IMG/VR virus record: IMGVR_UViG_3300025009_000227
Location: 1 to 40,558 of that record
Source: a virus
Strand: one strand, 5' to 3'
Length of the DNA: 40,558 nt
This document shows, in pieces, positions 1-40,558 of this stretch. Every line of letters starts with the position of its first letter. Within the stretch, counting starts at the first letter, position 1. Both the position numbers and the translations under genes were made by a program. A model generated the notes under the pieces. It did not search any database. It was given only the letters and a program-made list of their open reading frames with translations, and was not told the DNA's origin.

Positions 1-521
1 GTTTGAATTTGAAGATTAATTTTTTCCATAATACCATCTACGATAGCATTAATTAAATCAGTCCAGTCCACAACCCCGTCTAAAAAACGCTCAAATTCGA
101 CATAAACTGCACCGCCAAATGCTTCCATGGTCATATTAATATAATCAACATCTAATCTTGTTCTTTCAATTACACCACCTAAACCAACTTTGGTAATAAA
201 GTTAAGCAAACCCCTTTTACCCTTTTTAGTTTTAAATTTAGGTTTTTGCCCTTGATCTAAAATCTGATATTCAACAAAACCACCATAAGCATCATCAACT
301 CTTTTAGGGAGAATTTCATCAACATTTTCTTCAACTAATTCAAAAATTTCATTCTTGTTTTTACGGAAACTTTTGTATCTATTTTTACCATCTGGTACTA
401 ATTCTTTAAAAGCATTTCTTAATGCCTCATTTTTTTCAGCAGAAGTATATACAATATCATCTACAATTGAATCATTTCTATTATATGTAGCTTTGGCTAA
501 TTCAAAATATTTTCTTTCCAT
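1..521 (-). CDS. Putative major capsid protein, N-terminal part (cut by window edge)
   Basis: The ATG at 519-521 opens a frame that runs without a stop to base 1, giving 173 residues of the N-terminal part; the C-terminus lies outside. The protein starts MERKYFELAKATYN and is rich in charged helices, followed by an ILDQGQKPKF segment and a Gly-rich stretch. A charged helical N-arm followed by this kind of segment is what I expect of HK97-fold major capsid proteins in Firmicute phages. Its place directly after terminase, portal, protease-scaffold and a small decoration-like gene supports the call. An AGGAGG lies about 12 bases before the ATG. The call rests mainly on gene order and general resemblance; the fold itself cannot be read here. 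Confidence 0.68.
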   Translation of the reverse strand, partial: MERKYFELAKATYNRNDSIVDDIVYTSAEKNEALRNAFKELVPDGKNRYKSFRKNKNEIFELVEENVDEILPKRVDDAYGGFVEYQILDQGQKPKFKTKKGKRGLLNFITKVGLGGVIERTRLDVDYINMTMEAFGGAVYVEFERFLDGVVDWTDLINAIVDGIMEKINLQIQ

Positions 522-568
522 ATTAAATTAATTCCTCCTTTAATTATTATATTTATATTTTGTTAATA

Positions 569-1120
569 CTAACTTTTTGTACAGACAAACATTAAACCAG
601 ATTCCCCAGCAGGTAAAGTTACAACTCTAGTTGCCTGTAATTCAACAGCAGCACCAGCATTTTGAATAGGTTCTAATTCAATTTGACCATTAGTGGAAGG
701 ATATGCATAAACAGCAGTACCAGCAGTAATAGCAGCAACAATAGCAGCATAGTTAGCATAGTCTCCATCATCATATTTAAAGTTATTAGTGTCAAACATA
801 TCACCAATTTGCAAACGATAAATTCTAGGCAAATATTCATTAAGATTTAATCTAAAATTACCTAAAGACATATCACTTTCATCATACATTTTTTCCACAC
901 ATGCAACTAAACCAACTCTGTCAGTTGCAGCAGAAGGGAGTCCAAGAGTTTTTGTGTAATGTTCTTCCACTAAAAGAAATCCATTCTGACATGCAGTAGC
1001 AGCAAAATCAGTTGCATTTAAAGCATATTGAATGTTATGTTCACCTGTTTTCACACCTGCTACTTTACGAAGATTTACAATACCATATCTACCAGTTACT
1101 ACATTATTTACATTAGCCAT
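569..1120 (-). CDS. Putative head decoration/accessory capsid protein
   Basis: This gene encodes 183 residues starting MANVNNVVTG, with an AGGAGG nine bases before the ATG. It is Ala/Val-rich with predicted beta structure and has no membrane segment, signal peptide or catalytic motif. It lies between the protease-scaffold gene and the major capsid gene, with only about 47 bases to the latter. Small proteins in this position in tailed-phage head operons are often decoration (head-stabilising) proteins that coat the capsid. I do not recognise a specific family, so the function comes from position. It is probably made at a high level with the capsid, given its strong ribosome-binding site. Confidence 0.5.
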   Translation of the reverse strand: MANVNNVVTGRYGIVNLRKVAGVKTGEHNIQYALNATDFAATACQNGFLLVEEHYTKTLGLPSAATDRVGLVACVEKMYDESDMSLGNFRLNLNEYLPRIYRLQIGDMFDTNNFKYDDGDYANYAAIVAAITAGTAVYAYPSTNGQIELEPIQNAGAAVELQATRVVTLPAGESGLMFVCTKS

Positions 1121-1148
1121 AAGTTAATTCCTCCTTAATTTTATTTTA

Positions 1149-2876
1149 TTATTTCTTAGGTATTAATGAAGTCCAATCTTCTTTTTTCTTAATTGAAAAA
1201 TTAAAAATTGGAATCTCTGTTTCAGTTTTCTTAGTTTTCTTTGCAAATTTTGCAGATAATTCTTTTGAAGCATACATAAGTTTAAATTCCTTATCCATAT
1301 CTTCAAGAGACAAGTTTTTATCATCTACTGATTTAATATCTTCGGCAGATAATACTTTTGAGAAGTTTTCAATTAATTCTGCTTTGAGTTGTAATTGTTG
1401 TGCTTCAAATGCTTCTTGTTGCTGTTGTTCTATGTTGGATCTAAATTCTTGAAGAGTGGAGTTAATTTGAGTAAGCGTTTCATTTGAATTAACAAGTGTT
1501 TCATTTTCTGTTTTTAGAGAGTTAAATTGTTCAGTTAAAGTTGAAATATTATTTTCATATTCTGTTACTTTAGATTTAATATTTTCAAATTCAGGATTTG
1601 CTTTTTCATATTCTACAGTAATTGTATCTAATTTAGTTTGGATTTCATTTTTCTCAGTTTCTAAAATAGTAAATTTCTCATTAACTTCAGCAATTTTAGA
1701 TTCAGTATCTTGTTTAATTTGTTCAAATTCAGAAGTTATAACTTCGTCAATATTAGTGAATGTAGCATTATCACCTGCTTGTTTTGGTCTCCAATCAGGA
1801 ATAAATTCTACTTTTGCTTCAAAATCTAAAGTTACAATATCCCCATTTAAACTATAAGGAACACCATAATATGTATCCCAACTATTAGTAACTACAACAG
1901 CATTTTCATCTTTTAAATCCATTAAATAAAAACTACGTCTTTCAACTAACTCTCCCCAATAATTTTTCTTCATTTCTGTCATAGTTTGAAGAATTTTATC
2001 AATTTCTGTCATTAACTGACTATTGCTTAGAGAAAATTGTTCTTTAATCTTACTTTCAATTTCTTCTAAAGATAAATCATCAATATTAAATGAAATTGTT
2101 TCAATAGTAAGATTATATTTTTTCAATAATTCTAATTTTTCATCCACTATATTATTTACCTCCTTCTTAATATTATCAACTTCTAATGAAGAAGATTGAT
2201 TTTTTGAAAAAACTTGAGAAATCTCTTTTAATTCTTTCATCATTTGAGTAAATTGCTCATTGCAATTTTGTTTATTAAATAATTGTATACTACTTGATTC
2301 AAAACATGGATCTACCGAATTAGATAATATACAAAATGCTGTAAATTGAAAATCTATAATTTCATAATAACCTTTATCTGAAAAACTACCATTAGAAACC
2401 TCAATTTCCATACTATGATTGAAAACTTTATCTTCTTTTAATTTATTATATGCATCTTGTCTTTTCCATAAAATTACATTAGTACAGAGATATTCGTGCA
2501 TTCCAGATTCGTCTTCAATTTCTTCCCACCAATAATCTGCACTTTCATAAACTACACCAATTGGATATGTATCATTTACAATCTCAACAGATTGAATATT
2601 GCCATTTTCATCTGTATCTACTTCTAAATGTGCATCATGTGAACCAAAATCACCTTTATTACCATTTTCATCAGTTATATTCCTATTATAATTAGTTACA
2701 ATAGGACAATTGTACATACTTTTAATATTTCTTTCAAAACTTTCCTTTGAAATAAAACTATTATTTCTATTAAGTCCATGATATGCAATTTTGAGTATGC
2801 CTGTATCAAAAGAAGAATTTATTTCAGTTATTTTATCAAATGATGAAGAATAATTAAGATACATTATTTTAGCAAT
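1149..2876 (-). CDS. Prohead protease fused to capsid scaffold
   Basis: About 575 residues. Roughly the first 210 look like a capsid-maturation protease: a GSHDAH segment offers a candidate His and an NHSMEIEV segment a candidate Ser, similar in layout to HK97/T4-type prohead proteases. Residues about 215-300 and 370-530 are long charged helices with coiled-coil character (many E, K, Q, N), as expected of a scaffold; a beta-rich insert with a WDTYYGVPYSLNGD segment lies between. Such fusions digest their own scaffold during head maturation. The first GTG (2885) lies inside the AGGAGGTG Shine-Dalgarno and so cannot be a normal start. The in-frame ATT at 2876 is 8 bases from AGGAGG, and the first ATG (2864) is 20 away. 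I prefer ATT. Confidence 0.75.
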   Translation of the reverse strand: MAKIMYLNYSSSFDKITEINSSFDTGILKIAYHGLNRNNSFISKESFERNIKSMYNCPIVTNYNRNITDENGNKGDFGSHDAHLEVDTDENGNIQSVEIVNDTYPIGVVYESADYWWEEIEDESGMHEYLCTNVILWKRQDAYNKLKEDKVFNHSMEIEVSNGSFSDKGYYEIIDFQFTAFCILSNSVDPCFESSSIQLFNKQNCNEQFTQMMKELKEISQVFSKNQSSSLEVDNIKKEVNNIVDEKLELLKKYNLTIETISFNIDDLSLEEIESKIKEQFSLSNSQLMTEIDKILQTMTEMKKNYWGELVERRSFYLMDLKDENAVVVTNSWDTYYGVPYSLNGDIVTLDFEAKVEFIPDWRPKQAGDNATFTNIDEVITSEFEQIKQDTESKIAEVNEKFTILETEKNEIQTKLDTITVEYEKANPEFENIKSKVTEYENNISTLTEQFNSLKTENETLVNSNETLTQINSTLQEFRSNIEQQQQEAFEAQQLQLKAELIENFSKVLSAEDIKSVDDKNLSLEDMDKEFKLMYASKELSAKFAKKTKKTETEIPIFNFSIKKKEDWTSLIPKK

Positions 2877-2890
2877 AATTTTCACCTCCT

Positions 2891-3070
2891 TTAAAAAGTC
2901 ATTTTATTACTAAAAACAAATTGTTTTTTATCTATTTGTTTAAAGTTAAATGTTGTAATAGTGGAGTTTTCAAAAATAAAAAAACTATTATTTTTAGATA
3001 ATAGCTTAAATCCTTCTTGGAGCAATTTATTTTTTAGTTCTTCTGAAAAACAGTGAATGAAATTTATAAT
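2891..3070 (-). CDS. Small conserved-type protein between portal and protease, non-ATG start
   Basis: The frame has no ATG, GTG or TTG at a sensible distance from a ribosome-binding site, but GAAGGTGATT (3080-3071) is followed by ATT (3070) and ATA (3067). From there about 59 residues read INFIHCFSEELKNKLLQEGF and onwards, ending at 2891. The composition and the CFSEELKNKL.QEG pattern resemble small proteins seen between portal and protease in some clostridial phages; their function is unknown to me. The longer frame up to 3181 would overlap the 3' end of the portal gene and carries no ribosome-binding site there, so I reject that start. The start codon is uncertain, but the gene is probably real. 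Confidence 0.5.
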   Translation of the reverse strand: MINFIHCFSEELKNKLLQEGFKLLSKNNSFFIFENSTITTFNFKQIDKKQFVFSNKMTF

Positions 3071-3098
3071 AATCACCTTCTTTATGATACTTAAAAAA

Positions 3099-4670
3099 TT
3101 ACCTATTATTATTTTCTTTGTCCTGAGAAATAATTGTATTATCTGCTGGGTCATCTGTTTCTGGTGCTCCACCTTTATCATCTGAATTTCCAGATTGATT
3201 CATGTTAGTAGGAGGTATCCAATTTGATTTAGATTTAACAAGATTTTCATATTCCAATGAGGCGTTGTAACAATCACTATCATTACCAATTTTTGACGTA
3301 ATAATATTAAGAGACCCTCCAATTGTAGTTAACTTATACTCATTTTCAATCTGCTCTTTTTGATTAAACCAAGTTGTTTTCCATATATTTAATCTAAAAG
3401 TATATTTCTTTCTTAAATTAACATTGCTAATACGATAGTTAAACCAACTTTGAATTTTATCAAGCATTGAGAATACAATAGATTGTATATATATTAAATT
3501 TTGTGTAATACCAACAGATGAATTTGTACTTGAACCACCAAGGAGTAAAGGGTTAGCACCTGCTTGCATATATGCCATTGATTTAGTAAATTCAGCTAAG
3601 TTCGTTTTTTCATTTTGAACACTTTTAAATGGAATTTCTTGTAATTTATACGGACACCCCACCACAGAAATGCTCTCTGGGAGTCCGTTGGCAACAACGT
3701 TTACCCATTCATGGACTCTTTCAGGTTCTATTAAAGGAATCCCAGTTTCTAGATCATGTGGAAACTCAATTCCAATCATTTTCACCTTATCATCCCTAGA
3801 ACTCTCAATCTCTTCATCAACTAAATCATTTAATAAAAATAACTCAGTAAACAATTGACTATATAAAGGCAAAAAGAAAGTATCATTATCTCCACCTAAT
3901 TTAATACAACATACTTTATCACTAGGTAAAGGTTGCCATTCTGGATATCTTAATCTATCAGAATTAGTTTTATATTTATCATATAATATTTTAAATTCAT
4001 CAGGATAAATACTCCAAGCAAATTCAGATAATTCATTATCTCTAGATAAATCTTCAAAATATTTGAAGTTAAATTCTACGGAAAATTGTCCATTTTTTAT
4101 CGAATATAATCTAACATATTTAATGGGCAAATCCCATAGATAAGGAAAATTACCATCATTTTTTTCAAACCCACAATAAGCACCATATCTAACTAAACTT
4201 TCTATAATTCTACGTCCAGTTTTCTTTATATCAATATTATCAATATATTTTCTAACAGTATTAAATTCATTATTAAAATTTTTTAGAAGTTTATTTATTA
4301 CTTCTTGAGATTCTTCTTCAGTCATTTCTTTTGAAGTTTGATTAGCAATTTCTTCTTTTAATTTTTGCATTGTATAAAAATCAGGTTGAAGATAATTATC
4401 TAATGTTGCCATGTTTGTAGTTAAATTTACTAAAACTTTATAAATACCTTCAGGTGCATATAAATTATCTGATAAATCAAGTATCTCATTTTGATATTTT
4501 TGTGGATTTTCTAGCCATAATTTTATTTTATCAATTGTTACATTTTTTAATTTTTTTTGTTTATTTTTAAATAAACCACCTATTCTTGAAAGGGAAAAGT
4601 TTTTAGCTGAATCCCATGATTTTTTTAATGAGAATAGGGTAGGGGAGAGGTTTTGATCTAATTCTGACAT
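3099..4670 (-). CDS. Phage portal protein
   Basis: This gene encodes 523 residues. Portals form the dodecameric ring at the capsid vertex through which terminase pumps DNA. The sequence has the expected alpha-rich build: a wing-like N-terminal part, then a central acidic segment (LVDEEIESSRDD, about residues 283-294), then an Ala/Gly-rich tunnel-loop-like stretch (YMQAGANPLLLGGSSTN), and a disordered Ser/Asn/Asp-rich C-tail with GNSDDKGGAPETDD. The length fits the family. It sits directly after the large terminase and before the protease-scaffold. An AAAGGAGG lies about 13 bases before the ATG, a long spacing. The call is confident from gene order plus overall pattern, with no single diagnostic residue. 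Confidence 0.82.
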   Translation of the reverse strand: MSELDQNLSPTLFSLKKSWDSAKNFSLSRIGGLFKNKQKKLKNVTIDKIKLWLENPQKYQNEILDLSDNLYAPEGIYKVLVNLTTNMATLDNYLQPDFYTMQKLKEEIANQTSKEMTEEESQEVINKLLKNFNNEFNTVRKYIDNIDIKKTGRRIIESLVRYGAYCGFEKNDGNFPYLWDLPIKYVRLYSIKNGQFSVEFNFKYFEDLSRDNELSEFAWSIYPDEFKILYDKYKTNSDRLRYPEWQPLPSDKVCCIKLGGDNDTFFLPLYSQLFTELFLLNDLVDEEIESSRDDKVKMIGIEFPHDLETGIPLIEPERVHEWVNVVANGLPESISVVGCPYKLQEIPFKSVQNEKTNLAEFTKSMAYMQAGANPLLLGGSSTNSSVGITQNLIYIQSIVFSMLDKIQSWFNYRISNVNLRKKYTFRLNIWKTTWFNQKEQIENEYKLTTIGGSLNIITSKIGNDSDCYNASLEYENLVKSKSNWIPPTNMNQSGNSDDKGGAPETDDPADNTIISQDKENNNR

Positions 4671-4732
4671 TAAAAATGTAAAACCTCCTTTCTGTTAATT
4701 TAATTATATTAATTATTATTTATATTTACAAT

Positions 4733-6545
4733 CTATCTTCTTGCTCTTGATGATTTATTTGCTATTGCAAAATATGATGAAGGGGAGATGTTGGTATTTT
4801 TTTTCTTTATTTTATTTTTCTTTTCTTGTAAATAAATCCAATATAAACCATACATTAATGCGGAAAATTTATCTTTTTGAATAGACCTTGAAACTCTATC
4901 AATTCTTGTTTCATTTCCTGCTTGTTTATAAGTAAGATTCATAATTTCTTCACATAAATTACCAGTTAAAACATATGGAATTTGAGCATTAGCTAATTCT
5001 TCACTATCTTTAATTTTATGTTTTAATTTTTTTTCTAAAGATTTTATACCTTCATATTCTGTTTTTAAAAGACCTACATCTAATTTATTAAATACTTGCA
5101 TAAAATGATTTATCATATCACTATTTTTAGTTTCTTTATTTTGTGCTTTTAATGCAAAAACCATAGATATACTATTATTTAATTTGTACTTATCATAATC
5201 AGGATCATTAACAACACTATATGGTGGATTGCCATCATTTAAATCAAGAACTAACTGATCCACAACAGAAACTCCAAGGCCATTCGCGTCAATTACTAAA
5301 ATTCTTGCTTTGAATTCTTTTACTTTTTGTTTTAAAAATTTTGCTTGTAATAAACTATGTTGCCCTTCCATAGAAAACAGATTTACAACTTCTTTAATAT
5401 AATCTCCGTTATCTTTAGGAGTCATTTTTATAACTACTAAACATGATAAAGCATTTTCATCACCTTCATTACGACTAACATCATATGCTAAACAATAATC
5501 AACTCTATCATCTCCACAATGTTCCCATTCAGCAATTCCAACTATTCTAGATTTTTGTAATTTATCATCAGCCACTAAAGAATCAGAAGAAGAACCTGTC
5601 CAAATAGATTGATACTCACGCATAAAATCCATAATACTATAGGTTGGTGATTCTCTTAATTCCTCAATAAAATCTATATCTAACTGACCATACATGCAAG
5701 GTAACTCATATGAATTGCCTAAACAAAATGCTGATTTACCATTAATCATATCTTGATAAACTTCAGACATTTTTTCATAAGAAAATTGCTGTTGAGTTCC
5801 TGCTGTTGTAATATATAATTCACATTTATGTATTTCTTCTGGATCAACACCACTACATGCAGCTATGCGGTCATTGGCCATAAGGGGTATTACGACTGCA
5901 TTGAGTATATTACCATCAAATTTTTTATCTGAAATTTCTTCAATTGCCCCACCGTACCTACGACCACCTCTCGTAGAATCACGCATTTGGACAACATCGT
6001 ATTTTGACCCATTGTAAAATATTAATTTAGTATAATCTTTATTTTCTACAAATGTTTTAACTTCTTTTTTTAAAAGAGGGTAATGTTCAAATATATCATT
6101 TATATTATCTGCTGTTATTTTTGCAGCTTGCTCTTTACCTACTGCACATGTAAAAAGTTTAGTTTTTTCAAACATAATACATTTTAAAATAAATGCTAAA
6201 TTTTGAAGATAACTTTTAGATGTTCCACGAGTAGCAGTTAAAAAAACTTTTCTATATCTCATCATAATTCTTAAATATACTCTTTGATAATAATATAATT
6301 GTATTTTAGAATCAGGAGTTGAAATAAAATCAAGAAATTTGTCAGGGATACCACCTAAAATAACTACATAATTCTCTCCATTGATCTTTGATATTTTCAA
6401 AATTTTTTATTTGTAGATTATTTATATTATTTGTTTCAAAATTTTGAGGATTAGAAAATGTATCACTATCTTTAATACTTCTGCTTTTTTTACTAAAATT
6501 ATTTTGAGATGTTATTATTATCATCTCCATCAACTTTAATATCAT
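4733..6545 (-). CDS. terL: Terminase large subunit, joined by a +1 frameshift
   Basis: This is the packaging ATPase and nuclease. The frame from 6400 encodes most of it: Walker A-like TATRGTSKS, a GGAIEE Walker B-like segment, and RNase H-like acidic motifs around AYDVSRNEGDENA and LVIDANGLG, ending with KDKFSALMYGLYWIY. Its apparent N-terminus (TTG at 6400, no Shine-Dalgarno, stop just upstream) is unlike the family. The overlapping frame ending at 6342 supplies the missing part, with ENIKDQWRELCSYFRWYP continuing as DKFLDFIS. Joining them by +1 at CCC-TGA (6347-6342) gives about 603 residues, a normal length. The start in the upstream frame is uncertain: ATGs lie at 6545, 6530 and 6524, all overlapping the end of the previous gene. 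Confidence 0.85.
6341..6356 (-). promoter_or_regulatory. prfB-like +1 ribosomal frameshift site in terL
   Basis: The minus strand reads AGG-TGG-TAT-CCC-TGA-C. Its parts are a Shine-Dalgarno-like AGGTGG (6356-6351), a three-base spacer TAT, the Pro codon CCC which can slip one base onto CCT, an in-frame TGA stop (6344-6342) and a following C, which makes TGA a weak terminator. The known bacterial release-factor-2 site has the same parts at the same spacing: AGG-GGG-TAT-CTT-TGA-C. CCC should be a rare codon in DNA this A+T-rich. Frameshifting here would restore a full-length terminase. Confidence 0.8.
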
Positions 6546-7473
6546 TAATTATTATTACATTATCTGTATCTATTTCATCTAAATCTAATTTAGGAGTATC
6601 AAAAGGAGGTAATATCATTTTCTCTGCTTTATTAAGTTTTAAAGTAAAATTTTCTATATGCATAATTGTTTTATCTACTATATCTTGATTAATACCTTTT
6701 ATTTTTCTATAATATTCCCAAGGTGGTATAAATCCATCTTTTTCAACCTCAGAATAAATAGTACAAAAATTTCTTATTCCACCTGTTTTATCCGCATCTG
6801 TTTTATCCATTGCACGAAACTTTGAATCTGCCATATATTTAGAAAATAAATCACCTAATTTTTTAGCTTCATCATAATTTCCTTCTTCTAATTCCTTATC
6901 CATTTTTAAAGAAATAATTGCAAGTTTTTTTAGATATATCATATCTTGAGTTGTTTCTATACTATTTGTTCTTTGCATATCATTATAAAATTGTTCTAAT
7001 TCATAATAATCTTCTGGATCATATTTATTTCCCCATTTTAAAATCATTTCACTAGTAACATCAAAATGGTTGTTACTAGTAATTATTTGATCTATATTTA
7101 ATTTCACAGGATTAATACTATCAGGTTTAAATTTACTATCTTTCCAAGTTCCTTTTTTAAATTCATTTAATTTTGAATTGGCAATTCTTATATATATACT
7201 CCAAGGATCTTCTTGATTTTTTTCTACCGCAGACCTCCAATATGAATAAATAAAAGGAATATCTAATAATTGAAGTATCTTATATACTGTTTCTATTTTA
7301 TTATAATCAAGCATAGACCTAACACAAACCTTACAGATATTTAATTTCCCATCTACTGATAATACTGAATTTGTATTATAGTATTGAGCCATTGCTAATT
7401 CTCTTTTACAATTATCACATATTTTTTTAGTTTGTAACTTTACTGTTGTAGATTCTTTCTTTTTTCTTGGCAT
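6499..7473 (-). CDS. Putative terminase small subunit with N-terminal zinc finger
   Basis: This gene encodes 324 residues. The N-terminus is basic (MPRKKKES) and carries two Cys pairs, C19-x2-C22 and C47-x2-C50, consistent with a treble-clef or ribbon zinc site for DNA binding. The rest is helical and charged, with an Asp/Asn-rich tail (VDGDDNNN). It lies immediately upstream of, and overlaps, the upstream frame of the large terminase, which is the normal place for the small subunit that recognises the packaging site. GGAG lies eight bases before the ATG. Sequence alone does not prove the function; a separate DNA-binding regulator is the main alternative. Confidence 0.55.
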   Translation of the reverse strand: MPRKKKESTTVKLQTKKICDNCKRELAMAQYYNTNSVLSVDGKLNICKVCVRSMLDYNKIETVYKILQLLDIPFIYSYWRSAVEKNQEDPWSIYIRIANSKLNEFKKGTWKDSKFKPDSINPVKLNIDQIITSNNHFDVTSEMILKWGNKYDPEDYYELEQFYNDMQRTNSIETTQDMIYLKKLAIISLKMDKELEEGNYDEAKKLGDLFSKYMADSKFRAMDKTDADKTGGIRNFCTIYSEVEKDGFIPPWEYYRKIKGINQDIVDKTIMHIENFTLKLNKAEKMILPPFDTPKLDLDEIDTDNVIIINDIKVDGDDNNNISK

Positions 7474-7489
7474 AAGCCACGCTCCTTAT

Positions 7490-8470
7490 TTAACTAACTA
7501 TTTTTAAATCTTTTTCTGTTATTCTTCTTAGTTTCCCATATGTGTCATCATTAATAAATCCACCAATATTTATATTATAATGAGAATGATATTTTTCATC
7601 AGATTTAAACCATTCTAATGCCTTATTATATTCTTCTAATAAAACTTCATCAGAAGGTAAATAATCTCTAATTGTATTAATAAATACACCTTTCCAACCT
7701 CGTCTTTTTAAATATTGATATCTTCTTATTTCTTTATTTTTAAATTCCTCTTCTGTCATATTACCCATTTTCACACATAAATCATGACCTGATCCATTTA
7801 CTTCTATGTAAATTTTATCTTCAGGAAAACCAATATCTAAACTTGGTGTGTCATTAGAATAATTTAATTCACCACCAAATAATTGATGAATATATCTTTG
7901 TTGTCTTGAGGTTCTAACAGTGCTGTTTTTATAAAATGTTTCTGCCTTTTTAATTTTAACATCTTCAATTTGAGAAATATTATCTACTCCATACTTTTCT
8001 TTTACAATTTCTTTTGTTTTTTCAATAAAATATTTTGAACCAAAAATACTCTCAGAATTATATTTCTCTAAATTAGTTTGTTTCTGTTTTTTAATAAATT
8101 CAGGTTGATTAATATGATATTCAAAACCATAATTAACTAAATTGCATTCTGCTGTTTTCTTTGTTTGACATTTTCTATTGGAGCAACAATCTTTATGTAC
8201 TACAGAATTTAAATTATTTTTAATATAATCTCCTGCATTTTTCGGATAAGTACCTTTACATCCTTCTTCATTATAATCACATTTTACTAATACCTTAACT
8301 TCACTATAAGGAGGCAAATCTTCAACTTTAACTATTAAATTTTTACTATAATCAATAACTTTTCTACCATACTTATCTGTTTTGTATGGTATTTCATAAC
8401 ATTTTTCTTCATAATGAGATAATTTTTTAGAACCCTTTAATTTAACCTCTACCTCTTTTGTAATTAACAT
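7490..8470 (-). CDS. Vsr-like (EDxHD-type) homing endonuclease, putative
   Basis: This gene encodes 326 residues. The N-terminus (MLITKEVEVKLKGSKKLSHY) is a module typical of phage HNH/EDxHD endonucleases. Next comes a Cys-rich patch (CDYNEEGC, CCSNRKC) likely to bind zinc, then repeated K.TNLEKY and KEKYGVDNISQ helical motifs probably used for DNA contact. The C-terminal domain has LDIGFPEDKIYIEVNGSGHD and RRYQYLKRRGWKGVFINT, matching the core of Vsr/PD-(D/E)XK-related nucleases. It sits between the leader at 8497-8579 and the putative small terminase, an intergenic position common for free-standing homing endonucleases. The start is clear: AGGAGG, eight bases, ATG. A 36-residue relative of its N-terminus lies at 26407-26517. 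Confidence 0.7.
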   Translation of the reverse strand: MLITKEVEVKLKGSKKLSHYEEKCYEIPYKTDKYGRKVIDYSKNLIVKVEDLPPYSEVKVLVKCDYNEEGCKGTYPKNAGDYIKNNLNSVVHKDCCSNRKCQTKKTAECNLVNYGFEYHINQPEFIKKQKQTNLEKYNSESIFGSKYFIEKTKEIVKEKYGVDNISQIEDVKIKKAETFYKNSTVRTSRQQRYIHQLFGGELNYSNDTPSLDIGFPEDKIYIEVNGSGHDLCVKMGNMTEEEFKNKEIRRYQYLKRRGWKGVFINTIRDYLPSDEVLLEEYNKALEWFKSDEKYHSHYNINIGGFINDDTYGKLRRITEKDLKIVS

Positions 8471-8496
8471 TTAATCATCCTCCTGTATATTTTGTT

Positions 8497-8579
8497 TTCT
8501 CCTGTGTTTTCTTTATATAAAAAATAAAAAAGAGAATACGCACAGGAGAATAGGGAGCTACCCTAAAATCGTATTCTCT
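8497..8579 (-). promoter_or_regulatory. Interleaved inverted repeats in packaging-operon leader (possible attenuator)
   Basis: In minus-strand RNA order there are four elements. Arm A1 AGAGAATACG (8579-8570) pairs with A2 CGTATTCTCT (8540-8531), and A2 is followed at once by a T-rich tract like an intrinsic terminator. Inside the A loop are a small hairpin TAGGG/CCCTA (8565-8551) and arm B1 TTCTCCTGTG (8550-8541). B1 pairs perfectly over ten bases with B2 CACAGGAGAA (8506-8497), which lies beyond the T-tract. A and B are therefore interleaved and form either a pseudoknot or alternative folds. The gene at 8470 starts just downstream. Confidence 0.55.
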
Positions 8580-8599
8580 AAAATAAACATATATAAAAT

Positions 8600-8627
8600 A
8601 TTATATTGCTAATCTAATACTAAACAA
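8600..8627 (-). promoter_or_regulatory. Candidate sigma-A promoter for packaging operon
   Basis: On the minus strand TTGTTT (8627-8622), a 16-base spacer and TATAAT (8605-8600). The -10 is perfect and the -35 is partial. Transcription would start near 8593 and enter the interleaved hairpins before the gene at 8470. Confidence 0.4.
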
Positions 8628-8681
8628 CTAACCTAAAAAATCACAACCAAATCTCACTTCTATACTAAATAATAAAGCACA

Positions 8682-8721
8682 AGAAAACTATGCTAACCAA
8701 TCAAAACAAATTAGCATAGTT
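8682..8721 (-). terminator. Stem-loop, likely terminator of the tail-fibre operon
   Basis: AACTATGCTAA (8721-8711) pairs perfectly with TTAGCATAGTT (8696-8686) over 11 bases with a 14-base loop. TTTTCTT-like bases overlap and follow the second arm on the minus strand. It lies about 110 bases past the stop of the last tail gene (8832). The surrounding 8471-8831 holds no gene that I can support. Confidence 0.5.
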
Positions 8722-8831
8722 CAATCTACCTTATTATTAAATTTGTCCTTACAACTACTATTAACTTCTTTGTTGGGATTCTACACCCATAAAATTCTTA
8801 ATCATCACACATCAAATTCCACTAACAAACA

Positions 8832-9152
8832 CTACCCAATAACTCCATCCACAACAATACTAAATTTATCAGTATAAAACACATCTCCATCAATAAATGT
8901 TAATTTAATCTGTGCATTATAAATATATTCTCTAGGAAAATCACCACTTTCAACTATATATTTAACCTTACCACTTGTCTTAGGTTCTAAAATATCACAT
9001 TCTTTTATATATGTAACTTTATATCCTCTATATATTAATTCTGCTTTTAATACATTTGTTAAATTCATTATACTTATTTCTATTTTACCATTTATTGTTT
9101 TCTTTTCTTTAACAATAAATATTAATTCTTCTCCAACATCACCTGTTTTCAT
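8832..9152 (-). CDS. Putative tail/baseplate immunoglobulin-like protein
   Basis: This gene encodes 106 residues starting MKTGDVGEELIFIVKEKK. It has alternating beta strands, a central GKVKYIVESGDFP segment and an end with DKFSIVVDGVIG. The pattern (N-terminal G-DVG..L.F..K, a middle GKV.Y....GD, a C-terminal strand) resembles the Ig-like N-terminal domain of BppU-type baseplate or upper-fibre proteins of Firmicute siphophages. It is the last gene of the tail-fibre block and follows the 14-residue-repeat protein by four bases. Its role is probably structural, in host recognition or as a fibre adaptor. No enzyme motif is present. Confidence 0.5.
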   Translation of the reverse strand: MKTGDVGEELIFIVKEKKTINGKIEISIMNLTNVLKAELIYRGYKVTYIKECDILEPKTSGKVKYIVESGDFPREYIYNAQIKLTFIDGDVFYTDKFSIVVDGVIG

Positions 9153-9156
9153 TTGC

Positions 9157-10344
9157 CTATATTATCACCTCAAATTCCTTATAACTCTCAATTGATACTT
9201 CAATTTCTTTAAGTAATTCAATATAAACTATAAATTCTAATTGTTTGACAGATATATCATCAGAAGAAATAATAATCCTCTTTAAATCTTCTAATACACT
9301 AATATATAATTGTATATTCCTTCTTAAATCACTACTAATACTAACTGACCTATTAACATGTCTCAACACATCAGCAAATATAATTTTACTATTTAATATA
9401 CTTCTAATTGTATCTATTGATAAAATATCATTAACAATTAATTTCCTATTCAAATCACCATTAAATTGTACATTATTTAACAATATTCTTAATAAATCTA
9501 CATTAACAATAGTTATATTTTGATTAGTTAATATTCTTAACAAATCTGCATTTACATTATCACTAACTAATATATTTCTTAATACATCACTATTTAAAGA
9601 TATATTATTCAATACATTCCTATTTGTATCATTATTAACTATATTACTATTCAATAATATCCTAAATAAATCACTATTAATCATATTAGTATTAATTATT
9701 AATCTTTTACTATCACTATTAATAATATCATCAATAATTAATTTTCTAAGTAAATCAACATTTACAATAGTAATATCTGTTGAAGTAATAACTCTTAAAG
9801 TATCAATCAATACATTTACATTGTTATTAATATTTCTTGATAAATCACTATTAACATTTTCTGTTATATGTATAATTCTCAATAAATCATTATTAATAGA
9901 AGTAGTATTGATTATATTCCTTGATGTATCTGTATTTAATATGTCACTATTTAATAATACCCTTAAACTATCATTGTTAATATTAACACTATTTTCTATA
10001 TGTCTAATTGAATCACTATTTACTAATTCATCATTAAATACAATACGCAAAATATCATTATCAATAGAAACACTATTATTAATAACTCTAATATTATCAC
10101 TATTTAAAGATATATTATTTACAATATTTCTCAAAGTATCAATATTTGTAGATATTGTATTATATAATATCCTGATATTGTCAGTGTTAATTGTATCAAT
10201 TATATTTACATATCTCATAGTGTCATTATTAATTATATTAGATAATACTAATTGACGATTTGTATCTACTGATATATTTACATTAAATGTAATTTCTAAT
10301 GTTCTATTAAATGGTTGTCTATTAAATTTACTTCTATTAAACAT
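9157..10344 (-). CDS. Repeat-built putative tail fibre protein (24 x 14 residues)
   Basis: This gene encodes 395 residues. The N-terminus MFNRSKFNRQPFNR carries three FNR motifs, a cap seen in small tail-associated proteins of clostridial phages. From residue 27 to about 366 the chain consists of 24 consecutive units, each opening D-x-x-R. Twenty-two are 14 residues; units 12 and 18 have 16, with an ITIVNV ending. The loose consensus is D-x-L-R-x-I-x-N-x-x-x-x-N-S. The C-terminus (LEFIVYIELLKEIEVSIESY) departs from the repeat. No catalytic residues are evident. Such regularity suggests an elongated fibre or solenoid. It lies between the SGNH fibre gene and the Ig-like gene. The start is supported by ATG only; the G-rich ribosome-binding site is far away. 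Confidence 0.6.
   Translation of the reverse strand: MFNRSKFNRQPFNRTLEITFNVNISVDTNRQLVLSNIINNDTMRYVNIIDTINTDNIRILYNTISTNIDTLRNIVNNISLNSDNIRVINNSVSIDNDILRIVFNDELVNSDSIRHIENSVNINNDSLRVLLNSDILNTDTSRNIINTTSINNDLLRIIHITENVNSDLSRNINNNVNVLIDTLRVITSTDITIVNVDLLRKLIIDDIINSDSKRLIINTNMINSDLFRILLNSNIVNNDTNRNVLNNISLNSDVLRNILVSDNVNADLLRILTNQNITIVNVDLLRILLNNVQFNGDLNRKLIVNDILSIDTIRSILNSKIIFADVLRHVNRSVSISSDLRRNIQLYISVLEDLKRIIISSDDISVKQLEFIVYIELLKEIEVSIESYKEFEVII
9247..10266 (-). repeat. Array of 24 degenerate 42-bp coding repeats
   Basis: These bases encode the D-x-x-R units, with a 42-base period broken by two 48-base units. The DNA copies have diverged while the Asp and Arg codons stay fixed, so selection acts on the protein. 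Plus-strand frames here are shadows of the repeat. Confidence 0.8.
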
Positions 10345-10374
10345 TTGTTAAATTAATCCACTCCCTTCAAGGAG

Positions 10375-12534
10375 TTATAAAATTTTATCTAATACTATAG
10401 ATGCAATATCTCTATGTCCATACACATTAGGATGAACACTATCATAATAATATCCTAATGATGTTGCGATAGCAGAACTACCATATAAACTATAAATATC
10501 TAAATATGAACAACTTTTTGCAGTTGCTACTTCTTGACAAGCTGTTACATATTCACTTTGTAAATATGTTCCTGATTGAGTTGATATACCTATAGTGGTT
10601 ATTAATACATCACCTATTGTTAATGCTTTATCAACTAATGTTTCAAGATTTGTTTTATATGTTGCTGGATCTATATTTTGAGAATAGTCATTTGCAATTA
10701 AACTAATAATAGTAAGAGTTGGTGGTAAAATATTAAATACAGCAACATCAGCTAGCCCACTTCCAACATAATTACCTATTATTGCAGCAACTTTACCCAT
10801 CATATTAACTCTTATGCCTTTATTCCCTTTTATTGGGTATGCACCAATAAGTCTTACTTTATGTGCTGTATTAGAATCTGTATTTTTAATAACTACTGTA
10901 TGATCCCCATCAGATAGTCCATCTATTGCAAATTCAGCACAGCCCACAGTTGTTGCATTGTATGAATTGAAATCTACAGGAGTTCCATCATCTACAGTGG
11001 CACTAAATGTAGAACCAGCCGCACCAGTTACAGCAAGTATTCTTAATCCTGTACCATTAAATGAAAAAGTTGTAGTATCATTTTGTGTAAAGGTATATTT
11101 ATGAGTTTTTGCGATTCCAAGATTAAGAGTGTCAGTAGTCCAATCTCCAGAAAATGACCATGCTGGATATAAGGAATCTAATTGATAAACTGGTGAAATT
11201 CCTATTCCAACATCACCATATCTATTTTTTAATACATTTCTTATTATACCGACAAAACTATTGGATATAATTGTACTTAAAGAATTTCCAGCAACTTTTC
11301 CTTCTGTAATAGAATCCCCTATAAAATTCAGATTGTATATTGCTTCTTCTCCTGCTAATAATCTTGCTAATGCAAATCTCCATTTTCGCAAAGTAGTATC
11401 AGTATTTATATTTTTTGAAAAATAAACATCTCTCTGTAATTCTGTTAGATCATTTATTTTAGATGTTAAAACAGAATAATCTTGATTTAAATTTAATTCT
11501 TCATTATAACTTCTTGGCATAAATAATAAATCTACATCTCCTGCACATACTTGTACTTGAGATATATCAATATAGCCTGCACCTACAAAATCTTCTGAAG
11601 TTATTGAATTACATCTTGTTTGTATTGATGAACCCCATTGATACATAAAACCTAGAATTAAATTATCATCATTGTTTGTCCCAAAAGATTTTCCACTTAA
11701 AGTATTTGTTGTAAATGTAAATGTATATTTAGTCAAAGTAGATGTCAAAGTAAAATTAGTTCCATTTATTGTTTCAATTGCTGATGGACTACCTAAAGTA
11801 CCATATACTTGTTGTAAATATATACCTATTCTTTTACCTGCAATATTTGATTTTGCCCAAAAAGATACTGTTACCTTTTTATTTAATCCACATAAACATC
11901 TAACACCATTAATTATTCTTTGACGAATATAATAATAAGAATTAGACCCAAAAGAAGTTCCAGATCCATCAACATCTACTCTATAACTATAAAGAGATCC
12001 TGGTAAACTACCTGAAGTTAAAATAGATTTACTATGTATTATTGTAGGTAAAGTACCACCATTTGTACTAATAGATAATTCCCATTTTTCTGCCAATATA
12101 GAATTTGATAAAGGATTAATAAAAACAATTCCATTTAACCATAATTCAAAATTACCATTAATTACTGCTTGACGAGACATTGAAATGCTATGATATTCTG
12201 AATTTAAATGATTTGTATAATTATCATTATTCTCATCTATATTGCTAACTAAACTACTATAATCATAATTAGTAAAATTTCTACCAATACTAATACCACT
12301 ACTCCATCCTTTTGCAATACCTTCAAATCCTCTTACACAACCTGTTAAATCATTACCAGAAATATCTGTATATGTAATTGTTTCTGCATCTTCACCTGTA
12401 CCAATAGTTGCTTCATTAGGTGCAGATGGTAATTTAGAGGGATCTGTTACAGTTATTGTTGTTTGTGTTGAATCAATATCTCCATTTAAGAAAGTTATAG
12501 GAGAGTTAACTATGCCTGGGAACATGGTTTGCAT
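10375..12534 (-). CDS. Tail fibre with C-terminal SGNH (GDSL-type) hydrolase
   Basis: This gene encodes 719 residues. The N-terminal ~90 residues (FLNGDIDSTQTTITVTDPSK and a GCVRGFEGIAKGW segment) look like a virion-attachment module found in phage fibres. The middle (NGNFELWLNGI, AEKWEL) resembles a carbohydrate-binding jelly roll. The C-terminal part has the SGNH hydrolase signatures: block I NFIGDSITEG with Ser408, and block V D698-S-V-H701-P-N, giving the Ser/Asp/His triad. SGNH domains on fibres deacetylate or de-esterify host surface polysaccharide, which suits receptor binding. A beta-sandwich insert lies between blocks I and V. AAGGAG is about 12 bases before the ATG. The enzyme class is confident; the substrate is inferred. 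Confidence 0.82.
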   Translation of the reverse strand: MQTMFPGIVNSPITFLNGDIDSTQTTITVTDPSKLPSAPNEATIGTGEDAETITYTDISGNDLTGCVRGFEGIAKGWSSGISIGRNFTNYDYSSLVSNIDENNDNYTNHLNSEYHSISMSRQAVINGNFELWLNGIVFINPLSNSILAEKWELSISTNGGTLPTIIHSKSILTSGSLPGSLYSYRVDVDGSGTSFGSNSYYYIRQRIINGVRCLCGLNKKVTVSFWAKSNIAGKRIGIYLQQVYGTLGSPSAIETINGTNFTLTSTLTKYTFTFTTNTLSGKSFGTNNDDNLILGFMYQWGSSIQTRCNSITSEDFVGAGYIDISQVQVCAGDVDLLFMPRSYNEELNLNQDYSVLTSKINDLTELQRDVYFSKNINTDTTLRKWRFALARLLAGEEAIYNLNFIGDSITEGKVAGNSLSTIISNSFVGIIRNVLKNRYGDVGIGISPVYQLDSLYPAWSFSGDWTTDTLNLGIAKTHKYTFTQNDTTTFSFNGTGLRILAVTGAAGSTFSATVDDGTPVDFNSYNATTVGCAEFAIDGLSDGDHTVVIKNTDSNTAHKVRLIGAYPIKGNKGIRVNMMGKVAAIIGNYVGSGLADVAVFNILPPTLTIISLIANDYSQNIDPATYKTNLETLVDKALTIGDVLITTIGISTQSGTYLQSEYVTACQEVATAKSCSYLDIYSLYGSSAIATSLGYYYDSVHPNVYGHRDIASIVLDKIL

Positions 12535-12551
12535 ATTATGTTATCAACTCC

Positions 12552-12947
12552 TTACACAGCACCGATTATACAACTAACTATTAAATCCGTACTCACATCG
12601 TTAACCGGAGTTTCATCACTAGTTGCTCTTGCTTTAACGTAGAATATAGTATTTGTTGCATCAATAACACTAGTAATAGTTAATGGATCACCATATGCTC
12701 CAAATGTTACTCCATCTAAACTTAATGTCCATTTTGATGCAGAATCACCTGTTGGTGTAATTATTAAATCTCCTACAGTCAAATATCCAGTTTCACAACG
12801 TAATGCTAATTTTATATTGCTTGAAATCTCATTATTACTTGCATTTAAAGTTACAGAAATTGGATTTAATTCAGTATTTTCCGAGATTAAAGTACCGTCA
12901 GTTAAAGCGACTGTTGGGTTTCCTTGATACATATGTATATATGCCAT
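12552..12947 (-). CDS. Putative tail-associated beta-sandwich protein
   Basis: This gene encodes 131 residues starting MAYIHMYQGNPTVALTDGTL. It is rich in Thr, Ser and Asn with alternating strands (WTLSLDGVTFGAYGDPLTI), consistent with an Ig-like or fibre-shaft domain. There is no signal peptide, membrane segment or catalytic motif. It opens the tail-fibre operon: GGAGG lies eight bases before the ATG, a terminator lies just upstream, and the SGNH fibre gene follows after 17 bases. Its role may be an adaptor or fibre accessory. I do not recognise a named family. Confidence 0.5.
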   Translation of the reverse strand: MAYIHMYQGNPTVALTDGTLISENTELNPISVTLNASNNEISSNIKLALRCETGYLTVGDLIITPTGDSASKWTLSLDGVTFGAYGDPLTITSVIDATNTIFYVKARATSDETPVNDVSTDLIVSCIIGAV

Positions 12948-12986
12948 TTATTTAACCTCCCTAATTATTATATTTAATCTTTTAAT

Positions 12987-13046
12987 AATTTTGTAAATAT
13001 AAAAAGACACTAATTTTTAGTTAATGTCCTTATAACTTACAAAATT
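12987..13046 (-). terminator. Nested stem-loop terminator after the Cys-rich gene
   Basis: Inner stem: GACATTAA (13028-13021) pairs with TTAGTGTC (13013-13006), including one G-T pair, followed by TTTTT (13005-13001) on the minus strand. An outer 10-base perfect repeat, AATTTTGTAA (12987-12996) with TTACAAAATT (13037-13046), encloses it. It ends the 17678-13090 unit just before the tail operon. Confidence 0.65.
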
Positions 13047-13089
13047 ATATTATTATTTTAATATTAAATATACATTAAAATTTATTATA

Positions 13090-13833
13090 TTATTCTTCTA
13101 ATGCTTCACCCATTAACTTTTGTATAAAACAGCTATGGTCATTCCATCCAATACTTTTCCCAGTAGAATATAACCAAAAAAGTGTATCTCTTAATTCATA
13201 ACCACAAGTACATTGAATATTTTCAATTTTGTTCGCTATCATTTCTATAAGTTTTATTTCCTCAATTTTCTCGTCTGTTAATTCTCCATTTTCACAATTG
13301 CAACAATCGCAATTTTCACAAATCACATCATCGTTTTCAGTTATTTCAAATTCATCTTCCTCATAATCTGGAATAAAAATATCAGCAAACTCGTCTAAGA
13401 TTTCCCTGATGCATTCAGGGCATCCTTCAGTATCTTGAATTCTTTTTGTAAAAATTTCTAACAACTCACCGTGATCAAATTCTTCTACTTTACAACCTTC
13501 ACATTCTTCACAAAAATCATTACAACATTCATCACAATTCATATATTTACAATCATTATCACAACTTTCATATTTCTTTTTATCTTTATATTTACATTTA
13601 TTACATTCACAAACTTCATTGTCATCATCATTGTATTGATAAGGATTATCTTTTGCTGTTTCTTTTTCTTCTAATTTATCCTTATATTTTAATTTCTTAT
13701 CCTCAATATCCTTTTCTCTTTCTAAATAAAAATAATATTCATCACAATCTACTGAATTTCCATTGATATAGAATTCTTCTAAAAATTTACCAGACTTAGA
13801 ATCATAGATTGCTTTTGCTTCAAATAAATTCAT
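13090..13833 (-). CDS. Unknown acidic Cys-rich protein
   Basis: This gene encodes 247 residues, of which 22 are Cys. Eleven of these lie in one stretch of about 50 residues (CECNKCKYK, DECCNDFCEECEGC) and five more in CENCDCCNC. The protein is very acidic. The Cys spacing suggests several metal clusters or zinc ribbons, but I cannot match a family. The C-terminal third (LIEMIANKIENIQCTCGYEL, then GKSIGWNDHSC) is helical. AAGGAG lies about 11 bases before the ATG, and the gene is followed by a terminator. A metal-dependent nucleic-acid-binding protein is possible. A plus-strand frame at 13471-13674 is only its hydrophobic shadow. Confidence 0.6.
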   Translation of the reverse strand: MNLFEAKAIYDSKSGKFLEEFYINGNSVDCDEYYFYLEREKDIEDKKLKYKDKLEEKETAKDNPYQYNDDDNEVCECNKCKYKDKKKYESCDNDCKYMNCDECCNDFCEECEGCKVEEFDHGELLEIFTKRIQDTEGCPECIREILDEFADIFIPDYEEDEFEITENDDVICENCDCCNCENGELTDEKIEEIKLIEMIANKIENIQCTCGYELRDTLFWLYSTGKSIGWNDHSCFIQKLMGEALEE

Positions 13834-13892
13834 GGTTAAATTTCTCCTTTAAATTTATATTATTTATATTATATTAATAAATTACTTTCAAT

Positions 13893-14498
13893 TTAAATAA
13901 TCTCATCTAAATCAACATCTTCACCAATAATAAAATCTACAAATCCTTTATCTTTGGCCTCGGAAGAATACATATACCATTCCACACGATACTTTTTATC
14001 ATATTCCTGTGACGTTAACTTACTTCTTGATAATATATATTCTTTTATTTTCTTTTCTTGCTGTTCTTGGAATTTTGCAGCATCTCTAATCTTTGCCATT
14101 GAATTGTACATAAAATTAGAACCATCATGCATTAAATATGTAGAATGTTTTAAAGCATATCTTTTACATCCAGCAAGACCAATCAAAAATCCCATCGAAT
14201 ATTCGTAAGCAAGGTTAATTGTATAAACAGGAGTTTTACTATTCAATATTACATCAATTAATCCAAAACCATCTACTAAACTACCACCATTACTTACACA
14301 ATAAAGAAGTATAGGTTTACGCTCTGATATTTCTTTTCCTTTATCTTCTGTATTAAACCTAAGTATGTGATAAGTAATCTCAGTTAATATTGTTTCATCA
14401 ATATCAAAATCAATATATAGTTTTCTCTGTTTTAAATCTTCAATTTGAAATTTATCACCTAAATCATAATTTATAACTTGTTTAATTTGTTCAGTCAT
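13893..14498 (-). CDS. ClpP-family serine protease
   Basis: This gene encodes 201 residues from the ATG at 14498. An upstream GTG (14507) falls inside the GGTGTGAT ribosome-binding site, so I prefer the ATG. The ClpP/crotonase fold is plain: PILLYCVSNGGSLVDGFGLID resembles the ClpP oxyanion strand. The catalytic Ser lies in YEYSMG (Ser104 counted from the GTG) and the catalytic His in LMHDGS (His127). The C-terminal part is charged and helical. The family degrades proteins in the cytoplasm, often with a Clp ATPase; phage members may instead process virion proteins. Here a separate protease-scaffold gene exists, so a role in processing a middle/late protein or a host target is my inference. 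Confidence 0.82.
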   Translation of the reverse strand: MTEQIKQVINYDLGDKFQIEDLKQRKLYIDFDIDETILTEITYHILRFNTEDKGKEISERKPILLYCVSNGGSLVDGFGLIDVILNSKTPVYTINLAYEYSMGFLIGLAGCKRYALKHSTYLMHDGSNFMYNSMAKIRDAAKFQEQQEKKIKEYILSRSKLTSQEYDKKYRVEWYMYSSEAKDKGFVDFIIGEDVDLDEII

Positions 14499-14549
14499 GG
14501 TAATCACACCATTTTAACCTTTCAATTAAAAATTTTATTTTTTATTAAT

Positions 14550-15905
14550 TTAAACATAACTATTAATTATACATTCTAACCCTTTCTCATCATCCCAAAT
14601 AAATGCTTGTGCTTTTTTCTGACTTCCAACATATCCATTATTATAAGTCCAAGCATCATTGCCACAAATTGCACTTATCCATCTAAATATAATACCATTT
14701 TGTTCATCTATCATTTTTTCTTTATGAAAATGAGATAAATGAAATTCCCTATATTTAGATTTTCCCCATAATTCAGGAACGTCATTTTGCATACAATAAA
14801 TTATATTTCGTTTTTCATCTGCCCCATGAGCAAAACCTAGCAAGTTGCCACCTATAAGTCTATACTTTCTATTATTGAAAATAGAATCTACTTCAACATT
14901 ATCATTATTTAAAAAATGCCAATACATTGCTTCTGTCATAGTAAATGAAGTTAATTTGTCGTGATTTCCACCAACATATATGATATCAACAGGAGCAATT
15001 TCTGAAAGTTTATGTATAATTTGAATAATATTTTTTAATAAAATTTTATATAATACATCATATTTTACATCTGTATCTTGAGATGTACCTTTCGTAGTAG
15101 TATTGAACATATTGTCAATATTGCTTATGTCTTGACCAAAAGGTATAAGTATTTTCTTGATATTGTAATATTTAACTTTTTCAATAATATCATTTATCAC
15201 TTGCCATAATCTTTGTATACCAATTTCTGTTGAATATTCATTTCTTGTTTCATCAATATTGCAAAGTTTATCTATATGCACATCAGCAAGATTTATTTCT
15301 AATGTTTTTCCTGTAATATTATAAGGTTTAGTATCTATTACTGGACTATCTAAATCTAAATTTTCTAACACTTCTTTAACCCATTTTGGATTAAACTTTG
15401 TTATTCTAGGTTTAACCACAATCTTACTAGAATAAAGTGTTAATATTCCATCTTGTTTATTTGCAACATTCCATATATTATTTCTACAAGATACTAACTC
15501 CCATACTAAATTAGAAAACCCATGTTTTTCAAGAAGAAAATTAACATCTTTTGCTTCTTCTTGATTCATTATAATAAGTTTATCACTACTTTGAGTGCCA
15601 TCCTTATTTATTTCTACAGTTTCCTTATAATTTTTAGTTAATTCTTTTTCTAAATTAGTAGATGGAATAAAAGTAATATTGATAATATTACTATCACATA
15701 TTTGCTTATCTATATTACTTTTATTATATTCATCAATAGTCATTTGCAGATTAGTCAAGCACTTCCTGGCATGATCTGACGATACCTGAGTACCATATAA
15801 TAATTCATACACTTCAATTTTATCCAAATCATAGTCTTTTCTATTTGTTAATAATCTTTCAGCATATTCCATAAAACCTTCTGTTAATTTTCTTAAATGT
15901 TCCAT
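14550..15905 (-). CDS. Calcineurin-like metallophosphoesterase
   Basis: This gene encodes 451 residues. The metal-binding motifs of the family appear in order in the C-terminal half: LADVHIDKL (D-x-H), GQDISNIDN in place of the usual GD, GGNHDKL (GNHD), FAHGADE and HLSHFHKEK (H-x-H). The N-terminal ~190 residues are helical and not typical of the enzyme; they may bind DNA or a partner. Phage relatives are usually annotated as DNA-repair-type nucleases or phosphatases of unknown substrate. CGGAGG lies just before the ATG. It lies between the beta-CASP nuclease and ClpP-like genes, apparently in one transcription unit. Confidence 0.82.
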   Translation of the reverse strand: MEHLRKLTEGFMEYAERLLTNRKDYDLDKIEVYELLYGTQVSSDHARKCLTNLQMTIDEYNKSNIDKQICDSNIINITFIPSTNLEKELTKNYKETVEINKDGTQSSDKLIIMNQEEAKDVNFLLEKHGFSNLVWELVSCRNNIWNVANKQDGILTLYSSKIVVKPRITKFNPKWVKEVLENLDLDSPVIDTKPYNITGKTLEINLADVHIDKLCNIDETRNEYSTEIGIQRLWQVINDIIEKVKYYNIKKILIPFGQDISNIDNMFNTTTKGTSQDTDVKYDVLYKILLKNIIQIIHKLSEIAPVDIIYVGGNHDKLTSFTMTEAMYWHFLNNDNVEVDSIFNNRKYRLIGGNLLGFAHGADEKRNIIYCMQNDVPELWGKSKYREFHLSHFHKEKMIDEQNGIIFRWISAICGNDAWTYNNGYVGSQKKAQAFIWDDEKGLECIINSYV

Positions 15906-15929
15906 TTATTCCTCCGAAGAATAAATTTA

Positions 15930-15994
15930 ATAAATAGGGTAGAGGGTGTTGAAATAATATTAATCTAATATCTACCCATAATCGACCTATTTAT
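15930..15994 (-). other. Leader stem-loop ahead of the metallophosphoesterase gene
   Basis: GGGTAGA (15937-15943 on the plus strand) pairs with TCTACCC (15971-15977). An outer ATAAATA (15930-15936) pairs with TATTTAT (15988-15994). The second arm touches the stop of the beta-CASP gene. There is no U-tract, so an RNA-processing or translational element is more likely than a terminator. Confidence 0.35.
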
Positions 15995-17424
15995 AAATTG
16001 CATACAGTACCTTTTGTAGTACAAATAATTCTCGTAGTTTTACTCATCTTGCTTATTTCTTCTTCTAATAATTCTTTCATCCTCAATTTACTTTTCTCTT
16101 CAGCATGGACTAAATAAACTTTATCAGCACTAATTCCCTTTAAATAATTTAATAATTCAATCTGTCCAATATGAGAAGAAAAACTATTCAACACAGTTAT
16201 ACTGCATTTATTCTTATAACTTTTACCTTCAATATTTATAAATTTTTGTCCATTTTTAATTTTAGAAGCAATACTACCTTCAGGCGAAAAACCTACTGTT
16301 ATAATATGAGATTTAATGTCAGATATTAATTCTTTTAAATAATTCACCGATCTTCCTTTTAATAAAAATCCGCTACTACTCAATACGATCTTAGGAATTT
16401 TATCACTAACAGAAACTTTACTCTCATTATAATCCTTAATAAATCTAACATTATCCCAATCACAAACTTTATCAAATAATTCTTTATGTTCGCCTTGTAG
16501 TGCATCTTTATATACTTTTGTAATTTCCCATATTAAAGGTGAATCAACAATTATAGGAATTTTAAAATCTTTATTTTCTCCATATAACATATACAAATCA
16601 GTTAATATTTGTTGTGCTCTTGATAAAGAAAATACAGGAATTAAAATTCTTCCTTTATCCATTAAGCATACTTGATTAACAACTGTTTTAATTTTTTCTA
16701 AATCTTTATTCCTACTAACATTAACATTCTTTTCATCTGCACCATAAGTACATTCACTAATTACTATATTTGCCTTACTACAATATTCTGTATCTTCAAC
16801 ATAGTAATTTTTGTTTTGTGAACCTTTTAAATCAGAAGTATAAAGTATTTTCTCAATATGTCCTGTGCTTGTTTTTAAAAATAATTCAAGTTGACAAGCA
16901 CCTATTATATGAGAATTATGTAAAAATCTAAAACTTGTATTATCATCTAATTGATGTATAATTCCATAATCATAAGTATGTGTTAAATTCAATGTGTTAT
17001 AAACATCATCTTCATTGTAAAATGGTTCAAATTTAACCCCACGTTTTTTTGATATGTATTCTGCATCTTTCCTAATTATATTTGCTGAATCTTTTAACAT
17101 TGGTTTCATCAATTTAGATGTTATATCTGTAGTTATTATTTTACCATTAAAACCATACTTTATTAATTTAGGCAAAAGACCCATATGATCTATATGAGAA
17201 TGGTTAATGAATACATAATCTAAATTCTTAGTTTTAAAAGGGAAGTGTTTAGCATTATCTTTATAATCTTTTATAGAGTTTGAACTTTGTATCATTCCAC
17301 ATTCTAAGAGTATGTTTTTATATTCTGTTTCTATTAAAATCATAGAACCTGTTACATTTACACTGTTGTTACCTATAAATGAAATTTTAACTTTTGTTTT
17401 TTTCTTTTTACCCATATGATTCAC
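15991..17424 (-). CDS. Beta-CASP metallo-beta-lactamase ribonuclease
   Basis: This gene encodes up to 477 residues; GTG at 17424 or ATG at 17415 may start it. It contains the full set of MBL motifs: HSHIDH (75-80), His172 in NSHIIGACQ, and Asp198 in TSDLKG. The beta-CASP motifs are also present: acidic A motif ISECTYG (Glu224), B motif FSSHIGQIEL (His418) and C motif VHAEE (His440). This arrangement is that of RNase J/CPSF-73-type enzymes that cut or trim RNA, and of related DNA enzymes. All metal ligands are present, so it should be active. The family is common in cells but unusual in a phage. It lies in a unit with a metallophosphoesterase and a ClpP-like protease. Confidence 0.88.
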   Translation of the reverse strand: MNHMGKKKKTKVKISFIGNNSVNVTGSMILIETEYKNILLECGMIQSSNSIKDYKDNAKHFPFKTKNLDYVFINHSHIDHMGLLPKLIKYGFNGKIITTDITSKLMKPMLKDSANIIRKDAEYISKKRGVKFEPFYNEDDVYNTLNLTHTYDYGIIHQLDDNTSFRFLHNSHIIGACQLELFLKTSTGHIEKILYTSDLKGSQNKNYYVEDTEYCSKANIVISECTYGADEKNVNVSRNKDLEKIKTVVNQVCLMDKGRILIPVFSLSRAQQILTDLYMLYGENKDFKIPIIVDSPLIWEITKVYKDALQGEHKELFDKVCDWDNVRFIKDYNESKVSVSDKIPKIVLSSSGFLLKGRSVNYLKELISDIKSHIITVGFSPEGSIASKIKNGQKFINIEGKSYKNKCSITVLNSFSSHIGQIELLNYLKGISADKVYLVHAEEKSKLRMKELLEEEISKMSKTTRIICTTKGTVCNL

Positions 17425-17468
17425 TAATCATAAGATATCAATTCCTCTCGGAAAATTTTTGTTGCTCA

Positions 17469-17678
17469 CTAATTTTGTTCTTCAATATTTAATTCATTTT
17501 CATCATCTGATTTTTTACCATATAATCTGTAAATGTATTTCTCAGGAACAAAATATTTACGTCTTCTAGATTTTTTTTGTCTACCAACTATACATAAATC
17601 TGGATATTTCCCACCTTCCATTTTTAAAATATTTTTTGAAATTAATAAGTTTAATTCTTGGTTTGTAATTTGTTGCAA
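17469..17678 (-). CDS. Small basic protein, unknown
   Basis: This gene encodes 69 residues, with a basic patch (RQKKSRRRKYFVPEKYIYRL) and an acidic tail (DDENELNIEEQN). The TTG at 17678 is 13 bases from GGAG, while an in-frame ATA at 17684 is seven bases away, so the start is uncertain. It is the first gene after the terminator at 17755-17790 and therefore opens the next unit. Possibly a small nucleic-acid-binding protein; no family recognised. Confidence 0.45.
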   Translation of the reverse strand: MQQITNQELNLLISKNILKMEGGKYPDLCIVGRQKKSRRRKYFVPEKYIYRLYGKKSDDENELNIEEQN

Positions 17679-17754
17679 TGTTATTCAGATTCTCCTTTTG
17701 TATTTTAGTTTATTTAGTTTTTTGTTTATATATTCATTTTTAAATTTAGGAATA

Positions 17755-17790
17755 ATAAAAAGAGAGTAAGGTGTTAACCAAACTCTCTTA
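17755..17790 (-). terminator. Intrinsic terminator at the end of the early/middle block
   Basis: On the minus strand AGAGAGT (17788-17782) and an inner GGT/ACC pair fold with ACTCTCT (17767-17761), then TTTTTATT follows. It lies about 60 bases past the stop of the gene at 17848. Confidence 0.75.
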
Positions 17791-17847
17791 AATAACTAAT
17801 ACTACTCACTACATAAAATAAAAAATAATGTTTTACAAATACTTATT

Positions 17848-18681
17848 CTATAAGGATTTATTAATAGTTTCTAAAACTTTAGCAGGACGATACTTTTCTT
17901 TATTTTTATGCCATGCTTCTCTTTGCCATTCCTTTTGTTTTTCTTTCCAACATTCAGAACAATACTTTTTACGTTTATTTTTACTTTGCTTTATTAATTT
18001 TCCACAATCAATACATTTAATTATTTTTTTATCACCATTATATAAATCAAAATAATATCCAATATTATCATATGTATTTATACTTAATACTATATTATCA
18101 CTATCTTCTATATTTTCAATAAATAATAAATTAATTTTACCTCTGGTTCTTACATCAATATAATCTAATTGTGATAAAATATTAATAATATCATTTATCT
18201 TATACATATTAGGTATTTTTGCAGTATTTAAAATATCATTAAATACTTTTTGACTACCACCAATATAATTATATCCTGAATAATTGCTGTATTTTAATTT
18301 GCATATTTCTTTTTTAATCTTCATATTTACTAATAGAGAAAAAAGTATTTTTTTATAATCATACCCTATATTACTACTATTAATATATTCAATTTCCTTA
18401 TCAGTTATAGGTATATTATTAATAATAATTAATGGATTATCTCTTCTACTTCCTTTACGAAGTGCATAATTTATTCTTTTAAAATACTTAACATCATTAA
18501 AATTTTCTATATATTTTTCACAAAATTCATATGCTTTTTCTTTTCTTTGTTTAGGTTTAATACCTTGTGATTTCCAATATTTAATTAAAATAGTTAATTC
18601 ATATGTATGATAATTAGTCAAAAAACCTTTTTCTTCAATTGTCTTAGCATAGTCAATTTCATTATATTTTAATTTAATCAA
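17848..18681 (-). CDS. Unknown protein with C-terminal zinc ribbon
   Basis: This gene encodes 277 residues, starting at a TTG (18681) with GGGTGAT just upstream and overlapping the stop of the RNA polymerase-like gene by four bases, which suggests translational coupling. Residues about 219-250 form a zinc ribbon, CIDCGKLIKQSKNKRKKYC then SEC, followed by a basic Trp-rich helix (KEKQKEWQREAWHKNKEKY). The N-terminal part is helical and basic. Coupling to the polymerase gene and the zinc ribbon make a transcription partner (a promoter-recognition or nucleic-acid-binding factor) plausible, but this is inference. Confidence 0.6.
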   Translation of the reverse strand: MIKLKYNEIDYAKTIEEKGFLTNYHTYELTILIKYWKSQGIKPKQRKEKAYEFCEKYIENFNDVKYFKRINYALRKGSRRDNPLIIINNIPITDKEIEYINSSNIGYDYKKILFSLLVNMKIKKEICKLKYSNYSGYNYIGGSQKVFNDILNTAKIPNMYKINDIINILSQLDYIDVRTRGKINLLFIENIEDSDNIVLSINTYDNIGYYFDLYNGDKKIIKCIDCGKLIKQSKNKRKKYCSECWKEKQKEWQREAWHKNKEKYRPAKVLETINKSL

Positions 18682-21482
18682 ATAATCACCCTTTTCAATT
18701 TATATTTTTTATTTAAATATATAATATTCCCTTTATTATTAGAAATAGGGAATAATATAGGTTTATCATTCTTATTTTTTACATTATTAAAAATATATTC
18801 TCCAAAAGAATTCCACAATATATCTTTATTAGAATTTTTATATTCACAATAAAATATTTCAACTAAATAATTTGTTAATTCAAAAGCATTAGAACATATC
18901 TTAAACATTTTATTTTTAAAAATATTATATATATTAATCACAATTTCATTTGATTCATCATTATATTTTGATTTATCAAATGAACCATTTATGCCCATAT
19001 TGTTTAAATCTTTTAATTCTCTCATAAAAGAATTATATTGTTTTAATACTTTTTTATATAAATCATTATTCTTAGGTATTGAATCATCCATATATAATTT
19101 ATATAAATCATTGTCAGTTTTTATTTTTAATTTATTCTTAATATCAAAATCAATACTTTGTATATATTTACATAATGAATTCATCACACTATTACTATCA
19201 ATCACTGGTAAAAATTTATTGTAAGTATTAACAAATGATTGTTCTACATCATTTTTATCTTTTTTATTAATTAATTCATTTAAGGGTATTCCAAATTTTT
19301 GTCTGCATGATAAATCATTGCTTTTTACATATTTATTATAATTATAGTAAGTATTTTTATACAGATAGATAAAAAAATATGGATGTCTATCTAAAAGTAT
19401 ACTATTCAAAAATTCTTTATTTAGTTTTTCTTTTTCAGTATCATCTTTATTTGTTTTTATCCATTCAGTCCAAATATTAGGTATACCTTTTACTTCTTTA
19501 CCTATTTTTGCTTTATCAATTTGTGCAGATTGAAGTTTAGTACACATTTTTAATCTATTAACTAAAGTTTTATATTCATTACTATCTTTATTAAAGAGGG
19601 GAAGTAGAGCATAAGCACTTGTACTTTTATTTGTTATAGAACCTATTATAGAACCAAAAGCAAATTTATCTGCATTATATAAATCTTCTTCCGTAAAAAC
19701 AATAGGTTTAGGTTTAGGTGCTTCATATACCACTGGCAATTCTTCTTTATATATTGAATCAATAATACATTTATTAGAAGTAGTGGCAATAATATCCATA
19801 TCCCAATCACTACCTGCCCAATTAAGAATTTCATGGCCATGAATATTAACTATTACACCACTATCTTTACAATATTCATACCATTTACTATATTTAATTT
19901 CATTATCTTCATTATCATTTACTAAATTTAATTGTAAATGTTCTGATTTATATGTAAGCGGTGCTCTCATAGAATCTACAACACTTACACCTTTTTTATT
20001 CCAATAATTACAATAATATTCATTTTCTTTCAGTAATCCAGTAACTTCTTGTCCACAAACATGTTGCATTTGTGAAAAAGGATCGCTGACAAGCACTTGA
20101 AAGTTACCATCTAAAATAATTTCACCCAAACATCCTCTTTTAATAATATTTTTAGTATACTTATAAATTTTATCTTTAATATATTTATCATATTTTAAAT
20201 TATGATTTACTATTAAACTCTTTAACCAATAATTATCATTATTTTTAAAAAAAGATTTAATACTTTTATTAGTTATATTATCTCCCATTAAAAACAATAA
20301 AATATAATATATATTATTAAAATTAACGCCTTGTATCCATTCAACAAATTGATTACAAGTTTTTTTAATATTATCTTCATTTAGATCTAATGTTTGTAAA
20401 AATTGATAATTCATTTTTAAAATATCATTAGGTTCTTTAGGTGATACTAATGCAACTCCCCAATATAATTCATTTATTTCACAATTATTTTTATATGTTT
20501 CAAAATCAAATGAATCCCAAAGTTTAAATTGACTTTCTGAAATTATAACGTCTATATCTCTTAAATCAACTTTGATTGGATTATTATTTTTATCTTTATA
20601 TATTGTATTTATTATATAATTTCCTTCATTTTCTTCCTTATAAAATAAATCTATATCAAATACAGTAAGTTGACCTTTTAGGAAGTTCTGCCTTATGCAC
20701 CATTGCCCTGGTACATAATCTAATCCTAATTCTTTTGACCATCCCAATGCTTTAGTAGGTTTTATCAATCCTTGTCCATCAAATCTATTAAATTTTAATT
20801 CTACTTCTTTTTCTTTTTCAATTTTATCATCTTCATTATCTCCAGTTTCAGTAATAAAATTTACTTTAACTAATTTACTAGTTTCGTAGTCAGGTACTAC
20901 ACAAAATCTAGGGGTGCTAACTATTTTAGTGCTAGACCCACTTAAACCTCGATATGCATTATATTTAGATGGGCAGAGAGGTTTATTTTTATCTCTGCCA
21001 TTATCTAATATTTCATTAAGTTTATCAATAATTTTTTCTTGGCAAAATACTACAGTCGAAACTCTAGATTGAGAAGAAGATGACGACAATCTAAAATATT
21101 TTTCATTATTTAATGTCAGTCCATTATTAAATAAATATTTATAATGAGCTTCATGTTCCATTATAATTGTTATATATTCAGGTATATATAATGCATTTAA
21201 AATATTATTTTGTAATACTACTATTTTATCTGAATTTTCTTTAGTATATATTTCTTTTTTTATCAAATCTCTTTCTTGATACCATTGTTCAAGTTGTTCA
21301 TAATTTATTTCTTTCTCTGTTATTTTTCTTATACTTCTAAGAATTTGATTATCTGATAGAGCAATTAATTCACCATTAACTTTTGCTTGTTGAGGAGTTA
21401 AAGTTATATTATAATCATATTCTTTAAGTCTAGAAGATTTAAATTTCATTGTATAAAGTTGACGATTGTTATGATTTGTCAA
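18678..21482 (-). CDS. YonO/QDE-1-type double-psi-barrel RNA polymerase, putative
   Basis: This gene encodes 934 residues from a TTG with AGGAGG nine bases upstream. Two landmarks of the cellular RdRp/YonO family are visible. First, RFDGQGLIKP (Asp235) followed by PGQWCIRQNFLKGQL (Arg264, Lys269-Gly270), matching the family's D-G-x-G-x-I then Q-x-R-x-x-x-x-K-G pattern. Second, GSDWDMD (Asp559, Asp561, Asp563), matching the catalytic D-x-D-x-D metal loop, usually DFDGD. In SPbeta the homologue YonO is a DNA-dependent RNA polymerase for late phage genes. Here the Gly of DGD is replaced by Met. The last 300 residues are helical and very Asn/Lys-rich. Confidence is good for the family and moderate for activity. 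Confidence 0.75.
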   Translation of the reverse strand: MTNHNNRQLYTMKFKSSRLKEYDYNITLTPQQAKVNGELIALSDNQILRSIRKITEKEINYEQLEQWYQERDLIKKEIYTKENSDKIVVLQNNILNALYIPEYITIIMEHEAHYKYLFNNGLTLNNEKYFRLSSSSSQSRVSTVVFCQEKIIDKLNEILDNGRDKNKPLCPSKYNAYRGLSGSSTKIVSTPRFCVVPDYETSKLVKVNFITETGDNEDDKIEKEKEVELKFNRFDGQGLIKPTKALGWSKELGLDYVPGQWCIRQNFLKGQLTVFDIDLFYKEENEGNYIINTIYKDKNNNPIKVDLRDIDVIISESQFKLWDSFDFETYKNNCEINELYWGVALVSPKEPNDILKMNYQFLQTLDLNEDNIKKTCNQFVEWIQGVNFNNIYYILLFLMGDNITNKSIKSFFKNNDNYWLKSLIVNHNLKYDKYIKDKIYKYTKNIIKRGCLGEIILDGNFQVLVSDPFSQMQHVCGQEVTGLLKENEYYCNYWNKKGVSVVDSMRAPLTYKSEHLQLNLVNDNEDNEIKYSKWYEYCKDSGVIVNIHGHEILNWAGSDWDMDIIATTSNKCIIDSIYKEELPVVYEAPKPKPIVFTEEDLYNADKFAFGSIIGSITNKSTSAYALLPLFNKDSNEYKTLVNRLKMCTKLQSAQIDKAKIGKEVKGIPNIWTEWIKTNKDDTEKEKLNKEFLNSILLDRHPYFFIYLYKNTYYNYNKYVKSNDLSCRQKFGIPLNELINKKDKNDVEQSFVNTYNKFLPVIDSNSVMNSLCKYIQSIDFDIKNKLKIKTDNDLYKLYMDDSIPKNNDLYKKVLKQYNSFMRELKDLNNMGINGSFDKSKYNDESNEIVINIYNIFKNKMFKICSNAFELTNYLVEIFYCEYKNSNKDILWNSFGEYIFNNVKNKNDKPILFPISNNKGNIIYLNKKYKLKRVII

Positions 21483-21486
21483 ATAA

Positions 21487-23268
21487 TTATTCCTCCTTTT
21501 TATAAATATAATTTCTTATATTATCACTTATTAAGATTGATAAATTGTATTTTAATTCATCTAAAGATATTAAATTATTTTTATAATTAATAATATCAGT
21601 ATTATCTAATATTTTGTTATAATTTTCATTAAATAATACAATTGTCATATTATCATTTTTAAGAAAAGACCAGTTATTACTTATTTTTTTGTATTTATTA
21701 TTTAATTCTGTTATTATATTATCTATATCTTTTTCTAAATTAATTCTATTAATTTTTACCTCGATATCTTTACATAAATTCTTACAAAATTTATCATCAA
21801 ATATATTTCTTTTATGTTTTGTTGAATCAAATATTACAAAATGATTTTCTGAATACAAAATACTAACATATAAACTTCTACCATTGTAAATATTAAAATA
21901 TATTTTAACTTTATTGTTTTTGAAATTACTCTTTACTTTTTCTGAAATTTTATTAATATGTATAATTTGATCTTTAGTATAATAATTATTAATTTCTACT
22001 TTACTTTTTATAAAATCAATTAAATCTTCTTTTGTTTTATAATATTTTGTAGTAATTTTATAACCATTATAAGGATCTCCAAAGTTATTAAAATATAAAC
22101 GATGTTCATTATATGAATCAGAATAATAATATGTTAGAGAAGGATAATTATATTTGTTTATATTATTTGTATATATAGTATGATTAAATTGTCTCATATA
22201 ATTCATTGCATCATTAAAAATTAATAATTCAGAATTATATTTTTTAATAATATCTGAATTTATATCATTTTCATTCATTACTCTTATAGAATAAACAGGC
22301 AATCTATTCTCCGTATAAAAAGTAATATTAAATCCACTATAAACTCTATCATAAATTTTATGAGGAATAGATATTGAATATTTTATTTTAGCATTATCTA
22401 TTTCATATTTTATAAAATTTAAAGAATTTTTAATTTTATTTTTCATAAATTCAACATAGTCATTTACTACAGTAATACAATTTGCATTTTTTAATATATC
22501 AATTACAATATTTCTACTATTTTTATCTTCTATTAATTGAATTAAATTAAATAAGTCTTCAATGTCTATATTATTCTGTTTGTATTTTTTAATATCATTC
22601 CACAACCAATCTAACTTTATTAAATCCTGTTTTTTATTATCTAATAAAGAATTCTTATAAATATACTCTTTATACTTACCAATAGTATTATGATATAAAT
22701 CATTATCATTTAATTTATTTTTCTTCACATTAAAACACTTATCATCATAAAACAACGCATTAAACACAGGTAATTTATCCTTATTCAACAAACTCTTAAT
22801 ATCAATTTCAACAACAATATTCTTTAATTCTAACCAAATATCTATGTAATCCTTTAACTTTTTCTCATTACTGAATTTCATCTCAAAATAGATTGTATTC
22901 CCACATTCAGTTTTGACTGTTACATCTGGTCTATATATCTTATCTCCAACAGTATAAGATTGTTCAACTAATATTTCTTTGCAAATATATTCTTTTTCCT
23001 TGTCAGATACTACTTTAAATTTATCTCCTGATTCTAAGAATTTATGTTTGAACCACCAATGAATCATACTCTCACTTGAACATTTACTAGCATCTACATG
23101 TGCAAAATGGGCAGTTATTAATTTTGATTTTGTTGCTTTAGGTATTACCTTTGATCCACATAAAGGACAATAATATTTTTCCTTGTTATTTTTTACTTCA
23201 ATTTCATTAATGGTGACAATATCATTATTTGCATTTTTGGCAAACCATAGATTTATGTTATTGTACAA
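21487..23268 (-). CDS. CoiA-like nuclease (zinc ribbon plus PD-(D/E)XK)
   Basis: This gene encodes 593 residues from a TTG with AGGAGG nine bases upstream. The N-terminal zinc-binding segment is YYCPLCGSKV (Cys34, Cys37), ITAHFAHVDASKC (His54/57, Cys63) and then SMIHWWFK, the classic CoiA/phage-relative order. The nuclease core follows: RPDVTV with Asp115, then YFEMKFS with Glu129 and Lys131, that is D...E-x-K. The long C-terminal part (residues about 190-593) is Asn/Tyr/Ile-rich and has no recognised domain. CoiA is a competence-linked nuclease-like protein in bacteria; phage members have no known role. It lies four bases upstream of the RNA polymerase-like gene and is probably co-translated with it. 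Confidence 0.72.
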   Translation of the reverse strand: MYNNINLWFAKNANNDIVTINEIEVKNNKEKYYCPLCGSKVIPKATKSKLITAHFAHVDASKCSSESMIHWWFKHKFLESGDKFKVVSDKEKEYICKEILVEQSYTVGDKIYRPDVTVKTECGNTIYFEMKFSNEKKLKDYIDIWLELKNIVVEIDIKSLLNKDKLPVFNALFYDDKCFNVKKNKLNDNDLYHNTIGKYKEYIYKNSLLDNKKQDLIKLDWLWNDIKKYKQNNIDIEDLFNLIQLIEDKNSRNIVIDILKNANCITVVNDYVEFMKNKIKNSLNFIKYEIDNAKIKYSISIPHKIYDRVYSGFNITFYTENRLPVYSIRVMNENDINSDIIKKYNSELLIFNDAMNYMRQFNHTIYTNNINKYNYPSLTYYYSDSYNEHRLYFNNFGDPYNGYKITTKYYKTKEDLIDFIKSKVEINNYYTKDQIIHINKISEKVKSNFKNNKVKIYFNIYNGRSLYVSILYSENHFVIFDSTKHKRNIFDDKFCKNLCKDIEVKINRINLEKDIDNIITELNNKYKKISNNWSFLKNDNMTIVLFNENYNKILDNTDIINYKNNLISLDELKYNLSILISDNIRNYIYKKEE

Positions 23269-23302
23269 TAAATATAACCTCCTTATAATTTATTATTTTC
23301 TT

Positions 23303-23331
23303 AGTACAAGAGAAAATAAATCTCTTGTACT
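23303..23331 (-). other. Perfect 11-bp stem-loop between genes
   Basis: AGTACAAGAGA (23303-23313) and TCTCTTGTACT (23321-23331) form an 11-bp stem with a 7-base A/T loop. In the minus (coding) direction no U-run follows, so it is more likely an RNA-processing or stability element than a terminator. In the plus direction ATTTTT follows. Confidence 0.55.
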
Positions 23332-23344
23332 ATTTTTACTTCAA

Positions 23345-24139
23345 CTACTCTCCATCACTCACAATATACCTACTGCCAGCAAAACCTTCATCAATCATTT
23401 CACCATGTCCAGTCCCATCCCCATTATCAACATCCATATACAATGTATAACTTGCTTTCCAAACATTTTCATCTTGTTCACTAATAAAATACCTAATCGT
23501 AAACTCATCACCATTCTCATTTTTAATATAAACTCTCTTACTTGGTTCAGCATCAATTAACATAATTTCACCAGTCAATCCATACTTATCTCTATCAACA
23601 AAATTATGTAATACTTGCTCTACAAATTCAGGATAACCATACTCATCATAATGTTTAAAAAATTCATCTGTAACTAAAATCTCAAAATCATCTTCTTCAT
23701 CTATGTAATTATTACCTTTATAATACTCACAATCCTCGCATTCTCTATTAGAACAATCTAATTCTCCTAATTCACCATCATATCCACAAAAACTATCTTC
23801 ATCCTCACTAAAAAATACATCCAATATACCTTGATAAACTCCTTCATTATCACTATTATCATTAATTCTGCATAAACAAGAAACTCTAGCACCATCTATA
23901 AAATAACTCATATCATCAATAATTCTATTAATTTCCCATTCAATACTCTCACAATAGTAACCAACAATAAAATCTACTAATCCATAATTCGGAGGATTCC
24001 AGAAAGATTGTACAAAGAATTTATCTTTCACAGATTTAGATTCTTTGTTCTCTGAGAATAGAAATTTAAATTCACCTAATCCTTCAAGATTAATTTCATA
24101 ATATGTACCTTGTATTATACTTGCCTGTGCTTTTTTCAT
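23345..24139 (-). CDS. Unknown acidic protein
   Basis: This gene encodes 264 residues from the second ATG (24139), which is ten bases from GGAG; the first ATG (24148) is too close. It is acidic, with a Cys cluster LDCSNRECEDCEYYKG near the middle that could bind metal, and many aromatic strands. Several segments (WNPPNYGLVDFIVGYY, GYPEFVEQVLHNFVDR) suggest a globular cytoplasmic protein. No catalytic motif or family is recognised. Between it and the CoiA-like gene lies a perfect stem-loop. Confidence 0.6.
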   Translation of the reverse strand: MKKAQASIIQGTYYEINLEGLGEFKFLFSENKESKSVKDKFFVQSFWNPPNYGLVDFIVGYYCESIEWEINRIIDDMSYFIDGARVSCLCRINDNSDNEGVYQGILDVFFSEDEDSFCGYDGELGELDCSNRECEDCEYYKGNNYIDEEDDFEILVTDEFFKHYDEYGYPEFVEQVLHNFVDRDKYGLTGEIMLIDAEPSKRVYIKNENGDEFTIRYFISEQDENVWKASYTLYMDVDNGDGTGHGEMIDEGFAGSRYIVSDGE

Positions 24140-24178
24140 GGTATACATTCTCCTTTATTTTATATTTATATATTTTAT

Positions 24179-25192
24179 TTACTTAAAATATCTTCTTGCC
24201 AAATGATCATACACATAATACACAAAACCATTATTAATAATATCAGCACTTACATTTTTCATACTATGTAACATATTAGTTTTAGTTTTATCAAATTTCT
24301 TTTCTATAATATCTGCACTCATAGTATCTACCTTCATATTGACACCTAATGTAATAACATCATCTAACATTCCGCAATATAATTTTAATTCGTTTGCATT
24401 AGGAATAAATACATTAGGTATATTTATTTTTATATTATCAACCTTATAGTATAATTCTACAAATATATCTTTATATTCATCTCTTGTACCATTCTTATAT
24501 TGATAAATATAATACATTAAATCTATTGCTGTTATATTATAATGAAATCCTTGGTTAATAATCGAATTTAATTTTAAATATTCATCTCTAGTTTTTACTA
24601 ATTCTCTTAATGCATTAAGATACCATCTTGGTACTGAGTAAATATCATCTCCAGATTCTATTTCTTTTAATTCTCTTTCTTTTTCACCACCATATAAATA
24701 TCTATTTTGTATATATAATGCATATTCCTTTCTAATTTCTCCTAGTTTAAATATATAAGAATTTAATTCACCAATACTAATTTGTTTATCTAAATCATTA
24801 ATAACTCCATTTTCACCATATAAAAATATCATAATTTTTTTTATATTTTCATATGATAATGGTCTTCCCTTACCGTTTTTTGCTTTATCTAAATTCATCA
24901 AACATTCATATAAGTCTCTATAAGTATAATCTTCAAAAGATATAAATGGATTTATTATATCTTCTTTAATATCTAACATGCCATTTATATTAATATTTAA
25001 TTGCTTAGATAAATATAATACAGTATCTTTGCATGTATCATTAGAATTATAATATAAGGAAATTTTATTATATTGATATTCATTTTTTAATTGTTTTATA
25101 TTTTCTTCTAATTTATTAATATTAATAAAACTTTTATTACTACATAATATTATTGTTCCTTTTTCATTAAATTTTAAATTTTTTATCATCAT
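24179..25192 (-). CDS. Unknown protein
   Basis: This gene encodes 337 residues. The N-terminus (GTIILCSNKSFININKLEENI, then YYNSNDTCKDTVLYLSKQL) alternates strand and helix like a Toprim/Rossmann-type start, but there are no clear acidic catalytic residues. The rest is helical, with many Tyr and Leu residues. The start overlaps the end of the gene at 25167-26414 by 26 bases, with GGAG shortly before tandem ATGs, so the two are probably translated together. No family recognised. Confidence 0.6.
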   Translation of the reverse strand: MMIKNLKFNEKGTIILCSNKSFININKLEENIKQLKNEYQYNKISLYYNSNDTCKDTVLYLSKQLNININGMLDIKEDIINPFISFEDYTYRDLYECLMNLDKAKNGKGRPLSYENIKKIMIFLYGENGVINDLDKQISIGELNSYIFKLGEIRKEYALYIQNRYLYGGEKERELKEIESGDDIYSVPRWYLNALRELVKTRDEYLKLNSIINQGFHYNITAIDLMYYIYQYKNGTRDEYKDIFVELYYKVDNIKINIPNVFIPNANELKLYCGMLDDVITLGVNMKVDTMSADIIEKKFDKTKTNMLHSMKNVSADIINNGFVYYVYDHLARRYFK

Positions 25193-26414
25193 ACTTCTCC
25201 TTTAAAAATTTATCCACTTTCTTATCTATTGGTCTAATATTTAGTGTATTTACTAGTTTTATATTCTTATTATATATACTATGTATATATTCATCTATTT
25301 TATTTATATATTCTCTAACAATTGATAACTGTTTGTCTGATATTGGGTATTTAGCAATACTTAATACTTCATTATTATCCAATAAATATTGTATCTTCTC
25401 TATAAATTTTTTATCCCAATTAGAAGTGTATCCAACATACCCACCTATATAATTTATACCAATAATATTTTTATCATTAAATGTCACAATATTTTTAAAA
25501 TATAAATTATACTCAGACATATCTTTTAACCAAAATTCAGGTACTTTTATTTTATTATGATTAATAATATTAAAACAATTCATATCTTTAATATTTGTTA
25601 TTGGATTATTAATTTCCCTAATTAAACCACATTCTTCTTTAAAACTATCCATTATTAAACTAATATTTTCACACTCATTTTCTAATTCTTTATCAGTCCT
25701 AACTTTTAACCAATTATAACCTTCTTTATCTTTATAAAAATTTTTATCTAATTGACGCATTCCTCTATATTTATTATTAGAATTCCAATCAACTGTATCT
25801 ATATATTCATATTTATTATTATTATAGAAGTTTTCTATTTTAGATAAAAATTCATCCCAAATTATATAATTCTTGTCGAATAATATTTTATCTTTATGTT
25901 TATTATAAAAATCTTTTAATTCAAAAATACATCTATAAAATACATTTGAATATAGCAATGGTAACGTGTCAGGTTCAAACCTACAAAATTCTAAATATAT
26001 ATAATTACCAGAATCACTTAATAAACTTTCTGGTATTTTAATAAAACTATATTCTTTGTGAATATTTTTAAAGTCATTTTTATTAATCTTAAAACATAAA
26101 ATATCATCATTATATTGTCTGTTTATTTCTTTAATTTTTATGGCTTCTTGACGTTCTATCTCTTTTATATCTTCTTCAATTTTTAATTTTATTGCTAATT
26201 CTATTAATTTATCTTTTGGATAATTAGTACAATCAGTTTTTATATCATATATGTAGTAATTTCCATTTGCTATATATCTTCTCTTGTTATACCAAAAATG
26301 ACCATAACCTTCTTCCTTTATGTATTTTATTAGTAAAGGACTATAATTATTCACATACATATTTATTTCATAATAACCTTTAGGTAAAGGTTCAAAATTA
26401 GTATCTTCAAACAT
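25167..26414 (-). CDS. Unknown protein
   Basis: This gene encodes 415 residues, Asn/Lys/Tyr-rich. There is a helical charged section (KLKIEEDIKEIERQEAIKIK) at about residues 76-97 and aromatic-rich segments on both sides. No metal or nucleotide site is seen. It overlaps the short gene 26407-26517 upstream by eight bases and the next gene downstream by 26. GGAGA lies about 13 bases before the ATG. No family recognised. Confidence 0.6.
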   Translation of the reverse strand: MFEDTNFEPLPKGYYEINMYVNNYSPLLIKYIKEEGYGHFWYNKRRYIANGNYYIYDIKTDCTNYPKDKLIELAIKLKIEEDIKEIERQEAIKIKEINRQYNDDILCFKINKNDFKNIHKEYSFIKIPESLLSDSGNYIYLEFCRFEPDTLPLLYSNVFYRCIFELKDFYNKHKDKILFDKNYIIWDEFLSKIENFYNNNKYEYIDTVDWNSNNKYRGMRQLDKNFYKDKEGYNWLKVRTDKELENECENISLIMDSFKEECGLIREINNPITNIKDMNCFNIINHNKIKVPEFWLKDMSEYNLYFKNIVTFNDKNIIGINYIGGYVGYTSNWDKKFIEKIQYLLDNNEVLSIAKYPISDKQLSIVREYINKIDEYIHSIYNKNIKLVNTLNIRPIDKKVDKFLKEKYDDKKFKI

Positions 26415-26517
26415 AAATATTATTTAATCTCCTTTTTTTAGGTATTTCATATCCTAAATTTTTATGCCATTTAATATTTCTAGAATTTAATTCAACTTCA
26501 ACTTCCTTAGTAATAAT
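26407..26517 (-). CDS. 36-residue fragment like the N-terminus of a homing endonuclease
   Basis: AGGAGG (26531-26526) is followed eight bases later by ATT-ATT, then ITKEVEVELNSRNIKWHKNL and GYEIPKKRR, ending at TGA (26407). This matches the first residues of the endonuclease at 7490-8470 (MLITKEVEVKLKGSKKLSHY, then CYEIP). The rest of the endonuclease is missing. It is either a decayed homing-endonuclease remnant or a retained small protein. There is no ATG/GTG/TTG, so an ATT start is needed. It overlaps the next gene by eight bases. Confidence 0.5.
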   Translation of the reverse strand: MITKEVEVELNSRNIKWHKNLGYEIPKKRRLNNIYV

Positions 26518-26548
26518 ACTTATAACCTCCTGTTATAATCATCTTTAA

Positions 26549-26764
26549 TTATTCATTATTTTTAAATATCTCCGTATCTTGTTTTATTTCTAAATAAAAA
26601 TCTACCTTGCATTCACGATCACAGAATTCATTACCTTTATGGTCTTTAACTCTATCTTCACCTAATTCTCTCAAACATTTAGTACAATATCCCGTATTGT
26701 TTACAAATATATTATCATTATTATAAGTCTTATTAAAATCTATTGTAATTTTATTTTGTCCCAT
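26549..26764 (-). CDS. Small zinc-finger protein
   Basis: This gene encodes 71 residues. Cys27-x2-Cys30 and Cys48-x3-Cys52 frame a short basic loop (CTKCLRELGEDRVKDHKG), like a small MYM/FCS-type or treble-clef zinc finger. The N-terminus is short and polar and the tail is acidic. The ATG overlaps the last codons of the upstream gene, and GGAG lies about 12 bases before it. The role is unknown; a small protein- or nucleic-acid-binding adaptor is likely. Confidence 0.6.
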   Translation of the reverse strand: MGQNKITIDFNKTYNNDNIFVNNTGYCTKCLRELGEDRVKDHKGNEFCDRECKVDFYLEIKQDTEIFKNNE

Positions 26765-27134
26765 ATAAATTCTCTACTCCTTGCCTACCATTAATATCAT
26801 CTAAAACCTCACTATATATCTCAATATCCAAATATTCTTCAGTATTGAAAAACAACACAGACTCTAAATCCTCACTATTAACATGATAACTAAATAATCC
26901 ATTTTTATCATCAATTTTATTTAATAGTCTGCCTGATTCATTAAATAGTATCTTACAACCTTTCATAATTTTAATTTCTATGTAATTGTTTGAAGAGTAG
27001 CATATATTATAAAGTATGTCAGATATGTTGATTGTATCTGATGTAGGGAAGTAGAGTGTGTAATTTGCTTGTTCGTTGTAGAATAATTTTCCTGTATAAA
27101 TTTTTGTATTTTTATTTGTTTTATTATTATTCAT
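26751..27134 (-). CDS. Unknown protein
   Basis: This gene encodes 127 residues. A polar Asn/Lys-rich N-terminus (MNNNKTNKNTKIYTGK) precedes a strand-rich core, and the C-terminus ends GRQGVENLYGTK and overlaps the next gene by 14 bases. AAGGAAAATACC precedes the ATG. No family recognised. It is the first gene after the 370-base gap following the cytosine methyltransferase. Confidence 0.55.
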   Translation of the reverse strand: MNNNKTNKNTKIYTGKLFYNEQANYTLYFPTSDTINISDILYNICYSSNNYIEIKIMKGCKILFNESGRLLNKIDDKNGLFSYHVNSEDLESVLFFNTEEYLDIEIYSEVLDDINGRQGVENLYGTK

Positions 27135-27206
27135 GGTATTTTCCTTCTTTCTATTTTTATTATTTTTTGTATTTTACTATATTAATCAATTAACTATAAA
27201 AACTTC

Positions 27207-27420
27207 ATAATTTAACCCAAATCAACGAGTAAATTTTAAAAACGTAAACTTATATGTAAATTATCACAGCTATTAAATATGAGGTCGAATATAAAAGAAA
27301 ATTAAACCATAAACACTCACTAAACTATTGTAATTGTTGACTTTCTATGTATTTTAATTTTGATAATACAATAAAAATATCATTTATATATTGATATTAC
27401 TAGGTTTGTGAGTGTTTTTT
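27207..27420 (+). ncRNA. Candidate plus-strand structured RNA in the 27135-27503 gap
   Basis: The gap holds no convincing gene on either strand. AAACACTCAC-T-AAAC (27311-27325) pairs with GTTT-GTGAGTGTTT (27404-27417), 14 pairs with one bulge. The second arm runs into TTTTTT on the plus strand, like a terminator. Inside, AATATCA and TGATATT form another stem. A weak plus-strand promoter, TTTACT (27173-27178), 16 bases, TATAAA (27195-27200), could start it. This would be antisense to the surrounding transcription. All of this is inference from sequence. Confidence 0.25.
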
Positions 27421-27503
27421 GGATATATTTATTTTTACTATGGAATGGGTGAATTTTTGATATAAAATATGTATTAGATAATTGATTAATTATATTAATA
27501 ATT

Positions 27504-28451
27504 TTAAACAATATTTTTTAAAATATGTGCTATTACATCAACAGTCCATCCATTACCAATACATTTATATCTATTTGTTTCATTTATCCCTTCTGTATAA
27601 TTATCAGGTAATGTTTGTAATCTCTCTGTTTCTAATGGTGTTAATCTTCTTATATTAAATCTACTAAAATCTTTTCCATCTTCTAAATAATATAATCCAC
27701 TTTTACCACCTAGACCTCCTGCATTGGCATTTATACAACATGATTTACCGTATATTGAATATACTCTATTACCCTGTGAAAAATTTCTTGAAAGATTTTT
27801 ACCATCATTTAACCATTTGTTTTTACTTATTATCCCACATAAAAATACTAATCCATTTTTTGAAGTATGTTCTTTTTCTTTTGGTACATATATGTATTCT
27901 TGTTTCAAAAAATATTTATCTGGAACTTTATCTTCTATAATATTTGCAACCATTATATTTTTATCTTGTGGTTGTATTATATTAGAAATATTTGTCCAAT
28001 AGTATCTTTCTCTGCTTTGTGGAGAAACTAAATTAGAATTAATACAAATAGGTTTTCTTCCAAAATATTCACTTATAATTTCCATATTTTCTTTTGTCAT
28101 ACTACCTACATTTTCAAATAAATAATATTTTGGATTTATAATTTTTAATGCTTCTATGTATTTAAAAAATAATTTAGACCTTTCACCATTTAATCCTTTT
28201 TGTTTTAGATTGCATCTGGATAAGTCTTGACATGGTGAACCTCCTATTAATAAATCAATATTATCTATGTATTCATTAAAATCAATATTATTTACATCAC
28301 CAATATGTACAGTATCTGGATAATTCTTTTTAGTTACTTGAATAGCATATTTATCAATTTCTGAAGCATAATACTTATTTACTTTAATACCTACTCTTTT
28401 TAATGCTATTCTACCGCATGATATACCATCAAATAAACTTAAAACATTCAA
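27504..28451 (-). CDS. DNA (cytosine-5) methyltransferase
   Basis: This gene encodes 315 residues from a TTG with GGAG nine bases upstream. C5-methyltransferase motifs appear in order: motif I LSLFDGISCG, motif IV GGSPCQDLS with catalytic Cys74, motif VI FENVGSM, QSRERYYWTNI (motif VIII), and the C-terminal RRLTPLETERLQTLPDNY and CIGNGWTVDVIAHIL (IX and X). It is shorter than many, so the target-recognition domain is small. No restriction enzyme is adjacent; an orphan phage methylase protecting against host restriction is the simplest reading. A promoter at 29134-29163 probably drives it. Confidence 0.92.
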   Translation of the reverse strand: MNVLSLFDGISCGRIALKRVGIKVNKYYASEIDKYAIQVTKKNYPDTVHIGDVNNIDFNEYIDNIDLLIGGSPCQDLSRCNLKQKGLNGERSKLFFKYIEALKIINPKYYLFENVGSMTKENMEIISEYFGRKPICINSNLVSPQSRERYYWTNISNIIQPQDKNIMVANIIEDKVPDKYFLKQEYIYVPKEKEHTSKNGLVFLCGIISKNKWLNDGKNLSRNFSQGNRVYSIYGKSCCINANAGGLGGKSGLYYLEDGKDFSRFNIRRLTPLETERLQTLPDNYTEGINETNRYKCIGNGWTVDVIAHILKNIV

Positions 28452-28476
28452 TAAACATTACTCCTTTATAATTATA

Positions 28477-28818
28477 TTATTCTGCAACATTCTCAAAATT
28501 AGGGAAAATATTTTTATGCATAGTTTGCGGTTTTAAAATTTTTGCTACTTGTGGTAAATCTACTTCATTAAAGTGATAAATACTTTCAAAATCTCCGTTT
28601 ATAAACACCTTTATTTTAATATTTTCTTTATGTAACAATGGAAGATATTTATTTTTAGAATTTGTAGAGGTAAACAACAAAGACAAAGTATTTTTATTAT
28701 AACGGAATATTTGATTATTATTTTTACATAGCAAATATGTATCATATGTATTTTTGCTTGGTTTGTCTTTTATATCTGTTTGAAGAAAAACTCTATATTG
28801 ACCAACGAATTTTTGGAT
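28477..28818 (-). CDS. Unknown small protein with apparent ATC start
   Basis: The frame is open from just after a TAA upstream of the ribosome-binding site. AGGAGG (28833-28828) is followed nine bases later by ATC, then IQKFVGQYRVFLQTDIKD and onwards, about 113 residues. The first conventional start is a TTG at 28734, far from any Shine-Dalgarno and deep inside the apparent protein. The sequence includes YLLCKNNNQIFRYNKN and FESIYHFNEVDLPQVAKIL and looks globular. No family is named. The start codon is inferred. Confidence 0.5.
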   Translation of the reverse strand: MQKFVGQYRVFLQTDIKDKPSKNTYDTYLLCKNNNQIFRYNKNTLSLLFTSTNSKNKYLPLLHKENIKIKVFINGDFESIYHFNEVDLPQVAKILKPQTMHKNIFPNFENVAE

Positions 28819-28873
28819 GGGTAGAAACCTCCTTTCTTATAAGATTTATATAAATTTAACTTAAATTTAAACT

Positions 28874-29044
28874 TTATTCTTCATCCTTTTCTAATATTGT
28901 AAAAGCAACCATAGGATTATCTACATATTGCAATAATTCTGTTCTGATTATATTAGTTATTTTATTAAGAATAATAGGAATTGTTTCTTCTGGATTGTTT
29001 TGATTATTAATTTCAAATTCAACTTTATATTCATATTTGTTCAT
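28874..29044 (-). CDS. Small protein, unknown
   Basis: The frame encodes 56 residues starting MNKYEYKVEFEINNQNNPEE and ending in an acidic tail. AGGAGG (29062-29057) lies 12 bases before the ATG. It is the first gene after the strong promoter at 29134-29163. A strand-helix-strand pattern is likely. No family recognised. Confidence 0.55.
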   Translation of the reverse strand: MNKYEYKVEFEINNQNNPEETIPIILNKITNIIRTELLQYVDNPMVAFTILEKDEE

Positions 29045-29133
29045 ATGGGGATAATACCTCCTTTCTCTATATATTTTGTTGCTTTTGATTTGTTTTTAAG
29101 ATTGTTTTATGTATTTGTTTATTGATTAATTGT

Positions 29134-29163
29134 ATTATAGCATAGAAGTGGGGTAGAAGTCAA
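29134..29163 (-). promoter_or_regulatory. Sigma-A promoter with extended -10
   Basis: On the minus strand TTGACT (29163-29158), an 18-base spacer and TATAAT (29139-29134), with TGC directly before the -10 (extended -10). Start is expected near 29127. It precedes the gene 28874-29044 and the cytosine methylase. Confidence 0.75.
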
Positions 29164-29201
29164 TAATTATTTTTATAATCTGTTAAATATTTAATAAATT
29201 A

Positions 29202-30524
29202 TTAAATATTTTTATTATTTAACCTTTTCTCTGCAATATCACAATAATCCTTATTCATCTCAAAACCTATATGATCAAAACCTAATTCTCGACAAGCAAT
29301 AAATGTTGTACCTGAACCTTCAAATGGATCTAAACATATACCTTTGGGTGGAGTAACTAATGTAACTAAATACTTAATTAATGATAATGGTTTTACTGTA
29401 GGATGATTATTACCTTCACCACGTTCTTTTTTACTTGCTTTAGCACAATACATAAAATTTGCTTCATAATCATTATCATCATAATTACATTGTTTGAAGA
29501 ATCTACTTGCTCCACCTGTGTCATCTCTTGATATTAATTTTCCTCTCCTTAGTGGAGGAACACCTTGACCATTTGTTACAATTCCTGTTTCTGCATTTCC
29601 ATTTCCTTTACCTGATGGACGAATACCACTTTGACTATCTAATATTTTTCCTGCTTCTTCATCCATAATTATATTTGCTGGGAATCTACCTTGATTATTA
29701 TGTAATTGTTGCTTTTCACCACTAGAATTATCTTTATTATTACCTATTTCCAATCCTGCTTTAGCATTATGTTGATAATTTTTACCTATTCTTGGGTCAT
29801 CATTCTTAATATATTCAACCCTACAATCATCAATATTAATTCCACCAGTGTTCCATTTTAGAACATTATCTACTATAGTTTTTTCACTTAAAGGTTTTCT
29901 TGCTACTATAATTGGTTCGTGTGCTGGTTTTAAATTCGTACCCCAACCCTCGAATTGTTTTGCTTCGTCTGTTGCTGGTTCTGTAATATAACCATTACTA
30001 CCATGTCTTTTTCCTATTTCAGAAGAAAATCCTGTAACATTACATGACGCTAATCCATTTGGTTGACGATTAAAATATTTTCCTTCTCCAACAATTTCTC
30101 TTTCTGCACCAAACTTTTTATCAATTTGTTTACTTATATCCATTGATTTGGGAAATCCTTGTGAGAAAATCCAGTCAATTTGATCTCTAATTTCAAATCC
30201 TGCTAATCTCAAACTTATACACATTAAATCATATGTACGTGTTCCAGCAAAGCATAATAAGTATCCTCCTGGTTTTAATACTCTATATGCCTCTTTCCAT
30301 ATAGAAGGATTAGGAACAAATGAGTCCCAAGCGACATTCATAAATCCTTTTGAATTATGTATGTATTCTTCATTATTTAACCAATTAGTTAAAACTTCAA
30401 CTATATTTGGTTCTTTAGATAATCCATAAGGTGGGTCTGTGACGATAGATGAAATTGAATTATCAGGTAGTAGTTTCATACCTTCTTTACAGTCTTGATT
30501 ATAGATTTTATTTAGTTGTAGCAA
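29202..30524 (-). CDS. DNA methyltransferase of the DPPY class (N6-adenine or N4-cytosine)
   Basis: This gene encodes 440 residues. Catalytic motif IV TDPPYG lies at residues 29-34. The AdoMet-binding motif I DPFEGSGTT lies at 399-407, near the C-terminus, followed by GFDHIGFEMNKDYCDIAEKRL, so the order is permuted (beta type). HPTVKP precedes it, as is usual. A long central insert (Gly/Asn-rich, residues about 150-370) is probably the target-recognition region. The start is TTG at 30524 (ten bases from AGGAGG) or ATA at 30527 (seven bases). No partner endonuclease is adjacent. A base-modifying role against host restriction is likely. Confidence 0.9.
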   Translation of the reverse strand: MLQLNKIYNQDCKEGMKLLPDNSISSIVTDPPYGLSKEPNIVEVLTNWLNNEEYIHNSKGFMNVAWDSFVPNPSIWKEAYRVLKPGGYLLCFAGTRTYDLMCISLRLAGFEIRDQIDWIFSQGFPKSMDISKQIDKKFGAEREIVGEGKYFNRQPNGLASCNVTGFSSEIGKRHGSNGYITEPATDEAKQFEGWGTNLKPAHEPIIVARKPLSEKTIVDNVLKWNTGGINIDDCRVEYIKNDDPRIGKNYQHNAKAGLEIGNNKDNSSGEKQQLHNNQGRFPANIIMDEEAGKILDSQSGIRPSGKGNGNAETGIVTNGQGVPPLRRGKLISRDDTGGASRFFKQCNYDDNDYEANFMYCAKASKKERGEGNNHPTVKPLSLIKYLVTLVTPPKGICLDPFEGSGTTFIACRELGFDHIGFEMNKDYCDIAEKRLNNKNI

Positions 30525-30606
30525 TATGGGGAATCCTCCTTTTTATTTTGAGTTTTTATGTAAATTAATTAAAATATGTATATATTAAAATAATTATATT
30601 TATATT

Positions 30607-32022
30607 TTATTGTACTTGTTCTAATTCTAATAACATTGTTTTGTAATCTTCTTTATCAATATATTTAAAATGAAATCCTTTATATGGTTTTTCATTTCTA
30701 CAACAAGTAGATATATTTGCTTGAAATAATTTTACACCAAAATCTATTTCACTAAATCTATCACATTCAGCAGTAGAATTATATATTTTACCAGTTTCTA
30801 TACATATTAAAGGTTTAGAAAGTCTTTTTTGATTATTCCTTGTAGTTCTTTTTGTTAATTCTAATTTAGCATCATATGTACACCAACCAATACTTGTACC
30901 TCTTTTTAAATATGTAACAATAGTAGTATTGCTCAATTTAGTTATATTATGAATCTGAGTAACATTATCAATTCCACTATTCCACATATCACACACTTCT
31001 TTTACTCTTGTAGATAAAGCAAATTTATCTATTTCATTCCAATCTATATTATTTAAATCAAATAATTCAATTAATTTACTAGTTAATATATTATTTTTTA
31101 TATATTGTAGATTAGATTTTTTAGAATCAATTCTAATTACTTCTATATTATGTTGTTTAATAAAATTATCTCTTTCTTCATCTTCTTTTAATGTTTCTTT
31201 CGCTGATTGTCCAGAAAAATTATTATTGTTTCCATGACCTAATGTTCCATCCATTTCTAAATCATATTTTATATTGTTAAATTCAAAATAAAAATCAAAT
31301 CTAAAATTATGAAATTTATATTCTGGAATAAAATTAATTTTTAATTGTTCTAATAAATTAAATGCAAATTTGTTAGGATATGATTTTCCATCTCCACAAC
31401 GAGAACATGTAATTCCTCTATCATAAAAATCGCATATTTTCATTAATTTTTCTTTTCCACAATTTTTACATTTAAATAGTATTATTTCTCCACTACCATA
31501 TGTATATTTATATGCATCATTTTTATCTACCATATGTTCTATCATCCAAGGTGTTGTAGTTGCTATATCGTTATATCCTACTAAAAGTTTCTGAGGACTT
31601 GGGCAACAAACATTGCAACCTTTACCAAATATTAAATCACTTTCAAGAATAGTATTTGTATTAGGACATTTTAAACATTTATATTTATACATTTTATGTT
31701 TTTTATGATTTCTTAATTGTTCTAATATCTGCACTTCTCCTATTTTAGTTTTAACTATTTCACCTACAGAAAATTTAAAATTAAATTTACCTATTATATT
31801 ACCTAATGCACCACTAATAATACTACATGTAGGAATATTATATTCATTATTTAAATAAGAAATATTTAACACATGTTTCTTATTATCATAATTATTAAAT
31901 TTTATTATACCTTCAATATCTTCATATCTAAATGTAACTTCTTTACCAATACATTCCCTCCAATTAATTTTATTTTTCTTACCTTTTATTCTAGGTAAAT
32001 CATCTAAAAATACTTTTTTCAT
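30607..32022 (-). CDS. Homing-endonuclease-like protein with zinc ribbons
   Basis: This gene encodes 471 residues. Cys pairs CLKCPNTN, CNVCC, CKNCGKEK and CSRCGDGK form two zinc ribbons in residues about 115-215. A nuclease-like core follows: NFRFDFYFEFNNIKYDLEMD then GTLGHGNNN, and later NFIKQHNIEVIRIDSKKSN, the layout of EDxHD/Vsr-like phage endonucleases. The C-terminal part (ICIETGKIYNSTAECDRFSE, KPYKGFHFKYI) is a NUMOD-like DNA-binding module typical of homing enzymes. It lies next to the intein-containing helicase and the methylase, a cluster of selfish elements. GGAGG lies six bases before the ATG. Confidence 0.72.
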   Translation of the reverse strand: MKKVFLDDLPRIKGKKNKINWRECIGKEVTFRYEDIEGIIKFNNYDNKKHVLNISYLNNEYNIPTCSIISGALGNIIGKFNFKFSVGEIVKTKIGEVQILEQLRNHKKHKMYKYKCLKCPNTNTILESDLIFGKGCNVCCPSPQKLLVGYNDIATTTPWMIEHMVDKNDAYKYTYGSGEIILFKCKNCGKEKLMKICDFYDRGITCSRCGDGKSYPNKFAFNLLEQLKINFIPEYKFHNFRFDFYFEFNNIKYDLEMDGTLGHGNNNNFSGQSAKETLKEDEERDNFIKQHNIEVIRIDSKKSNLQYIKNNILTSKLIELFDLNNIDWNEIDKFALSTRVKEVCDMWNSGIDNVTQIHNITKLSNTTIVTYLKRGTSIGWCTYDAKLELTKRTTRNNQKRLSKPLICIETGKIYNSTAECDRFSEIDFGVKLFQANISTCCRNEKPYKGFHFKYIDKEDYKTMLLELEQVQ

Positions 32023-32043
32023 ATAATTCCTCCTTTTATATTA

Positions 32044-34260
32044 TTATTTATTTTTAAAATAATTGTATCTTGTTATTAAATAATCCTTAAGTTTATCATT
32101 TAATTCAATCTCTGCTGCACACCTGGTTATGGCCACATATAAAACATAAACTTCGTTTTGAAACTTTTTAATATCAAAATTATCTTTATTATCTTTGTCT
32201 ATATATTCTTTTTTAAATACATCATTGATGTTAAAATAATCATCACTTATATATACAGGAATTGTATATGTCTGTCCTTTCGCACGATGACAGGTAGAAA
32301 ATATGACATTTGCCATACTTTTATTTTTAACTACATTATTTTTTATATTTTCAATAATAAGTGGTATCCTACTATTATACCTTTCTATCATTTTATCAAT
32401 TGCTAAAAGTTCTAAGTCAATAATTTTTTTTGCATATTCTAGCATATTATTATAATCTTTAAATTTATTAAATAATGGATTTTTTACTTTATGTCCTTTA
32501 TGGAAATAAAATCCATCCAAAATATTATTAAATTGATAAGATTTGAAATTTCCTTCAAAGAAAATGTTAATATTTGGATTTATATCTATTGCATCTACAA
32601 CTTCTCCAAAAATATTAGCATTTGTTCTACATAAGCATACATATGGTTTACTTTTGTCAATTTTTTCTACTATTTTTTGCTTAGTATTAAATCCTTTCAT
32701 ATTAATATCTACTTTACACATATCTTTAATTATTATATTAGCAATATTAGCTATATTTTGTCCTACCCTAAATGAAGTAGTTAACTGATACTCTTTCCCT
32801 TCAAACAAAGGCATTATGTTAGTAGCACCTCTGAAGTCGTATAAGTTTTGGTATTGATCCCCTACGATTACTATATTAGGAACATTTGATGATTTAAGAA
32901 TATCTAATACTAACAAACTAGAATCTTGACAATTATGTACAACTATACCTACATTATTATTTTCTCTTACAGTTATAAAATTATGATTATCTTTTACTTC
33001 AATATCATAAACATCTTCATTATGTATTGTTTTAATAGATTTAACATAATTATATGTGTATTGATTAATTCCATCTAATATTAACAAGTCTTTTCCTGGA
33101 ATTAAATTGTCTGCTCTAACATATCCTCTTTTAGTTAATATCTTATGATTTTCTGTGCATTGTAAATTATTAATATTAGTTTTTATCTCTAATAATTGTC
33201 TATTCTCTGACTTTTTTGCCCATGTAATATCTTTGTACTCAAAAGTATCAGAATGAATATTAAAACTTAATATTTTTGGTAAAATACTTCCTTCTACATA
33301 CAAATCATACAATTGCTTAATTGATATATTACCTTGATCTGTTTTTACTAACTGTGATTGAGGTAAGCACTCATCAAGCATAATAATATCATATTTATTA
33401 TCAAGAGGAGTTTTTGAAAGATGAAACATTTTTAAGTATGTGTCATGTGTAATTTTATAATTATTATCATATTGCAATTGTAAATCCCAAAGTTTGCGAC
33501 AATATTTAATTATTAATTCTCTTTCTTCTGTTGTATTACCATTTTTATCTTTAAACAAATTAATATCTGAAAAATCTAAAACATCAGATAAAGTATATTG
33601 TCTCATCATTTCATGAATTTTAACTGCAATTTCCATATCTTTATTCCACTTTAGTTTTAAATCTTTTATTACATCTACAACTCCGTAATTTAATGTTAAT
33701 TTATCCTTGTAAAATTTTCCACATCTCTGATATGCTAATGAATGTATTGTGCGGATCTCTGTATTTCTAATATTTCTAAATATATGGTCACATTCATCCT
33801 TCATTGCTTTATTGTAAACTAGATATAATATTTTTTTATACTCTCTTTCTTTTGCATAATAAAAAAGGGTGCTGGTCTTGGCAGATCCACTTCTTGCAGC
33901 AATTTTAATTTTTACTTCCTCAGCAAATATAATATCTTTCTGTTCCTGTGTCAAATAATATCCTTCCTCAGACATATAATCTGATAATTCAATTTTAACA
34001 TCATCAAATGTATTATTATAGTATTCTCTATTTAGAATATCAATTTCATCTTCACCAAATTCCTTATCCCCATCCTTAACTATTAACTTTAATTTCAATT
34101 CGCACTCATCACCTCTACCACTAGGATGAGAATAAAATTGCCTACTAACACCAAAATTCCTGATTAATTCTTCTTTACAAACTGGACATATGTATGTATC
34201 ATTCTTTGTAGATTCTATAATATCTACTAACTTATTGTGTTGATTTAATGCTTTTTTCAT
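32044..34260 (-). CDS. UvrD/PcrA-like superfamily 1 helicase with an intein
   Basis: The precursor encodes 738 residues. Near the N-terminus is a zinc-binding patch (YICPVCKEEL, SHPSGRGDEC). The helicase begins with TQEQKDIIFAEE and Walker A ARSGSAKTST (residues 122-131). Walker B/motif II is split: IIMLDE precedes and CQDSS follows a 146-residue intein (298-443). Later motifs are visible: VGDQYQNLYDFRGA (III), LTTSFRVGQNIANIA (IV) and FSTCHRAKGQTY (V), with a YVAITRC (VI) segment. After splicing about 592 residues remain. Such helicases unwind DNA 3' to 5' in replication or recombination. The exact role here is unknown. Confidence 0.88.
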   Translation of the reverse strand: MKKALNQHNKLVDIIESTKNDTYICPVCKEELIRNFGVSRQFYSHPSGRGDECELKLKLIVKDGDKEFGEDEIDILNREYYNNTFDDVKIELSDYMSEEGYYLTQEQKDIIFAEEVKIKIAARSGSAKTSTLFYYAKEREYKKILYLVYNKAMKDECDHIFRNIRNTEIRTIHSLAYQRCGKFYKDKLTLNYGVVDVIKDLKLKWNKDMEIAVKIHEMMRQYTLSDVLDFSDINLFKDKNGNTTEERELIIKYCRKLWDLQLQYDNNYKITHDTYLKMFHLSKTPLDNKYDIIMLDECLPQSQLVKTDQGNISIKQLYDLYVEGSILPKILSFNIHSDTFEYKDITWAKKSENRQLLEIKTNINNLQCTENHKILTKRGYVRADNLIPGKDLLILDGINQYTYNYVKSIKTIHNEDVYDIEVKDNHNFITVRENNNVGIVVHNCQDSSLLVLDILKSSNVPNIVIVGDQYQNLYDFRGATNIMPLFEGKEYQLTTSFRVGQNIANIANIIIKDMCKVDINMKGFNTKQKIVEKIDKSKPYVCLCRTNANIFGEVVDAIDINPNINIFFEGNFKSYQFNNILDGFYFHKGHKVKNPLFNKFKDYNNMLEYAKKIIDLELLAIDKMIERYNSRIPLIIENIKNNVVKNKSMANVIFSTCHRAKGQTYTIPVYISDDYFNINDVFKKEYIDKDNKDNFDIKKFQNEVYVLYVAITRCAAEIELNDKLKDYLITRYNYFKNK
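32932..33369 (-). mobile_element. Mini-intein in helicase motif II
   Basis: 146 residues. It starts CLPQSQLVKTDQG (block A, Cys1), then LQCTENHKILTKRGYV (block B, with TxxH), VYDIEVKDNHNFITV (block F) and ends GIVVHN before Cys+1 (block G). There is no endonuclease domain, so it cannot spread alone. The DE|CQD position puts it in the ATPase site, so the helicase is inactive until splicing. Confidence 0.9.
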
Positions 34261-34301
34261 GTTATAAATTTATTCTCCTTTTTATTTATTATTAATATTA
34301 T

Positions 34302-35021
34302 TTATATTATAGATTTATCTTTAACTAATTTATTAACTAATATTATTCTTAAATTATTTTTAGCATTTATTGCGTCTTCTTTTGTTTCAAATGTTCCAAC
34401 AGGATATATATGTCCGTTAAAATATAAATTAGTTAAATATAAATTATTAAATAATTCTATTCTTGATTCTTCATATGTATCAACATTCTTTTTAGGATTA
34501 CGTCTATTTAACATTTGAATATTTCTAGTTGTCCATCTACAATTATCAGGAGAATATCCTTTATCATTGTCTATTCTATCAATTGATAAATCTTGATTAG
34601 GAATATATCTATTGTTTTCTGCCCATTTAATAAAATTAATTAATCCATTTTCTCCTAACCATTCGTCACAAATAACTATTCCTCTACCACCATAATTAAT
34701 ATACCATTGTGTATTTGGATTATAACATCTTTGTTTCATACCATGATAAGTTTTATATAAAGGATGTTCACTAATATTTTCTAAATAAACATCATTATAT
34801 ATTTCTGTAAAAATATATTTATCTTTATCTATAATTTCTATATTACAAATTTTATTTGCTTTAATTAATAAACTATCTTTGCTTCTATTATTTAATTTTT
34901 TATCTTTTTTATATTTATTTATTAAATTTTCTGAACCAAATATTTTTACAAATTCTTTAGTTGTTAAAATTTTATTTTTATATTTAGACAATTTACTTTT
35001 GTAATTACTAGAATTTAAAAT
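34302..35021 (-). CDS. HNH homing-endonuclease-like protein with borrowed N-terminus
   Basis: The HNH-type core is HPLYKTYHGMKQRCYNP, GGRGIVICDEWLG, LSIDRIDNDKGYSPDNCRW and a QMLNRRNPKK tail, typical of phage HNH proteins. The C-terminal part resembles an AP2-like DNA-binding segment. The first ~60 residues (TTKEFVKIFGSENLINKYKK) are clearly related to the N-terminus of the neighbouring protein at 35037-36176. The TTG at 34991 is far from AGGAGG (35036-35031), but an in-frame ATT at 35021 is nine bases away, giving about 239 residues. The frame is also continuous with the TAA of the upstream gene. I favour the ATT start. Confidence 0.75.
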   Translation of the reverse strand: MLNSSNYKSKLSKYKNKILTTKEFVKIFGSENLINKYKKDKKLNNRSKDSLLIKANKICNIEIIDKDKYIFTEIYNDVYLENISEHPLYKTYHGMKQRCYNPNTQWYINYGGRGIVICDEWLGENGLINFIKWAENNRYIPNQDLSIDRIDNDKGYSPDNCRWTTRNIQMLNRRNPKKNVDTYEESRIELFNNLYLTNLYFNGHIYPVGTFETKEDAINAKNNLRIILVNKLVKDKSII

Positions 35022-35036
35022 AATAAATTTCCTCCT

Positions 35037-36176
35037 TTATTCAATATTTACATTTATATCATTATATCTCATTTTATCTTCCTTACTAATTACTATTTTA
35101 TATTTCTTTTCTACATTTTCAGCATTTTTGTTAATTGTTACTTCAGATAAATTTCTATAATCAGGTATGTAAGATTCTAATAATCTATATTCCTTAATTA
35201 TTTTATTATTATTTTTATCTAAAGATGATTCTAATTCTTTATTCTTCCTACTTGTTGCTCTCTTCTCTATATATTCAATAAATTTTTCATTAAATACTTT
35301 TACAAATTCTTCTGGACTAGTATCTATATCATTAAATTTTGCTAAAGTATCTATAACTGCATCCACATCTTTACAGTAAATATTATAAGAAGTATATATA
35401 AATAAAATATCTCTCTTACTTAATAATACTTTTAATTCATTTCTATAAACAAATGATTTTGCTCCATAGAATTTTTCCTGATTTCTAGTTATACCTGCTC
35501 TTTCTTTTGCAATTTTCTCGCAATCATAATAAAATTTTCTATCATTATCACTAATTGGTTCATCATAAGGTTTACAAAGAACATCACAACCTCCTTTTCT
35601 ATTATCTTCATGATTCATAATTCTTTTCTTTACCATTTGAAATGATTCATAATCAATTAAATCTAAACCAGAATGGTCGGATAATAGTGTCAAATTCTTT
35701 TCTAAATAGTATTTAATACATAAATCTACCTTTACAAAAAATTCTTCCATAGTTTTTGGATCTACATTTAAAGGTTCAATACATTTATCTTGATGATATT
35801 TAATAAATTTATAATTTTCACCATTAATTATATCCATTTTATTTGCCCATCCTAAAAATGGTAAAGTATATTTATTTAATTTTTCTTTACAATCTAATTC
35901 TATCAATTTTGATAAAATGAGAGGAGTTAAAAATTTATTTAATCCTTTTTTAAGTGGAGCAACAAGATCATTAATTTCCATTGGATAAATTTTTGTAATT
36001 AAATATTTACCTTTTGATAAATCCTGTATATCACAATATTTACTTGCTTTATTGAGTAAAGAAGTTTTATCTTTACCACCTAATCTTTTTTCTTTATTAT
36101 ATCTTTCTTGCAATTTTATAGTGCCAAAAGTTTCTACAAATTCTTTAGTATTTATTTCTCCTAATTTTATTTCCAT
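35037..36176 (-). CDS. Unknown protein, first large gene of the early block
   Basis: This gene encodes 379 residues. The N-terminal ~65 residues (NTKEFVETFGTIKLQERY, then KTSLLNKASKYCDIQDLSKGKYLITKIY) form a domain shared with the HNH protein downstream and look like a small helical DNA-binding domain. The middle is helical and charged (MEEFFVKVDLCIKYYLEKN, FLGWANKMDIINGENYKF), and the C-terminus is acidic and Asn-rich. GAAGGAG precedes the ATG with normal spacing. As an early, first-in-operon gene it may regulate or start replication, but nothing proves that. The 200 bases upstream hold only a weak stem (ATGTGGG with CCCACAT). Confidence 0.55.
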   Translation of the reverse strand: MEIKLGEINTKEFVETFGTIKLQERYNKEKRLGGKDKTSLLNKASKYCDIQDLSKGKYLITKIYPMEINDLVAPLKKGLNKFLTPLILSKLIELDCKEKLNKYTLPFLGWANKMDIINGENYKFIKYHQDKCIEPLNVDPKTMEEFFVKVDLCIKYYLEKNLTLLSDHSGLDLIDYESFQMVKKRIMNHEDNRKGGCDVLCKPYDEPISDNDRKFYYDCEKIAKERAGITRNQEKFYGAKSFVYRNELKVLLSKRDILFIYTSYNIYCKDVDAVIDTLAKFNDIDTSPEEFVKVFNEKFIEYIEKRATSRKNKELESSLDKNNNKIIKEYRLLESYIPDYRNLSEVTINKNAENVEKKYKIVISKEDKMRYNDINVNIE

Positions 36177-36388
36177 AATTAATCTCCTTCTTAATTAATT
36201 TTAAATGTGGGGGTAAATTTTATATAGTTCTTTAAGGTATCAAAAAATATACCCACATATACACAAATACAATTATATTAATACTTTATGGCATATATAT
36301 TATCGTACAATTATAATAATACATTATACCTTTTTGAAAATATTTATATTTATTTTTCATTAAATTTACCATTCACTATTCACCATTT

Positions 36389-36439
36389 TTATCCTCTAAT
36401 CAACCATAAAAAGAATAAAACAACCATTGCACCAATCAA
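36389..36439 (-). CDS. Possible 16-residue hydrophobic leader peptide
   Basis: AGGAGG (36453-36448) is followed eight bases later by TTG (36439), and a frame of 16 residues reads MIGAMVVLFFLWLIRG. Most of it is a membrane-like stretch. It lies just after the strong promoter at 36490-36518 and before the early gene block. It could be a tiny membrane peptide or a leader peptide. There is no support beyond the ribosome-binding site. Confidence 0.35.
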   Translation of the reverse strand: MIGAMVVLFFLWLIRG

Positions 36440-36489
36440 ATTTTCCACCTCCTTTTAATAATATATTATTTATATTTTACCTTGTTCAT

Positions 36490-36518
36490 ATTATACACAA
36501 TAATAAAATAAATGTCAA
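36490..36518 (-). promoter_or_regulatory. Perfect sigma-A promoter of the early block
   Basis: On the minus strand TTGACA (36518-36513), 17 bases and TATAAT (36495-36490), all consensus. Start is expected near 36483. It drives the leader peptide and the genes from 36176 downward. Confidence 0.85.
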
Positions 36519-36586
36519 CACTTATTTATATTAATATTCTATAAATAAATAATAAATAATAAAAAATAAATATTTGGATGGCTTAC

Positions 36587-36608
36587 TTTTCCCCTTTAAA
36601 GGGGAAAA
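36587..36608. repeat. Perfect 22-bp palindrome
   Basis: Four T, four C, TTTAAA, four G and four A in order make a perfect two-fold palindrome centred at 36597/36598. CTTA and TAAG extend it with a bulge. It could be an operator for a dimeric protein or, as RNA, a second stop after the terminator at 36619-36637. It lies between two promoters. Confidence 0.7.
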
Positions 36609-36618
36609 TAAGACAGAC

Positions 36619-36637
36619 AAAAAACCGCTGCAAGCGG
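36619..36637 (-). terminator. Intrinsic terminator
   Basis: On the minus strand CCGCT-TGC-AGCGG (36637-36625) is followed by TTTTTT (36624-36619). It could end the integrase transcript (stop at 36754). It also lies only about 15 bases past the expected start of the promoter at 36659-36687. Confidence 0.8.
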
Positions 36638-36658
36638 AATAGATACTTTTCTGTTCAC

Positions 36659-36687
36659 ATTATACCAAACACTAATACAGAAGTCAA
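36659..36687 (-). promoter_or_regulatory. Sigma-A promoter just before a terminator
   Basis: On the minus strand TTGACT (36687-36682), 17 bases and TATAAT (36664-36659). The sequence upstream of the -35, TTTATTTTATTATTC-TATTGAC, is shared with the integrase promoter. A transcript from here would meet the terminator at 36619-36637 after about 34 bases. Confidence 0.75.
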
Positions 36688-36753
36688 TAGAATAATAAAA
36701 TAAATACTAATAAAAAAATACACTAATAAAATCAACAACAAATATAATTCACA

Positions 36754-37602
36754 CTATAATCCAATCCTCAAATTATTAATTTTCTTCTTAATATTTTCTT
36801 TTCTTGCATGAGTATACATGGAAGTGACTTGTAAGCTCCCGTGGCCTAGTTGATCTTGCAATTCTGGCAATGTTAATATATCTTGTTCTATTGCACTAGT
36901 GGCAAACGAATGTCTAAGCTGATGCACTCCAACTTTATCTTCATTTTTACCATACAATCCAAAAATATAATTAATACTATCTTTATGCAACTTTTTGCTT
37001 CTTTCAGATAAAAACAAATATTCAGAATCAAAATATTTATGCTTCATTCTATCTATCAAATAATCTTTAATAACCTGAATTGCTACATCATTAAGATAAA
37101 CTGTTCTTTCTTTATTACCTTTACCTAATACAACCAACTCCCCATTCTCTAAATTTAAACTTTTTAATTTTAAATTAGTTATTTCTTCTCTGCGTATGCC
37201 AGTATTAGCAATCAAATAAATTATAGCAATATTACGTGATTTATATATATTAGGTTTATCACTTACATTATTAAGAAAATTAGAAACTTGTTTTTCTGTT
37301 ACATTAGTTGGATTACCTTTTGATTGTATTTTAATAAAATCTGCTTTAATTATAAAAATTGAATCAATCAATCCTTTACCTAATAAATACTCATTAAATG
37401 ATTTTAAAGCTGATAATTTTAAATTTATTGTTTTCGCTGATAGATGAGATAATTTTGATTTATATAATTGAATATTATTACGATTAATAGTATTAAAAAT
37501 ATTAAAATAATGAGTTACATCAGAAGTATAATTTCTTATTGTATTATTAGATTTTGCCTGATTAATTAAGTGTTGCTTAAAATATTCAATTTGTGATTTC
37601 AT
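36754..37602 (-). CDS. Tyrosine recombinase (integrase/XerC-D-like)
   Basis: This gene encodes 282 residues. The SAM-like N-terminal DNA-binding domain occupies about residues 1-95 and the catalytic domain follows: Arg137 in NTGIRREE, Lys in VVLGKGNKER, H227-Q-L-R230, His254 in LGHGS and nucleophile Tyr263 in SMYTHA. All active-site residues are present. The size fits Xer-type or small phage/plasmid recombinases, which integrate elements or resolve multimers. GGAGG lies eight bases before the ATG and a promoter lies at 37634-37662. No attachment site could be recognised. Beside an FtsK-like gene, dimer resolution of a circular phage-plasmid is as plausible as integration. Confidence 0.92.
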   Translation of the reverse strand: MKSQIEYFKQHLINQAKSNNTIRNYTSDVTHYFNIFNTINRNNIQLYKSKLSHLSAKTINLKLSALKSFNEYLLGKGLIDSIFIIKADFIKIQSKGNPTNVTEKQVSNFLNNVSDKPNIYKSRNIAIIYLIANTGIRREEITNLKLKSLNLENGELVVLGKGNKERTVYLNDVAIQVIKDYLIDRMKHKYFDSEYLFLSERSKKLHKDSINYIFGLYGKNEDKVGVHQLRHSFATSAIEQDILTLPELQDQLGHGSLQVTSMYTHARKENIKKKINNLRIGL

Positions 37603-37633
37603 ATTTCATTCCTCCATTTATTAATTTAACCAT

Positions 37634-37662
37634 ATTATATCAGATGTAATTGTTAAGGTCAA
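37634..37662 (-). promoter_or_regulatory. Integrase promoter
   Basis: On the minus strand TTGACC (37662-37657), 17 bases and TATAAT (37639-37634), about 30 bases before the integrase ATG. Confidence 0.75.
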
Positions 37663-37750
37663 TAGGAATAATAAAATAAATATAAATTAATTATAATTAT
37701 TATTTTATATTGTATCCATAAATTAACATTAATAAATATATTCTAAACTA

Positions 37751-37779
37751 TTGAATTTATAAATATACTTAAATATAAA
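37751..37779 (+). promoter_or_regulatory. Promoter of the plus-strand block
   Basis: TTGAAT (37751-37756), 17 bases and TATAAA (37774-37779). The expected start, near 37786, lies inside the iterons that follow, so a protein bound there would block transcription. Confidence 0.6.
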
Positions 37780-37782
37780 GTT

Positions 37783-37842
37783 TAAGACGATTCTAAAGAC
37801 TAATTTACAGACCATTGTTAAGACAAAAGGTAAGACGATCAT
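37783..37842 (+). repeat. Five 12-bp iterons (operator or centromere-like)
   Basis: AGAC recurs exactly every 12 bases at 37785, 37797, 37809, 37821 and 37833. Units 1 and 5 begin TAAGACGAT, unit 4 TAAGACAAA, unit 2 AAAGACTAA and unit 3 ACAGACCAT. They lie between the promoter and a ribbon-helix-helix gene, as in autoregulated partition or copy-control operons. Confidence 0.75.
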
Positions 37843-37877
37843 TAATAATTCACAATAAATAAAAAGGAGGGTAGAAA

Positions 37878-38189
37878 ATGAGAATATCATTCAAAATAAA
37901 CAGAGAATATGATACAGAATTAATTAAGCAATTAGAGAAATTTAAGTGTAATAATAATTTATCACAATTTATTAGAAAAATATTAAGAGATAATTTAGTT
38001 AATAGGAAAAATGAAATTGAAGATGTGTTTGCTGAAGATACTAACACTAACAATATTAATAATACTAATAATGATACACCTGCATCCAATACGGATAATG
38101 TTGAAGTTAGGAAGATTAATAGAAAGACAGAAATTAATAATGGCAACATATCAAAATCTATCAAATGGGATAACCCAAATTTAAAATAG
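37878..38189 (+). CDS. Ribbon-helix-helix DNA-binding protein
   Basis: This gene encodes 103 residues. The N-terminus fits the ribbon-helix-helix pattern: strand RISFKINREY, helix DTELIKQLEKFK, turn, helix NLSQFIRKILRDNL. The C-terminal half is disordered and Asn/Thr/Asp-rich. Proteins of this build (ParG, omega, ParR, MetJ types) bind tandem operators as dimers. The five 12-bp iterons just upstream are the natural target. AAGGAGG precedes the ATG. It opens the plus-strand block; autoregulation and plasmid partition or transfer control are likely roles. Confidence 0.72.
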   Translation: MRISFKINREYDTELIKQLEKFKCNNNLSQFIRKILRDNLVNRKNEIEDVFAEDTNTNNINNTNNDTPASNTDNVEVRKINRKTEINNGNISKSIKWDNPNLK

Positions 38190-38198
38190 GAGGATAAT

Positions 38199-38471
38199 AT
38201 GAAAACCTATTTGTTATGGTATAATTCTACTACTGAAGGTGTTACATTAGATATTACTGATTTAATTGATGAATTAATAAAAGTTAAATTTTTACCAAGA
38301 AAATTTGTAGAAGAATTTATTAAAGAAGAATTCCATGCAGATGAAATATTTTATATGAATAATATTGGAAGTTTTAGCGAAATGAATAAACAATTTAAAA
38401 ATGTTAAGGAGATTATTAATGTTGATAAGAAATATGCACAGGAATTTATTAATAGTAAATTGGAGGTATGA
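38199..38471 (+). CDS. Unknown small protein
   Basis: This gene encodes 90 residues starting MKTYLLWYNSTTEGVTLDIT. A short strand is followed by charged helices (LIDELIKVKFLPRKFVEEFI, KKYAQEFINSKL). There is no membrane segment. AGGAGG lies six bases before the ATG. The stop overlaps the GGAGG of the next gene, so the two are probably coupled. No family recognised. Confidence 0.6.
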   Translation: MKTYLLWYNSTTEGVTLDITDLIDELIKVKFLPRKFVEEFIKEEFHADEIFYMNNIGSFSEMNKQFKNVKEIINVDKKYAQEFINSKLEV

Positions 38472-38475
38472 ATTA

Positions 38476-38763
38476 ATGAAAAAATATATTATTATCTTAA
38501 TTTGTTTATTATGCCCCACCCCTTGCTATGCGATGACCATTGGTGAATTAATGAAGAAAACTGTTGCTCCTGGAAGTCCTGGATTTGTTATATTAGAAAT
38601 AATAGGAATAGCAATTGCATCATGGGTAGGAGAAATGATATGTAATATATTAGGGAAACAAAATTTAGCAGGATTTATTAAAATACTTACTGCATTTGCA
38701 GGAACATTAATAGTATTACTAACAGGTACAAATATAATAAATAAAATGTTAGCATTATTTTAG
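38476..38763 (+). CDS. Small membrane protein with signal peptide (VirB2/TrbC- or SpoIIIAC-like)
   Basis: I place the start at ATG 38476, nine bases after GGAGG, not at an earlier in-frame ATG. The 95 residues begin with a typical signal peptide (MKKYIIILICLLCPTPCYA) and continue with two hydrophobic helices, FVILEIIGIAIASWVG and GFIKILTAFAGTLIVLLTG, separated by a short polar loop (NILGKQNL). A cleaved signal plus two membrane helices is the build of VirB2/TrbC pilins of conjugation systems. The helix-loop-helix text also resembles SpoIIIAC/AD. I cannot decide between them. Confidence 0.62.
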   Translation: MKKYIIILICLLCPTPCYAMTIGELMKKTVAPGSPGFVILEIIGIAIASWVGEMICNILGKQNLAGFIKILTAFAGTLIVLLTGTNIINKMLALF

Positions 38764-38774
38764 GAGGAAATATT

Positions 38775-39158
38775 ATGTTATTTATTGTACCTATATTAAT
38801 GTTTGTAATATTATGTTTATGTTTACCGCAGATAATGTTACAAACATTGATAGGATTTTTTGGATATATTATATGTAAGGCATTAAATAATAATAATTTA
38901 GCTAAAATGGTAATTATAATAACTATATTTGCTTGTTTGAATGTTATTATGGAAAAAGCAATGCCAATAATAGAAGAAGTACAAGGAAAGCAAGAATATG
39001 TAGGCGATAAAATAGATAAATATGAAAAATATAAAGATTATTATTATCCTGAGCATGATAAAGAAGATATACAGAAACCTATTGATAGAAAGATTGATGA
39101 ATACACACCTAATAATTGGTTTATAAGAATGTTAACAGAATACCCTAGAACTAGATAA
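38775..39158 (+). CDS. Membrane protein, unknown
   Basis: This gene encodes 127 residues. Two or three hydrophobic segments are visible (MLFIVPILMFVILCLCLPQI, TLIGFFGYIICKAL, MVIIITIFACLNVIM), followed by a charged cytoplasmic or extracellular tail (DKIDKYEKYKDYYYPEHDKE). AGGAGG lies a few bases before the ATG. It lies between the small signal-peptide membrane protein and the next membrane-anchored gene, so it may form part of an envelope complex. Confidence 0.6.
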   Translation: MLFIVPILMFVILCLCLPQIMLQTLIGFFGYIICKALNNNNLAKMVIIITIFACLNVIMEKAMPIIEEVQGKQEYVGDKIDKYEKYKDYYYPEHDKEDIQKPIDRKIDEYTPNNWFIRMLTEYPRTR

Positions 39159-39172
39159 TATGAGGTGAAATT

Positions 39173-39859
39173 ATGCAAACTGTAATAGTTAATAAATTTA
39201 TTATAGGTATGATGGCATTATTTGTAATGTGTGGTATGAATAACTTAATGTTTAAAAGTGGTAATATTGATGCAAGAATATATAGACATGATAATAATCA
39301 ATTTTTTGGTGAATTGATTATTAAAGATAAGAAATTACCTTTGATTGTAAATGTAGATGTAGAAAATGAAGTAACTGAAAAAACTTACAATGAAAATAAA
39401 AGTTATAACGAAAATAAGGAATATACAGAGTATAAAGAGATTAATGATAAAAAAGAAATAAATGAAAATAAACAATATAATGAGCAAAAAGATCATAATA
39501 TTAACAATAATTCTAATAAAAAAGAGGAAATTATTAATAAAAATGAAGATTATATTAACAAAAAAGAAGAAAAATTTAATGAAAATATTAGAATTACAGA
39601 TGATAAAACACCAGGAAGTATAGATATTGTTATTAAAAATGGTGACATTGAAGTTAATATTAATAGAGATATAGGAAGCAGAGAAATGAGCGAAATAGAT
39701 AAAGAGATTTGTAGGAAAAGTATTGATGCTGTAGTTGATTTTATTAATAGTATTAAAGGAAATAATAAGAGTAATATTAAAAATAGTGTTGTTGAAAAGG
39801 TTAAAGGATTTAAAGATTATATAAGTAAACCAAAAGATGGAAGGTGGTTTAAATGGTAG
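39173..39859 (+). CDS. Membrane-anchored, charged-repeat protein
   Basis: This gene encodes 228 residues. The N-terminus has one hydrophobic segment (FIIGMMALFVMCGMNNLMF), then a beta-like stretch, then a long hydrophilic zone with near-repeats such as YNENKSYNENKEYTEYKE, and a C-terminal helical segment (EICRKSIDAVVDFINSIKG). The GAGGTGAAATT ribosome-binding site is normal. The stop overlaps the start of the FtsK-like gene. It looks like an anchored scaffold or spacer protein of the same assembly. No family recognised. Confidence 0.6.
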   Translation: MQTVIVNKFIIGMMALFVMCGMNNLMFKSGNIDARIYRHDNNQFFGELIIKDKKLPLIVNVDVENEVTEKTYNENKSYNENKEYTEYKEINDKKEINENKQYNEQKDHNINNNSNKKEEIINKNEDYINKKEEKFNENIRITDDKTPGSIDIVIKNGDIEVNINRDIGSREMSEIDKEICRKSIDAVVDFINSIKGNNKSNIKNSVVEKVKGFKDYISKPKDGRWFKW

Positions 39860-40558
39860 ATAAAAATAAGATAAAAGATAAATTTACAAAGTATTTACAA
39901 CAGTTATCATACAATCCTGTTAAAGTTCAGAAACCAGAAAATTTTAAAACTATAATTAAAAAATTAATTAGAAATAGAAAAGGTAGAGAAATAGAAGCAG
40001 AAATAGAAGATGTATTCATACAAATTGGTTGTCATAATTCTAGGGGTGAATATCCTTATTATATAGCAACAAATAAAAAGAAGGATAATATTATTCAAGT
40101 AATGTTTAAATTGCCATATGGATTAAATTATAAATCTATTATTGATAAGACTAAATATTTTGCTGATGCTATGACAGCACAAGTTAATATAGAAAATAGA
40201 AGAGGATTATTAATGGTTGAAGTTATTAAAGGAATTATACCCGAAAAATATAGATATAACTTTAATTATATTGAACATATGGATAAGTGTGTACCTATAC
40301 CCATTGGTGTTAGTGTTAATGGTATGCCAATAATTGTTGATTTAGCTATAGTCCCACATATTATATTAGGAGGTGTAACAAGATCAGGTAAGAGTATTTT
40401 GCTTACAGGGATTTCTGATTCCTTAATGCAAAATCATAATGTTAAATTATTTATTATTGATTTGGCAATGACTGATTTTGTGCATTTAAAGGATTATTGT
40501 ATATTTGGATATAATTTAGATAGTGCAGAAATTATATTAGAATATTTAATGCAAGAAT
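39853..40558 (+). CDS. FtsK/TcpA-like DNA translocase, N-terminal part (cut by window edge)
   Basis: This gene gives 235 residues to the edge. Walker A GGVTRSGKS lies at residues 173-181, and a hydrophobic VKLFIIDLAM segment resembles Walker B. MPIIVDLAIVPHIILGG before Walker A is the usual FtsK/TraB/TcpA pattern. The N-terminal 150 residues (KIKDKFTKYLQQLSYNPVK and on) have no clear membrane segment, unlike chromosomal FtsK. The ATG overlaps the previous stop, with AAGGTGG just upstream. Such ATPases pump DNA through a membrane pore for conjugation, segregation or forespore transfer. The neighbours favour a plasmid transfer or maintenance role. Confidence 0.78.
   Translation, partial: MVDKNKIKDKFTKYLQQLSYNPVKVQKPENFKTIIKKLIRNRKGREIEAEIEDVFIQIGCHNSRGEYPYYIATNKKKDNIIQVMFKLPYGLNYKSIIDKTKYFADAMTAQVNIENRRGLLMVEVIKGIIPEKYRYNFNYIEHMDKCVPIPIGVSVNGMPIIVDLAIVPHIILGGVTRSGKSILLTGISDSLMQNHNVKLFIIDLAMTDFVHLKDYCIFGYNLDSAEIILEYLMQE

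Follow-up and report, generated by a model that had tools for sequence, protein, structure and literature searches.

A prfB-like +1 frameshift site probably used in the large terminase gene of a metagenomic phage

A terminase gene divided between two frames

How might a phage produce its large terminase subunit when the gene for this protein (terL) is interrupted early by a stop codon and most of the enzyme is encoded in another frame? This question is raised by the window, the whole 40,558-nucleotide stretch of viral DNA that was analyzed. An original prediction held that the two parts of terL are joined by +1 frameshifting at a site resembling that of prfB, the gene for release factor 2 (RF2). 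The features of the locus, given with their coordinates in the window, are as follows.

3099..4670, minus strand: portal protein gene downstream of terL (phrog_2739)
4733..6343, minus strand: main part of terL in frame +1, with ATPase and nuclease domains, 536 codons plus stop
6341..6356, minus strand: prfB-like +1 frameshift site AGG TGG TAT CCC TGA C, read from the sequence
6342..6344, minus strand: in-frame TGA stop, read from the sequence, with C next (6341)
6344..6347, minus strand: slippery CCC_U, where the P-site tRNA-Pro can re-pair from CCC to CCU (sequence and literature)
6345..6545, minus strand: N-terminal part of terL in frame 0, 67 codons when counted from the first ATG, which is at 6545 (putative start)
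6351..6356, minus strand: Shine-Dalgarno (SD)-like stimulator AGGTGG, spaced 3 nt from the slippery codon; pairing with the anti-SD predicted at -9.1 kcal/mol
6499..7473, minus strand: small-terminase (terS) position directly 5' of terL (phrog_3314; 'putative small terminase' in phage PJN02)
6513..6515, minus strand: ATA in place of the ATG at which terL starts in relatives, with the SD-like GGAG upstream kept
7490..8470, minus strand: free-standing homing-endonuclease-like gene (phrog_12131, DUF7487) directly 5' of terS-terL

On the minus strand, the site and its surroundings read GAA TTA TGT AGT TAT TTT AGG TGG TAT CCC TGA CAA, the part from TTT to CAA occupying 6359-6339, with the codons AGG (6356-6354), TGG (6353-6351), TAT (6350-6348) and CCC (6347-6345) preceding the TGA stop (6344-6342) and its C (6341). 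Frame 0 is open from 6545 to 6345 and ends in the residues ENIKDQWRELCSYFRWYP, and the +1 frame starts with GAC at 6343 as DKFLDFIS... and remains open down to the stop at 4733. The split of terL is thus confirmed as real, with the anatomy originally described. Past the TGA, frame 0 reads QIS* and then meets further stops, and it is therefore closed after three codons, which excludes stop readthrough or reassignment of TGA. A -1 shift is excluded as well, since that frame provides 24 codons before stops appear. Because both of these frames close so soon after the site, the terminase can come from the +1 frame only, as had been predicted, and full-length TerL can probably be made only through a +1 slip. 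In the lineage of the window, the usual terL ATG has been lost to ATA while the strong SD-like GGAG is still there; in-frame ATG codons exist upstream.

The identification of the split gene as a large terminase, also part of the original prediction, is upheld by profile, structure and fold matches. The +1 part matches phrog_2 (terminase large subunit) and phrog_15503, and the score for the latter rises from 135.8 to 162.9 bits once the N-terminal part is added, a gain of 27 bits from a match that extends into that part. A tblastn search with the +1 part returned 68 phage records headed by Brevibacillus phage Sundance and Lactococcus 949-like phages, the top records being annotated as YonF or terminase, and by this homology the protein is of the SPbeta YonF/Lactococcus-949 type. 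In the PDB, the family profile matches T4 gp17 (3EZK). An AlphaFold model of the joined protein (pLDDT 78, pTM 0.53) has the predicted fold of an ATPase plus a nuclease, with T4 gp17 (E 1.7e-15) and HK97 terminase (E 2.3e-12) as the best Foldseek matches; TM-scores are low for the whole chain (0.34) and better for domain matches. P67-D68, where the two parts join, falls between helices near the N-terminus, in a stretch that is confidently modelled. Also, the Walker A sequence TRGTSK, the EE pair and the nuclease Asp positions are kept, and the protein differs at only 1 of the 74 alignment columns that are invariant in the other rows.

A prfB-like signal and its odds of arising by chance

The prfB signal comprises an SD-like run 3 nt before the slippery codon, a TGA stop and then C (PMC12421855). 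By analogy, ribosomes in frame 0 of terL would arrive at CCC-UGA-C, where AGGUGG would pair with the 16S anti-Shine-Dalgarno sequence and slow termination at UGAC would lead tRNA-Pro to slip from CCC to CCU. Reading would then restart at GAC to yield full-length TerL, and ribosomes that terminate would leave a 67-amino-acid fragment that is probably useless. The anticipated stimulator at prfB spacing is present, and its predicted anti-SD pairing of -9.1 kcal/mol compares with -10.7 for E. coli prfB and with -3.5 (L016) and -2.9 (L017) in in-frame relatives that lack the AGG. Of all codon positions in the phage, only 0.9% offer pairing as strong as this. Furthermore, CCC has been reported among the next most slippery codons at a prfB-type site (PMC10885494). 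No downstream RNA structure that might serve as a stimulator is predicted (z of -0.14 in the window and -0.46 in L020), and no tRNA or RNA families were found in the window. The prfB sites in hosts of distant relatives are AGGGGGTCTCTTTGAC (Paenibacillaceae) and AGGTGATTCACTTTGAC (Gallicola MAG), which indicates that the prfB-type mechanism should be available in hosts like these. Judged from such sequence evidence, expression of terL by a prfB-type +1 ribosomal frameshift is very likely.

Care must be taken in weighing the resemblance, because the protein motif RWYPD fixes TGG and most of TAT-CC, so that only the Arg, Pro and Asp codons are informative. In this phage, AGG makes up 14% of Arg codons, CCC 3% of Pro codons and GAC 8% of Asp codons, and the joint probability of AGG, TAT, CCC and GAC at R-W-Y-P-D is 3e-4 under the codon usage of the phage. 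If the ancestor carried CCT and an insertion made the CCC, then AGG plus GAC would still be unlikely, at about 0.5% with CCT and TAT. The canonical prfB 16-mer, with up to 3 mismatches allowed, has one match in the window, which is the site (0.12 expected). When every base was inserted in silico at every position of the terL genes of 11 relatives, a signal (SD pairing of -9 kcal/mol or better, a slippery codon and TGAC) was created by 21 of 72,588 insertions (0.03%), nearly all at this place in the in-frame relative L026; a random gene-killing insertion would therefore seldom look like the site. Among viral contigs, there are 74 prfB-like 16-mer sites, of which only those in terL join frames with homology on both sides, and none of the others constitutes a convincing case in another viral gene. 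The motif first noted thus stands in its layout, which exceeds chance, but less so in TGG-TAT-CC, which the protein largely fixes.

A stronger proposal, compatible with a corrective shift, is that the site serves as a dedicated switch, responsive to RF2, by which DNA packaging is delayed or tuned. The TGA, the C at +4 and the SD-like element at prfB spacing form an RF2-responsive layout, and few stop codons in this phage are TGA (2/33), but low G+C alone could account for that rarity and the signal is absent from all other relatives. Such a switch seems unlikely, and a corrective frameshift that perhaps lowers TerL output incidentally is favored over it.

Recurrence of the site and selection on the gene

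The site is also present in L014/L034, in L015/L038 and in the diverged L020/L036. Two other metagenome contigs are near-identical to the window and share it (100% identity over 11,419 nt and 99.8% over 8,864 nt). L020/L036 has 84% nucleotide and 87% amino acid identity to the window; L036, a separate virus, carries the same 16-mer amid 83.3% nucleotide identity over 3,759 nt, and the terL of L020 is open in the same two frames. A degenerate RWYP-TGA search of 2.9 million viral contigs yielded no further terL cases, returning the three known contigs and two unrelated matches. The RxYPD motif that spans the junction is conserved in distant homologs, and all other recovered terL genes with an N-terminus (from viral contigs, genomes and phage records) read it in one frame. 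In the in-frame relative L026, the aligned position is AGGTGGTATCCTGAC, one base short of AGGTGGTATCCCTGAC, and the motif is coded as AGG.TGG.TAT.CCT.GAC. A few relatives (L116, L113 and L115) have an interrupted terL, but at other places. Thus, the signal is confined to two lineages rather than being broadly conserved among homologs. The conservation that had been proposed as a check is seen in these two related lineages, and the other relatives are uninterrupted at this place; uninterrupted relatives with no conserved site, named at the outset as evidence that would refute the proposal, are what the other relatives provide and what L020/L036 does not.

Purifying selection on both halves of terL is shown by the comparison with L020. 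Upstream of the site dS is 0.37 and dN/dS 0.04, downstream of it dS is 0.69 and dN/dS 0.13 with no further stop, and third positions hold 6 of 9 changes upstream and 157 of 254 downstream. The low dN/dS, the third-position bias and the near-complete retention of invariant columns indicate that the two frames encode one conserved protein whose halves are maintained together.

These data bear on the possibility that terL is decaying after a recent frameshift, the lineage being defective or satellite-like and obtaining its TerL from another phage or from a different gene copy. The window has lost its ATG start as well as its frame, dN/dS is somewhat higher in pairs that include it (0.13-0.19) than among its relatives (0.04-0.12), and a second terL could lie elsewhere in the genome because the window is a fragment. 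Nonetheless, decay is highly unlikely given that the same single break, and no other, is kept in two diverged viruses, that 536 codons remain open at a dN/dS of 0.13 with catalytic and invariant residues kept, and that so few random insertions create the signal. Initiation within the +1 frame, for example at the TTG at 6400, which opens that frame, or at a later ATG, would give an N-truncated TerL without any frameshift, and L020 has a TTG and an ATG in the same stretch. This explanation has a very slim chance of being correct, since no clear SD precedes the TTG (by eye), about 20 residues of the product would be foreign, conservation of the frame-0 part extends up to the junction (dN/dS 0.04) and the junction-spanning motif persists in distant homologs. 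Finally, an extra C introduced by sequencing or assembly can be practically dismissed, for although the site is one base apart from in-frame L026, the same base occurs in three contigs and in a virus that is 16% different.

The points that count against a prfB-type shift are that it is found in two lineages only, which are not sisters on a tree that nonetheless does not reject a single clade, that the slippery codon is CCC rather than the CTT of prfB, and that the window shows the raised dN/dS and the lost ATG already described. Overall, a +1 frameshift of prfB architecture in terL appears real, selected and probably used in the two known lineages, and a corrective shift that has been retained because it is functional is the most likely interpretation.

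Possible origins and the neighboring endonuclease gene

The site likely originated when a single base was inserted into a terL gene with RWYPD coded as AGG.TGG.TAT.CCT.GAC. This context would have made the inserted base largely self-correcting, and the insertion might then have been kept and shared between lineages. When the window is compared site by site with L016 and L020, it matches L020 between about -139 and +128 relative to the frameshift site (22 sites versus 6) and then changes abruptly, matching L016 from +140 to +371 (29 versus 2), a switch that points to recombination. In a tree from 441 flanking columns, the window and L020 are not sisters, and a single clade is not rejected (AU p = 0.116). 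These patterns fit a segment around the site that is common to the window and L020, with recombination beyond it; the alternative would be two gains.

Both frameshift viruses have a homing-endonuclease-like gene immediately 5' of terS-terL (L020:968-1804). The gene is absent from all 17 in-frame relatives with enough upstream sequence and present in one more, L066, giving an association with the frameshift (Fisher p 0.016) that was compared after the pattern had been seen and in which related contigs are non-independent counts. Homologs with 70-97% amino acid identity occupy the same position beside very different terS-terL genes in otherwise unrelated phages (L211:3501-4478, L212:3501-4694 and L208:375-1352), and the gene is therefore mobile; the window and L211 have 95% nucleotide identity over 1.28 kb at the endonuclease, and their terS proteins are 28% identical. 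We conjecture that the frameshift hitchhiked with the endonuclease gene or protects against it, as has been proposed for T4 gene 60/mobE. In its fuller form, the insertion would confer resistance to the endonuclease, the prfB-like context would keep terL working and both would spread together. Such a cassette is decidedly unlikely but, if true, would parallel T4 gene 60 and its neighboring endonuclease gene on the scale of one base.

More generally, selfish elements seem to favor terL as a target. In a related phage, terL is interrupted by a group I intron (L116:3093-3330; Rfam RF00028, 66.9 bits), and long insertions are found in terL genes that belong to the same family as that of the window or adjoin the same endonuclease gene (L113:1198-2501, L115:1321-2501, L211 around 5800-7100 and L208:3123-3435), the one in L211 being intein-like and located at Walker A. 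In L030 (1801-1804), an in-frame TAA replaces a conserved Tyr codon of a terL that is otherwise open (59% identical). Elsewhere in the window, a UvrD-like helicase gene (32044-34260, minus strand) carries a short intein-like HINT domain (CLPQS...VVHN) at its DE-CQ motif, without an obvious endonuclease. Genes for a ClpP-like protease (13893-14507) and a beta-CASP metallo-RNase (15991-17424) are also encoded on the minus strand. Opposite-strand genes at 37878-40558 (plus strand) include, at the contig end, one for an FtsK/SpoIIIE-type ATPase, with small membrane-like proteins encoded ahead of it. They resemble a conjugation- or plasmid-type module and stand next to a tyrosine integrase (36754-37602), and on these grounds the virus may be a phage-plasmid or the carrier of an integrated element.

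Comparison with known recoding systems

If correct, this interpretation would place a prfB-type signal outside prfB and would make an essential phage motor that is produced only by recoding. When RWYPD is coded in a certain way, only one base separates it from a near-optimal frameshift site, and an otherwise lethal insertion that can be self-corrected and retained suggests a route by which such signals arise, for which in-frame relatives such as L026 offer before-and-after sequences. Annotation pipelines will call genes split in this manner broken.

The site is like that of prfB in its in-frame TGA followed by C, in its +1 direction and location near the 5' end of the gene, and in a purine SD-like run that ends 3 nt before the slippery codon, with 13 of 16 bases identical to AGGGGGTATCTTTGAC. 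It differs in having CCC where prfB has a conserved CTT, in having AGGTGG where prfB has AGGGGG and in its restriction to two lineages. The gene is a phage terminase, so there can be no autoregulation. Apart from its frames, the terminase itself is like the SPbeta YonF-type enzymes of Sundance, 949, phiL47 and SPR, with homology over the whole length and an identical terS-terL-portal order, whereas terL is in one frame in all of these phages.

Shifts at CCC_UGA are documented for tsh of Listeria phages PSA, A118 and A500 and for E. coli pheL (PMC5009743), which bears out the mention, in the original prediction, of +1 shifts on proline codons in PSA. The Listeria examples likewise involve a gene of a low-G+C phage and a proline CCC codon next to UGA, at which the shift predicted for the window would also be +1. 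There, the shift provides a second, extended tail protein, whereas in the window the short product would have 67 amino acids and nearly the whole enzyme lies past the site. It had also been stated that no terminase case was known. No prfB-type frameshift in terL was found in the literature, but recoding has been suggested for two terminases, with a putative -1 frameshift in terL of vB_MoxS-R1 (PMC9030533) and bypassing in Streptomyces phage Hau3 (PMC5009743). Both resemble the window in having a large terminase spread over split frames and recoding inferred from sequence, and both differ in direction or mechanism, with no prfB-like signal described. A further parallel is T4 gene 60, in which a recoding (bypass) insertion is accompanied by an adjacent free-standing homing endonuclease gene (PMC5009743). 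In both systems, the recoding insertion resides in an essential phage gene beside a gene of this kind, but T4 gene 60 has 50 nt that are bypassed, whereas the window has one base and, probably, a ribosomal slip.
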